In this document: in pieces, positions 1 to 49,944 of the stretch | Position numbering within the stretch: the stretch's first letter is position 1 | Layout: each line of letters opens with the position of its first letter | Assembly: GCA_023250955.1 (NCBI GenBank) | Contig: JAHEZQ010000033.1 | Coordinates: 1-49,944, forward strand | Length of the DNA stretch: 49,944 nucleotides | Source: Melioribacter sp. | GTDB lineage: Bacteria > Bacteroidota > Ignavibacteria > Ignavibacteriales > Melioribacteraceae | Direction of reading: 5' to 3' | Position numbers and translations under genes: made by a program | The notes under the pieces: model-generated | Told to the model about the DNA's origin: nothing | Seen by the model: only the letters and a program-made list of their open reading frames with translations | Databases searched by the model: none

Positions 1-629
1 GCTACACAAATGAAGGTAATTCTCGTGTTCAGCTTAAATCTAAAACCCTCTCTTTCGCCTTTAGGGAGGGTTTTAGAGAAACTATTCTTCATTTGTATGG
101 AGAAGCTAATGCAAAAAATTTCTTAGCTGCTGCTGCAGTAGCTCTTAAACTAGGATTGAATGAAAAAGAAATTCTCAACGGAATAAAAAATATTAAACCG
201 GTTCATGGAAGATTAGAAGTAAAGAAATTCAAGGACGCTGTTGTTATTGATGACACTTACAATTCTAGTCCGTCTTCTGTAGAATCGGCAGTTGATCTGC
301 TTAAAAAGATCAAAACATATAAAAGAAAAATAGTTGTACTCGGAGATATGTTCGAGCTTGGCCAACAATCTGAAAAACTACATAAAGATTTAGCAAAACT
401 TTTTTCGCCGGAGAAAAATTTATTTGTTCTTACAACAGGCAACATGATGAAGCATTTGAACAAAGCACTTAGAAAGAAAAATGTAAAATCAATCCATTTT
501 CATATTCGCGAAGCTCTATCTCTCTATTTGCAATACGAAGAAATTGAGAACTCGGTTATTCTTGTAAAAGGTTCACGTGGAATGAAAATGGAAGAATTTA
601 TTAACGTACTGGAGAAAAGGTTTGAATAA
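1..629 (+). CDS. murF: MurF, UDP-MurNAc-tripeptide--D-Ala-D-Ala ligase (5' truncated by window edge)
   Basis: MurF is the cytoplasmic Mur ligase that adds D-Ala-D-Ala to UDP-MurNAc-tripeptide. Only the C-terminal half (about 208 residues) is present. The reading frame is open from position 3, with no start in the window. An in-frame TTG at 93 encodes an internal Leu and is not the start. Visible family signatures are HLYGEANAKNFLAAAAVA, at the central/C-terminal domain junction, IDDTYNSSPSSVESA, matching the DDxYNANP motif, and VVLGDMFELG. Family members are about 430-450 residues, so roughly half is missing. The stop codon shares one A with the mraY start (TAATG), so translation is coupled to the next gene. 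Confidence 0.93.
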   Translation, partial: YTNEGNSRVQLKSKTLSFAFREGFRETILHLYGEANAKNFLAAAAVALKLGLNEKEILNGIKNIKPVHGRLEVKKFKDAVVIDDTYNSSPSSVESAVDLLKKIKTYKRKIVVLGDMFELGQQSEKLHKDLAKLFSPEKNLFVLTTGNMMKHLNKALRKKNVKSIHFHIREALSLYLQYEEIENSVILVKGSRGMKMEEFINVLEKRFE

Positions 630-1738
630 TGTTCTACTATTTGTTTGAGTACATAAATAAAACTTTTAATCCGCCGGGATTTGATGTATTCCGCTTTATA
701 ACATTTCGTTCGGCGGTTGCAGCTATCACTGCTTTGTTGATTTCCTTCATCTTCGGATCAAAGATTATCAGACGATTAAAGAAGAATCAAGTTGACCAAC
801 CAATTCGTGAAGAAGGACCGCAGACCCACAAGAAGAAACAAGGTACTCCAACAATGGGAGGTTTAATAATTCTCTTATCGGTTATTGTTCCGGTTCTGTT
901 GTGGAGCGATATTAAAAGCATGTATATCATTCTGGTTTTGTTTGGAACTGTGTTTTTAGGTGGCGTTGGTTTCTTAGATGATTATTTGAAAGTTGTCAAA
1001 AAAGTTCCTCAAGGATTAATTGCCCGTTACAAATTGATGGGACAAATTTTTGTTGGTCTTATTGTTGGCTTTGCAGTTTACTACTTGCCGGAATTTGCAC
1101 AGTATAATACGCAAACAACTTTACCGTTCTTCAAAAACCTGAACTGGGATTTTTCCTATCTATATATACCGTGGGTTGTTTTCATTATTACTGCACTTTC
1201 AAACGCCGTTAATCTAACAGACGGACTCGACGGACTTGCAATCGGATCAATCATTATTGTAATGCTTGCACTTGCAATAATTGTTTATGTAACCGGCAAT
1301 GTTATCTACGCAGACTACCTGAATATAATTTATTTACCCGGCAGCGGTGAATTAACAGTTTTCATTGCGGCGTTAATAGGTGCCGGACTTGGGTTTCTTT
1401 GGTTCAATTTTTATCCGGCTCAAGTTTTTATGGGAGACACTGGTTCACTTGCACTCGGTGGTGCTTTTGGTGTGATGATGATTCTCGTTAAAAAGGATTT
1501 ACTGATTCCGATTCTTGGCGGAATATTTTTTATTGAAACACTTTCTGTGATCATTCAGCGTCTTTATTTCAAATACACAAAGAAAAAATATGGTGAGGGA
1601 AGAAGAGTTTTTAAGATGGCTCCCATTCATCATCATTTTGAGCAATTGAATTGGGCAGAACCAAAAATAGTAATCCGGTTTTATATCATCACAATAATTT
1701 TAGCATTAATGAGTTTAGCTTCATTCAAAATAAGATAA
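629..1738 (+). CDS. mraY: MraY, phospho-MurNAc-pentapeptide transferase
   Basis: This integral membrane enzyme transfers phospho-MurNAc-pentapeptide from UDP to undecaprenyl phosphate, giving lipid I. The protein is 369 residues with about ten hydrophobic spans. Landmarks are the cytoplasmic TMGG segment near residue 75, the catalytic Asp pair in GFLDDYLKVVKK (D117/D118), NLTDGLDGLAIG near residue 200, MGDTGSLALGG, and the C-terminal triple-His motif PIHHHFEQLNW. Length and motif order match ordinary MraY. The ATG overlaps the murF stop by one base, and the TAA overlaps the murD ATG in the same way, so expression is probably purely operonic. Confidence 0.97.
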   Translation: MFYYLFEYINKTFNPPGFDVFRFITFRSAVAAITALLISFIFGSKIIRRLKKNQVDQPIREEGPQTHKKKQGTPTMGGLIILLSVIVPVLLWSDIKSMYIILVLFGTVFLGGVGFLDDYLKVVKKVPQGLIARYKLMGQIFVGLIVGFAVYYLPEFAQYNTQTTLPFFKNLNWDFSYLYIPWVVFIITALSNAVNLTDGLDGLAIGSIIIVMLALAIIVYVTGNVIYADYLNIIYLPGSGELTVFIAALIGAGLGFLWFNFYPAQVFMGDTGSLALGGAFGVMMILVKKDLLIPILGGIFFIETLSVIIQRLYFKYTKKKYGEGRRVFKMAPIHHHFEQLNWAEPKIVIRFYIITIILALMSLASFKIR

Positions 1739-3087
1739 TGGATATACGCGGGAAAAAAATATCGATTATTGGTGCCGTACGCAGCGGATTAGGTGCAGCC
1801 AAACTTGCAAAAAAACTTGGAGCAATTCCGTTTGTAAGTGATAGCGGTTCCGAAAATGATTTAGTTGATTCAATTTCAGTTATGAAATCTGAATCAATTG
1901 CGTATGAATGCGGCGCTCACTCAGAAAAAGTTTATGATTGCGATCTTATTGTGACAAGTCCCGGTGTTCCGACAAATTCCGCCGTATTGACTAATGCGCT
2001 GAAAAAAAATATTAAAGTAGTTAGCGAAGTTGAATTTGCATCATGGTTTTGTAAGGGCAGTGTTATTTCAATAACCGGTACAAATGGTAAAACAACTACA
2101 ACAGCATTGATGAATTATACTTTGAATCAAGCTGGAATAAAATGTTATTCAGCGGGAAATATCGGCGAAGCATTTTCTGAAGTCGCACTTGATGTGAAAG
2201 AAGATGAATTTGTATCGCTGGAGACTTCAAGCTTCCAGTTGGATTTTATAGATCAGTTTAAACCACATTTTTCTATGATTTTAAATATCACTCCGGATCA
2301 TCTGGATAGATATAATAACAGTTTTGATGAATATATCACATCAAAAATTAAAATTACAAAGAATCAAAAAGAAGAAGACTTTTTTATTTATAACGCAGAC
2401 GATCAAAACATAAAAAATAATTTGATGAACAAAAAAGTCCAGAAACTTGCCTTCTCGTTATTAAGTGAAGTTCCAGCCGGCGCTTTTTATAAAGAAGGCA
2501 AGATTTACTTCTCATGGTTTGGAAAAATTAGCGAAATCTGTTCTGCTAGCGATTTGTTTATTAAAGGCGAACATAATATTGCAAATGCACTGCCTGTTCT
2601 TATCATAGCAGAATTATTAAATGTTCCGCACCAAAAAATCAGAAATGCATTTTCATCCTTTAAAGGTGTTGAACATAGAATTGAATTTGTGCGCGAACTT
2701 AACGGCGTTGAATATTATAATGATTCCAAAGCAACAAATGTTGATTCCGTTTACGTAGCTCTAAAAAGTTTTGATAAACCATTGTACTTGATACTTGGTG
2801 GAAAAGATAAAGGAAACAATTACGATCAGATTAAAGGACTTGTTAAAAAGCATGTTACTAAAATTTATGCTATTGGTTCATCGGCACAGAAAGTTTATGA
2901 TTATTTCAATTCAATTGTTTTAACTGAAATCAAAGAATCACTTAAGGCATGTGTAGAAGCTGGAAGAAATGAAGCACAACCGGGCACAGTTGTATTGCTT
3001 TCACCTGCTTGTGCAAGTTTTGATATGTTCAAAAATTATGAACATAGGGGAAAAGTTTTCAAAGAAGAAGTAAACAAATTGGTTTGA
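1738..3087 (+). CDS. murD: MurD, UDP-MurNAc-L-Ala--D-Glu ligase
   Basis: MurD adds D-glutamate to UDP-MurNAc-L-Ala. I chose ATG 1738 (449 aa), which sits in the TAATG overlap with mraY. A longer in-frame reading from 1651 would lie inside mraY and adds a non-homologous leader. From 1738 the protein begins with the short N-terminal UMP-binding Rossmann domain (KISIIGAVRSGLGAAKLA). It continues with the ATP-binding P-loop SITGTNGKTTTT (residues 111-122), then NITPDHLDRY, and YNDSKATNVDS at the start of the C-terminal domain. Length is normal for the family. Confidence 0.96.
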   Translation: MDIRGKKISIIGAVRSGLGAAKLAKKLGAIPFVSDSGSENDLVDSISVMKSESIAYECGAHSEKVYDCDLIVTSPGVPTNSAVLTNALKKNIKVVSEVEFASWFCKGSVISITGTNGKTTTTALMNYTLNQAGIKCYSAGNIGEAFSEVALDVKEDEFVSLETSSFQLDFIDQFKPHFSMILNITPDHLDRYNNSFDEYITSKIKITKNQKEEDFFIYNADDQNIKNNLMNKKVQKLAFSLLSEVPAGAFYKEGKIYFSWFGKISEICSASDLFIKGEHNIANALPVLIIAELLNVPHQKIRNAFSSFKGVEHRIEFVRELNGVEYYNDSKATNVDSVYVALKSFDKPLYLILGGKDKGNNYDQIKGLVKKHVTKIYAIGSSAQKVYDYFNSIVLTEIKESLKACVEAGRNEAQPGTVVLLSPACASFDMFKNYEHRGKVFKEEVNKLV

Positions 3088-4196
3088 TGAATACATCCGT
3101 TAAAATATTGATCGGTTTAGTGGTTGGCTTTATTGTACTCGGCGCAATAATGGTTTTTACAGCAAGCGGTACATATAGCTTTTCCAGATTTAATAGTTTT
3201 TACTTTTTGTTCAAATCACATTTATGGAAAGTAATTGCTGCGATAGGTATGATGATAATTTTTTCCTACTTCCCTTATGATAAATATCGTGAGATCAGTA
3301 AGTGGGCGCTAATACTAATTATAGCTGTGCTGATTTTTACTTTTCTCTTTGCCCCAAAGGTTAAAGGCGCTCAAAGATGGATTGACCTTGGATTTATTCA
3401 GTTTCAACCATCTGAAGCAGCTAAAGTTATTTTGATTGTTCATTTGGCTGTGATGTTAGAAAGAATGGGAGATGAACTAAAGAAGTTTAAGGAAGGGTTT
3501 TTACTGCCGTTGTTCTGGGTTTCTTTTGTGAGCATTTTGGTTTTAATCCAACCAAATGTAAGTACAAGTTTGATCATAGTAGTTACATCATTTGTAATTC
3601 TATTTGTTGCAGGGGCAAGGTTAAAACATATACTTGGAATTATTGTTCCAGTTAGTTTAACTCTTGGTTCCGTTATGATGTTATTCAAGCATTCACGCGA
3701 AAGAGTAATAACATTCATCGAAAGTTTGATTAATGGTGGTGATATTAACATACAAGTGAAGCAGGCAAAAATTGCTTTAGGAAGTGGAGGACTTTTAGGA
3801 GTTGGATTAGGACATAGCAGACAGAGTGATTTATTTCTTCCGGAATCTTACGGCGATTTTATTTTTTCAATCCTTGGTGAAGAACTTGGCTTTGTCGGCG
3901 CAATAGTAGTTCTGTTCTTATTTCTTTTTTTGTTCGGTGTTTGTTTAGTAATTGCCAAAAAGGCACAGGATAAATTTGGCCAGCTTCTTGTTTTGGGTTT
4001 AGGATTCAACATAATAGTTAGCGCATTTATAAATGCTTGCGTGGTTACAGGGTTAATTCCAACAACAGGAATCACTTTTCCATTTATCAGTTTTGGCGGA
4101 ACATCAATTATTCTTTTTGCAGTATCAATTGGAATTATTGTAAATGTTGGAAGGCAAACTGTGAAGACAACAGAATTAAAAATTGCTCAAGTGTAA
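3087..4196 (+). CDS. ftsW: FtsW, SEDS-family septal peptidoglycan polymerase
   Basis: This is a multi-pass membrane protein of 369 residues in the SEDS family (FtsW/RodA). It polymerises lipid II at the septum together with a class B PBP. Family landmarks are KGAQRWIDLGFIQFQPSE followed by AAKVILIVHLA, the HSRQSDLFLPESYGDFIFSI segment, and the C-terminal GLIPTTGITFPFISFGGTS signature. Its position between murD and murG in a dcw cluster supports FtsW rather than RodA. ATG 3087 shares one base with the murD stop. TTG 3084 immediately before it is an alternative start that adds one residue. Confidence 0.95.
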   Translation: MNTSVKILIGLVVGFIVLGAIMVFTASGTYSFSRFNSFYFLFKSHLWKVIAAIGMMIIFSYFPYDKYREISKWALILIIAVLIFTFLFAPKVKGAQRWIDLGFIQFQPSEAAKVILIVHLAVMLERMGDELKKFKEGFLLPLFWVSFVSILVLIQPNVSTSLIIVVTSFVILFVAGARLKHILGIIVPVSLTLGSVMMLFKHSRERVITFIESLINGGDINIQVKQAKIALGSGGLLGVGLGHSRQSDLFLPESYGDFIFSILGEELGFVGAIVVLFLFLFLFGVCLVIAKKAQDKFGQLLVLGLGFNIIVSAFINACVVTGLIPTTGITFPFISFGGTSIILFAVSIGIIVNVGRQTVKTTELKIAQV

Positions 4197-5296
4197 TGAA
4201 AGATAGAACTCCATATCGTTTTGTTTTTGTTGGTGGCGGAACCGGCGGTCATTTATATCCGGCTCTTGCGGTTGCCCAACAGATTCGTTTGATGAAACCG
4301 GAATCTGAAATTTTATTTGTTGGCGCAAAAAATAAAATTGAAGAACGTGTCGTACCGGAATATGGTTTCCCTTTCAAGGCAATTTGGGTCAGCGGGTTTT
4401 CACGAAAGTTAGACATTAACAATTTACTATTTCCGATAAGATTATTTGTTTCGGCGATTCAATCATTTGTTATTAACTACGGATTCAAGCCACGTGTAGC
4501 TATAGGCTGCGGTGCATATGTTTCTGGTCCTGTTGTCTGGTCGGCATCAGTGCTTGGTGTAAAAGTGATGCTGCTAGAGCAGAATAGTTATCCGGGAGTT
4601 ACTAATCGAATACTTGAAAAGAAAGCGCATGAAATTCATATCGCTTTTGAAGAATCAAAAAAATATTTCAGAGACGAATCGAAATTAAAATTGAGTGGAA
4701 ATCCAATAAGAATAAATTTGAAGTTAGATGATAAATCCGAAGCAAAGAAAAAATTAGGTTTGAACGATTTGAAAAAAGTATTACTGGTTGTTGGAGGAAG
4801 CGGGGGAGCGCGATCTATCAATCAAGCAGTTGCTGATAATATAAATCAATTAGTGTCGAACAACATTCAAGTCATTTGGCAAACAGGTCAATTTTATTAT
4901 GAACATTATAAAAGATTCTCAAACGAGTCTGTAAAAGTGTTTCCTTTCATCAGCGATATGTCTGTTGCATACTCTGCTGCAGATATTGTTGTTGCACGTT
5001 CAGGAGCTACAACAATTGCGGAAGTTTCATTTCTATCGTTACCGGTTGTATTCGTTCCTTCGGCAAATGTCGCTGCTAATCACCAATATATGAATGCCAA
5101 AACATTGAAAGTTGCAAACGCAGCAGAGTTGATAGAAGATAAAAATTTGAAAGACGAATTCTTTCCAGTGGTAAATGAGTTAATCTTTAATGAAGTACGT
5201 CAGGAAATTTTGAAAAAGAATATTTCATCATTTGCTAAACCATTAGCCGCAAAAACGATTGCAGAAAGCGCGATCAAATTTGCCGAGATGATATGA
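4196..5296 (+). CDS. murG: MurG, lipid II-forming GlcNAc transferase
   Basis: MurG is a peripheral membrane GT28 glycosyltransferase that adds GlcNAc from UDP-GlcNAc to lipid I, giving lipid II. The protein is 366 residues from ATG 4196 (TAATG overlap with ftsW). An upstream in-frame start at 4037 would read through ftsW and is rejected. Signatures are the N-terminal glycine-rich loop VGGGTGGHLYPALAVA (residues 12-27), VSGFSRKLD, LLEQNSYPGVTNR, the second glycine-rich loop VGGSGGARSINQAV, and the donor-site ARSGATTIAE and ANHQYMNAKTL. Length is normal. Confidence 0.96.
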   Translation: MKDRTPYRFVFVGGGTGGHLYPALAVAQQIRLMKPESEILFVGAKNKIEERVVPEYGFPFKAIWVSGFSRKLDINNLLFPIRLFVSAIQSFVINYGFKPRVAIGCGAYVSGPVVWSASVLGVKVMLLEQNSYPGVTNRILEKKAHEIHIAFEESKKYFRDESKLKLSGNPIRINLKLDDKSEAKKKLGLNDLKKVLLVVGGSGGARSINQAVADNINQLVSNNIQVIWQTGQFYYEHYKRFSNESVKVFPFISDMSVAYSAADIVVARSGATTIAEVSFLSLPVVFVPSANVAANHQYMNAKTLKVANAAELIEDKNLKDEFFPVVNELIFNEVRQEILKKNISSFAKPLAAKTIAESAIKFAEMI

Positions 5297-5306
5297 GAAT
5301 AAAACT

Positions 5307-6689
5307 ATGATGATGATGACAATTAAAAATGTTCACTTTGTCGGTATCGGCGGAATAGGAATGAGCGGTATCGCAGAAATTTTATTAAGCCAGGGATTTA
5401 ATATTTCCGGTTCAGATTTAAATAAAACAGAAGTAACTGAACGTTTGGAAAGTTTAGGCATCAAAGTTTATGAAGGACATTCACCTGAAAACTTGAAAGA
5501 TGCCGATGTAGTTGTTTATTCATCCGCGGTTAATCTTGAAAATCCGGAAGTGAAAGAAGCACTAAAAAGAAAAATCCCGGTGATCAAACGTTCCGAGATG
5601 CTTGCCGAATGTATGAGAATGAAATACGGAATCGGGATTGCCGGCACACACGGTAAAACAACTACAACTTCAATGGTTGGTTTGGTATTAACGGAAGCAG
5701 GAATTGACCCCACAATTATTGTCGGTGGAAAGTTGAGCGGACTAGGTGGAACAAATGCACGTTTGGGCAAAGGCGATTACATTGTTGTTGAAGCTGATGA
5801 ATTTGACAGAACATTTTTAAAACTCACTCCGGTTATTGCAGCGTTAACTACTCTTGAAAGAGAACACTTAGATACATACAAAGATTTGAATGACATTAAA
5901 TCAGCATTCGTTGAATTTGCCAACAAAGTTCCGTTCTTCGGTTTTGTAGTTCTTTGTCTTGATGAACCTGCTCTTCAGGATGTTATTCCGCAGATCAATA
6001 AAAAAATCTTCACTTATGGTTTAACTCAACAAGCAGATATTCGTGCTACAAACATTACGCATTCCGAAAATCATTCTGAGTTCAGTGTGTTTTATCTTGG
6101 AAAAGAACTTGGAAAAATTAGACTCAACATTCCCGGATTGCACAACATAAAAAATTCTCTTGTAGCGGTAACGATTGCAAAAGAGATGGGCGTTGAGTTC
6201 AGTGTAATCAAAAAATCTCTTGAATCATTCAATGGAGTTTACCGCAGATTTGAAATAAAGTACAACAAAGAGGTAATGGTCATAGATGATTACGGTCATC
6301 ATCCTACAGAAATTAATGTAACGTTAGATGGTATCCGCCGCGGATGGAATAGAAGATTGGTTGCAATATTCCAACCGCATTTGTATTCACGCACAAAAGA
6401 TTTTTATGCTGAGTTTGGCAGATCATTTTTGAACTCGGATGTTTTTATCTGTACAGATGTATATCCCGCAAGAGAAAAACCAGTAGAAGGAATTACAGGC
6501 GAACTAATAGCGAACACAGCAAAAGATTTTGGTCATAAGAATGTTTACTACGAACCTGACAAAACAAAAATTCCGGAACTGCTTCAAAAAATTTATAAGC
6601 AAGAAGACCTCATTATAACAATGGGCGCCGGTGATATATGGAAATACGGTGAAAAGTTTGTTGCATTCTTAAAAGAAAAACAAAAATAA
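5307..6689 (+). CDS. murC: MurC, UDP-MurNAc--L-Ala ligase
   Basis: MurC adds L-Ala to UDP-MurNAc, the first Mur-ligase step, yet in this cluster it comes after MurG. The protein is 460 residues. The N-terminal Rossmann fold HFVGIGGIGMSGIAE (residues 10-24) is followed by the ATP P-loop IAGTHGKTTTTSM (111-123), VVEADEFDRTFL, and the C-terminal-domain motif VIDDYGHHPTEI. Four consecutive ATG codons at 5307-5318 leave the exact start uncertain by up to three residues. There is no convincing Shine-Dalgarno sequence and a 10-nt gap from murG. murB and ddl, which often sit nearby in other phyla, are absent here. Confidence 0.96.
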   Translation: MMMMTIKNVHFVGIGGIGMSGIAEILLSQGFNISGSDLNKTEVTERLESLGIKVYEGHSPENLKDADVVVYSSAVNLENPEVKEALKRKIPVIKRSEMLAECMRMKYGIGIAGTHGKTTTTSMVGLVLTEAGIDPTIIVGGKLSGLGGTNARLGKGDYIVVEADEFDRTFLKLTPVIAALTTLEREHLDTYKDLNDIKSAFVEFANKVPFFGFVVLCLDEPALQDVIPQINKKIFTYGLTQQADIRATNITHSENHSEFSVFYLGKELGKIRLNIPGLHNIKNSLVAVTIAKEMGVEFSVIKKSLESFNGVYRRFEIKYNKEVMVIDDYGHHPTEINVTLDGIRRGWNRRLVAIFQPHLYSRTKDFYAEFGRSFLNSDVFICTDVYPAREKPVEGITGELIANTAKDFGHKNVYYEPDKTKIPELLQKIYKQEDLIITMGAGDIWKYGEKFVAFLKEKQK

Positions 6690-6693
6690 AATA

Positions 6694-7470
6694 ATGAATA
6701 AGACTACAAAAATATTAAGCACACTATTTTTAATTCTTGCGATCGGGCTGATGATCTACTTATCGGTCGGGTTGAAAAACGATGTTGACTATAAAATAAG
6801 TTTAATCTCGCTTGACGGGAATAATCATCTTTCGAAAGAACAATATTTAAGTTATGCAAACCTGCTTGATAAGAATAATTATGAAAAGCTGACACTTCAA
6901 ATCATTAAAGATAGAATTGAAAAACATCCTTACGTTCAACAAGCAGAAGTACGTTACGATGGCAACAGTAAGGTTTCGGTAAGAATAATTGAAAAAACAT
7001 TTGACTCAATATTAATAGACAGTGTTAGTCAATACATCATAACTGAAAATCTTCAAATACTTCCTGTTTTTCCTCAGACCAAGAAAATTGATTACCCGAT
7101 AATATCCAATCCAGTTCTTGGCAACGGAATGAAAATTTTATCTTCACTAAAAAATATTAACGACATCGTATTAGCATCGAAAATTATAACTACAGTAAAA
7201 TTATTAAATCCGGAGTTGTATGACGGCTTATCATCTATTGATATGCAAAACGGAAATGATGTTGTCCTTTATTTCTCAAGTTTGAATTATCCTGTAATCA
7301 TTGGAAGAGGAAGTGAAATTAGAAAAATAATCTACTTCAATAATTTCTGGACTTATTTGAAGGGAAAGGAAATAAATAATTACATGGAGTATGTGGATTT
7401 GCGCTACGGCGGACACGTATATCTCGGAATTACAGAACAGAATAGCCAGGAGGGTCAAAATAAATCATGA
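6694..7470 (+). CDS. ftsQ: FtsQ/DivIB-like divisome protein
   Basis: This 258-residue protein has one N-terminal transmembrane span (about residues 7-26). A POTRA-type domain follows (about residues 34-100: ISLISLDGNNHLSKEQYL, then DRIEKHPYVQQAEVRYDG and VRIIEKTF), and then a beta-rich FtsQ domain. The C-terminal EYVDLRYGGHVYLGI matches the typical end of FtsQ proteins (VDLRY...). Family members recruit FtsBL and regulate septal synthesis in the periplasm. The call rests on this architecture and on its place between murC and ftsA, because sequence conservation in the family is low. It overlaps ftsA by 4 nt (ATGA). Confidence 0.88.
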   Translation: MNKTTKILSTLFLILAIGLMIYLSVGLKNDVDYKISLISLDGNNHLSKEQYLSYANLLDKNNYEKLTLQIIKDRIEKHPYVQQAEVRYDGNSKVSVRIIEKTFDSILIDSVSQYIITENLQILPVFPQTKKIDYPIISNPVLGNGMKILSSLKNINDIVLASKIITTVKLLNPELYDGLSSIDMQNGNDVVLYFSSLNYPVIIGRGSEIRKIIYFNNFWTYLKGKEINNYMEYVDLRYGGHVYLGITEQNSQEGQNKS

Positions 7471-8711
7471 AAAAAAATGTTATAGCAGGACTTGATCTTG
7501 GAACAACAAAAGTTTGTGCGGTAATTGCCGAACAAGTTGACAATAACCTGAATATTTTAGGATTTGGTGTCGCTCCTTCAGAAGGATTGAATCGAGGATT
7601 GGTTGCAAATATTTCTAAAACTGCCGAAGCAATTACCGAAGCTATGCATATTGCATCGAACAGAGCCGGGTTAACCGTGAAAGAATTAAATGTTGGAGTG
7701 GCAGGCGAGCATATAACAAGTTTGCGTCATAGAAATTATGTAACGATAAATAATCCTGAACGGGAAATAACAGAACAGGATTTAGATCGTTTGCGCGCTG
7801 ATGTTCAAACAATACGTATTCCTTCTGACCGCCAAATACTTCACATAATTCCCGAAGAATATTCAGTTGATTATCAAGGAGGGATTGACGACCCGATTGG
7901 AATGTGCGGTTCGCGCTTGGAAGCTGTGAATCATGTAGTTCTTGCTTCGATACCCGCAATTCAAAACATAAAAAAATCTGTTGAGCGCGCAGGATTTACA
8001 GTAAAAGATTATGTGCTTCAACCTATTGCATCAAGTTTTGCTGTGCTTGATGAAAATGAAAAAGATTTAGGCGTACTGTTGATTGATATCGGTGGCGGAA
8101 CGACTGATATAGCTGTCTTTCACCGTAAAGCAATTAAGCACACAAAAGTAATTGGAGTTGCAGGCAATCAGGTTACAAATGATGTACGCGAGACTTTAGG
8201 TATTGTAACTGCCGATGCAGAAAAGCTTAAAAAAGAATACGGTTACGCAACAGAACATGCAATTATTAAAGATGAAGATATTTTTATTAAAGGTGTTGGC
8301 GGAAGAGGAAACGTGAAAATTCCTTTATCACTACTTACTCAGATCATTAGTGTGCGCATGAAGGAATTATTTGCTCTAATTGATAATGAACTTCGTCAAG
8401 CCGGATTCAAGAATAAAATTAAAGCAGGCGTTGTATTAACCGGTGGCGGATCATTATTAAAAGGTTGTACGGAATTAGCAGAAGAAGTTTTTGGAATGCC
8501 TGCTCGGATCGGTGTTCCTCTTGATCTTGGTTCAGGTTTATCGAACGAAGTTGAAAGTCCTGAGTTCGCAACTGTTGCAGGATTAATTAGAGGTATACCG
8601 GGTAAATCATCTTCAGAGCAGTTTACTACAGTAAAAGCAAGTGGCTCAGAACATAAATTCAATGTGAGCAAATTATTCAAAAGATTACAAGAATTTTTTG
8701 ATAAACTATAA
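7467..8711 (+). CDS. ftsA: FtsA, actin-like Z-ring membrane tether
   Basis: FtsA is an actin-fold ATPase that anchors FtsZ filaments to the membrane and recruits late divisome proteins. It is 414 residues. The phosphate-1 loop is AGLDLGTTKVCAVIAE (residues 7-22), the 1C-type subdomain covers roughly residues 85-165, the phosphate-2 loop is LLIDIGGGTTDIAVF (204-218), and the adenosine motif VVLTGGGSLLKG is near residue 327. The C-terminus (FNVSKLFKRLQEFFDKL) is an amphipathic-helix candidate matching the usual membrane-targeting sequence. It begins at ATG 7467, overlapping the ftsQ stop by 4 nt. Confidence 0.96.
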   Translation: MKKNVIAGLDLGTTKVCAVIAEQVDNNLNILGFGVAPSEGLNRGLVANISKTAEAITEAMHIASNRAGLTVKELNVGVAGEHITSLRHRNYVTINNPEREITEQDLDRLRADVQTIRIPSDRQILHIIPEEYSVDYQGGIDDPIGMCGSRLEAVNHVVLASIPAIQNIKKSVERAGFTVKDYVLQPIASSFAVLDENEKDLGVLLIDIGGGTTDIAVFHRKAIKHTKVIGVAGNQVTNDVRETLGIVTADAEKLKKEYGYATEHAIIKDEDIFIKGVGGRGNVKIPLSLLTQIISVRMKELFALIDNELRQAGFKNKIKAGVVLTGGGSLLKGCTELAEEVFGMPARIGVPLDLGSGLSNEVESPEFATVAGLIRGIPGKSSSEQFTTVKASGSEHKFNVSKLFKRLQEFFDKL

Positions 8712-8721
8712 AATACCACAA

Positions 8722-8730
8722 CAAGGAGGA
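8722..8730 (+). promoter_or_regulatory. Strong Shine-Dalgarno site of ftsZ
   Basis: The sequence CAAGGAGGA lies four bases before ATG 8734. It decides the ftsZ start over the in-frame ATG 8698, which lies inside ftsA. Most other dcw genes here have no recognisable Shine-Dalgarno sequence, so ftsZ appears specially equipped for high translation. Confidence 0.8.
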
Positions 8731-8733
8731 GTT

Positions 8734-10023
8734 ATGTCCACAATGGAAAAGAGACCCCGTTTCTTCACTCTTGAAACACAAAGACCAATGTCAGCACAAT
8801 TAAAAGTAGTTGGTGTAGGCGGAGGCGGTTGCAACGCAATTGACAGCATGATCGAACGCGGATTATCCGGTGTTGAATTCATAGCTGTAAATACAGACGC
8901 TCAAGTTCTAGAAGAGAGTTTGGCTACTCACAAAATTCAAATCGGGACAAACGTAACACGCGGACTTGGAGCAGGTGCAGATCCCAACGTAGGAAGAAAA
9001 GCTGCTGAGGAAGATCGCGATAAGATTACCCGTATGCTTGAAGGAAGCGATATGGTTTTTGTTACTTCGGGAATGGGCGGCGGAACTGGGACTGGGGCAG
9101 CTCCTATTGTTGCTTCAATTGCTAAAAGCCTTGGTGCTCTTGTAATCGGAATCGTTACTAAACCTTTTACATGGGAAGGTAAGCAACGAATGAAAAATGC
9201 TGATGAAGGAATTACTGAACTTCGTCAATTGGTAGATAGTTTGATTGTTGTACCGAACAGTAGAATACTAAGTATTATTGATACAGCTACGGCAGCAAAA
9301 GCTGCATTCAACAAACCAAATGAAATTCTTTTTGAAGCAACCCGTGGTATTGCTGATATCATAACTGTGAAAGGAATAATCAATGTTGATTTCGCAGATG
9401 TAAGAACAGTTATGAGAGACAGCGGACAAGCATTAATGGGATGCGGAATTGCAAGTGGAGAAAATCGTTCTGTTGAAGCTGCACAAAAAGCAATTTCATC
9501 ACCGCTACTTGAAGGAATTTCAATTAAAGGTGCAAAGAATATTCTTTTAAATGTTACCGGTCCAACTAATATGACAATGGCAGAAGTAGAAGCTGGGAAT
9601 AATGTGATCTTTGAAGCTGCAGGAGAAGAAGCAAACGTAATTTTTGGTACTGTTATTAAAGATCAAATGAATGAATACGTTTCTTATACTGTAATTGCAA
9701 CCGGATTTGAAACTAAAGCAAGTTCAAATCCAATTAGCAATTTGAAAACAGAAAAGGCAGAAAGAAAACGCGAAGAGAAAAAAGTTGTTGGTATGGGTGG
9801 ATTTCCAACCAAACGCGGTTCGATGGAACTAGAAAATAGTGATGATCTGAATGTTCCTACTATCTTAAGAGTAAAGAAAACAAGTCCGGATTTGTTTGAT
9901 CAAAGCGGTTTGGAGACTGGATTTAAAGCTGAAAAAAATGATTATGAGGAGAACGATTATTACAGCAATAAGAATAGAGATGAAGAAGATAGTTCATCAT
10001 TCTTAAGAAAAATTATGGATTAA
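8734..10023 (+). CDS. ftsZ: FtsZ, tubulin-like division GTPase
   Basis: FtsZ polymerises into the cytokinetic Z-ring. The start at 8734 (429 aa) is set by the AAGGAGG just upstream. The GTPase core runs from about residue 23: VVGVGGGGCNAIDSMI (26-41), VNTDAQ, the tubulin signature GMGGGTGTGAAP (113-124), and the T7-loop region NVDFADVRTVM. After the core (ending near residue 335) there is a charged linker. It contains LNVPTILRVKK (372-382), which resembles the conserved C-terminal peptide of FtsZ that binds FtsA. The chain then continues 47 more residues and ends in SFLRKIMD, a second match to that peptide (see findings). Confidence 0.97.
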   Translation: MSTMEKRPRFFTLETQRPMSAQLKVVGVGGGGCNAIDSMIERGLSGVEFIAVNTDAQVLEESLATHKIQIGTNVTRGLGAGADPNVGRKAAEEDRDKITRMLEGSDMVFVTSGMGGGTGTGAAPIVASIAKSLGALVIGIVTKPFTWEGKQRMKNADEGITELRQLVDSLIVVPNSRILSIIDTATAAKAAFNKPNEILFEATRGIADIITVKGIINVDFADVRTVMRDSGQALMGCGIASGENRSVEAAQKAISSPLLEGISIKGAKNILLNVTGPTNMTMAEVEAGNNVIFEAAGEEANVIFGTVIKDQMNEYVSYTVIATGFETKASSNPISNLKTEKAERKREEKKVVGMGGFPTKRGSMELENSDDLNVPTILRVKKTSPDLFDQSGLETGFKAEKNDYEENDYYSNKNRDEEDSSSFLRKIMD

Positions 10024-10061
10024 AGTTTTCCTTTATAGTAATAATAGAATAAAGGAGTACT

Positions 10062-10163
10062 ATGAACGGACTAATATTATTAGGAGCAATGCTTCTTTTT
10101 ATAGCGCTCTTTACAACAAAGGCTATCAGGATAATAAAATATTTAAAATCTGATAGCGAATAA
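10062..10163 (+). CDS. 33-residue single-span membrane microprotein
   Basis: A short reading frame of 33 residues lies 38 nt after ftsZ, preceded by AAAGGAG at 10051-10057 with good spacing to ATG 10062. It encodes an N-terminal hydrophobic helix (residues 4-19, rich in Leu/Ile/Phe/Ala) and then a basic stretch (KAIRIIKYLK) and an acidic end (SDSE). This predicts one membrane span with a positive flank. I do not recognise the family. Its position after ftsZ and its strong ribosome site suggest it is a real translated gene, possibly linked to division or the envelope, but function cannot be stated. It falls below the usual length cut-off of gene callers. Confidence 0.6.
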   Translation: MNGLILLGAMLLFIALFTTKAIRIIKYLKSDSE

Positions 10164-10328
10164 TTCGACAATATTAAAGGTCGTTATTGGTTTTCTCCTT
10201 GTTGTGGTGAACAGATATGAAAATCAATGCGGCCTTTATTTATTAATGTAAAGTCAATGATTAATAATTTCCGTTTTGTTATCGGAATTACTAATTTTAT
10301 CCACCAAAAAGACACACAAACAAATCCT

Positions 10329-11060
10329 ATGAAAAAATTATTATTCTTTATTATGATATTAATTTCACTTCGTACTTCGTTTGCTCAAGAGGGTGAAGAT
10401 GTAGGCTGGGTTGGAAGATTTGGTGCTGCAGGTGGGTTTTCTCCGACTTTGGTTTTTCCTAATGTTGATGTTGTAAATACTCAAATAAAAATTATGGGTT
10501 TGGAAAATCTTTCCAGTAAAGGAATGTTTGTTTATGGCGGCGGCGGGTATGCTTATATAATGCTTGTGGATAATTTAAGAATTGGCGGAATTGGATTAAG
10601 CGGAACACAATCTTCAAGCGGTTTTAGCAATGGATTTAATAAAGAAGTAAAATATAATTACGGACTTGGTGGAGTAACTCTTGAGTATTCCTTACCTTTC
10701 ATTAAAAGTATTGCTGTTTCTATTGGTGCTATAATTGGAGCTGGTTCTTCTAGTATAGAGATTTTTCAGAATCAAAATAATTTTTCTTGGAACAGCATCT
10801 GGAACGATGTTTCTAATAAAACTACTCAGAACATTTATAGAAAAATTTCTAATAGTTTCTTAACAGTAGCTCCAACACTAAATGTTGATATTCCATTAAG
10901 TAGATTTATTGCATTCAGAATTGGTGGCGGTTATATTACAACTTTTGCAAGCCGCTGGAAGGTTGATAATGATCAGGAAATAGGGAATGTTCCATCGGAT
11001 TTAAGTAGCAGCTCATTTTTTATTCAAACCGGTATTTACTTCGGATTAATTGCATTCTAA
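10329..11060 (+). CDS. Predicted outer-membrane beta-barrel protein, function unknown
   Basis: The start at ATG 10329 gives a 243-residue protein beginning with a clear signal peptide (KKLLFFIMILISLRTSFAQ, cleavage expected near AQ-E). An upstream in-frame start at 10227 would put about 34 residues ahead of the signal peptide and is less likely. The mature part is rich in glycine, serine and alternating hydrophobic/aromatic residues (GGGGYAYIMLVDNLRIGGIG, GGVTLEYSLP, FRIGGGYITTFASRW) and ends in ...FFIQTGIYFGLIAF with a terminal Phe. This is typical of small beta-barrel outer-membrane proteins. No enzyme motif is seen. It lies 4 nt before rmlB, so the two may be co-transcribed. Confidence 0.75.
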   Translation: MKKLLFFIMILISLRTSFAQEGEDVGWVGRFGAAGGFSPTLVFPNVDVVNTQIKIMGLENLSSKGMFVYGGGGYAYIMLVDNLRIGGIGLSGTQSSSGFSNGFNKEVKYNYGLGGVTLEYSLPFIKSIAVSIGAIIGAGSSSIEIFQNQNNFSWNSIWNDVSNKTTQNIYRKISNSFLTVAPTLNVDIPLSRFIAFRIGGGYITTFASRWKVDNDQEIGNVPSDLSSSSFFIQTGIYFGLIAF

Positions 11061-11064
11061 GTTG

Positions 11065-12096
11065 ATGACAACTAAAAACATACTTGTAACTGGTGGTGCC
11101 GGATTCATTGGAAGTAACTTTATTAATCATATTCTTTCTAAACGTGATGATTATTTTATTGTCAATTTAGATAAACTGACTTACGCCGGTAATCTTGAAA
11201 ACCTCAAAACGGTTGAGAAAAACAAGAATTATAAGTTTATTAAAGGAGATATCGCAAATAATGAGTTGGTAGATTATCTTTTTAAGAGATTTAATCTAAA
11301 ATTTGTTATAAATTTCGCAGCAGAATCTCACGTTGATAGGAGTATACTCGGATCGGAAATTTTCTACCGAACAAATGTAATAGGAACAACAGTTTTGCTC
11401 GAGGCTGCTCGCAGATATCAAGTTGAGAAATTTGTACAAATCTCTACCGATGAAGTTTACGGTAGTTTAGGTCCTACAGGTTTATTTACCGAACAAACTC
11501 CGCTTAGTCCTAACAGTCCTTATTCATCTAGTAAAGCAAGTGCAGATATGGCAGCTTTGTCATTTTATCATACTTATGGTTTACCCGTTGTTGTTACCAG
11601 ATGTTCAAATAATTACGGACCGTTGCAGTTCCCGGAAAAATTAATTCCATTGATGATTATTAATTCTCTTAACGGTAAAAAACTTCCTGTCTATGGCGAT
11701 GGATTAAATGTTAGAGATTGGATCTATGTTATTGATCATAACAAGGCAGTAGAGCTTGTATTCGAAAACGGTAAGACGGGAGAAGTATACAATATCGGTG
11801 CAAGTCGTGAAATGAAAAATATTGAGATTATAAAATTGATTTTGAAGAAACTCGGTAAAGGTGAAGAATTAATTGAATATGTAAAAGACAGACCCGGGCA
11901 CGACCGCAGGTACGCTATTGATTCATCAAAAATTAAAAATGAATTAGGTTGGAAGCCAAGTTTTAATTTTGAAAATGCTATCGGTGATACAATTGATTGG
12001 TATTTGCAAAACAAAAATTGGTGGGAAAGAATTATTTCGGGAGAATATCAAAAATATTATTATGCTCAGTATAGTGAGCGATTTAATCAGAATTAA
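11065..12096 (+). CDS. rmlB: dTDP-glucose 4,6-dehydratase (RmlB)
   Basis: This extended short-chain dehydrogenase/reductase converts dTDP-D-glucose to dTDP-4-keto-6-deoxyglucose, the precursor of dTDP-L-rhamnose and related deoxysugars. The protein is 343 residues from ATG 11065. The NAD-binding loop is VTGGAGFIGSNF (residues 8-19). Catalytic-site motifs are ISTDEVYGSLG (Thr-Asp-Glu triad) and YSSSKASAD (YxxxK), followed by CSNNYGPLQFPEKLIPLMI and RPGHDRRYAID, all diagnostic of RmlB. No rmlA, rmlC or rmlD is in the window. TTG 11062 directly before the ATG is a weak alternative start. Confidence 0.93.
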   Translation: MTTKNILVTGGAGFIGSNFINHILSKRDDYFIVNLDKLTYAGNLENLKTVEKNKNYKFIKGDIANNELVDYLFKRFNLKFVINFAAESHVDRSILGSEIFYRTNVIGTTVLLEAARRYQVEKFVQISTDEVYGSLGPTGLFTEQTPLSPNSPYSSSKASADMAALSFYHTYGLPVVVTRCSNNYGPLQFPEKLIPLMIINSLNGKKLPVYGDGLNVRDWIYVIDHNKAVELVFENGKTGEVYNIGASREMKNIEIIKLILKKLGKGEELIEYVKDRPGHDRRYAIDSSKIKNELGWKPSFNFENAIGDTIDWYLQNKNWWERIISGEYQKYYYAQYSERFNQN

Positions 12097-12108
12097 AAAA
12101 AGAATGCT

Positions 12109-13554
12109 ATGAAGAAACTATTATTAATAATAATTTTATCGAGTGCTGCTCTATTGGCACAAGAGCAAGAGTCGTCGCTCAACAAACAAATGAATACACA
12201 ACTGTTACAACCGATAACTGTAACTGTTGGTGGAGATTTTGTGGTTACCGGTTCGTTTACTGCATATAGATCTCAAAGAGTAGATCATTTTATAACTATA
12301 CTTTTTACACAAGCGAAAGAAAAAATTACATCATCATTAAATCAACTTGAAACTATTAAGCAGGTTTATCAAGGGCTGGATAGATTTCCTCTGCGGGATA
12401 TTACACTAAAGAGAGTAAGCGGTGAAATTCTGAAAGTTGATTTACTTAAGTTTAGGTTAACCGGAGATTTTAAGTATAACCCTTATCTTATGAATGATGA
12501 TGTTATTATTTTTTCTGCTTATGATGATGAAAGGAATTTTATTGATATAGACGGAGCGGTAAATAAACCGGTGAAGTTTCAATTTGTTGAGGGTGATAAA
12601 CTCTCTGATGCTATAATGTTTGCAGGAGGTTTAAATCTGGCGTACGATAATGTAAAGTTTGTTGAAATCTCACGGTTAAAAGAGAAAGGTGAAAAAGAAG
12701 AATTGTTAGTTTCTTCAATTAGTGATGATGTAATATTAAAACGCGGTGATAGGATTCGTGTTATGTTTGATGAAAATGAAAAACGAGTATTTAAAGTTTT
12801 AGTACTAGGTGAAGTTCAGAAACCCGGATATGTTTATATAACAAAGAATAGTACTACAATCAAAGAGGTAGTAGAAAAAGTTGGTGGATTCACAGCTAAT
12901 GCATCACTAGGAAAGAGTGAATTAATTCGCGGTACAAGTGATTTACAGCTATTAAAAATGAAAGCATTTAAAGAAACTTATGAAAAGGAAGGGAATATAA
13001 CTCTCACACAAAAATTTTATGAAAAAACTTTCAACGAGATGATGACTGAACAACTTCTTATGCTTCGTACTGCTGATATTTCAGTTGAGGATACTGCCTA
13101 TTTTTATGTTGATAATGCATTACGAGTATTTCAAAATCAAAGTATAGTTGATTTTACTAAAATAAATTCTGATTCGACTAGTGATTCAAAATATATTGTT
13201 CGTAATGGGGATGTTATTGTTGTTCCCTATAGGGAAGAATTGGTCTATTTGTTCGGACAAGTTTATACACCGGGATTTGTTAAATATGAAAAAGGAAAAG
13301 ACTGGAAATTTTATTTGAATAAAAGCGGTGGTAAGACAGAATTAGCAGACAGTGATGTAAAAATAATTAAAGCAAAAACAAGGACATGGATTACCGCTGA
13401 TTCTGATGTTAGAATAGAACCTGGTGATTTTATATATGTTCCTAAAGATATTCCTAAGAGATTTGATTGGTATTTAAAACAAGTTGGGTCGTTATCAAGT
13501 ATTATAACAGCAGTTGCTACTATCGTCTTAATCATAGTTCAATCTGGAAAGTAA
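12109..13554 (+). CDS. SLBB-domain polysaccharide export protein with C-terminal membrane anchor
   Basis: The protein is 481 residues with a signal peptide (residues 1-18, cut near LLA-QEQ). It has at least three soluble-ligand-binding beta-grasp (SLBB) repeats, around residues 145-190 (IDIDGAVNKPVKF...), 229-275 (VLVLGEVQKPGYVYI...) and 380-440 (VYLFGQVYTPGFVKY...). A single membrane span at about 460-478 precedes a short end. SLBB repeats are the hallmark of Wza-type outer-membrane polysaccharide exporters. The usual N-terminal export domain with its Y-x-x-GPGD motif is not evident, so this may be an accessory SLBB partner rather than the full pore. It lies just before a Wzz-like gene. Confidence 0.8.
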   Translation: MKKLLLIIILSSAALLAQEQESSLNKQMNTQLLQPITVTVGGDFVVTGSFTAYRSQRVDHFITILFTQAKEKITSSLNQLETIKQVYQGLDRFPLRDITLKRVSGEILKVDLLKFRLTGDFKYNPYLMNDDVIIFSAYDDERNFIDIDGAVNKPVKFQFVEGDKLSDAIMFAGGLNLAYDNVKFVEISRLKEKGEKEELLVSSISDDVILKRGDRIRVMFDENEKRVFKVLVLGEVQKPGYVYITKNSTTIKEVVEKVGGFTANASLGKSELIRGTSDLQLLKMKAFKETYEKEGNITLTQKFYEKTFNEMMTEQLLMLRTADISVEDTAYFYVDNALRVFQNQSIVDFTKINSDSTSDSKYIVRNGDVIVVPYREELVYLFGQVYTPGFVKYEKGKDWKFYLNKSGGKTELADSDVKIIKAKTRTWITADSDVRIEPGDFIYVPKDIPKRFDWYLKQVGSLSSIITAVATIVLIIVQSGK

Positions 13555-13573
13555 AATTTATAATAAAGTATAA

Positions 13574-14821
13574 ATGTTGGGTGTAATTATGAATCAAAGT
13601 AGTGATAATCAGATTGTAGGTAATACATTTTTTGAATTTTTAACAGTAACAGTTCGTTACCGTTGGTTCCTAATTTGGTTTGTTCTTATAATAACCTTAG
13701 GCGCGACAGCTTATGCTTTAATAGCACCCAAATGGTATGAGGCCACAGCATCAGTTCTACCAGCCGAAAAGACCGATTTATTGTCGTCTATCTCTGGACT
13801 TTCAAATTTAGCAAAAGGTTTTTCTGCAAGTAGGGGATTAGCAGCGTTAACAGGTAGAAATACTGAAACGGATAAATATGTTGCGATATTGAAGAGCGCC
13901 ACTATAACCGATGATGTGATCAAAAAATTCGATTTGAGAAAGGAATATGATAGAGAAGATGACTATTACGATAAAGTAGTGAAAGACTGGCAGTCTAATT
14001 TTATTTTGGAAATACAAGATGAAGGAAATCTAACAATCAGTGTGTTGGATAAATCCCCTCAGAAAGCGACTGATATTGCTAACTATCTAGTTGAACGATT
14101 AAACGAGGTGAGTACAGTATTAGGTGTTACAAATGCTAAAGCAAATCGTGAATTTGTTGAAAAGAGATATTTCCAAAGTGTGAATGACATTACAAATCTT
14201 GAAACTGATATGAAGTTATTCCAGCAAAAATATGGTGTTATAGCAGTGCCTGAACAATTAGAAGCCACGGTTAAATCAATGTCAACTATTTATGCTGAAC
14301 TTTATAAAAAGGAAGTTGAATTTAATGTATTGAAACAAACTTATGGAAATGATCATCCCATGACGGTTAATGCAAAATTAGGAATGGATGAACTTAAGAA
14401 GAAAATAGATCAGCTTAATTCAGGAACAGATGCATCACAGAAAGAGGTGAATCTATTAATTCCTTTTAAAAAAGCTCCTCAACTTGGAAATGACTATCTA
14501 AAGATTTACCGCAACTTGGAAATTCAGTATAAAATTCTTGAATTTATTCAACCGCTTTACGAGCAAGCAAAAATTGAAGAAGTTAGAAACACTCCTTCAG
14601 TTTTAGTTCTTGATAAAGCATCTCCACCAGATCGCAAAGCGAAACCTAAAGGGACTATCTATGCTCTAGTTTCATTCGTTTCTTCATTATTGGTTGGGTA
14701 TTTTTTAGTCTTTATGATGGAAATGTTTCTCAAACTAAAAACAACAGATCCTGAAAGACATAAATATATTTTTTCTTTACTTAAGTCCGACCTTTCAAAG
14801 TTTCGTTTAATAAAAAGGTAA
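13574..14821 (+). CDS. Wzz-like polysaccharide chain-length/co-polymerase protein
   Basis: The protein is 415 residues with the classic two-span layout of polysaccharide co-polymerases. A first span near residues 29-52 is followed by KWYEATASVLPAE at the start of the Wzz domain. A long periplasmic, coiled-coil-prone middle covers about 160-300. A GNRV-like C-terminal region ends in PSVLVLDKASPPDRKAKPKG just before the second span (about 368-393). There is no Walker-type tyrosine-kinase domain, so it is the non-kinase class. It probably sets chain length together with the Wzy-like protein at 16292. ATG 13589, five codons in, is an equally plausible start, and neither has a clear Shine-Dalgarno sequence. 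Confidence 0.85.
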   Translation: MLGVIMNQSSDNQIVGNTFFEFLTVTVRYRWFLIWFVLIITLGATAYALIAPKWYEATASVLPAEKTDLLSSISGLSNLAKGFSASRGLAALTGRNTETDKYVAILKSATITDDVIKKFDLRKEYDREDDYYDKVVKDWQSNFILEIQDEGNLTISVLDKSPQKATDIANYLVERLNEVSTVLGVTNAKANREFVEKRYFQSVNDITNLETDMKLFQQKYGVIAVPEQLEATVKSMSTIYAELYKKEVEFNVLKQTYGNDHPMTVNAKLGMDELKKKIDQLNSGTDASQKEVNLLIPFKKAPQLGNDYLKIYRNLEIQYKILEFIQPLYEQAKIEEVRNTPSVLVLDKASPPDRKAKPKGTIYALVSFVSSLLVGYFLVFMMEMFLKLKTTDPERHKYIFSLLKSDLSKFRLIKR

Positions 14822-14828
14822 ATCCTTA

Positions 14829-16271
14829 ATGTCTGAAGCAGTAAGGATTCGAAAGAATTCTGTTTATTCAGCTCTTTCAATATCATCCCGTTTGATTGCC
14901 AACGTTTTTGTTTTCTGGATTATTGCAAGATATTATGGACCGGAAATATTTGGGCAGTTTAAATCTGCACAAGTCTTGGCAACAAATTTTATTATTCTTG
15001 CAGATTTTGGCTTTGATATTCTTTTGACAACTGAAGTAGCTCGTAACAGAATTAACGCAGTTCATTTATTTCGTCAGTTTTATTCATTGAAATTGATGTT
15101 CAGCCTTTTCACTTTTATTGCAATGTGGATGCTTTCACTGTTTGGTAATTTTAGTCAAGAAACGCAAGCCTTAATTCAAGTTCTAAGTTTTTATACAGTT
15201 TTCACAACACTCACAAATTATCTATTTGCTCTTTATAAAGGTTTTGAGAAATTAGAGTACGAAACTAAAGTCTCATTAATTATTAATGTGGGTTTAATTT
15301 TAATTGTTTTACCATTAATATTTCTTAAAGTAGATGTTTTAATAATAGCGCTTGTATTTGTTGCAACCCGTTTCATAGGTTTTATTGTGGCTGTTGTATA
15401 TTCTTACAAACTTATTCCTAATTTATCCTTTAAACTTTTGTTTGAAGGGTTCAATGATATTAAAAATAAAGTATTTGTTTTCGGATTCTTTCTTTTATTT
15501 AATAATCTCTTTTTTCAGTTGGATACAATACTCCTTTCATTGTGGAAAGGAGACAAAACCGTTGGCGTCTATCAAGCAGCATTTATGCTTATTATGCTGC
15601 CGTTAGTAATTCCGGATATATTTATCAATACACTAATGCCGTTGTTATCAAGGTTGAATATTGAAAATCCATTACAATGGAAAAAAGTTGGTTATTTGAT
15701 GAATAAAATTTTGATAGCGATCGTACTTCCAATTTCAATAATATTATTTGTATATGCAGAACAAATTATAAAAATCATTTATGGAATGAAGAATTATTCT
15801 GAAACAATCCCCGTTCTTAGAATATTTGCTCTCACTCTCTTTGTAAGATTCTCATTAGAATCTTATGCACTCATGTTAACAACATCCCAAAGACAAAAAA
15901 TAAGATTATATACTGTAATAGCTGCAACACTTCTGAATTTCGTTCTTAATTATTTCTTGATTCCAATCTATGGTGCTTATGGAGCCGCAATTGTTTCTCT
16001 TATTACAAATTTATTTGTTGGAATAATTTATTATACAACAAATTTTGGATTAGTGACAGAATATTTATTTAATGTTAAGACTCTAACTTTTCTGTTAATT
16101 TCTTTTGTGATTGCTTCTATGTTTTGGTTAGTTAAAAGTATTAATCTTTTTATTACAGTACCATTCGTTGGGTTAACATTTATTCTCATTATTTATTATT
16201 TCTTCTTCACAAAAGATGAAAAAGAATTAATATTTTCAAAAGATTTTAGATTGATGTTTGTCAAAAAGTAA
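14829..16271 (+). CDS. Wzx-like polysaccharide flippase (first copy)
   Basis: This 480-residue, very hydrophobic protein has about 12-14 predicted spans. It belongs to the polysaccharide-biosynthesis (MATE-like/PST) exporter family that flips lipid-linked repeat units across the inner membrane. Typical features are the N-terminal NSVYSALSISSRLIANVFVF followed by ARYYGPEIFGQFKSAQ, then FGFDILLTTEVARN, LFFQLDTILLSLWKG, YQAAFMLIMLP, and a C-terminal half with YFLIPIYGAYGAAIVSLIT. It begins 7 nt after the Wzz-like gene. Two more members of this family occur in the window (21414 and 35017). Confidence 0.88.
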   Translation: MSEAVRIRKNSVYSALSISSRLIANVFVFWIIARYYGPEIFGQFKSAQVLATNFIILADFGFDILLTTEVARNRINAVHLFRQFYSLKLMFSLFTFIAMWMLSLFGNFSQETQALIQVLSFYTVFTTLTNYLFALYKGFEKLEYETKVSLIINVGLILIVLPLIFLKVDVLIIALVFVATRFIGFIVAVVYSYKLIPNLSFKLLFEGFNDIKNKVFVFGFFLLFNNLFFQLDTILLSLWKGDKTVGVYQAAFMLIMLPLVIPDIFINTLMPLLSRLNIENPLQWKKVGYLMNKILIAIVLPISIILFVYAEQIIKIIYGMKNYSETIPVLRIFALTLFVRFSLESYALMLTTSQRQKIRLYTVIAATLLNFVLNYFLIPIYGAYGAAIVSLITNLFVGIIYYTTNFGLVTEYLFNVKTLTFLLISFVIASMFWLVKSINLFITVPFVGLTFILIIYYFFFTKDEKELIFSKDFRLMFVKK

Positions 16272-16291
16272 ATTGAAAAAATAATAACATT

Positions 16292-17545
16292 ATGACTTGG
16301 GTCTCATTTATTTGTTTCGGAATATTCTTACTTCTAATAATTTCTTTGTTTAAGAAGGAAACAGATGTATTCTCACCCGCACGGTTATTTGTAATAATTT
16401 GGTCATTTGCAATTGGATTAACTGATCTAAAACTGAGCAGGTATCAAATAATTTGGACAGATTTCAGTTGGATAATGATAATAATCTCTTTGTTCTCAAT
16501 GCTCACAGGAATGTTCATTATTTATGTTGTTAATATTGATAAACCAGTTAAAAAGATAGAGCTAGTTCGAAATTCTTTCAAAAAAGATTCTTTCAATTCA
16601 CCTAAGTTATTCAAATATGTAATAATACTTTTTCTTGCTTATTTAGTCTCGTATATCGTTTCAGCACTAGTAATAGGATATATCCCATTTTTCACTTTAT
16701 TCCCTGGAGTTGCCAGAAACGATTGGGGAATTTTTGGGTTTGGACTTTTTGTACAATCTTTTCCAGCTATAATTTATTTTATAATTCTCTATTTCATAAT
16801 TACAAAGAAGCAGAAAAAACAAAAAATAATATTAGCATTTGTATTTTTAATAACATGCTTCACTTATGCATTTCTTCTACAAAGATATTATGTTGTATTT
16901 GCAATAATTCTTTCCGCAGTTTCAATGTATTACATAACAAATCTACTTCGAATTAAAAATGTACTGATAATCACTGCTATTATTTTAGTTATAATTTTTA
17001 GTATGACGTTCGTGCGGTTGACTGGTACAATTGCTAATTATTTGTATTTCTTAAGTGACATGAAATTTAGCATCAAGTATTCATTATTAACCGAACCGTA
17101 TATGTATGTTGCAATGAACCTTGAAAATTATGCCCATTCAGTAGATAAGATAAATAATTTTACTTACGGGATTTTTTCTTTTGATTTTGTATTCGCTCTT
17201 GCCGGCATAAAGCATCAAATGGTAGAATATTTAAGATTACCGAAATTTCCTTTTTTATTATCAAATAATTATAACACTTATACTATGTTTTTCATTTACT
17301 ATTGGGATTTTGGAATTTTAGGACTTGGTTTAATACCGATGATGCTCGGAGCGTTATTTTCAAATTTATATTATAAAATGAGACGAAATCCAAACTTAAA
17401 TACTATTTCAGTTTATTCAATTTTTAGTTTTGTAATAATTTTTTCTTTTTTCATCCCGATAATCAGTTTTCTTCATTTCGCTTTCAATCTTTTTGTTATT
17501 TATACAGTTACAAAAATGATTTCTACTTCTTCAGTTGTTAGCTGA
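16292..17545 (+). CDS. Wzy-like O-antigen/exopolysaccharide polymerase
   Basis: The 417-residue protein is composed almost entirely of hydrophobic spans (about 10-12). A long extracytoplasmic loop in the second half (roughly residues 250-330) contains RLTGTIANYLYFLSDMKFS and NNYNTYTMFFIYYWDFGILG. The Y-x-F/W-D-x-G-x-x-G pattern after the loop is typical of oligosaccharide repeat-unit polymerases (Wzy/EpsG/Wzy_C-like). Sequence conservation in this class is weak, so the call rests on topology, the loop and the position directly after wzz- and wzx-like genes. The stop codon lies within a hairpin (17538-17567). Confidence 0.75.
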   Translation: MTWVSFICFGIFLLLIISLFKKETDVFSPARLFVIIWSFAIGLTDLKLSRYQIIWTDFSWIMIIISLFSMLTGMFIIYVVNIDKPVKKIELVRNSFKKDSFNSPKLFKYVIILFLAYLVSYIVSALVIGYIPFFTLFPGVARNDWGIFGFGLFVQSFPAIIYFIILYFIITKKQKKQKIILAFVFLITCFTYAFLLQRYYVVFAIILSAVSMYYITNLLRIKNVLIITAIILVIIFSMTFVRLTGTIANYLYFLSDMKFSIKYSLLTEPYMYVAMNLENYAHSVDKINNFTYGIFSFDFVFALAGIKHQMVEYLRLPKFPFLLSNNYNTYTMFFIYYWDFGILGLGLIPMMLGALFSNLYYKMRRNPNLNTISVYSIFSFVIIFSFFIPIISFLHFAFNLFVIYTVTKMISTSSVVS

Positions 17546-17567
17546 TTTATCCTAGAAAATCAGCTAA
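17538..17567. terminator. Hairpin between convergent genes
   Basis: A perfect 11-bp inverted repeat (TTAGCTGATTT / AAATCAGCTAA, 8-nt loop) spans the stop of the Wzy-like gene and faces the convergent GT4 gene ending at 17594. On the + strand it is followed by an A-run rather than a U-run, so it is not a canonical intrinsic terminator on this side. It may protect 3' ends of both transcripts or act as a weak bidirectional terminator. Confidence 0.5.
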
Positions 17568-17593
17568 AAAAGAGAATTATAAATCATTTATTT

Positions 17594-18808
17594 TCATTGG
17601 TAAATTTTGAAAACCTTTCTAAAGTAACTCTCTATACCCGCTTCTTCTAATATATTTATTTTCGATTTGACCAACTTTTTAATCTGTTCATTATAATTTT
17701 CTTCTAAATAACAGATTGAATCAATCCAAGAATCAATGTTGTTAGGCAGATATGTTTTCCCAAATTGTAGAAGAGTCTCAACACTTTCCTTCATACCGCC
17801 AATCGAAGGAACTATCGGAATAATATTTAATGACATTCCTTCAATCACCGACATTGGTGCATTCTCATAACACATTGATGTCATGGCTAAATATTTAACA
17901 TCTTGAATTGCAGTTACTAATTTATCATAAGGCAAAAAACTGATAAAGTATATATCATTTTTTGTACTGCATTCAGATGCTAATGATTTAAGAGTGGATT
18001 CCTCTTCACCCTCGCCGATTAAAAATAATTTGAAATCGTTCGGGAATTTTAGTTTCCAAGAATTAAATGTATTTATCAAAAACTCTAAATTCTTTTCCTT
18101 TGAGAATCTTCCGAAATAACAGATTATATTTTTTTTAGGCGGAATTACAAAATCATTTGTAAAGCTAATCGGATTTCTAATTACTGTAATCCTGCTTTCG
18201 CCTATTCCGTCTTCAATCAATTTTGATTTTAAGAATTCGCTTGGGCAGATGAAAGTATCAATGATATTTTTATGATGAAGAATATTGTTGGCAACAAAAC
18301 TTCTTAAACCTTTAATTATAGAAAAAGCCCATCCTCTTCGATCGCAATTCTCAAACAATATGCTGAGTTTAATTCCATTACCTATACATTTTTCGCAGAT
18401 TACATTCTTATTATAATTGTATAGACTTGCATTCGGGCATATCAAGTGAAAATCATGAAGTGTTTGTACAACTTTAATCTTTTTCTTCTGCTTTGCCTTT
18501 TTTATAGCTAACAATATTGAAGGGGATATGGAGGAAAAGAAACCGTGTAAATGAATAACGTCAACATCGGTTGTTTTAAGGAAGGACCGTAGAGCGTTGT
18601 AATTTTTTAAAGAAAAAATATAGTTAAGTATTCCAATAAATTTATTATAGCTTTCCCATGAGTGGAAAGAAATATCAGGTTTCTTAGAAATGCGACTGGT
18701 TTCTACATATCCGCTGTAATTATCTATTCCCGGGAAATTTTTTGATATTTGAAATACAGTCTCTGCTCCGCCTTTCTTATCAAAACTATTTATATGCAGA
18801 ACTTTCAA
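17594..18808 (-). CDS. GT4-family glycosyltransferase
   Basis: The protein is 404 residues when started at TTG 18808, which has GGAG five bases upstream and gives the canonical GT4 beginning KVLHINSFDKKGGAETVF. A TTG at 18832 would add eight residues with no homology support. The GT-B fold is shown by the N-terminal GGAE motif, HLHGFFSS, the cysteine-bearing QTLHDFHLICPNASLYNYN and later CEKCIGNG and CDRRG. The donor-site half has YFGRFSKEKNLEFLI, IGEGEEE and NAPMSVIEGMSLNIIPI, the last matching the E-x7-E motif. It probably transfers a nucleotide-activated sugar onto the lipid-linked repeat unit. It is the first of two genes on the opposite strand within the cluster. Confidence 0.85.
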   Translation of the reverse strand: MKVLHINSFDKKGGAETVFQISKNFPGIDNYSGYVETSRISKKPDISFHSWESYNKFIGILNYIFSLKNYNALRSFLKTTDVDVIHLHGFFSSISPSILLAIKKAKQKKKIKVVQTLHDFHLICPNASLYNYNKNVICEKCIGNGIKLSILFENCDRRGWAFSIIKGLRSFVANNILHHKNIIDTFICPSEFLKSKLIEDGIGESRITVIRNPISFTNDFVIPPKKNIICYFGRFSKEKNLEFLINTFNSWKLKFPNDFKLFLIGEGEEESTLKSLASECSTKNDIYFISFLPYDKLVTAIQDVKYLAMTSMCYENAPMSVIEGMSLNIIPIVPSIGGMKESVETLLQFGKTYLPNNIDSWIDSICYLEENYNEQIKKLVKSKINILEEAGIESYFRKVFKIYQ

Positions 18809-18916
18809 TACAGCTCCAAATAACTCAATCAAATATTAACAAAAGACAATATAAAAAAAATTATTAGACTGATTCTATTTTTCCTATTTTTCCGTCACAA
18901 AAAATCACAGAGCATA

Positions 18917-20116
18917 GTGAAGATCTTAGTTATTACTCCAAGAATTCCATTCCCACCTTTCCGAGGCGATAAGCTCAGAATTTATAATATCATAAAAACT
19001 CTTTCTAAAAAGAACGAAGTTAAAGTTGTTTCATTTCTTAAAAATCCAAACGAATTAACTTCCTTGGAAGATTATAAAAAAGAAGGAATCAATATTGAAG
19101 TTGTCCATCTATCTAAGTTGAGGTCCATGTTTAATCTAGTAAGATCATTTATTCTTTCTGAGCCTTTACAGGTCTCGTATTATCATTCAAAAAAAATACA
19201 TCAAAAGATATTTGAACTAACTTCAAAAGAGAAATTCGATGTAATCTATTTCCATATCTTCACAACTGCGCAATACTACAATGCTGTAAATGATTCTAAC
19301 ACTCTGAAAGTTATTGATTTAACAGATGCTACTTCACTATATCTAACAAGGTATATGGAGTTTTTGAGAAATCCGTTAAAGAGAATGTATTTCGGTTATG
19401 AAAGGAAAAAAATAATTAATTATGAAAAGATCGTCCAGAACTTCGATACTGTTTTTGTATGTTCGCCTGTTGATAGAGATTATTTATTAAAACGAAAGAT
19501 TCATAATAACATTCAACTCTTTATTAACGGCATTAATAATGAGATTTATAAATATGCATCGTCTAAACCTGAAAAATTTAGAATAATATTTACTGGTAAC
19601 ATGCCGTACTTTCCAAACAGAGATGCTGTAATGTACTTTGCAAAGGAAATATTACCACTTATTCTGAAAAAAATTCCTCAAACAAAATTTTATATAGTTG
19701 GACAGGATCCACCCGAGGAGATCTTAGCTCTTCAATCTGAAAGTATTATTGTTACTGGATTTGTATCTGATATGAAAAAGGAATACTTGTTAAGTGAAGT
19801 AAATGTTGCACCAGTAAGATTCGGTGCCGGGACCCCAAATAAAATAACAGAGGCATTAGCTTTAGGAATACCCACGGTTGCAACGAGTTTGACAATCAGC
19901 GGGTTTAGAGAAGAAATTAAAAAATTTATTTTTACTGCAGATACACCGGAATCGTTCGCGGATAAAGTGATTTCAATTTTTAATGATGAAACGATTAGAA
20001 CAAAATATATGAAAGAAGCCAGCGAGACTATTGGCAAACTATTGAATTGGGAGAATCTTGTAGGAAGTATAGTGAATTATTTAATTAGTCGTATTGAGAT
20101 AAAAAGAAAACAATAA
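18917..20116 (+). CDS. GT4-family glycosyltransferase (tandem paralogue A)
   Basis: The protein is 399 residues from GTG 18917. It begins KILVITPRIPFPPFRGDKLR, the N-terminal signature of a GT4 subgroup often found in exopolysaccharide clusters (the PEP-CTERM/Stp1-like sugar transferases). The C-terminal nucleotide-sugar half contains GNMPYFPNRDAVMYFAKEIL, VGQDPPEEI, VAPVRFGAGTPNKITEALAL with the usual E residues, and GIPTVATS. It is clearly paralogous to the next gene (20222), with the same opening motif, the same central KLSKLR-type helix and the same donor site. The 108-nt AT-rich gap to the divergent gene at 18808 probably holds both promoters, though I find no consensus match. Confidence 0.86.
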   Translation: MKILVITPRIPFPPFRGDKLRIYNIIKTLSKKNEVKVVSFLKNPNELTSLEDYKKEGINIEVVHLSKLRSMFNLVRSFILSEPLQVSYYHSKKIHQKIFELTSKEKFDVIYFHIFTTAQYYNAVNDSNTLKVIDLTDATSLYLTRYMEFLRNPLKRMYFGYERKKIINYEKIVQNFDTVFVCSPVDRDYLLKRKIHNNIQLFINGINNEIYKYASSKPEKFRIIFTGNMPYFPNRDAVMYFAKEILPLILKKIPQTKFYIVGQDPPEEILALQSESIIVTGFVSDMKKEYLLSEVNVAPVRFGAGTPNKITEALALGIPTVATSLTISGFREEIKKFIFTADTPESFADKVISIFNDETIRTKYMKEASETIGKLLNWENLVGSIVNYLISRIEIKRKQ

Positions 20117-20152
20117 AATTCATTTCTTATTAACTTTTCTTATTTTTTGCTG

Positions 20153-20164
20153 TATGATATCATA
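20153..20164. promoter_or_regulatory. 12-bp perfect palindrome in AT-rich intergenic gap
   Basis: TATGATATCATA is self-complementary over 12 bp and lies 58 nt before ATG 20222, in the 105-nt gap between the tandem GT4 genes. It could be an operator half-site pair for a dimeric regulator. Chance occurrence in AT-rich DNA is also possible, and there is no second copy nearby. Confidence 0.25.
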
Positions 20165-20221
20165 ATAGTTTTTTGATTAAAACATTTTTTTTAATACTGT
20201 AAAATTTATTTTAAACATTTT

Positions 20222-21400
20222 ATGAAAATATTCTTTTTAACTCCACGGGTTCCTTATCCAATTGATAAAGGTGATAAACTCCGTGCTTATTACCAAATAA
20301 AATTTCTTTCTAAACGACATGAAATATTATTGTTTTCACTTGATGAGAATTCTTGTTACCGAGCCGAAAAAGATCCTCTTCGAGATATATGCAAGAAAGT
20401 AAGGGTAGTAAAACTTTCTAAACTGAGAATATTTTTTAATTTATTAGTTGGACTATTTAGAGATATCCCCCTTCAAACCGCCTATTATTATTCCTCTGAT
20501 ATTAAAAAAGAAATTATTAAAGAGATCGAACAATTTAAACCGGATCTAATTTACTGCCAGTTGATTCGTGCAGCTGAGTATGTAAGAGATATTCAATCAA
20601 TTCCTAAAATAATTGATTATGTGGATGTAATATCGAAAGGGCTTGAACGCAGAATTAAAAGAACAAATATTTTTTGGAAATTGATATTAACGATTGAACA
20701 TAAACGGGCATTAAAATATGAAAAAGTAGTTTTTGATGATTTCGATGAGCGAATAATAATAACAACGGAAGATCAGGGTCTACTGAAATTCGAAGAAAAA
20801 GAAAAAGTAAAAATTATTCCCAATGGAATTGACAGTGATTATTATAAACCTATTCCGTTCGAGAGAAAATACGATCTATTTTTTTCAGGAAATTTAAGAT
20901 ATCCACCAAATGTAGATGCATCAATATTTATTGTTGATGAAATCTTGCCCTTGTTGAAGTTGAAGATTCCCAACTTAAAAGTTTTAATTGCCGGCGCAGC
21001 TCCTAATAGTAAAATCCTTTCACTTCAGTCTGAAACGGTAGATATTAAAGGTTGGGTTGATGATGTCCGCGAATATTATAAACAAGCTAAAATATTTTTA
21101 GCCCCAATGCAGATTGGTACCGGGTTACAGAATAAGCTTCTCCAAGCTATGGCAATGAAAATCCCATGTATCACTTCGGAATTAACAAGGAAAGGTATTG
21201 TTGCTTCCACTGAAAATGTAATGTTGGTAGCTGATACTCCAAAGGAATATGCTGATCTAATAATAAAATTACTTAATGATCAAAAATACGCAGATGAAAT
21301 TGCAGAACTGGGATACAAATTTGTTAAAGCTAATTACGATTGGGAACAAATAACTCAGAATCTTGAACAAATCTTTTTTTCAACGATCAATAAAAAATAA
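20222..21400 (+). CDS. GT4-family glycosyltransferase (tandem paralogue B)
   Basis: The protein is 392 residues and a homologue of the preceding gene. It opens with KIFFLTPRVPYPIDKGDKLR and shows the same arrangement: VVKLSKLRIFFNLL near residue 65, RDIPLQTAYYYS, IIPNGIDSDYYKPI before the linker, FSGNLRYPPNVDASIFIVDE, IAGAAPNSKIL, and APMQIGTGLQNKLLQAMAMK with GIVAST. A GT4 retaining mechanism is expected from the family. The two copies probably arose by duplication and add different or successive sugars. It ends 13 nt before the apparent beginning of the second flippase gene. Confidence 0.87.
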   Translation: MKIFFLTPRVPYPIDKGDKLRAYYQIKFLSKRHEILLFSLDENSCYRAEKDPLRDICKKVRVVKLSKLRIFFNLLVGLFRDIPLQTAYYYSSDIKKEIIKEIEQFKPDLIYCQLIRAAEYVRDIQSIPKIIDYVDVISKGLERRIKRTNIFWKLILTIEHKRALKYEKVVFDDFDERIIITTEDQGLLKFEEKEKVKIIPNGIDSDYYKPIPFERKYDLFFSGNLRYPPNVDASIFIVDEILPLLKLKIPNLKVLIAGAAPNSKILSLQSETVDIKGWVDDVREYYKQAKIFLAPMQIGTGLQNKLLQAMAMKIPCITSELTRKGIVASTENVMLVADTPKEYADLIIKLLNDQKYADEIAELGYKFVKANYDWEQITQNLEQIFFSTINKK

Positions 21401-21413
21401 TCTGGGATTGTAA

Positions 21414-22871
21414 ATCGATAAAGTAACTAAAAATGTATTTTCACTTTCGATTGGCCAGGCAATTGCGTTTGTAACTAATATTATAGCAATTGTTTTTGCA
21501 ATTAGATTTCTGGGTGCTGGTTACTTCGGGCACTTCAGCAGTTTACTCGCTGTTGTCAGTATTCTTTCAAGACTTGTAGATTTTGGTATCGAGCCGATTG
21601 TTTTTCGAGAACTATCGAGAGACAAAAATAATTATCATTTTTTTAGCGCCGGGTTAAATCTTCGATTCTCAATTTATATTTTACTGGTTATTGGTTTTAA
21701 TATATCCGCGCCGTTCCTTTCATTCACATCAAGGGAAATTCTACTTTCAAATATTTTATTTACCACAATAATACTATCTGCTAAGATGGTTGTTGTTCGT
21801 GAACTAATGGCAACACCTTTCAAAGTTAATCTTAAAATGCACTATCCGATGTTGCTTTCAATACTTGATAATTTAGTTTTACTGGCAATGATCTTTCTTA
21901 TTCCTTTTGTTAGTGATCCGGTTCTTTATTTTGTAATAGCATATGCCATTTCAAACTTACCGGGTTTTATATTATCGTTTTATTTTTTAAATAAAAAATT
22001 TGGTTATAAATACGAAGTAACATTTGAAAAAAGCGGCTGGTTGTTAAAAGAATCTTTTACTCTCTTTGGATTTGTAGTCCTTACAAGCGTTTTTATGCAG
22101 ATAGATATTGTAATTCTGAGTGCATTCAAAGATAATGTTGATGTTGGTATTTACTCTGCGGGAACAAGATTAACAATGCCGTTAAGTATAATTCCAGGTG
22201 CAATAGTAACAACGGTTTTTCCAATTCTTGTTAAACGACTTAGCGATAAAGAAAGTACAGAGTTTATTACTAATCTTGTGATTAAACTTCTTTACTTTAT
22301 TTCGTTTGTAATGGCAGCAGTTTTTACTTTTGAATCAACATCATTAGTAAACATAATTTTTGGAAGTGAATTTATTAAAACTGCACAATCAGCTTCTATT
22401 CTTTATTGGTGCCAGATTTTCCTTTTTTTCGGATTTTATTCACTTTCAGTTTTATTGGCTAACAATAAGCAGCACTACAATTTTATTTACAGCGGAGTTC
22501 AGGTTGCTATTAATCTTGTTTTTTGTTTCTTGTTAATTCCGAAGTATTCTTTTGTCGGTGCTGCAATAGCAAAACTAATTGCAAGTTTTATTTCGTTTCT
22601 ATTTATACTATTTGCACTTAACAAATTTGGTTTTAGACCATCAATTGGAAGATACAGAGTTTTGGTGTGGTCATTAATTCTTTCAGGGATATTGTGGGCT
22701 TGTTCAATATTGCCGGTTATACCTTATTTAATTTTTGCAAGTATCGCTGTAGTTTTCGTAACCTTATTTACAAAACTATTTAGTGATCAGGAAATTCTTA
22801 CTTTGTTTAAGCTTATTAATAAAGAAGAGTTTGGTAAGAAGTTGCTTTCAAAGTTTTCCTTCATTGCATAA
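21414..22871 (+). CDS. Wzx-like polysaccharide flippase (second copy), no canonical start codon
   Basis: The first in-frame ATG is 21786, but the frame is open and clearly homologous from 21414 onward. The translation from there (IDKVTKNVFSLSIGQAIAFV, then AIRFLGAGYFGHFSSLLAV and VDFGIEPIVFRELSR) is the standard N-terminus of a PST-type flippase. It gives 485 residues, the normal family length; starting at 21786 would delete the first three spans. An in-frame TAA at 21411 directly precedes ATC 21414, with no ATG, GTG or TTG between them and 21786. Possible explanations are ATC initiation, a point change or small indel near 21410, or a sequencing error. The rest of the gene shows ordinary features (QIDIVILSAFKDN, YSAGTRLTMPLSIIPG). 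Confidence 0.82.
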   Translation: MDKVTKNVFSLSIGQAIAFVTNIIAIVFAIRFLGAGYFGHFSSLLAVVSILSRLVDFGIEPIVFRELSRDKNNYHFFSAGLNLRFSIYILLVIGFNISAPFLSFTSREILLSNILFTTIILSAKMVVVRELMATPFKVNLKMHYPMLLSILDNLVLLAMIFLIPFVSDPVLYFVIAYAISNLPGFILSFYFLNKKFGYKYEVTFEKSGWLLKESFTLFGFVVLTSVFMQIDIVILSAFKDNVDVGIYSAGTRLTMPLSIIPGAIVTTVFPILVKRLSDKESTEFITNLVIKLLYFISFVMAAVFTFESTSLVNIIFGSEFIKTAQSASILYWCQIFLFFGFYSLSVLLANNKQHYNFIYSGVQVAINLVFCFLLIPKYSFVGAAIAKLIASFISFLFILFALNKFGFRPSIGRYRVLVWSLILSGILWACSILPVIPYLIFASIAVVFVTLFTKLFSDQEILTLFKLINKEEFGKKLLSKFSFIA

Positions 22872-22896
22872 AATAAATTTCGGAATACTTATTTTA
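22869..22896. terminator. Weak A/T-only inverted repeat between convergent genes
   Basis: TAAAATAA and TTATTTTA form an 8-bp inverted repeat with a 12-nt spacer. It covers the stop of the flippase gene and the stop of the convergent gene ending at 22889. The pairing is all A-T, so stability is low. A bidirectional terminator role is only a suggestion from position. Confidence 0.25.
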
Positions 22897-23692
22897 ATTT
22901 CATAAATCCATATTCAACTGCGGCTTCACAGAATTTTTCGTAATTGCTGTCATTTACTTCCTCACCTTCACTAATCGGTTCTAGAGCATAAAACCAAACT
23001 GCATTAAATCCTAAATCACGCGCAGCTTTAAATAACGTTCGATATTCACTTGAATCTTGATCAGAGCTTATCCAGGTAAGAGAAAATTTTTCTCCAAGAT
23101 ATTCTTTCCATTCTTTCCATGTTTTAACTTGATCTAATCCCATCTCTGCTCTATTACCGTAACCGCTGTACATAATTGCATCTGAAATTCTTAATAGACG
23201 AGCGGCCTTATTTTCATCAAGTTCACTTACAATAAATTTTGCATGAGGATAAAATCCGTTGTTACTAAGATCTTTAATAAGATTTAAAAACTGTATATAT
23301 GAATGTTCACGGCTGATCGGTTCATCAAAATAATAAGCCCAGATCTTTCCAACATTTTTAATATTACGAATAACCAATTCTTTATCATTGATTAAATCAG
23401 GCAGATAAATTTGATGCATTATATGTAATGAATCAAAGCCGGCATAATTTGCCAGCGATTTTTCTTTTTCACCGTAAACTGCGGCAAGAAGTATATAATT
23501 AAATCCCCAACGGTCTTTCAATTCTTTTAATCTTTCAGGCGATTTTATTCTGTCGTTATGCGGCCATATACCTACTATTTTACCTTCCACCGCTTCATAT
23601 CTTTTGTTGGATGTTGATTGAGCATTAGAAGAAGTGTAAGTCATAACTATTATTGTTAGGATCCAATAAAAGGGGAATAATACTTTTTTCAT
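22889..23692 (-). CDS. Secreted protein with glycoside-hydrolase-like features, function unknown
   Basis: The preferred start at 23692 gives 267 residues with a typical signal peptide (KKVLFPFYWILTIIVMTYTS, then SNAQ). The in-frame ATG at 23761 would place 23 residues before it. The mature protein has alternating strand/helix character and lines reminiscent of TIM-barrel glycosidase-like proteins: GKIVGIWPHNDRIKSPERLK, WGFNYILLAAVYG, KIWAYYFDEPISREHSY, a strand ending in an Asp-Glu pair like the acid/base region of GH-like families, ISDAIMYSGYGNRAE, and DLGFNAVWFYALEPI. I cannot assign a named family. Being exported and set in a polysaccharide cluster, it could act on the glycan, but this is inference. 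Confidence 0.6.
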   Translation of the reverse strand: MKKVLFPFYWILTIIVMTYTSSNAQSTSNKRYEAVEGKIVGIWPHNDRIKSPERLKELKDRWGFNYILLAAVYGEKEKSLANYAGFDSLHIMHQIYLPDLINDKELVIRNIKNVGKIWAYYFDEPISREHSYIQFLNLIKDLSNNGFYPHAKFIVSELDENKAARLLRISDAIMYSGYGNRAEMGLDQVKTWKEWKEYLGEKFSLTWISSDQDSSEYRTLFKAARDLGFNAVWFYALEPISEGEEVNDSNYEKFCEAAVEYGFMKLK

Positions 23693-23810
23693 AAAGTCCC
23701 ATGTTGGATAAAAATGTAACTTCAAGATAAAAATAAAAATCAAATCTTTAATTGATAACACTTATATTTACTCTAAAATATTACTTATTTCTTTCCTAAG
23801 AAGACTCATA

Positions 23811-24752
23811 ATGGTTGATGTATCAATCGTAATAGTTAATTATAACTCATTTTCTCTGCTGGATAATTGTCTAAGGACATTGTTCCAAGAGACAAAAAAA
23901 ATCACATTTGAAGTAATAATTGTTGATAACGGCTCGACTGAAGTGGGAATTGATAAAGTTGTCTCGAAATATCCAAAAGTAAAATTCATTTTGAATGATA
24001 CGGGCAAGGGATTTGCAGTAGCGAACAATCAAGGCTTTAAGGAAGCAAGCGGCAAATATATACTGATGTTAAATAATGATGTTGTCTTTGTCGAGGATGT
24101 GATTTCTAAAGTAGTAAAATTTTCTAAGGAGAATAATGATCAAGTAATTATTGGTTGTAAGTTATTAAATGAAGACCGCACTCATCAAATTTCAGTAGTT
24201 GATTTCGATTCGATTTCAAATTTATTCGGCGAGAATTTTTTTCTATACAAATTATTTCCAAGAAGCAAAACCTTAAACAAGTATCATTTAAATAATCCTC
24301 GAGAAACAAGACCAATTGAAGTAGATGCCGTGAAGGGAGCTTTTCTTTTTATTCCAAACAGAATATTAAAAGAACTTGATGGACTTGATGAGCGATTTTA
24401 TTTCTACTATGAAGAAACTGATCTATGTTACCGTTGGAAACGATCTGGCGGGAAAGTTTATTACATTCCACAAGCTGAGTTAATTCATATTGGTGGTGCC
24501 AGCACAGATTCTAATCTTTGGTTCAAATTTAGCAATCAGCATATTTCCAAAATTCAATTTTTTCAAAAAAATTTTAGAGGAACTAAATTTTTGCTTGCAG
24601 TTTCTATACACGAATTGGGTTTAGTTCTCCGCTTTCCGTTATATTTTGTTATAGGATTAATAAAAGGGAATAGATCTTTGATAATAAAATCTGGTTGTTA
24701 TTTACGATCAATATTTGTTTATCCAGTTAATAAATCTAAGGCGATTGCATGA
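23811..24752 (+). CDS. GT2-family glycosyltransferase (rhamnosyltransferase-like)
   Basis: This is a 313-residue inverting GT-A enzyme. The N-terminal nucleotide-binding part is SIVIVNYNSFSLLDNCL, followed by IIVDNGSTE and NQGFKEASGKYILMLNNDVV, which carries the D-x-D-like metal site as NND-V. DAVKGAFLFIPNR and FYFYYEETDLCYRWKRSG form the acceptor-side signature with the E-x-D-L-x-x-R motif typical of WbbL-type rhamnosyl/galactosyl transferases. A C-terminal hydrophobic patch (about 265-285) may be membrane-associated. With RmlB encoded in the same cluster, a deoxysugar donor is plausible but not shown. It overlaps wecB by 4 nt. Confidence 0.88.
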   Translation: MVDVSIVIVNYNSFSLLDNCLRTLFQETKKITFEVIIVDNGSTEVGIDKVVSKYPKVKFILNDTGKGFAVANNQGFKEASGKYILMLNNDVVFVEDVISKVVKFSKENNDQVIIGCKLLNEDRTHQISVVDFDSISNLFGENFFLYKLFPRSKTLNKYHLNNPRETRPIEVDAVKGAFLFIPNRILKELDGLDERFYFYYEETDLCYRWKRSGGKVYYIPQAELIHIGGASTDSNLWFKFSNQHISKIQFFQKNFRGTKFLLAVSIHELGLVLRFPLYFVIGLIKGNRSLIIKSGCYLRSIFVYPVNKSKAIA

Positions 24753-25888
24753 AAAAAATTATGATTGTCTTCGGCACTCGTCCCGAAGCAATAAAACTTG
24801 CTCCAGTTATTCATGCGTTACAAAAAGAAAAAAAATTTAAGACAATTGTTTGTTCAACTGGGCAGCATAGAGAAATGTTAAAACAGGTATTGGATATTTT
24901 CGATTTGAAAGTTGATGATGATCTTGACCTAATGAAACAGAGCCAAACGTTATATGATATCACCTCAAATTCATTAATTAGATTAAAAATTTCTTTGGAA
25001 AAATATAAACCGGACCTTTTAATGGTGCAAGGCGATACGACTACTGCCTTTACATCAGCTCTTGCTGCTTTTTATAAACAGATTAAAATTGCACATGTTG
25101 AAGCTGGTTTGAGAAGTTATGATGTTTTTCATCCTTATCCTGAAGAAGTTAATAGAAGATTTATTTCAGTGATTTCAGATTTTAATTTTGTTCCGACTGT
25201 GGATTCAAAAAATAATTTATTGCAAGAGGGATTTCAAAAAGAAACAATTTATGTTACCGGAAATACAGTAGTTGATGCACTCCTTCAAATAAAACTAAAG
25301 CTGGATAAGCCAAAGTTTGCTGCACAGATCAAATCCAATCTTGAATCAAAATACGGTAGGGATTTATTCAAAAAGAAATTTATTTTAATCACTTTACATC
25401 GAAGAGAAAAATTCGGTGATGAGATGGTAAAGTTGCTTCGTTCACTAGGACAACTAGCCAAGAAATATTCAGAATACAATTTTGTATATCCGGTTCACCT
25501 GAATCCAAATGTTATGAAACCGGTACGCGACATTTTGAGTAAGACAAAGAATTATATTCTTACGGAGCCGTTGGATTATTTAAACTTTCTATACTTAATG
25601 AAGCAATGTCATTTTATTATGAGTGATTCAGGTGGTGTTCAGGAAGAGTGTTTTGTTTTCAAAAAACCAATAATAGTGATGCGTGATATAACTGAGCGGA
25701 ATGAAGCTATTAAAGCTGGTTATGCATTCTTAACGGGAAGCGATAAAGAAAAAATCCTTTCTAGATTTACAGAGATTGATTCGAAATTGAAAAACGGATT
25801 TAATTTTTTTACAACAAAAAATCCTTATGGTGATGGTAAAGCTTCAGCGCGAATTTTGAAGATTCTTAAACAAAAGATGCTTAGTTAA
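24749..25888 (+). CDS. wecB: UDP-N-acetylglucosamine 2-epimerase (non-hydrolysing)
   Basis: The family interconverts UDP-GlcNAc and UDP-ManNAc. The protein is 379 residues with a GT-B-like fold. Motifs are FGTRPEAIKLAPVIHAL (residues 5-21), VQGDTTTAF, HVEAGLRSYD followed by PEEVNRRFISVISD, TGNTVVDALL, ITLHRREKFGD, and the C-terminal SDSGGVQEECFVFKKP. All catalytic signature residues look intact. No UDP-ManNAc dehydrogenase (wecC) is present, so the ManNAc may be used directly or the dehydrogenase is elsewhere. The start overlaps the GT2 stop (ATGA), so the two are coupled. Confidence 0.93.
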   Translation: MKKIMIVFGTRPEAIKLAPVIHALQKEKKFKTIVCSTGQHREMLKQVLDIFDLKVDDDLDLMKQSQTLYDITSNSLIRLKISLEKYKPDLLMVQGDTTTAFTSALAAFYKQIKIAHVEAGLRSYDVFHPYPEEVNRRFISVISDFNFVPTVDSKNNLLQEGFQKETIYVTGNTVVDALLQIKLKLDKPKFAAQIKSNLESKYGRDLFKKKFILITLHRREKFGDEMVKLLRSLGQLAKKYSEYNFVYPVHLNPNVMKPVRDILSKTKNYILTEPLDYLNFLYLMKQCHFIMSDSGGVQEECFVFKKPIIVMRDITERNEAIKAGYAFLTGSDKEKILSRFTEIDSKLKNGFNFFTTKNPYGDGKASARILKILKQKMLS

Positions 25889-25890
25889 AG

Positions 25891-27063
25891 ATGATTTCGA
25901 ATAGAGACATAATAATTTTCAATGACGATTGGGGAAGGTTCCCATCTACACTTCAGCACATTGCCCGTGTTTTGATGAAACATAATAATAGAGTTTTCTG
26001 GATTGGTTCACTTGGTCTTAGAAAGCCGAAAATCACCATCTCAGATTTCAAACGCGCTGCTCAGAAATTTTTGAAAATTCTATACAAAACAGATAAAGTT
26101 AAAACCGAATGTGAAATTACACCAATCTTGATTTTTCCTTTTGTTTTACCATTACATGATTATAAAATTATACGTTGGTTAAATCAAATATCGATAACGA
26201 GAGCAGTTAAAAAAGAAATGAATTATTACAAAGCCGTTGATCCGATTTTCATTACATCTGCACCAATAACTGATAATCTTGTTGGGAGACTTGGAGAATC
26301 ATGTTCCGTCTTTTACTGCGTTGACGATTATTCACATATGGACAGAGCGTTCAAATCAATTCCTGAACTGGAAAAAAAATTAGTTACAAAAGTTGACGCT
26401 GTATTTGCTGTCTCCGATTCTCTTTTCCAAACAAGAAAATCACCAAAAGGAAATACTTTCTTCGCACCACAAGGTGTAGATACCGATCACTTTAAAAAGA
26501 CAAAACAGCTTGCAGAACAAGTGAAAGGAATTAAGAAACCTGTAATTGGTTTTTTTGGTTTGATTTCCGAATGGATTGACTTGGATCTTATTTATGAGTG
26601 TGTTAAGTATTATCCTGAATATTCTTTTGTATTAGTCGGAAAATCGACAAGGGATTTAAGTCGTTTTTTGGATTGTAAAAATTTTACTTATTTGGGAGCG
26701 GTAGATTATGAAGTATTACCAAAATACGCTTCTGTGTTTGATGTGGGATTAATTCCTTTTGAACTTAATGAAATAACAATTCCGGCAAATCCACTGAAAC
26801 TATTAGAATATTTTTCGATGGGAATTCCGGTTGTATCATCAAATTTGCCTGAAGCAAAAAAAAATAGTGACTTAGCTTTTATAGCAAAAGATAAAACAGA
26901 ATTTATAAAAATGATAAAATTGGCAGTAGAAGATAATGCAGCTGAGAAGAATCAAAAACGAGTTCGAAAAGCTGCAGGTTTTTCGTGGGAAGCGATTACT
27001 GAAAAAATATTTGATAAAGTTTTGCAAATTGAATCCGGTAAAAATGTTAATAACAAAAAATGA
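25891..27063 (+). CDS. GT4-like glycosyltransferase
   Basis: The 390-residue protein starts 2 nt after wecB. It belongs to a GT-B group recognised by DIIIFNDDWGRFPSTLQHIA, FITSAPITDNLV, the strand SVFYCVDDYSHMDRAF (commonly Y-D/C-x-D-D), AVFAVSDSLFQTRKS, FFAPQGVDTDHF, IGFFGLISEWIDLDLI, VLVGKSTRDL, and IPFELNEITIPANPLKLLEY with GIPVVSSNLPE. The donor is unknown. It lies in a tight run of + strand genes from 23811 to 33576. Confidence 0.82.
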   Translation: MISNRDIIIFNDDWGRFPSTLQHIARVLMKHNNRVFWIGSLGLRKPKITISDFKRAAQKFLKILYKTDKVKTECEITPILIFPFVLPLHDYKIIRWLNQISITRAVKKEMNYYKAVDPIFITSAPITDNLVGRLGESCSVFYCVDDYSHMDRAFKSIPELEKKLVTKVDAVFAVSDSLFQTRKSPKGNTFFAPQGVDTDHFKKTKQLAEQVKGIKKPVIGFFGLISEWIDLDLIYECVKYYPEYSFVLVGKSTRDLSRFLDCKNFTYLGAVDYEVLPKYASVFDVGLIPFELNEITIPANPLKLLEYFSMGIPVVSSNLPEAKKNSDLAFIAKDKTEFIKMIKLAVEDNAAEKNQKRVRKAAGFSWEAITEKIFDKVLQIESGKNVNNKK

Positions 27064-27073
27064 TTAACAGCGA

Positions 27074-28237
27074 ATGATTCTTTTTTTAGAAATAGTGCTT
27101 TTAGTAATCTGCTTGGTGATTATAAATTCGTTTATCATTTATCCTGTTGTTGTTTATCTAATCGGAAGAAATAAATCTATTGAGATTAAATCTAAAAATT
27201 TCCAGCCAACTATTTCGGTATTAATAGCTGCATATAACGAAGAAAAAGTTATTTCGGAACGGATAAAAAATATCGCGTCACAAAATTATGACATGAGCAA
27301 AGTAGAAGTGTTTGTTGGTTCCGATGCGTCAAGCGATTCAACTGACAAAATATTATTATCACTTAAAGAAAAATACCCTTGGCTCAAAGTTTATTTATCA
27401 AAAAAACGTCTTGGTAAAGCGGGAATCATCAATAATCTTATAAAGGACGTGAAAGGAGAAATTCTTGTATTCACTGATGCGAATACGGAATTCCGTAAAG
27501 ATGCGCTGAAAAATATAATTGTTGATTTTGCTGATAACAATGTTGGTGGAGTATGTGGAAAGTTAATTCTAATTGATAGTGATAAAGCGCGTACTGACAG
27601 TGTTGAGGAAGTAAAATATTGGAAGTATGAAACAATTATTAAACGTGCAGAAGGCATGTGTGGGATTTCGCTTTCTGCTAATGGTGGATTTTTTGCAATT
27701 AGAAAAAAATTATACCGAACTATTCCTACTGAAAAAGCAGTTACTGATGATCTGTTCATTTCGCTCTCGGTTGTTTCCCAAGGTTGTAAGTTTACATATA
27801 GAGAGGATGCGATAGCGTATGAGAATACAGGTAAAAATTTATGGTCGGAATACAAAAGGAAAGTTCGGTTTAGCGCCACAAATTTTCAAACGCTTGTTTT
27901 TTTCAAATCATTGCTTCTTAACAAGAACCATTTTTTGAGCTATGCATTTTTTTCGCATAAAGTTACACGATGGTTTTTACCAATACTTTTATTACTGGTT
28001 CTTGTTCTAAGCTTATTTCTTTCATATTCAAATTTGATTATTCTATGTTTCTTTTCAATCCAACTGTTCTTTTATTTATTTGCCTTGATTGGATTTATCT
28101 TTTCCTTTATAAAAGTAAGAATACAAATATTCTCTCTTCCTTATTTTTTTGTTGTTTCTAATATTGCAGTTGTAGTTGGATTTATAAAATTTATTAAAAG
28201 AAAGCATAGCGTAATTTGGCAATCAACCGAGAGATAG
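27074..28237 (+). CDS. Membrane GT2 glycosyltransferase (processive-synthase-like)
   Basis: The 387-residue protein has one N-terminal span (about 2-22) and three or four C-terminal spans (about 300-375) flanking a GT-A domain. Motifs include PTISVLIAAYNEEKVISERI (residues 46-65), VGSDASSDSTD, EILVFTDANTEFRKDALKNI with the D-x-D-like Asp, GICGKL-type GVCGKLIL, and AVTDDLFISLSVVSQG with the TDD-type acid. RKVRFSATNF replaces the Q-x-x-R-W motif of cellulose/hyaluronan synthases. The topology resembles processive synthases, but the missing QxxRW suggests a non-processive enzyme. Its stop (28235-28237) directly abuts the next ATG. Confidence 0.82.
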   Translation: MILFLEIVLLVICLVIINSFIIYPVVVYLIGRNKSIEIKSKNFQPTISVLIAAYNEEKVISERIKNIASQNYDMSKVEVFVGSDASSDSTDKILLSLKEKYPWLKVYLSKKRLGKAGIINNLIKDVKGEILVFTDANTEFRKDALKNIIVDFADNNVGGVCGKLILIDSDKARTDSVEEVKYWKYETIIKRAEGMCGISLSANGGFFAIRKKLYRTIPTEKAVTDDLFISLSVVSQGCKFTYREDAIAYENTGKNLWSEYKRKVRFSATNFQTLVFFKSLLLNKNHFLSYAFFSHKVTRWFLPILLLLVLVLSLFLSYSNLIILCFFSIQLFFYLFALIGFIFSFIKVRIQIFSLPYFFVVSNIAVVVGFIKFIKRKHSVIWQSTER

Positions 28238-29434
28238 ATGAAATATGATGTAATTGTTGTTGGCGCAGGTATTGTTGGATTAGCTTCTGCGTTAAAACTA
28301 TTAGAAAAGAATCGCTCGCTAAAACTACTTATTCTCGAAAAAGAAAATAGTGTAGCAAAACATCAGACGGGGAATAACAGCGGAGTGATCCATTCCGGTA
28401 TTTATTATAAACCGGGAAGTTTGAAAGCACAGAATTGCGTCCGCGGATATAAAATGCTTATTGATTTTTGCAATGAGAATAAAGTCCGTTACGACATTTG
28501 TGGTAAAGTAATTGTTGCTACTACAGAAAAAGAAATTTCAGTAATGGAAAATATTCTTGATCGTGGAAACAAAAATGGTCTTGTAGGATTAAAAAGACTA
28601 ACGCGTGAAGAAGTAAAAGAAATTGAACCACACGTTGAATGTGTCGCTGGAATTTTTGTTCCTCAAACCGGAATAATTGATTACAGCGAAGTATCGGAAA
28701 AATATCTTGAACTAATTAAACGCGCTGAAGGGGAAATAGAATTCAATACAGAAATAAAGAATTTATTAATTAAGAAAGATGAATGCGAAGTAATTACATC
28801 ACGAGGTGTTTTTAGATCCAATATTGTTGTAACATGTGCGGGATTATTTGCAGATAGAATCACCAAGATGACTAATCCGGATTTACAGTTACGCCTTGTT
28901 CCGTTCCGTGGCGAGTATTATAAATTGAAGGAAGAAAAAAATAATTTAGTAAATGCTCTCATTTATCCTGTACCTGATCCTGCTTTTCCGTTCTTAGGCG
29001 TTCATTTTACAAAAATGATAAACGGGGAAAGGGAATGCGGCCCGAATGCTGTTCTTTCTTTTAAGAGAGAAGGATATACGAAAACAAGTTTTAATTTACT
29101 AGATACATTTGAAACCTTTACATGGAACGGTTTTCATAAATTGATAAAAAAACATTGGCGAATGGGATTAAGTGAATTTTATAGATCGTATAACAAAAAA
29201 GCTTTTGTCCGGGCATTAAATAAATTGATTCCCGAAGTAACAGCAGACGATCTTGAACCGGGCGGTGCCGGTGTACGGGCACAAGCATGCTTAAAAGACG
29301 GAAGTTTACTTGACGATTTTTATATTATAGAAGATAAAAAAGTTGTTCACGTTTGTAATGCACCGTCTCCCGCTGCTACAGCATCTCTTGCAATCGGAGA
29401 TTATATTTCAGATAAAGTTTTAACAAAAATTTAA
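28238..29434 (+). CDS. lhgO: L-2-hydroxyglutarate oxidase family FAD enzyme
   Basis: This 398-residue DAO-type flavoprotein starts with the dinucleotide-binding motif DVIVVGAGIVGLASALKLLE. HQTGNNSGVIHSGIYYKPGS is the LhgO hallmark. The middle includes VPQTGIIDYSEVSEKY and VVTCAGLFADRI. Near the C-terminus are EPGGAGVRAQAC and VCNAPSPAATASLAIGDYI, again typical. Known members oxidise L-2-hydroxyglutarate to 2-oxoglutarate. Here the gene is wedged between a GT2 and the initiating transferase with no gap, so it is co-transcribed with the polysaccharide genes. It may serve a pathway-specific oxidation or be metabolic housekeeping captured in the operon. Confidence 0.85.
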   Translation: MKYDVIVVGAGIVGLASALKLLEKNRSLKLLILEKENSVAKHQTGNNSGVIHSGIYYKPGSLKAQNCVRGYKMLIDFCNENKVRYDICGKVIVATTEKEISVMENILDRGNKNGLVGLKRLTREEVKEIEPHVECVAGIFVPQTGIIDYSEVSEKYLELIKRAEGEIEFNTEIKNLLIKKDECEVITSRGVFRSNIVVTCAGLFADRITKMTNPDLQLRLVPFRGEYYKLKEEKNNLVNALIYPVPDPAFPFLGVHFTKMINGERECGPNAVLSFKREGYTKTSFNLLDTFETFTWNGFHKLIKKHWRMGLSEFYRSYNKKAFVRALNKLIPEVTADDLEPGGAGVRAQACLKDGSLLDDFYIIEDKKVVHVCNAPSPAATASLAIGDYISDKVLTKI

Positions 29435-29445
29435 TACAAAATATT

Positions 29446-30849
29446 ATGAATAAAAAAACAGAAAAATTTTTAATTCTAACTACGGATTTTATTGCAGTTA
29501 ATCTTGCTTGGATTTTATTTTTCTACTTACGGGTACAAACAGGCTGGTTCGAATTAATCGCCCAACCCGATATTCTTCTTTCAATGATCGCAGTCTATTT
29601 TTATTGGCTCGTCATTTTCACTTTTGTTGGAATGTACCGTACATGGTTTGCTCTTTCAAGATTTGATGAATTATCTACATTGTTCAAGGCATCATTTGTC
29701 GGTGTTTTCATTTTGTTCTTTTTAGTATTGTATGATGATTACACAAACGGTGTTTCAACTTCTGTAAGATTTTATATTTTCCTTTATTGGGGGATTTTCT
29801 TATTTGTTGTTAGTACTGGGAGATTATTTATTAGAAGTCTTCAACGAAGACTTTTGATTAAAGGAATCGGAAGAAGAAATGCTTTAATTGTAGGGTTTAA
29901 TCCTAAGTCGAATGAAATTCACAATTCGATTCTGAAATTCAGAGAACTTGGTGTTGACGTTGTAGCTTATGTTGATGTTGACGGCACCCAGCTTAACAAT
30001 TCTTTTAAAAATATTTCTGTTGTTGATACAATATACAATTTGGAAACAATTTTGGAAAACTATCAAATCAAGAATGTTATTATTTCTCTGGGACGCCACG
30101 AAGAAGAAACTATTCTTGAAGTCATTTCACGTTGTGAAGGGAAAAATGTTGAGATAAAAATCGTTCCCGATCTTTATGACATCATAAGCGGGCAGGCTAA
30201 GATCTCTCAGCTTTATAGTTTCCCACTAATTGATGTAATGCCGGAATTAATGCCGGAGTGGGAAAAGAAAATTAAAAGATTGATGGATATAGTCTTATCA
30301 TTTATTCTTTTGCTCTTGACTTCTCCTGCAACTTTATTAACTGCATTATTTATAAAAATAGATAGTAGAGGACCTGTATTCTTCAAGCAAGAACGTGCCG
30401 GAATGAATGGAAAAGTTTTTAAGATGGTAAAGTTTAGAACAATGATTGCAGATGCCGAAAAACATACCGGTCCGGTTTGGTCTGCAAAGGATGATCCAAG
30501 AATTACCAAGGTTGGCAGATTCATCCGTAAGGTTCGCCTTGATGAAATTCCTCAAGTTTTCAATGTGTTGAAAGGTGATATGAGTTTTGTCGGTCCGCGT
30601 CCTGAACGGCCTTTCTTTGTAGAAAAACTTTCGCATGAAATCCCACTTTATAAAAGAAGATTAAAAGTTAGACCTGGAATTACAGGCTGGGCGCAAGTAA
30701 AACACAAATACGATGAGACAATTGAAGATGTAAAGGTTAAACTTCGTTATGATTTATTCTATATTGAAAATATGAGTTTAAGAATGGATTTTAAGATAAT
30801 TTTCAGAACTGTTTTTGTAGTATTATTCGGTAAAGGTCATTACGATTAA
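29446..30849 (+). CDS. Polyprenyl-phosphate glycosylphosphotransferase (initiating enzyme, WcaJ/WbaP type)
   Basis: The 467-residue protein has four N-terminal spans (about 8-28, 44-64, 82-98, 110-127), a CoA-binding-like Rossmann domain (about 143-265), and a fifth hydrophobic segment (281-303) leading into the catalytic bacterial sugar-transferase domain. Key motifs are intact: FFKQERAGMNGKVFKMVKFR (312-331), DDPRITKVGRFIRKVRLDEI (349-368), including the catalytic Asp-Glu pair, DMSFVGPRPERP (378-389), RPGITGWAQVKHKYDE, and the C-terminal YDLFYIENMSLRMDFKIIFR. It transfers a sugar-1-phosphate to undecaprenyl phosphate to start the repeat unit. Confidence 0.92.
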   Translation: MNKKTEKFLILTTDFIAVNLAWILFFYLRVQTGWFELIAQPDILLSMIAVYFYWLVIFTFVGMYRTWFALSRFDELSTLFKASFVGVFILFFLVLYDDYTNGVSTSVRFYIFLYWGIFLFVVSTGRLFIRSLQRRLLIKGIGRRNALIVGFNPKSNEIHNSILKFRELGVDVVAYVDVDGTQLNNSFKNISVVDTIYNLETILENYQIKNVIISLGRHEEETILEVISRCEGKNVEIKIVPDLYDIISGQAKISQLYSFPLIDVMPELMPEWEKKIKRLMDIVLSFILLLLTSPATLLTALFIKIDSRGPVFFKQERAGMNGKVFKMVKFRTMIADAEKHTGPVWSAKDDPRITKVGRFIRKVRLDEIPQVFNVLKGDMSFVGPRPERPFFVEKLSHEIPLYKRRLKVRPGITGWAQVKHKYDETIEDVKVKLRYDLFYIENMSLRMDFKIIFRTVFVVLFGKGHYD

Positions 30850-30863
30850 AATTAAATTTGATT

Positions 30864-31580
30864 ATGAAAGCTATAGTAATAATTCCCACATACAACGAGA
30901 TTCACAATATCAGAAAACTGATTCCTGAACTTCTTGAATCTTATCCTTCCCTTGATATTTTAATCGTTGACGATAATTCCCCTGATGGAACAGCAAATGC
31001 TGTTGATGAGATAAGTAAGAAAAACTCACGGGTAAAAATCATTAAGCGAAAAGGAAAAATGGGTCTCGGTACAGCATACGTCGCCGGATTTAAATACATG
31101 TTGGCGAACGGATATGATTGTGCTGTCCAGATGGATGCTGATTTTTCACATGATCCTAAAGAGATTGAGAGATTTTTAGAAGAAATAAATAATAATGATT
31201 TAATTATAGGCAGCAGATATATTTACGGAGTACGTGTAATCAATTGGCCTATCAGAAGATTACTCTTAAGTTATTTTGCAAATCTTTATTCAAGAATTAT
31301 TACCGGAATGCCGGTTAAAGATGGAACCGGAGGATTTAAATGTTTCCGCCGTAAAGTATTGGAATCAATTAATCTTGATGCAATTCACTCTAACGGTTAT
31401 TCATTTCAAATAGAAATGAATTATAAAGCATGGAAAAAAGGATTTAAGCTTATTGAAATTCCAATAACTTTTGTTGATAGAGTACATGGCACTTCAAAGA
31501 TGTCGAGGAAAATTGTTCGAGAAGCAGTTATTATGGTGTGGAAGTTAAGATTGAAAAGTATTTTCGGTACATTAAAATAA
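30864..31580 (+). CDS. Polyprenol-phosphate mannose synthase-like GT2
   Basis: The 238-residue protein from ATG 30864 (a TTG at 30858 would add two residues) has the compact form of DPM1-type enzymes, consisting of the GT domain without C-terminal membrane spans. Motifs are IIPTYNEIHNIRKLIPELLE, ILIVDDNSPDGTANAVDEI, the metal-binding QMDADFSHDPKEI, IIGSRYIYG, DGTGGFKCFRRKVLES, SNGYSFQIEMNYKAWKKGF and VDRVHGTSKMS. Family members form polyprenyl-P-mannose or -glucose, used as a membrane-side sugar donor for glycan or protein modification. It sits 14 nt after the initiating transferase. Confidence 0.88.
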   Translation: MKAIVIIPTYNEIHNIRKLIPELLESYPSLDILIVDDNSPDGTANAVDEISKKNSRVKIIKRKGKMGLGTAYVAGFKYMLANGYDCAVQMDADFSHDPKEIERFLEEINNNDLIIGSRYIYGVRVINWPIRRLLLSYFANLYSRIITGMPVKDGTGGFKCFRRKVLESINLDAIHSNGYSFQIEMNYKAWKKGFKLIEIPITFVDRVHGTSKMSRKIVREAVIMVWKLRLKSIFGTLK

Positions 31581-31587
31581 GACCGCA

Positions 31588-33576
31588 ATGATTGATCTCT
31601 CAATAATAATTATCAATTATAACGTAAAGGAATTTTTACTTAATCTCTTGGACTCACTCCGTAAAGCGGTAAAAAACATTTCTACGGAAATTATCATTGT
31701 TGATAATGCTTCGGATGACGGAAGTGTTGAAATTCTTCGAGAGAAATTTTCAAATATCAAATTAATAGCAAACAAAAAAAATGTTGGATTTGGTTCAGCT
31801 AATAATCAAGCGTTACAAATAGCAAAAGGGAAATATTTTCTGTTGATCAATCCTGATGCAATAGTTAGAGAAGATACTTTAATTAAAATGTTGGAGTTCT
31901 TTGATAAAACTCCTCAAGTTGGAATTGCAGGCTGCAAAGTATTAAACCCCGATGGTTCATTACAGCTCGCTTGCAGAAGAGGTTTCCCCGGACCATGGAC
32001 TTCATTTACAAAAGTTATGGGATTAAGCAAGCTTTTTCCTAAGAGCAGATTGTTTGCTCGTTATAATTTAACGTTCCTCGATGAAAATCAAACTTACGAA
32101 GTTGATGCAATCAGCGGTGCGTTTATGATGATGAGAAAAGAAGTCTATGAAAAAATCGGTGGATTCGATCAACAGTTTTTTATGTATGGTGAGGATCTGG
32201 ATCTTTGTTACAGAGCGCAAAAATCCGGGTATAAAGTCTATTATGTACACTATACTGAAATAATTCATTACAAAGGTGAGAGCACAAAAAGAAGCAGTTT
32301 GGATGAAACAAAAATCTTTTATGATGCCATGCATCTTTTTGTCCGTAAACATTTTTCTTCTTCATTCATTGTTGAGTCGATTCTTCAAATAGCGATACTT
32401 TTCAGAAAACTAATTGCATTTGCAAATGTTTACAAGCTCGCGTTTCTTTCAATTATTGTTGACTTCTTTACTTTTTCAATCTCCGTTCTTCTTGCAGTAG
32501 ATATTTATTCTAATGAGCATTGGAAAGGTTTTCCGGATTATGCAAAACCATGGGTTTATTTTATTCCCGCTTTCATTCAAATTTTAATATCATCTATTGG
32601 CGGCTCATATAGTAAAAAATCATTTTCAATTTTACGTACTATCAGTTCACTATTATTTGGAATGATCTTTTTATCTGCGCTAACTTATTTTTTCAAACAA
32701 GTAGCATTCAGCCGCGCTGTTGTTTTAATAACATACGCAATTGTTCTTGTTTTCTTTTTGTTCTGGAGAATAGCACTTAAAGTAATTTTTAGAATTGGAC
32801 TTGAGACTAATACCAAGAAATCCCGGACATTGATAGTAGCAAGTGAATCTAAAGCAGAAGAACTTGCATCAAAATTGAAATCAACGTTTACTAAACTTTA
32901 TCAAGTCGTCGGGATAATCGGACTGACAAGAAAAAGTATAGGTGAAAAAATTGGCAGTTATAAAATTTTAGGAACTGTTGATAACATAAAAAAAATAATT
33001 GCTGATGAAAAAGTTGATAAAATAATTTTTTCTTCGGATGATCTTTCATTCAATCAAATGTTTTCAGTTGTTGCGGAATGTCAAGGGTTGAATGTAGAAT
33101 TTCTTGTAGCAGGTAAAGAATTAGATTATTTGGTAGGCAAGTCTTCCATTACAATGTTAGATGATATTCCGCTTCTGAAAGTACAGTATAATATTTCATC
33201 TTATTTTCACCGAGCATCAAAACAAATCATGGACATAATACTTTCATCATTAATTTTGTTTTTGGTTTATCCTTTCATATATTTATTTCAAAAGCTGAGA
33301 TCAAAAAAGAGTAAATTCACTCAATTAATCCTCGGAATCCCGAGTGTTTTCATCGGAAAGAAAAGTTTTGTAGGGCCGCGTGATAGTTCTTATCACGGTG
33401 ATTTATATGTTGGAAAAACCGGTTTAACCGGATTCTGGTTTGTAGAAAATTTATTAGAAAATGATATCGAAGAAATAAAAAAGCTTGACATCTTTTACGC
33501 AAAAAATCAAAACATTTGGTTAGACCTAGAAATACTTGGAAAGACACTTTCAAAAATGTTTTTTAGTGTGGAGTAG
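31588..33576 (+). CDS. Fusion: GT2 glycosyltransferase + shortened glycosylphosphotransferase module
   Basis: This is a 662-residue two-part protein. Residues 1-270 are a complete GT2 domain ([83 protein letters not shown]), closely like the GT2 at 23811. Residues 284-405 contain four to five hydrophobic spans. About 412-530 is a Rossmann-like domain ([19 protein letters not shown]). Residues 540-662 resemble a sugar transferase: [69 protein letters not shown]. The catalytic centre (K-x-R-T-M ... DElPQ) is missing between residues 570 and 592. The C-terminal half therefore looks non-catalytic and may be a scaffold. Confidence 0.85.
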
Positions 33577-33578
33577 AA

Positions 33579-34529
33579 ATGGCAAAAAATGTACTGGATT
33601 TTGAGAAGCCCATAATTGAACTTGAAAAAAAGATTGATGAAATGCGGAAGTATGAAGGGCGTCTTAATATCTCTGACGAGATAAAAACACTTGAAGAAAA
33701 AGTTCTTGAGCTCAAGAAAGATATTTATAACGATCTAACTCGCTGGCAGCGTGTTCAGCTAGCACGCCATCCGGAACGTCCTTATACTCTGGATTATATT
33801 TATATGATAACAGAGAATTTTGTTGAACTGCACGGCGATAGATTGTTCAAAGATGATAAAGCAATTGTTGGCGGCTTTGCTATGATTGATGACCAAAAAG
33901 TAATGATAATCGGTCATCAAAAGGGAAGGGATACAAAATCCAATGTTTATAGAAATTTTGGTATGTCTAATCCCGAAGGTTACCGCAAAGCATTACGTTT
34001 GATGAAACTGGCAGAGAAATTTAGAATTCCTGTTATCACGATGCTTGACACGCCGGGCGCTTATCCTGGAATTGAAGCAGAAGAACGCGGACAGGCTGAA
34101 GCAATTGCTAGAAATCTTTTAGAGATGAGCCGCCTTCACGTTCCAATTATTGTTACAATTATTGGCGAGGGTGCAAGCGGAGGTGCATTAGGAATTGGTA
34201 TTGGCGATAGAGTTTTAATGTTACAAAATACCTGGTATTCGGTAATTAGTCCGGAATCTTGTTCAAGTATTTTATGGAGAAGTTGGGAATATAAAGAAAC
34301 TGCAGCAGAAGCATTAAAACTAACTGCTGAAGATTTATTGGAACAAGGAATTATTGATCGGATTGTTCCCGAGCCTTTGGGCGGTGCTCATAAAGATCAT
34401 TTAAAAATGGCAAGTACATTAAAATCAGTCTTGAAGGAAGAACTTTCCATTTTGATGAAAATAAAACCAGAGAAATTGATACTGAACCGTCTTGAAAAAT
34501 TTGCAAAGATGGGAATGTATATTGAATAA
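33579..34529 (+). CDS. accA: Acetyl-CoA carboxylase carboxyltransferase subunit alpha
   Basis: AccA, with AccD, transfers the carboxyl group from biotin-BCCP to acetyl-CoA to make malonyl-CoA for fatty-acid synthesis. The protein is 316 residues, normal for the family. A helical N-terminal segment (about 1-50) leads to [92 protein letters not shown] and [19 protein letters not shown], the canonical crotonase-fold carboxyltransferase motifs. It starts 2 nt after the fusion gene, so a housekeeping gene directly follows the polysaccharide run. Confidence 0.97.
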
Positions 34530-34553
34530 TAAATATTAAATTCAAATTACCTT

Positions 34554-34967
34554 ATGCTCACACACGTTACGGAAATTCGGGTTCGATATGCTGATACCGA
34601 TAAAATGCAGTTTGTTTATAACGGGAAATATTTAGAATACTTTGAAGTTGGAAGAACTGAATTGTTGCGAGCAACCGGACTCACTTATAGTGAAGTTGAA
34701 AAAAAAGGTTATCAATTACCGTTAATTGAAGCTGGATTAAAATATTATCAACCCGCAGTATATGATGACATCCTTGAAATCCATGCAACCGTTAAGGAAT
34801 TGTATTCTCCTAAAGTCCATATCGAATATGTTGTGAAGAGAAAAAATACAAATGAATTAATTGCTGAAGGATTTACTACACATATCTTTATTCGAACAGA
34901 AACAAAAAAAGCTGTACGTCCGCCAAAAGAATATATTGCTGCATTAGGACCTTTTTTCAAAAAATAA
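34554..34967 (+). CDS. YbgC/4HBT-family acyl-CoA thioesterase
   Basis: This 137-residue single hotdog domain has the family signature IRVRYADTDKMQFVYNGKYL followed by EYFEVGRTELLR. Its Asp (in YADTD) is the catalytic residue position of YbgC/4-hydroxybenzoyl-CoA thioesterases. YQLPLIEAGLKYYQPAVYDD and IEYVVKRKNTNELIAEG complete the fold. The substrate cannot be read from sequence. YbgC itself is linked to the Tol-Pal system in proteobacteria, but here the neighbours are accA and a flippase, so lipid metabolism is an equally good guess. There is a 24-nt gap from accA. Confidence 0.85.
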   Translation: MLTHVTEIRVRYADTDKMQFVYNGKYLEYFEVGRTELLRATGLTYSEVEKKGYQLPLIEAGLKYYQPAVYDDILEIHATVKELYSPKVHIEYVVKRKNTNELIAEGFTTHIFIRTETKKAVRPPKEYIAALGPFFKK

Positions 34968-35016
34968 TTATTAAAGTTTACCGGAGAAAAATCCTTCGGC
35001 CGGATAAAGTTTTGAA

Positions 35017-36483
35017 ATGTTAGAAAAAATAAAAGAACTAACTAAAGACACTGCGATTTATGGAATTAGTACAATCGTCGGAAGATTTCTTGGCTTTTTT
35101 CTAATTCCATTCTATACAAATGTAATTAACACACATGATTTTGGAATTTACTCCAACATTTACGCTTACCTCGCATTTCTAAACATATTTTTTATCTATG
35201 GAATGGATGCAGCTTTTATGAAATATGCATCCTTAAAAGAAGATAAAGCAGAAAAGAAAAAAATTTTTTCAACTGCATATCTTTTTGTTTCGTTAACTAC
35301 AATATTGTTGGCGGTAACATTCTATCTATTAAAAATCCCGTTTTCCAGATTGATGGAAATTCCTAATGAGTATTCTAAACTATATTACTATCTAATATTT
35401 ATTTTGATTTTTGATACGTTAGCTCTTGTGCCATTTGCTAACTTAAGGTTAGAAAGGAAATCGGGGAAATTTACTTCAATAAAACTCTCAAACATTATAT
35501 TAAATCTAGCTCTTAATTTTATTTTAGTTTTGAAATACAAACTTGGTATCGAAGCAATATTTTTGGCTAACCTGATTGCATCGGCTTTTTCTTTTATTGT
35601 ACTAACACCTGAAATATATAAATTGATTTCTTTCAAGATTGATAAAGAATTTTTAAATAAACTTTTGAAGTTCGGTATTCCATATCTACCAGCAAGTTTA
35701 GCTGCAATGGTAGTCCAGGTAATAGATCGTCCCGTAGTATTGGCAATGACAAATGAATCTACACTTGGTATTTACCAGGCTAATTACAAACTTGGCGTAT
35801 TCATGATGCTGTTTGTTTCGATGTTTCAGTTTGCATGGCAGCCATTTTTTTTGAACAATGCCAAAGAAAAAAATGCCAAAGAAATTTTTGCAAAAGTATT
35901 AACACTGTTTCTGTTGGTGTCAAGTATGTTATGGATTGTTCTTACACTGTTCGTGGAAGATTTTGCACGATTTGAATTCTTACCCGGGAAATCAATTATT
36001 GGAAAAGATTTTTTGAGTGGAATAGCAATTGTGCCGATTATTCTTCTAGGTTATCTTTTCAACGGTATCTATTACAATTTTCAAGCTGGAATTTATATTG
36101 AAGAAAAAACGAAATATTTTCCTTTTGTAACGGGAGCCGGTGCATTGATTAATGTTGTTGTAAATATTTTATTGATACCAATTCTAGGTCTCATAGGTGC
36201 AGCATTGGCAACGTTAGCAAGCTATGTTGTTATGGCTCTTGGATTATATCTTTTCTCTCAGAAGTTTTATCCTATTAAATATGAGTATGGTAAAGTTTTC
36301 AAAATTCTTTCAACAATAACTATTACATGTATTCTTTACTACTATTTGTATTACGAGATAGGCCTTACATTTGTTTACAAACTGATTTTGCTTGTCGGAT
36401 TTGTCGGTTCACTTTTTGTATTAAGAGTAGTTGAGAAGAATGAAATTATTCGTTTAGTTAAAATGCTTCTTCGTGTCAAGTAG
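35017..36483 (+). CDS. Wzx-like polysaccharide flippase (third copy)
   Basis: The 488-residue protein has about 14 hydrophobic spans. The N-terminus LTKDTAIYGISTIVGRFLGF followed by LIPFYTNVINTHDFGIYSN is the classic polysaccharide-biosynthesis exporter pattern. LIFDTLALVPFANLRLERKS, KFGIPYLPASLAAMVVQVID, YQANYKLGVFMMLFVSMFQF and LLIPILGLIGAALATLASYV also match. It is separated from the main cluster by accA and a thioesterase, so it may serve a different lipid-linked substrate (another glycan, or lipid II-like) rather than the cluster's repeat unit. No glycosyltransferase adjoins it. Confidence 0.88.
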   Translation: MLEKIKELTKDTAIYGISTIVGRFLGFFLIPFYTNVINTHDFGIYSNIYAYLAFLNIFFIYGMDAAFMKYASLKEDKAEKKKIFSTAYLFVSLTTILLAVTFYLLKIPFSRLMEIPNEYSKLYYYLIFILIFDTLALVPFANLRLERKSGKFTSIKLSNIILNLALNFILVLKYKLGIEAIFLANLIASAFSFIVLTPEIYKLISFKIDKEFLNKLLKFGIPYLPASLAAMVVQVIDRPVVLAMTNESTLGIYQANYKLGVFMMLFVSMFQFAWQPFFLNNAKEKNAKEIFAKVLTLFLLVSSMLWIVLTLFVEDFARFEFLPGKSIIGKDFLSGIAIVPIILLGYLFNGIYYNFQAGIYIEEKTKYFPFVTGAGALINVVVNILLIPILGLIGAALATLASYVVMALGLYLFSQKFYPIKYEYGKVFKILSTITITCILYYYLYYEIGLTFVYKLILLVGFVGSLFVLRVVEKNEIIRLVKMLLRVK

Positions 36484-36570
36484 TTTTTTATCTTTTCTAA
36501 ATTTTTAAAAAACAAGAAGAAATAAAATTTCTTTTATCATAACTTTTCATCACAATTCTAAAAGAGCACT

Positions 36571-37026
36571 ATGGAATCAATACAAATAAAAATTCAGCAT
36601 ATCACTGATAAATTTAAGGACATACTCTTACCTGAGTACGCTACCGTAGGAAGCAGTGGACTTGATCTTCGTGCTGCTGTTGAAACTGAAATGAAAATTG
36701 AAAAAAGTAAAATTGGATTAATCCCAACAAATCTAAAAGTTGAAATTCCTATTGGTTATGAAATTCAAATTCGTCCCCGCAGCGGACTTGCAGCAAAAAA
36801 TGGAATCGGAGTATTAAATTCTCCGGGAACAATTGATTCCGATTACCGTGGGGAAATCAAAGTGATCCTATTCAATTTTAGTGATGAAGATTTTATTATT
36901 AAACGCGGCGATAGAATTGCTCAGATGGTTATTTCAAAAGTTTACCGCGCAAATTTAATTGTTACTGATGAACTTAATGAAAGTAAACGCGGTGATGGCG
37001 GTTTTGGACACTCCGGAACAATGTAG
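36571..37026 (+). CDS. dut: dUTP diphosphatase
   Basis: The trimeric dUTPase hydrolyses dUTP to dUMP and PPi, keeping uracil out of DNA and feeding thymidylate synthesis. The protein is 151 residues with all five family motifs in order: VGSSGLDLRAAVE (motif 1), RPRSGLAAKNGI (2), GVLNSPGTIDSDYRGEI (3), RGDRIAQMVI (4) and RGDGGFGHSG (5). Length is normal. It sits 87 nt after the flippase and 73 nt before dnaE. Confidence 0.96.
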   Translation: MESIQIKIQHITDKFKDILLPEYATVGSSGLDLRAAVETEMKIEKSKIGLIPTNLKVEIPIGYEIQIRPRSGLAAKNGIGVLNSPGTIDSDYRGEIKVILFNFSDEDFIIKRGDRIAQMVISKVYRANLIVTDELNESKRGDGGFGHSGTM

Positions 37027-37099
37027 CTATTAGCTTTTAGCGATTAGTGTATTAAAAATTAAAATTCATCATCCATAACAATAATTCAACACATTATAA

Positions 37100-40000
37100 A
37101 TGTCAGATTTTGTTCACATACATAATCATTCTCATTATAGTCTTCAGGACGGTGCATGCACAGTTGAAGATCTAATTCATGCAGCTAAAAAAAATAATAT
37201 GCATGCGGTTGCTTTAACTGATCATGGAGTAATGTTTGGCTCTGCTGAATTCTACAAAAAAGCTAAGAAGGAAGGAATTAAACCGCTTGTTGGAATGGAA
37301 GCGTACATTGTAATTGATGGAACACGTTTCGATAGGAAAGGTGATGACCCAGATAATGGGAAAAAGAAATCAAAACCTTATAATCATCTTTTATTGCTTG
37401 CAAAGAATGAGACCGGTTATAAAAATTTGATGAAGTTAACTACCATCGGTCATATTGAAGGATTTTATTATAGACCGAGAGTAGATCTTGAAATTCTAGC
37501 AAAGTATAGTGAAGGATTAATTTGTACTTCGGCATGCCCTGCTGGACCAATTTCAACACCAATAATTAATGATGATTATGCTAAAGCCAGATCAACCGCA
37601 ATTAAATTAAAAGAAATTTTTGGAGATGATTTTTATCTTGAGATTCAAGATCATGGAATGGATATTGAAAAACCTATCCTCGATACGATGCCTAAACTGG
37701 CTGCAGATCTCGGAATAAAATTAGTTGCTACGAATGATATTCATTACATCGAAAAAGATCATTCCATTGCACATAATATTTTAATTCAACTTGGTGATAA
37801 AACCGGAACAGTTGATTATAAAGATTTGCGATACGGAACCGATCAGATATATTTCAAATCCGCAGATGAAATGAAAAACCTTTTCAAAAATTATAAAGGT
37901 GCAATTGAAAATACGATTGAGATCGAAGAAAAAATAAATTTACAATTAGATTTTCATGGACATCAATTCCCGCAATTTCCAATACCACAAAATTCCACTG
38001 CAAAAAACTTAGAAGAATATCTTGAACAACTTGCGGAAGGTAGATTAGAGAGTAAGTTTAAAAAAGTAACTCCGGAAATAGAAGAGCGTTTCAAATTTGA
38101 GATTGATGTTATTAAACAAATGGGTTATGCCGGATATTTTTTAGTCGTACAGGATTTTATTAACGCTGCAAAGCAAAAAGGAATTCCCGTTGGCCCTGGA
38201 AGAGGAAGTGCTGCGGGGAGTTTGGTTGCTTACGTTTTGGGAATAACAAATGTTGATCCTCTTAAATATAATTTATTGTTCGAGCGGTTTTTGAATCCGG
38301 CACGTAAATCAATGCCCGATATTGATGTTGATTTTGCAGATGATAAACGTGGTGAAGTCATCAATTATGTAAAAGAAAAGTACGGAGAGAATTCTGTAGC
38401 CCAGATAATAACTTTTAACAGATTATCATCACGAGCGGTATTAAAAGATGTTGCACGCGTACTTAAAATTCCAATACCAACCGTAGAAAAAATAACAAAA
38501 TTGATTCCTTCAAAGTTCGGACGTGTTTACGATCTTGATCAAGCATTAAATGAAGTACAGGAACTTGCGTGGGTAAAAAAATCAGACGACCCAATTATTC
38601 AAGAACTTATTAAGTATGCAAAAATTCTTGAAGGTATGAATCGCAATGCTTCTAAACATGCGGCGGGTGTTGTTATTACTCCGGGTGAAGTAAGTGATTT
38701 TGTTCCGCTTGCTATTTATGGCGATGATAATTCTATTGTTACACAATTTAATATGAAGGACCTTGAAGATGCCGGATTATTAAAAATGGATTTTCTAGGT
38801 CTCAGAACTTTATCAATCATTAGAGATACGATCGAATTAGTAAAACAATCCCGCAAGATTGAAATTGATATCGATAATATTCCAACCGATGATGCTAAGA
38901 CGTATGAAGTATTCAGCAAAGGGCAGACAACTGCAGTGTTCCAGTTTGAAAGTGCCCCGATGCGGGAGTATCTAAAAAAACTTAGACCGAGCAGTATAAA
39001 TGATCTTGCAGCGATGAACGCACTTTATCGTCCGGGTCCAATGGAATTCATTGATGATTTTTTAGCTCGTCATAATGGAAAAAGGCAAATTAAATATTCA
39101 CATCAAGTTCTTGAACCCATACTTAAAGAAACAAACGGGATTATTGTTTATCAGGAACAGGTAATACAGATTGCAAATAAAGTAGCAGGAATGAGTTTAG
39201 CCGAAGCAGATCTACTTCGCCGTGCTATGGGTAAAAAAGATTTGAAGGCAATGGCCGAACAGAAAGAAAAATTTACGGAAGGAGCAATCAAGAATAATAT
39301 CAGCAAAAGAATTGCAGAAGAAATTTTTGAAGCGATAGATAAATTTGCCAATTACGGTTTTAACAAAAGCCACGCTGTTGCATATTCAATTGTTGCATAT
39401 CAAACTGCATATTTAAAAGCACATTACTTAGAAGAATTTCTTGCGGCAAACCTATCGAATGAATACGGCAACACTGATAAAGTTACTAACTTACTTGAAG
39501 ATTGTCGTAAACTTAATGTAAAAGTTCTTCCGCCGGATATAAATAATCCATCTGTAAAATTCGGTGTTAAGAATAAGCAAATTATTTTTGGTATGAGTGC
39601 GATAAAAAATGTCGGAGTGAATGCTGTGGAAATGATTAAATCATCGCATGTAAAACTTGGAAGAAATTTTAAAAGCATTTATGATTTTTGTGCGAATGTT
39701 GATAATCGGATAGTAAATAAACGTGCGTTGGAAGGATTAGTTCTTTCAGGAGCATTTGATCTTTGCGGCGGTTCTCGCGCACAGAATTTTTTAGCAGTTG
39801 AAGAATCCCTAACCTTTGGTAACAAAGTGCAATCTGCAAAAGGATCTCAATCAGATAGTTTATTTTCTGATGACTCTGATGCGATGCACATTTACGAACC
39901 AAAGCTTCCTGTCGTTCGTCCATGGGAAACAAAAGAACGACTAGCCAAAGAACGAGAGGTACTTGGTTTTTATTTAACGGATCATCCGCTGAGAAAATAT

Positions 40001-40558
40001 GAAACTGAATACAACTCATTCGCAACAGTTCATCTTGGAGAGATGGAAACTTATAAATTTAACGAATCGGTAAGAGCATGCGGAGTTGTAACGGAAGTTA
40101 GAACAAAGATAGATAAACGCGGAAATCAAATGGTGTTTTTTAAGTTAGATGATTTCAGCGGTTCCTGTGAATGTTTGATGTTCTCTAAAGTTTTTGCAAC
40201 ATGCGAAAATCTAATTGCACTTGAATCTACTATTTTAGTAACGGGTAAATTGGAAAGCAGTGGTGATGCTGTAAAACTACATGTTGATGAAGCAATTTCA
40301 CTAGACGATGCAAAACAAAAACTAACAAAGAGAATCGGTATTATAATAGATAAGAATTCAAACCAAGCTAGCATGGTTATTGAGATAAAAAAATTAATTG
40401 AAGAAAATGAAGGATCATTACCTGTACTTATCTGCTTAAAAGATGATGGTGTTATGCGGGAATTTTATATCAATTATAAAATTTCATTCAATTCAGAGTT
40501 CATACCTAAAGTAAAAAAACTTCTCGGCGAAGAATCAATTGTTTATCTGGCTACTTAA
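37100..40558 (+). CDS. dnaE: DNA polymerase III alpha subunit
   Basis: This is the replicative C-family polymerase, 1152 residues. The PHP domain is N-terminal (HIHNHSHYSLQDGACTVEDL, ALTDHGVMFGSAEFYKKAKK). The palm carries PVGPGRGSAAGSLVAYVLGI and the catalytic aspartates in SMPDIDVDFADDKRGEVINY. Further motifs are ASKHAAGVVITPG, MDFLGLRTLSIIRDT, ALYRPGPMEFIDDFL, QVIQIANKVAGMSLAEADLL followed by RRAMGKK, and NYGFNKSHAVAYS. QSDSLF at residues 917-922 fits an internal beta-clamp-binding motif. The C-terminal OB domain is near 985-1080. Size and domain order match DnaE1. Confidence 0.97.
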   Translation: MSDFVHIHNHSHYSLQDGACTVEDLIHAAKKNNMHAVALTDHGVMFGSAEFYKKAKKEGIKPLVGMEAYIVIDGTRFDRKGDDPDNGKKKSKPYNHLLLLAKNETGYKNLMKLTTIGHIEGFYYRPRVDLEILAKYSEGLICTSACPAGPISTPIINDDYAKARSTAIKLKEIFGDDFYLEIQDHGMDIEKPILDTMPKLAADLGIKLVATNDIHYIEKDHSIAHNILIQLGDKTGTVDYKDLRYGTDQIYFKSADEMKNLFKNYKGAIENTIEIEEKINLQLDFHGHQFPQFPIPQNSTAKNLEEYLEQLAEGRLESKFKKVTPEIEERFKFEIDVIKQMGYAGYFLVVQDFINAAKQKGIPVGPGRGSAAGSLVAYVLGITNVDPLKYNLLFERFLNPARKSMPDIDVDFADDKRGEVINYVKEKYGENSVAQIITFNRLSSRAVLKDVARVLKIPIPTVEKITKLIPSKFGRVYDLDQALNEVQELAWVKKSDDPIIQELIKYAKILEGMNRNASKHAAGVVITPGEVSDFVPLAIYGDDNSIVTQFNMKDLEDAGLLKMDFLGLRTLSIIRDTIELVKQSRKIEIDIDNIPTDDAKTYEVFSKGQTTAVFQFESAPMREYLKKLRPSSINDLAAMNALYRPGPMEFIDDFLARHNGKRQIKYSHQVLEPILKETNGIIVYQEQVIQIANKVAGMSLAEADLLRRAMGKKDLKAMAEQKEKFTEGAIKNNISKRIAEEIFEAIDKFANYGFNKSHAVAYSIVAYQTAYLKAHYLEEFLAANLSNEYGNTDKVTNLLEDCRKLNVKVLPPDINNPSVKFGVKNKQIIFGMSAIKNVGVNAVEMIKSSHVKLGRNFKSIYDFCANVDNRIVNKRALEGLVLSGAFDLCGGSRAQNFLAVEESLTFGNKVQSAKGSQSDSLFSDDSDAMHIYEPKLPVVRPWETKERLAKEREVLGFYLTDHPLRKYETEYNSFATVHLGEMETYKFNESVRACGVVTEVRTKIDKRGNQMVFFKLDDFSGSCECLMFSKVFATCENLIALESTILVTGKLESSGDAVKLHVDEAISLDDAKQKLTKRIGIIIDKNSNQASMVIEIKKLIEENEGSLPVLICLKDDGVMREFYINYKISFNSEFIPKVKKLLGEESIVYLAT

Positions 40559-40600
40559 AATTAAAAGAAATTTGTTGTGAGTTAACATCATCTATATTGA

Positions 40601-40631
40601 TTTGATTTCGTATTCGTATTTCTTAAGTTTG
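40601..40631 (+). promoter_or_regulatory. Bacteroidota-type sigma-A promoter upstream of the FabL-like gene
   Basis: TTTG at 40601-40604 and TAAGTTTG at 40624-40631 are separated by 19 nt. This exactly fits the Bacteroidetes housekeeping consensus (TTTG, 19-21 nt, TAnnTTTG). The -7 box ends 29 nt before ATG 40661, leaving room for a short leader with AAGGA at 40649-40653. It would start the fabL/acyl-CoA-dehydrogenase/trxA run. It is the only exact match I found in the intergenic regions. Confidence 0.72.
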
Positions 40632-40660
40632 TGCCGTTATAAATAAACAAGGAAAAATAC

Positions 40661-41479
40661 ATGGAAAAAAAGTGGGCGCTAATATTAGGAGCTTCCAGCG
40701 GTTTTGGGGGTGCGTCTGCAGTTGAACTTGCGAAACATGGATATAATATATTTGGTGTTCATCTTGATCGCCAAGCAACAATGCCGTCAGTTCAACTAGT
40801 TATTAAAAAAATTGAAAAGACTGGTCAGAAGGCAATCTTCTTTAATATAAATGCAGCAGATCAAATTAAGATCAACGATACTCTGGACGAAATCAAAGAA
40901 AGATTTGCAACCAAAGAACATCCCCATGTTCATGTACTTATACATTCTCTTGCTTTCGGAACTTTAAAACCATACATCACAAAAAATCCAAACGATAGCA
41001 TTTCTCCTGCTCAAATGAGTATGACTTTAGATGTTATGGCTCATTCCTTAGTTTATTGGACGCAAGGACTAGTTCAAAGAGATTTGTTTGCAAATAACGG
41101 TAGAATATTTGCTTTAACAAGTGCAGGTTCACATACAGTAATTCCAAATTACGGAGCTGTATCAGCTGCAAAAGCTGCTCTCGAATCTCACATCCGCCAA
41201 CTTGCTGTAGAACTTGGACCAATGAGCATTACATGTAACTCAATTATGGCAGGGGTTACAGATACAGCAGCTGGCAGAAAAATTCCAATGTTCGATAAAA
41301 TGCTCTATGCGGCAAGAATGAAAAATCCCCGCGGCAAATTGACAACACCCGAAGAAGTTGCGAAAGCAATTCTTCTTTTATGTGATGAAAAAGCAGATTG
41401 GATTTCTGGAAATGTAATTGGTGTTGACGGCGGAGAATACATCGTAAATTATATCGGTGAAAAAACATTTAACAAATAA
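40661..41479 (+). CDS. Enoyl-ACP reductase-like SDR (FabL type)
   Basis: This is a 272-residue short-chain dehydrogenase/reductase. The Rossmann start is WALILGASSGFGGASAVELA (residues 5-24) with G-x3-G-x-G spacing. The active site is NYGAVSAAKAALESHIRQLA, in which Tyr164 and Lys171 are seven residues apart (Y-x6-K). That is the spacing of FabI/FabL enoyl-ACP reductases, not the Y-x3-K of ordinary SDRs. The C-terminal GNVIGVDGGEYI is also family-like. The predicted role is NAD(P)H-dependent reduction of enoyl-ACP in fatty-acid elongation. A different SDR substrate is possible because the overall sequence is divergent. The consensus promoter at 40601-40631 precedes it. Confidence 0.75.
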   Translation: MEKKWALILGASSGFGGASAVELAKHGYNIFGVHLDRQATMPSVQLVIKKIEKTGQKAIFFNINAADQIKINDTLDEIKERFATKEHPHVHVLIHSLAFGTLKPYITKNPNDSISPAQMSMTLDVMAHSLVYWTQGLVQRDLFANNGRIFALTSAGSHTVIPNYGAVSAAKAALESHIRQLAVELGPMSITCNSIMAGVTDTAAGRKIPMFDKMLYAARMKNPRGKLTTPEEVAKAILLLCDEKADWISGNVIGVDGGEYIVNYIGEKTFNK

Positions 41480-41494
41480 TCTCAGGAAGGATTG

Positions 41495-42637
41495 ATGAAT
41501 GAATTTACTCTAACTGAAGAACAACAAATGCTGCGGGACATGACCCGCGATTTTGTAAACAATGAGATCAAACCAATAGCTGCTAAAATAGATGCTGAAG
41601 AAAAAATTCCTAAAGAACTAATTCAGAAACTTGGTGAACTTGGATTTTTAGGCGTTGCGTTTCCCGAAGAATACGGAGGCGGAGGATTTGGTGAAGTCGG
41701 TTATTGTTTGATGCAAGAAGAAATTGCCCGTGGTTGTATGTCCACGGCAACATTTATTGGAGCTCATCAATCAATAGGTTCAAATGTAATTTATATCGGT
41801 GGTAGTGAAGAACAAAAACAGAAATATTTAACACCTCTTGCCAAAGGTGAAAAAATTGGTGCGTTTTGTTTAACAGAAGCGCAAGCCGGTTCTGATTCAT
41901 TTAATGTAAAAACGCGTGCGCATTTAGACGGTAATGAATGGGTTATCAATGGTGAAAAACTTTGGATAACTAATGGTGGAATAGCAGATATAGTTTCTGT
42001 ATTTGCAAGGACGGATAAAGGTATCAGTGCTTTTATTGTAGAAACAAAAACTCCAGGATTTAGTGCAGGTCCACCTGAAAAGAAAATGGGAATTAAGGGA
42101 AGTACAACTAATGCTATTACGTTTGATAATGTTAGAATACCAAAAGAAAATTTAATTGGTACAGAGGGTCGTGGATTTATACTAGCAATGAAAACCTTAA
42201 ATGCAGGCAGATTAGGATTGGGAGCTGCATGTTTAGGAGCCTCAAAAGAACTTTTAGAAATGTCAACCCAGTATGCAAAACAAAGAAAACAGTTTGATCA
42301 ATCAATCTCTAATTTTCAGGCAGTACAATTTATGCTTTCCGAAATGGCAATATTGCTTTATGCTATGGAGTCAATGGTATATAGAACTGCAGCTGATTAT
42401 GATGCCAAGAAAGAAGTAAATCGTCAATCGGCAATAGTTAAAATTTTCTGTTCTGAATCCCTTGACAAGATTGCAGATTATGCAGTTCAAATTCATGGTG
42501 GTATGGGATATTCACGCGAACTTCCAATAGAAAGATTTTACAGAGATTCCCGTATCAACAGAATTTTTGAAGGTACTTCTGAAATTCAAAAAGGAATTAT
42601 TGCAAGAGAAGTTTTAAAAAAGAATGGTGTTGTTTAA
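41495..42637 (+). CDS. Acyl-CoA dehydrogenase
   Basis: This FAD-dependent enzyme introduces a 2,3-double bond into acyl-CoA. It is 380 residues. ATG 41495 is chosen because AGGAAGG ends 4 nt upstream; TTG 41492 is too close to that site. Signatures are LGELGFLGVAFPEEYGGGGF, the FAD-binding FCLTEAQAGSDSFNVKTRA, WVINGEKLWITNGGIAD, KMGIKGSTTNAITFDNVRIP, and the C-terminal YSRELPIERFYRDSRINRIF followed by EGTSEIQ. The latter holds the catalytic Glu (residue 359) at the short/medium-chain position. It probably functions in beta-oxidation or amino-acid catabolism and is co-transcribed with the reductase upstream (15-nt gap). Confidence 0.94.
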   Translation: MNEFTLTEEQQMLRDMTRDFVNNEIKPIAAKIDAEEKIPKELIQKLGELGFLGVAFPEEYGGGGFGEVGYCLMQEEIARGCMSTATFIGAHQSIGSNVIYIGGSEEQKQKYLTPLAKGEKIGAFCLTEAQAGSDSFNVKTRAHLDGNEWVINGEKLWITNGGIADIVSVFARTDKGISAFIVETKTPGFSAGPPEKKMGIKGSTTNAITFDNVRIPKENLIGTEGRGFILAMKTLNAGRLGLGAACLGASKELLEMSTQYAKQRKQFDQSISNFQAVQFMLSEMAILLYAMESMVYRTAADYDAKKEVNRQSAIVKIFCSESLDKIADYAVQIHGGMGYSRELPIERFYRDSRINRIFEGTSEIQKGIIAREVLKKNGVV

Positions 42638-42678
42638 GGATTTAGTTTTTTATAATTCATTAAGGAGTAGTTACAAAA

Positions 42679-42999
42679 ATGAAACCTATTACTTTTACTG
42701 ATGGAAACTTTGATGCAGAAGCATTAAAGTCTGATGTTCCTGTCATTGTTGATTTTTGGGCAGCCTGGTGTGGTCCATGTAAAATGATTGCGCCTATCAT
42801 TGAAGATTTAGCAGGCGAATATGAAGGCAAAGTTAAAGTAGGCAAACTTGATGTAGATGAAAATCAACAGACTGCAATTAAGTATGGAGTAAGAAGTATC
42901 CCAACAGTTTTATTTTTAAAAAGTGGAAAAGTTGTTGAAACAATTATTGGTGCAGTTCCAAAATCTATGTTTGCAGAAAAAATAAAAAAATTAGTTTAA
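42679..42999 (+). CDS. trxA: Thioredoxin
   Basis: The 106-residue protein consists of one thioredoxin domain with the unaltered active site WAAWCGPCKMIAP (Cys31 and Cys34), the buried Asp (VDFWA) and cis-Pro75 in RSIPTVLFLKSG. It reduces disulfides in cytosolic proteins using thioredoxin reductase, which is not in the window. There is no signal peptide. TAAGGAG at 42660-42666 is a good ribosome site 12 nt before ATG. A strong hairpin follows at 43047. Confidence 0.96.
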   Translation: MKPITFTDGNFDAEALKSDVPVIVDFWAAWCGPCKMIAPIIEDLAGEYEGKVKVGKLDVDENQQTAIKYGVRSIPTVLFLKSGKVVETIIGAVPKSMFAEKIKKLV

Positions 43000-43046
43000 T
43001 CATTATTGAAAGAATAATTTTGTCAAATCAACCGATCAAAATTCTA

Positions 43047-43075
43047 ATAACGCTATTCTTGTGGAATAGCGTTAT
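43047..43075 (+). terminator. Hairpin after trxA, probable terminator
   Basis: A perfect 12-bp stem (ATAACGCTATTC / GAATAGCGTTAT) closes a 5-nt loop (TTGTG), 48 nt after the trxA stop. The downstream tract (CTATTTG) is only moderately U-rich, so termination efficiency may be modest. It is the most stable hairpin noticed between genes in the window. Confidence 0.6.
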
Positions 43076-43440
43076 CTATTTGCAGACAGATATTGGAAAT
43101 ATCGGGATAAAAAACTTTCCTCTACAGATGATATTATTTTTAACATTTTCTTCGATTCAAAAAAAATAAATGAATCCTAGCTTATTTTAATAGAATTTTT
43201 GCTTATAATGAAAACAGGATTATATTCTAAGGTATTAAAATTGAGCGCTGGAATTAGACCTTGACAAATAAAATAGAGGGTGTTAAATTCAATTAAAAAT
43301 AAAGGGCTTCTAATAAAAACAAACAAAAAACACAATTTTACTCTTGATTTAGAAATCACATTAGTTTATTTTGAATCGCTTCAAACAAGAGAAAAACGGT
43401 TTTTTGTAACATAGCATTAGACTTACAAAGGAAGCCATTT

Positions 43441-43471
43441 GTTCCGTAAATATTAGGGCAAAATACGGAAC
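43441..43471. repeat. Spaced inverted repeat, possible operator or RNA hairpin
   Basis: GTTCCGTA (43441-43448) is mirrored exactly by TACGGAAC (43464-43471) with a 15-nt spacer, 137 nt before the receptor ATG. This is the only GC-containing dyad in the AT-rich leader apart from the trxA hairpin. It could bind a dimeric regulator or fold in the 5' leader RNA. Confidence 0.4.
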
Positions 43472-43534
43472 TGTTATTATTAAGTTTCTGTAATTTAGAA
43501 TTAATAATTCACTTCTAAAAAAAGGAGGTAGTGT

Positions 43535-43603
43535 TTGACATTTTTTTTACAAGTTTTTTCATTTCAAAAACCCTTTCTTAGTTATTCAACAAATAAGGAG
43601 TAA
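43535..43603 (+). CDS. Possible 22-residue leader peptide upstream of the TonB receptor
   Basis: TTG 43535 lies six bases after AGGAGG (43523-43528) and opens a 22-codon frame encoding MTFFLQVFSFQKPFLSYSTN then KE. It ends with TAA at 43601-43603, just inside the AAGGAG ribosome site of the receptor gene. Five Phe codons give it an unusual composition. The arrangement resembles a translated leader coupled to the next gene, but the TTG start and small size make it tentative. Confidence 0.25.
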   Translation: MTFFLQVFSFQKPFLSYSTNKE

Positions 43604-43607
43604 AAAC

Positions 43608-46598
43608 ATGCATCGAAAGATTTTTTACTTTTTGCTATTTCTTGCACTTTGTCCTGTATTAATTAATGCAGGTACAAAGGGAAGAATCAAGGGAAAAGTA
43701 GTCGATTTGCAAACAGGTGAAGCATTAATTGGTGCCAACGTAGTAGTAGTTGGCTCAACAGCTGGTGCTAATTCTGATGCAAGCGGCGAATACCTAATTC
43801 AAAATTTGGATCCAGGCGTTTATACACTAAAAGCTTCTTACGTCGGTTACCAAACAATAACTATTTCTAATGTCAGAGTTAATGCTGACTTGACTCAAAT
43901 AACTAATTTCGAGTTACCAAGTCAAGATATTCAGGTTGGTCAAGTAGATATAGTTGCTCGAAGACCAATCATTCAAAAAGATAATACAAACGCTGTAAGA
44001 ATAACAACGAACGAAGATATTTCTGCACTTCCTGTTCGTGGTTTTAACAGCTTCTTTACTTTAACACCTGGTGTATCAACGAACAATGGCGAGTTCCACG
44101 TTCGTGGTGGTCGTGCTGATGAAGTTGGTTATTACATTGAAGGTGTTTCTGTAAGAAATCCTCGTGGTGGTGGTAGAGCAGTATCAATATCTCAAGATGC
44201 CATTGAAGAAATGCAAGTTCAATCCGGTGGTTACACAGCAGAATTCGGCGGTGCTAACTCAGGTATTGTACGTTCTACATTCAGAAGTGGCGGCGCTCAA
44301 TTGAAAGCAAGTGTTGAATACATTACTGATAACGTTACATTCAAGAGTGCTAATAATGCATTCGATGGTAAGCAACGTTTAGGTACATACTGGTGGGGTT
44401 ATGATGAAACAAGTGCTTCTTTAAGCGGACCCCTTTTTGATCAGAGAATTAAATTCTTTGCAAATTTAAATTATCTGTTTAATAGAAGCGGTACACATGC
44501 TGATCAGCCAGCTATTAATCTTGGTAATATTTGGCAGGCAGATGTTCCTGCGGCCCAAAGAGACACTGTTAATTTTCTATTTAATAATGGTGCTCAACCT
44601 AAAGCTGCAAGAAAATATTACACATTAACCGGTACATTGAATTTCGATTTTAAACCTTTATTATTCAGATTGTCCGGTACATATTATATTGATGAAAATA
44701 ATGCCAACGCAACTGGACCATTCAATACAATGAATGACCGTCCAGGTGAATATAGCAATCACAATGGAACTTTCAACTTAAAGATGACCCACGTTTTAAG
44801 TCCAAGTTTATTTTATGAACTTTCTGCAGGAATGGTTCTTGCTGATTACAGTCAACAGGATTCTTTCTTGAAAGATAATTTCTGGGCTTATGGCGATAGC
44901 ATTGCTAACGCAGCAGTAGGTTATGTTTGGACACGTTCTCCACAGGATATAGCTCTTAGATATGGTGGCCGTTTCGCAACCCCACGTCAAATAGTAATTT
45001 ATGATTGGGGATTCAATAGAACAGGTGCTGTAAATATTGGATATAATAAAAGTGATACAAAATCTTTATCATTCGCTGGTTCTTTAAACTGGTTACCAAA
45101 TAAATATCATACAATAAAATTAGGCGGTGAGTATCAGAACTGGACGTACAGAAGTTATGCACCTGCACAAAGTGCACAACAGTTATATAACAATTCCTTA
45201 CCGGCGAACAATCCAAATAATCTAAGTCAAGATCAAATTAAGATTAACATTCTTAGAAACAATGGTTCAACGATTTTTGGTTATGATTATTTCGGAAGTA
45301 AATACGACGGTACAGATGATATTTTTCATGCTGCTCATAAGCCAATATTTGCATCAGCTTACTTACAAGATAAAATTGAATATGAAGATATTATCTTAAA
45401 CGTAGGTTTACGTTATGATTATATTGACATTGACAATTTACAAATGGTTGATCCTACCAGACCAGATTATTCAATTAATAAAGCAGATAATACTTTACTT
45501 GCTGCTGGTTGGGTAAAAGTTCCTACTTTTAGTGCTGTCAGTCCCCGTATAGGAATCTCTTTCCCTGTTACTGATAGAACAGTATTTCATGCACAGTACG
45601 GAAAGTTTATTCAACAACCTGATCTAAATGAATCCTATGTTGGATATGATTATTACGCATATCAATTAACAACAGGATATTTTTTCTCGAACATGAACGG
45701 ATTAGGTTTGAGACCAACAAGAACCACTAGCTATGAATTAGGTTTCTCACAACAGATAGCTGATTTTATGTCTTTTGATATTACAGCTTACTATAAAGAT
45801 ATTAAAGACCTTATTCAAATGGTTCCTCAACCAGTTGATATAGCTTCCGGCTATACAAATTATTATACAAGAGCAAATGTTGATTTCGCTACAACTAGAG
45901 GTGTTGAAATTGCTGTTAACATGAGAAGATTCCAAAGAATCTCTATTAATGGCAGTATGTCATTCCAAGATGCAAAAGGAACCGGTTCATACCCGGCTTC
46001 TAACCGTGGAATTGTTGGCGCACCAGTAGTTGCAGGTCAACCATATACTCCAAAAAATATTTCTCCACTAGAATTTGATAGACCATTTATGGCTAATTTA
46101 AATCTTGATTACCGTTTCGGTGATAATGATGGTCCTTCTATTCTTCATAATTTTGGTGTTAATGTATTATTCACTTATCAATCTGGACGTCCATTTACAA
46201 GAGCAACAGGAAATCCAGCATCTGTAGGTATTTCTCAAAACTTAAGTGGTGATGCTAGATTTAGACAACCGGTAGAACCATTAGGATCTTCACAAATGCC
46301 AGATTATTTCAATATAGATTTAAAAGTTGACAAGTCTTTCTCAATCCTTAAAACATTGCGAGCTAATATTTATGTTACAGTATTAAATCTCTTAAATACA
46401 AAGAGCGCTACCGAAGTTTATCTAGTAACCGGTACAAATACTGATAACGGATATTTAAGCAATCCTACAACTTATCAACAACAACTTGCAACTAAGGGCC
46501 AAACTTATATTGATATGTATAATCTACTGACATTACAACGAAATGGATTATGGACCGGAATGCGCCAGGTTAGATTAGGCATTAGATTAGACTATTAA
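43608..46598 (+). CDS. TonB-dependent outer-membrane receptor with carboxypeptidase-regulatory-like N-terminus
   Basis: This 996-residue protein has a signal peptide (RKIFYFLLFLALCPVLINAG). A CarboxypepD_reg-like beta-sandwich follows at residues 24-105 (GRIKGKVVDLQTGEALIGAN, YLIQNLDPGVYTLKASYVGY). The plug domain is at about 115-230 (ISALPVRGFNSFFTLTPGVS, FHVRGGRADEVGYYIEGVSV, IEEMQVQSGGYTAEFGGANS). A 22-strand-type barrel runs to the end, RQVRLGIRLDY, with a terminal aromatic residue as in outer-membrane barrels. The layout resembles Oar/SusC-like receptors in Bacteroidota. The ligand is unknown. The next gene, 30 nt downstream, encodes a large secreted partner. AAGGAG precedes ATG 43608. 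Confidence 0.92.
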   Translation: MHRKIFYFLLFLALCPVLINAGTKGRIKGKVVDLQTGEALIGANVVVVGSTAGANSDASGEYLIQNLDPGVYTLKASYVGYQTITISNVRVNADLTQITNFELPSQDIQVGQVDIVARRPIIQKDNTNAVRITTNEDISALPVRGFNSFFTLTPGVSTNNGEFHVRGGRADEVGYYIEGVSVRNPRGGGRAVSISQDAIEEMQVQSGGYTAEFGGANSGIVRSTFRSGGAQLKASVEYITDNVTFKSANNAFDGKQRLGTYWWGYDETSASLSGPLFDQRIKFFANLNYLFNRSGTHADQPAINLGNIWQADVPAAQRDTVNFLFNNGAQPKAARKYYTLTGTLNFDFKPLLFRLSGTYYIDENNANATGPFNTMNDRPGEYSNHNGTFNLKMTHVLSPSLFYELSAGMVLADYSQQDSFLKDNFWAYGDSIANAAVGYVWTRSPQDIALRYGGRFATPRQIVIYDWGFNRTGAVNIGYNKSDTKSLSFAGSLNWLPNKYHTIKLGGEYQNWTYRSYAPAQSAQQLYNNSLPANNPNNLSQDQIKINILRNNGSTIFGYDYFGSKYDGTDDIFHAAHKPIFASAYLQDKIEYEDIILNVGLRYDYIDIDNLQMVDPTRPDYSINKADNTLLAAGWVKVPTFSAVSPRIGISFPVTDRTVFHAQYGKFIQQPDLNESYVGYDYYAYQLTTGYFFSNMNGLGLRPTRTTSYELGFSQQIADFMSFDITAYYKDIKDLIQMVPQPVDIASGYTNYYTRANVDFATTRGVEIAVNMRRFQRISINGSMSFQDAKGTGSYPASNRGIVGAPVVAGQPYTPKNISPLEFDRPFMANLNLDYRFGDNDGPSILHNFGVNVLFTYQSGRPFTRATGNPASVGISQNLSGDARFRQPVEPLGSSQMPDYFNIDLKVDKSFSILKTLRANIYVTVLNLLNTKSATEVYLVTGTNTDNGYLSNPTTYQQQLATKGQTYIDMYNLLTLQRNGLWTGMRQVRLGIRLDY

Positions 46599-46628
46599 TG
46601 GAATATTATAAATAGAGGAGAAAGCAAA

Positions 46629-49600
46629 ATGAAATTAATAAAAATAAGCTTTTATCTTGTTCTTACTTTAATTCTTTTAGGTACATTTGTTAATGTACAG
46701 GCTAAAGGAGTTGAAGGGACAAAAGGTAAAGTGCTTAAAACTACCGGCTCTCCATCAGCTACTAAATTTAACATCAACAATGTTTCTACATTTTTTACGA
46801 ATGATGGACAGTCGGATCTTTCAAACACCGGCGATTCGGGATTTCAATTCCCAATCGGTAGTGGTAAAACTGTGTTTTATGAATCAGGATTTCTTTATGG
46901 TGGTTATGTTAATGGAGAATGGCGTGTAAGCGGTTCAACTTATAATCGTGGTCAAGTAGCCGGAAGAATTCTTCCTAGCGGTCTTGGCGAAAGTCCTTCA
47001 TTACCTAATGTAAGAATCTACAGAGTACGCCGAGACTATAAAGATCCGCAAGCAGATTACAGTAAAGAAATTCAAGATGAAAGTAAAACCAAAGATGCAA
47101 TCTATGCTCAGTACGATAAAGATTGGCAAGAATGGCCAGCTCAGTATGGAGCTCCATACGATGATAAAAACAATAATGGTCAATATGATCCTGCAACAGA
47201 TATTCCTGGTGTTCCAGGTGCAGATCAAACCATTTGGTTCGTTTGCAACGATACCGATCCTACTCAATCTCAAAAACTTTATGGTTCAGTTGGTTTAGGA
47301 CTCGAAATGCAAGCAACAATCTGGGGATACAATCAACAGAACGCATTAGGAGACGCTTTATTTAGAAAATATACACTGATTAACAAAGGTGGCAATAGTA
47401 TAGATAGCTGCTATGTTAACATGTGGTCAGATCCTGATCTTGGTGGAGATGCCGGTGATGACTTTGCCGGGTGTGATACTTTATTGAGCTTAGGATTTAT
47501 CTATAATGGAGATGATCAAGATCCATCTTATGGAACATATATTCCTTCTTCTGGATTTGACTTTATGCAAGGACCAATGATTCCTGGAAAAACTACAGAC
47601 AAAGCTATATTCAAAGGCAAATACAGAAATGGTTATACGAATATGCCAATGACCGCTTTCTATTTGTTCACCCAAGGTGTTGCTAATTATGGTGACCCAA
47701 CTTTGGGTGTTTATACTACCGGAGCATTACGCGTACGTAATCTTATGCAAGGAAAAGTAGGTTCTCTGGGAACAAAATTCGTTGATCCTTTAACCGGAAA
47801 AACTACAAAGTTTTTCTGCCCTGGCGATCCCGTTACCGGACAAGGTTGGGTTGACGGTATTCTATTTCCAAAACAAGATAGACGTATGGGCGCGGTATCA
47901 GGTCCGTTTACTTTAGCAGCAGGCGATACACAAGAAGTGGTTGTTGGTCAGCTAGCTGCCGGAGGTGTTGCCCCAATTACAAGATTAGGTGCTGTTGCAT
48001 TATTAAAATTCCAAGATTTACAGGTTCAACAAGCATACAATAACTTCTTCAAGGTTCCAAATCCTCCATCAGCTCCAATTGTACCGTTAGATCCTGTAAG
48101 TAAAATTGGAAAAGCATCAGAGTTCGATCAAAAATTAATCATCTCCTGGGCTGATGATCCAGTTGCTTATAATAAAACAGAAAGTCATAATGAATTGGGT
48201 TATAAGTTCCAAGGATATGTTGTTTATCAATTGCCTAGATTAAATGCTCAGTTGACTGAAGGTGCTGTAGTTGCAACTTATGACCTTGTTGACTTAGTAG
48301 GCAGTATTGAAAGTTTGGTATTTGATACTCAGACACTCAACAGTACTAGAAAATTCACAAAGAACGGTACTAACAGTGGTATTCAAAGGTATATAACTAT
48401 TACAACTGATAAACTTCGAGGCAGTATTCCATTGGCAAATGGTACAGAATACTATTTTGTAGTTTCTGCATATTCTTATAATCCTGATCCAGGTGCAGTT
48501 CCAAATGTTTTGGAAACTCTCTCTGCAAAAGTAGCAGGTACACCGCATCAAGTAAATCCTGGTACGGCTTACACTGTAGATCCAGGTGCTACAATTTCTG
48601 TAACACATACTCAAGGTGGTAGCGATGGTGGTGCAATTATTAAAGTAATAAATCCTGCCGCTGTTACTGGTCATAGCTATGAAATTACATTTACAGGTGT
48701 TTCTGGAAATACAAAATGGACATTAACTGATAAAACAACCGGTGCAGTTGTATTAACAGGTATACCGGAAGTTCTTGGAAATATAGCACCCATAGTAGGC
48801 GGTTTACAAATTGATGTTCAGGGTGCATCAAATAATTTTAAGAAATTCTTGGTTACAGCAAATGCTGGTGGAAAATTAACTACACCTAATATGGGTACTT
48901 TCGCATTTAACAGTAATGGATTCCCAACATTGGATGGTCTTGCACCTAATAGTTCTGGAACTAATGATAGACCACAGGCTGGTCAAATGAAAAACAGCAC
49001 TGCTCTATGGGGAATTAATACCGGTATGAGTTCTTCTGCTATGATTGCTGATTATGCGAACTTCATTGCCCGTGTTCCTCGTGGTGGAACAAACTGGCCA
49101 ATGATTATTCCTTACGATTTCGAAATTCGTTTTACTGCTGCCGGAAGCGAAGCAGAAATGGCATTCACAACTGGTACACATGTTCATGTTCCTTTTGAAT
49201 TATGGAATACCGGAATTGGAACGCCAAATAGTACTGCTGATGATTATAAGTTAGTAGCTTTGGTTAATGATTCTGACGGAGATGATAAATGGAGTCTTAA
49301 CAAGATTGATCACTCTGTATCGGGTTCAGATAATGATCCTCAAACAGATTGGATTTATATTTACGATGTTACTGATCATACACCTGGCACAAAAGGTTAC
49401 GATGCTGCAATAGCGAATTCTTTCGACGATGTTAGCGGTTCAACTATCGGTAACGAAGTTATGGCAAGATTAGTATTTGTGGGTCTTAATATTGGATCAG
49501 TATCTGCAGCAAACTGGCCGGCAAACTTGGTCGCACCAATGCCGGAAACCGGAGCTATCTTCAGAATCGAAACAACAAAACCGAATCAGCCAACTTCTGG

Positions 49601-49944
49601 AACAACAGGTGATAAATTTGCTTTCACAGCCCCATCTGTTGTTACAAATAATGTTGATCTAGCAAAACAAGAAGTAGATAAGATCAATGCATTCCCGAAT
49701 CCTTATTACGGTGTAAATCCGCGCGAAGTTAACAAGTATCAGCGTTTCGTAACATTCAGTCATTTACCACAAAAAGCTACGCTGCGTATATTCAACTTAG
49801 CTGGACAGCTTGTAAGAATTATTCAGAAGGATTCTCCCAGCCAGTTTACTACCTGGGATTTAGTAAATGATAACTCATTCCCTGTAGCGAGCGGATTGTA
49901 TATAGTTCACGTAGATATGCCTGATCTCGGTCAGACAAAAATAT
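46629..49944 (+). CDS. Very large secreted protein with T9SS-type C-terminal domain (3' end beyond window)
   Basis: The frame is open from ATG 46629 (AGAGGAG 8 nt upstream) to the window edge, giving 1,105 visible residues. It has a signal peptide (KLIKISFYLVLTLILLGTFV then NVQA), Gly/Asn/Asp-rich beta structure, and a fibronectin-III-like stretch near residues 475-620 (PNPPSAPIVPLDPVSKIG..., LIISWADDP, GYVVYQLP, TEYYFVVSAYSYNPDPG). The last visible segment, residues 1018-1105 (INAFPNPYYGVNPREVN..., ATLRIFNLAGQLVRIIQKD, ASGLYIVHVDMP), matches the T9SS type A sorting domain/FlgD-like fold. It is probably exported and surface-attached, as partner of the adjoining receptor. No catalytic motif was recognised. 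Translated readings in other frames here are overlaps, not genes. Confidence 0.85.
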   Translation, partial: MKLIKISFYLVLTLILLGTFVNVQAKGVEGTKGKVLKTTGSPSATKFNINNVSTFFTNDGQSDLSNTGDSGFQFPIGSGKTVFYESGFLYGGYVNGEWRVSGSTYNRGQVAGRILPSGLGESPSLPNVRIYRVRRDYKDPQADYSKEIQDESKTKDAIYAQYDKDWQEWPAQYGAPYDDKNNNGQYDPATDIPGVPGADQTIWFVCNDTDPTQSQKLYGSVGLGLEMQATIWGYNQQNALGDALFRKYTLINKGGNSIDSCYVNMWSDPDLGGDAGDDFAGCDTLLSLGFIYNGDDQDPSYGTYIPSSGFDFMQGPMIPGKTTDKAIFKGKYRNGYTNMPMTAFYLFTQGVANYGDPTLGVYTTGALRVRNLMQGKVGSLGTKFVDPLTGKTTKFFCPGDPVTGQGWVDGILFPKQDRRMGAVSGPFTLAAGDTQEVVVGQLAAGGVAPITRLGAVALLKFQDLQVQQAYNNFFKVPNPPSAPIVPLDPVSKIGKASEFDQKLIISWADDPVAYNKTESHNELGYKFQGYVVYQLPRLNAQLTEGAVVATYDLVDLVGSIESLVFDTQTLNSTRKFTKNGTNSGIQRYITITTDKLRGSIPLANGTEYYFVVSAYSYNPDPGAVPNVLETLSAKVAGTPHQVNPGTAYTVDPGATISVTHTQGGSDGGAIIKVINPAAVTGHSYEITFTGVSGNTKWTLTDKTTGAVVLTGIPEVLGNIAPIVGGLQIDVQGASNNFKKFLVTANAGGKLTTPNMGTFAFNSNGFPTLDGLAPNSSGTNDRPQAGQMKNSTALWGINTGMSSSAMIADYANFIARVPRGGTNWPMIIPYDFEIRFTAAGSEAEMAFTTGTHVHVPFELWNTGIGTPNSTADDYKLVALVNDSDGDDKWSLNKIDHSVSGSDNDPQTDWIYIYDVTDHTPGTKGYDAAIANSFDDVSGSTIGNEVMARLVFVGLNIGSVSAANWPANLVAPMPETGAIFRIETTKPNQPTSGTTGDKFAFTAPSVVTNNVDLAKQEVDKINAFPNPYYGVNPREVNKYQRFVTFSHLPQKATLRIFNLAGQLVRIIQKDSPSQFTTWDLVNDNSFPVASGLYIVHVDMPDLGQTKI

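Follow-up and report, generated by a model that had tools for sequence, protein, structure and literature searches.

Among the described systems closest to the protein analysed here, WbaP, a large monotopic PGT (Lg-PGT), forms a dimer in which, according to the part of PMC10942596 that deals with its structure, a modest membrane-helix contact is combined with a PF13727 contact made almost wholly via a beta-hairpin swapped into the partner. The same part reports that the PF13727 domain of WbaP is stabilised by UMP, UDP and UTP and that UMP inhibits the enzyme, and it refers, after O'Toole et al. 2021, to the Bi-PGT class of bifunctional monotopic PGTs (PMC10942596). On the glycosyltransferase side, fpgA is given as a GT2 of 319 aa in the relevant portion of PMC4293000, and the machinery for the O-glycan core shared by Bacteroidota is stated as unidentified in the corresponding portion of PMC12871550. 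Our literature search of open-licence papers found no report of an inactive or pseudo-PGT, or of a PGT fusion of the kind described below.

The window, the whole stretch of 49,944 nucleotides from a Melioribacter sp. contig that was analysed, carries a gene whose product joins a GT2 to a PGT scaffold, as in the original prediction (Table 1). Pfam assigns residues 5-191 to PF00535 (2.1e-27), residues 342-506 to PF13727 (5.1e-13) and only residues 586-658 to PF02397 (3.2e-10, above cut-off), the last match covering profile positions 96-178 of 179; TIGR03025 matches residues 291-566 with 150 bits, below its cut-off of 295.55. The N-terminal part is a GT2 of the PF00535 type, with a GT-A fold and conserved donor and catalytic motifs: N88, P89, D90, F198 to D203, D205, H227, G230 and S232 are invariant in 68 aligned sequences, and K229 and E231 are conserved in at least 90% of them. 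The roles of the motifs NPD, FMYGED and HYKGES are those that we presume for this family. The remainder has the layout of an Lg-PGT, with a membrane bundle (helices 283-311, 320-337, 348-368 and 376-401 in the model) and PF13727 ahead of a PGT domain, and the tail has the fold of a monotopic PGT (PF02397), re-entrant helix included.

Table 1. Features of the fusion gene and its neighbours in the window, and late-starting PF02397 matches in other genomes
Feature	Position	Strand	Basis
Active-type Lg-PGT (29446), 467 aa, sole full PF02397 match in the genome	29446..30849	+	Pfam, genome scan
Polyprenyl/dolichyl-phosphate mannose (DPM) synthase-like GT2, 240 aa, between PGT and fusion	30858..31580	+	5mlz DPM synthase, E 7.9e-36
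GT2 - dead Lg-PGT fusion gene, 662 aa	31588..33576	+	ORF, Pfam, homologues, model
GT2 catalytic domain, residues 1-255: NPD 88-90, FMYGED 198-203, HYKGES 227-232	31588..32352	+	PF00535, alignment, fold
Lg-PGT-type membrane helix bundle, residues 283-402	32434..32793	+	TIGR03025 match 291-566; model helices
Segment with Rossmann-like part of PF13727 (CoA_binding_3 / Lg-PGT DUF), residues 406-536	32803..33195	+	Pfam, model, segment-profile scan
Counterpart of WbaP domain-swap beta-hairpin, 17 residues, 517-533	33136..33186	+	Alignment to WbaP linker
Dead PGT domain, residues 537-660; re-entrant helix start, 12 residues, 543-554	33196..33567	+	Model vs PglC; conserved residues
Short segment in place of KxRTM, DxRxT and DExPQ, 18 residues, 571-588	33298..33351	+	Alignment
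Kept PGT C-terminal elements: GKKSFVGPR 590-598, KTGLTGFW 610-617, a 15-residue stretch 635-649	33355..33534	+	PF02397 96-178
Presumed accA (acetyl-CoA carboxylase alpha), next to fusion	33579..34529	+	Gene context
Late-starting PF02397 match	G334:C16:52403-52864		
Late-starting PF02397 match	G091:C9:22371-22781		
Late-starting PF02397 match	G336:C1:67744-68199		
Late-starting PF02397 match	G222:C111:3996-4328		
Late-starting PF02397 match	G192:C10:131642-132097		
Late-starting PF02397 match	G160:C157:25293-25757		

An AlphaFold2 model of the full fusion, built with 68 sequences, reached a pLDDT of 87.8; the C-terminal part was also modelled and searched apart, as the GT2 domain filled the match list of the full model, and reached 88.0. 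For this C-terminal model WbaP (8t53) was the first Foldseek match (4.4e-12), with a VIA Z of 13.5 over 318 aligned residues and an rmsd of 14.9, which implies that the placement of the domains differs from that in WbaP or is uncertain. In this structure prediction, a check proposed at the outset, the dead domain is predicted to adopt the PGT fold, the last 124 residues of the C-terminal model aligning with PglC (8e37) over 120 residues (Z 11.2, rmsd 3.0). In the full model, WrtF, a GDP-fucose transferase, was the top Foldseek match (Z about 24 for the GT2 half), and 6p61 was the top match of that half by Z (25.4, rmsd 1.8, 183 aligned).

What the tail lacks is the catalytic section. As originally predicted, the Lg-PGT encoded at 29446 retains KFRTM (residues 329-333), DDPRIT (from residue 349) and LDEIPQ (365-370), and direct comparison finds no counterpart to any of these in the fusion, where a short segment stands instead. 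Between the beginning of the re-entrant helix and G-x-x-SFVGPR lie 46 residues in the fusion and 101 in 29446, a difference of 55; reckoned through to the C-terminus the shortfall is about 73 residues, close to the 70 codons first estimated. We take DExPQ to be the catalytic D-E dyad of monotopic PGTs. Identical patterns were applied to 204 fusion homologues (187 loci, 16 further short forms and the window protein) and to 99 PGT-like ORFs of the same loci, the latter selected by a score above 150 bits to 29446 and a length of 380-850 aa, with no motif filter. KxR[ST]M occurs in none of the homologues and in 98 of the 99 ORFs, DExPQ in 0/204 as against 99/99, and DxRxT in three homologues (two of them in the last quarter) as against 95 ORFs, so that KxR[ST]M and DExPQ do not turn up elsewhere in the chain either, a possibility that had been raised at the outset as one that would refute the prediction. 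A looser KxR pattern is found in 36 of the 204, four times in the last quarter and never alongside DExPQ, and a looser DE pattern in one, outside the last quarter; earlier scans for the core motifs had given 0/107 and 0/80 homologues. Among the 187 loci, five are second copies of one protein, 179 encode at least 560 aa, and nine have ORFs touching the locus edge (L165, L166, L178, L185, L188, L190, L204, L232 and L235).

A profile of 97 PGTs, picked by the DE motif so that its own D-E column is circular (the 99-ORF control being the unfiltered one), matches 162 of the 187 fusions and leaves the D-E columns unaligned in 158; in the other four they read D or E, then R or K. The same 97 PGTs served for the tree and the neighbourhood counts. 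Where aligned, K-R-x-x-D, GxTG and Y..N..D are kept. K545 and D549 are invariant in 20 homologues (an alignment in which the members other than the window protein are one codon short at one end) and conserved in at least 90% of 68 sequences, while Y637 and D646 are invariant in all 68. On these alignments the fusion does not qualify as a catalytic monotopic PGT, since DExPQ, KxR[ST]M and DxRxT are all absent from the aligned place. None of the 204 homologues is a fusion with an intact PGT core, the would-be ancestor. Two of them, L184 (residues 607-688) and L126 (residues 553-697), retain a longer portion of the catalytic helix of the PGT, in which the dyad position is altered: the profile pairs D-E with E-R in L184, and the dyad of L126 reads N-R by eye from the alignment. 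Both are possible intermediates of core loss. As a separate observation, six PF02397 matches in ORFs of 360-652 aa from other genomes start at profile position 34-36 (Table 1) and are seemingly PGT-like domains without the re-entrant helix, the reverse of the fusion case.

The absence of some 73 residues relative to 29446 could in principle mean that the tail is a decaying part of a pseudogene or that the assembly has suffered a deletion, a reading to which we give almost no credence, given that the gap is common to other genomes, that the fold is confidently modelled and that the dN/dS of the dead domain is 0.10-0.13 in four comparisons within the genus. An assembly deletion, against which the original prediction had itself cautioned, is ruled out by the recurrence of the gap in further members of the genus, order, class and phylum, at identities as low as about 33%; a pseudogene is ruled out by the conservation of the gap together with dN/dS. 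In the same four comparisons dN/dS is 0.05-0.08 for the membrane bundle with PF13727 and 0.03-0.04 for the GT2 domain, and two comparisons of the catalytic domain of 29446 gave 0.026 and 0.056. The dead domain is thus faster-evolving than all of these, and its lower dS (0.31-0.34) makes up part of its raised ratio. Judged from these ratios, it is under purifying selection.

The fusion is widespread. All 57 genomes near the window, its own included, match it, 54 almost over the full length at 46-100% identity; the match is restricted to the N-terminal half and ends at a contig edge in two (G006 and G029), and it is a weak GT2 match only in G042. In the phylum sample 210 of 296 genomes match at E<=1e-50, these being GT2 matches and not all necessarily orthologues; near full-length matches extend down to about 33% identity, and matches past residue 450 occur in at least 128 of the 296. 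The best 80 loci belong to Ignavibacteriota, Bacteroidota (Bacteroidia, Saprospiria, Chitinophagia, Cytophagia and Flavobacteriia), Rhodothermota, Balneolota, Kryptoniota, Chlorobiota, Calditrichota and Fidelibacterota (Neomarinimicrobiota), besides bins titled KSB1 and TA06 and one Desulfobulbaceae contig, so the domain pair, to be sought in other Ignavibacteria, is found there and far beyond. In the Desulfobulbaceae MAG contig (L235), whose bin is named outside the other phyla, the GT2 homologue is cut and has PGT and DPM-like genes next to it, which may reflect either transfer or mis-binning. At a threshold of 0.01 the PF02397 model detects 37 of 68 members and the PF13727 model 56, indicating that the Pfam models overlook many diverged domains.

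In a tree of the part that the fusions have in common with Lg-PGTs, a branch supported by SH-aLRT 98 separates 35 fusions (drawn from the homologous loci and the window) from 36 active PGTs (drawn from fusion loci alone); the tree was built by a quick method with SH-aLRT only, is unrooted and has many weak inner branches. The tree fits one origin of the fusions but falls short of proof, being unrooted and having its PGTs sampled from fusion loci only. On this sampling it leads us to reject the tail as a recent duplicate of 29446. It also bears on the wording of the original prediction, that the GT2 has recruited a dead scaffold: the dead scaffold stands, but 'has inherited' describes the case better than 'has recruited', the fusions not being copies of 29446 in the tree. 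The fusion looks like an old, kept design that recurs in several phyla, and not like a broken gene.

In some lineages the tail has been trimmed. According to segment profiles, 175 of the 204 homologues match GT2, membrane bundle, PF13727 and dead domain, 17 match GT2 and PF13727 only, six GT2, bundle and PF13727, three GT2 and bundle, two GT2, and one GT2, bundle and dead domain; among those without all four segments, L178, L190 and L235 run to the locus edge. The PF13727 segment is matched by 198 of the 204 and, of the six that do not match at 1e-3, L190 and L235 are pieces at contig ends. None of 950 shuffled tails and none of 287 neighbour ORFs fell below 1e-3 (best 0.011 and 0.0083, respectively). 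Uncut homologues with the bundle and PF13727 but without the dead domain are L208 and L223 (Calditrichota), L215 (a bin), L148 and the diverged L129.

The most reduced are 19 short forms (the 16 mentioned above with L145, L146 and L149), which are GT2-only matches with ORFs of 389-428 aa among the matches listed. The PF13727 segment still matches in 17 of these 19, whereas the bundle and the dead domain do not, and these 17 are not a random sample, having been chosen by GT2-only match and ORF length. In the three whose alignment was inspected only the last part of PF13727 matches, up to 'IGxS', with the hairpin start nearby. L146 (417 aa) precedes accA and a thioesterase-like gene, L149 (403 aa) precedes PGT, DPM-like and accA genes, and L239 and L242 adjoin accA; this context suggests a trimmed version of the same gene in each case. 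The remaining short forms showed no comparable context. Since 17 homologues do without the membrane bundle and the dead domain, both are dispensable in some lineages. Losses of this kind, and a dead-domain dN/dS that is the highest of the segments, are what might be seen if the tail were a leftover that did nothing except tether the GT2 to the membrane. We find this improbable, as the PF13727 segment is kept in short forms in which neither bundle nor dead domain matches, and as the motifs of the dead domain are conserved and its dN/dS is low. PF13727 being the most persistent segment of the tail, it might alternatively bind UMP or UDP released by both transfers and thereby hold back either the GT2 or the PGT, in the way suggested for WbaP, whose nucleotide effects, in the part of PMC10942596 that describes them, would lend this reading some weight. 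The short forms inspected nevertheless hold part of PF13727 only, and a nucleotide sensor seems to us an equally improbable account. Lineages that dropped the non-catalytic Lg-PGT parts one by one, with PF13727 mostly staying, constitute a natural experiment on the role of these parts.

The gene neighbourhood may give a clue to function. PF02397 has two matches in the whole genome, 29446 (profile positions 1-178) and the fusion remnant. Three neighbours were counted in genomes, with sufficient flank, from the genus, family, order and class of the window: a gene for a DPM-like GT2 (no more than 1 kb upstream of the fusion, 65 of 71), an active PGT (no more than 4 kb upstream, 58 of 69) and the gene that we take to be accA (at most 150 bp downstream, 61 of 66). 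Elsewhere in the phylum, the active PGT is upstream in 2 of 29 genomes and downstream in 12 of 33. Calditrichota and Fidelibacterota have the DPM-like gene (2/2 and 4/4, respectively) and accA (2/2 and 1/1) as neighbours of the fusion, with no active PGT within 4 kb upstream (0/1 and 0/3); among the best 80 loci, those of Bacteroidia had no adjacent DPM-like gene (0/17), no active PGT upstream (0/14) and no accA (0/17). Genes that by eye resemble recR and a dehydrogenase E2 occur nearby in 15 and nine, respectively, of 36 loci, which are mostly of Bacteroidota with one of Balneolota. Ahead of the PGT in the window (28238-29434) is what we presume to be an FAD-dependent oxidoreductase-like (LhgO-like) gene, whose place is kept in most genus and family loci. 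It may also be mentioned that accA adjoins glycan genes alike in Ignavibacteriota, Fidelibacterota and Calditrichota loci.

The hairpin region of the fusion aligns to the WbaP linker and to the hairpin region of 29446. D513, G517 and K518 are conserved in at least 90% of 20 homologues; in 68 sequences G517 is present in 61, D513 in 21 and K518 in 30, the sequence being loose beyond close relatives. This alignment raises the possibility that the fusion and 29446 swap their PF13727 hairpins, which would unite steps 1 and 2 in one complex and allow the Und-PP-sugar to be handed over. Such a heterodimer, which we hold to be possible yet doubtful, would accord with the single full PF02397 match in this genome, with the frequency of an upstream active PGT in the class, and with the fact that a full PF02397 protein is present in all 36 genomes selected because they carry a fusion homologue and in all 51 genomes scanned from the class (some genomes belong to both sets, and the fusion was looked for in part of the 51). 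Set against it are the Bacteroidia, Fidelibacterota and Calditrichota loci with no active PGT upstream, and homodimerisation, which, on the description of WbaP in part of PMC10942596, would be simpler. That the scaffold may hold the second transferase beside the polyprenyl-P-P-sugar or bind the active enzyme, as originally suggested, is plausible. If the neighbour were bound through the dead domain, it would nevertheless be hard to account for lineages without this domain that still match the PF13727 segment. As a partner of the fusion, 29446 would thus be attractive in this genome, but not required.

We consider it fairly probable that the fusion is a membrane-held GT2 acting after initiation and paired via an inherited, inactive PGT scaffold. 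The ancestor of the C-terminal 380 residues would be a large monotopic PGT whose catalytic core was lost, in the simplest case a single time and ahead of the divergence of the phyla sampled, and which has since been retained as a scaffold. This scaffold would anchor the GT2 at the cytoplasmic face of the membrane, where Und-PP-sugar is made, and the PF13727 domain with its beta-hairpin would join chains, into either a homodimer or a mixed dimer with an active Lg-PGT. The GT2 would then act once the phosphosugar has been transferred by the initiating enzyme, adding a sugar to an acceptor linked to polyprenyl; the gene context suggests such a second-step, lipid-linked role, with Und-PP-sugar as the putative acceptor. 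The WbaP hairpin dimerises, and the fusion has the corresponding region, if loose in sequence; an old Lg-PGT that lost its chemistry and was kept as a membrane and dimerisation scaffold would be the simplest account. The fusion joins a dead PGT to a GT that is apparently active, and several phyla have kept it; it provides a concrete protein for asking whether the transferase of the initiating step and that of the second step work in one complex. It is tempting to speculate that the conserved hexose-deoxyhexose disaccharide at the core of the protein O-glycan found throughout Bacteroidota is built by the DPM-like synthase, the active Lg-PGT and the fusion, with the dead PGT as a platform for dimerisation through which initiation is coupled to addition of the second sugar. 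The breadth of GT2 matches in the phylum sample at E<=1e-50, the synteny block with the DPM-like synthase and the position of WrtF as top Foldseek match of the full model all led us to this idea, which we regard as a long shot.

In comparison with known systems, the fusion shares with the large monotopic PGTs (WbaP and WcaJ; TIGR03025, PF13727+PF02397) the membrane bundle, PF13727, the hairpin region, the re-entrant helix and the C-terminal helices; it differs from them in the absence of KxRTM, DxRxT and DExPQ, in the extra N-terminal GT2 and in a TIGR03025 score below cut-off. The small PGT PglC (8e37, 8g1n) can be superposed on the dead domain over 120 residues at Z 11, the catalytic stretch being absent from the fusion. 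Like the glycan-assembly GT2s (WrtF fucosyltransferase, 9omm; the rhamnosyltransferase family TIGR01556; EpsD, NF041875), the N-terminal half has a GT-A-type fold and the corresponding profile matches, albeit at 15-25% identity in the structural matches and with the NCBIfam models listed all below cut-off. Finally, as in the Bi-PGTs, a PGT-type domain and another enzyme are present in one chain. In that class, as outlined in part of PMC10942596, the partner enzyme is fused to a catalytic PGT domain, whereas the PGT domain of the fusion lacks the catalytic core; as read from its sequence, the fusion would therefore fall outside the Bi-PGTs, pairing a second enzyme with a PGT domain that has kept its fold.
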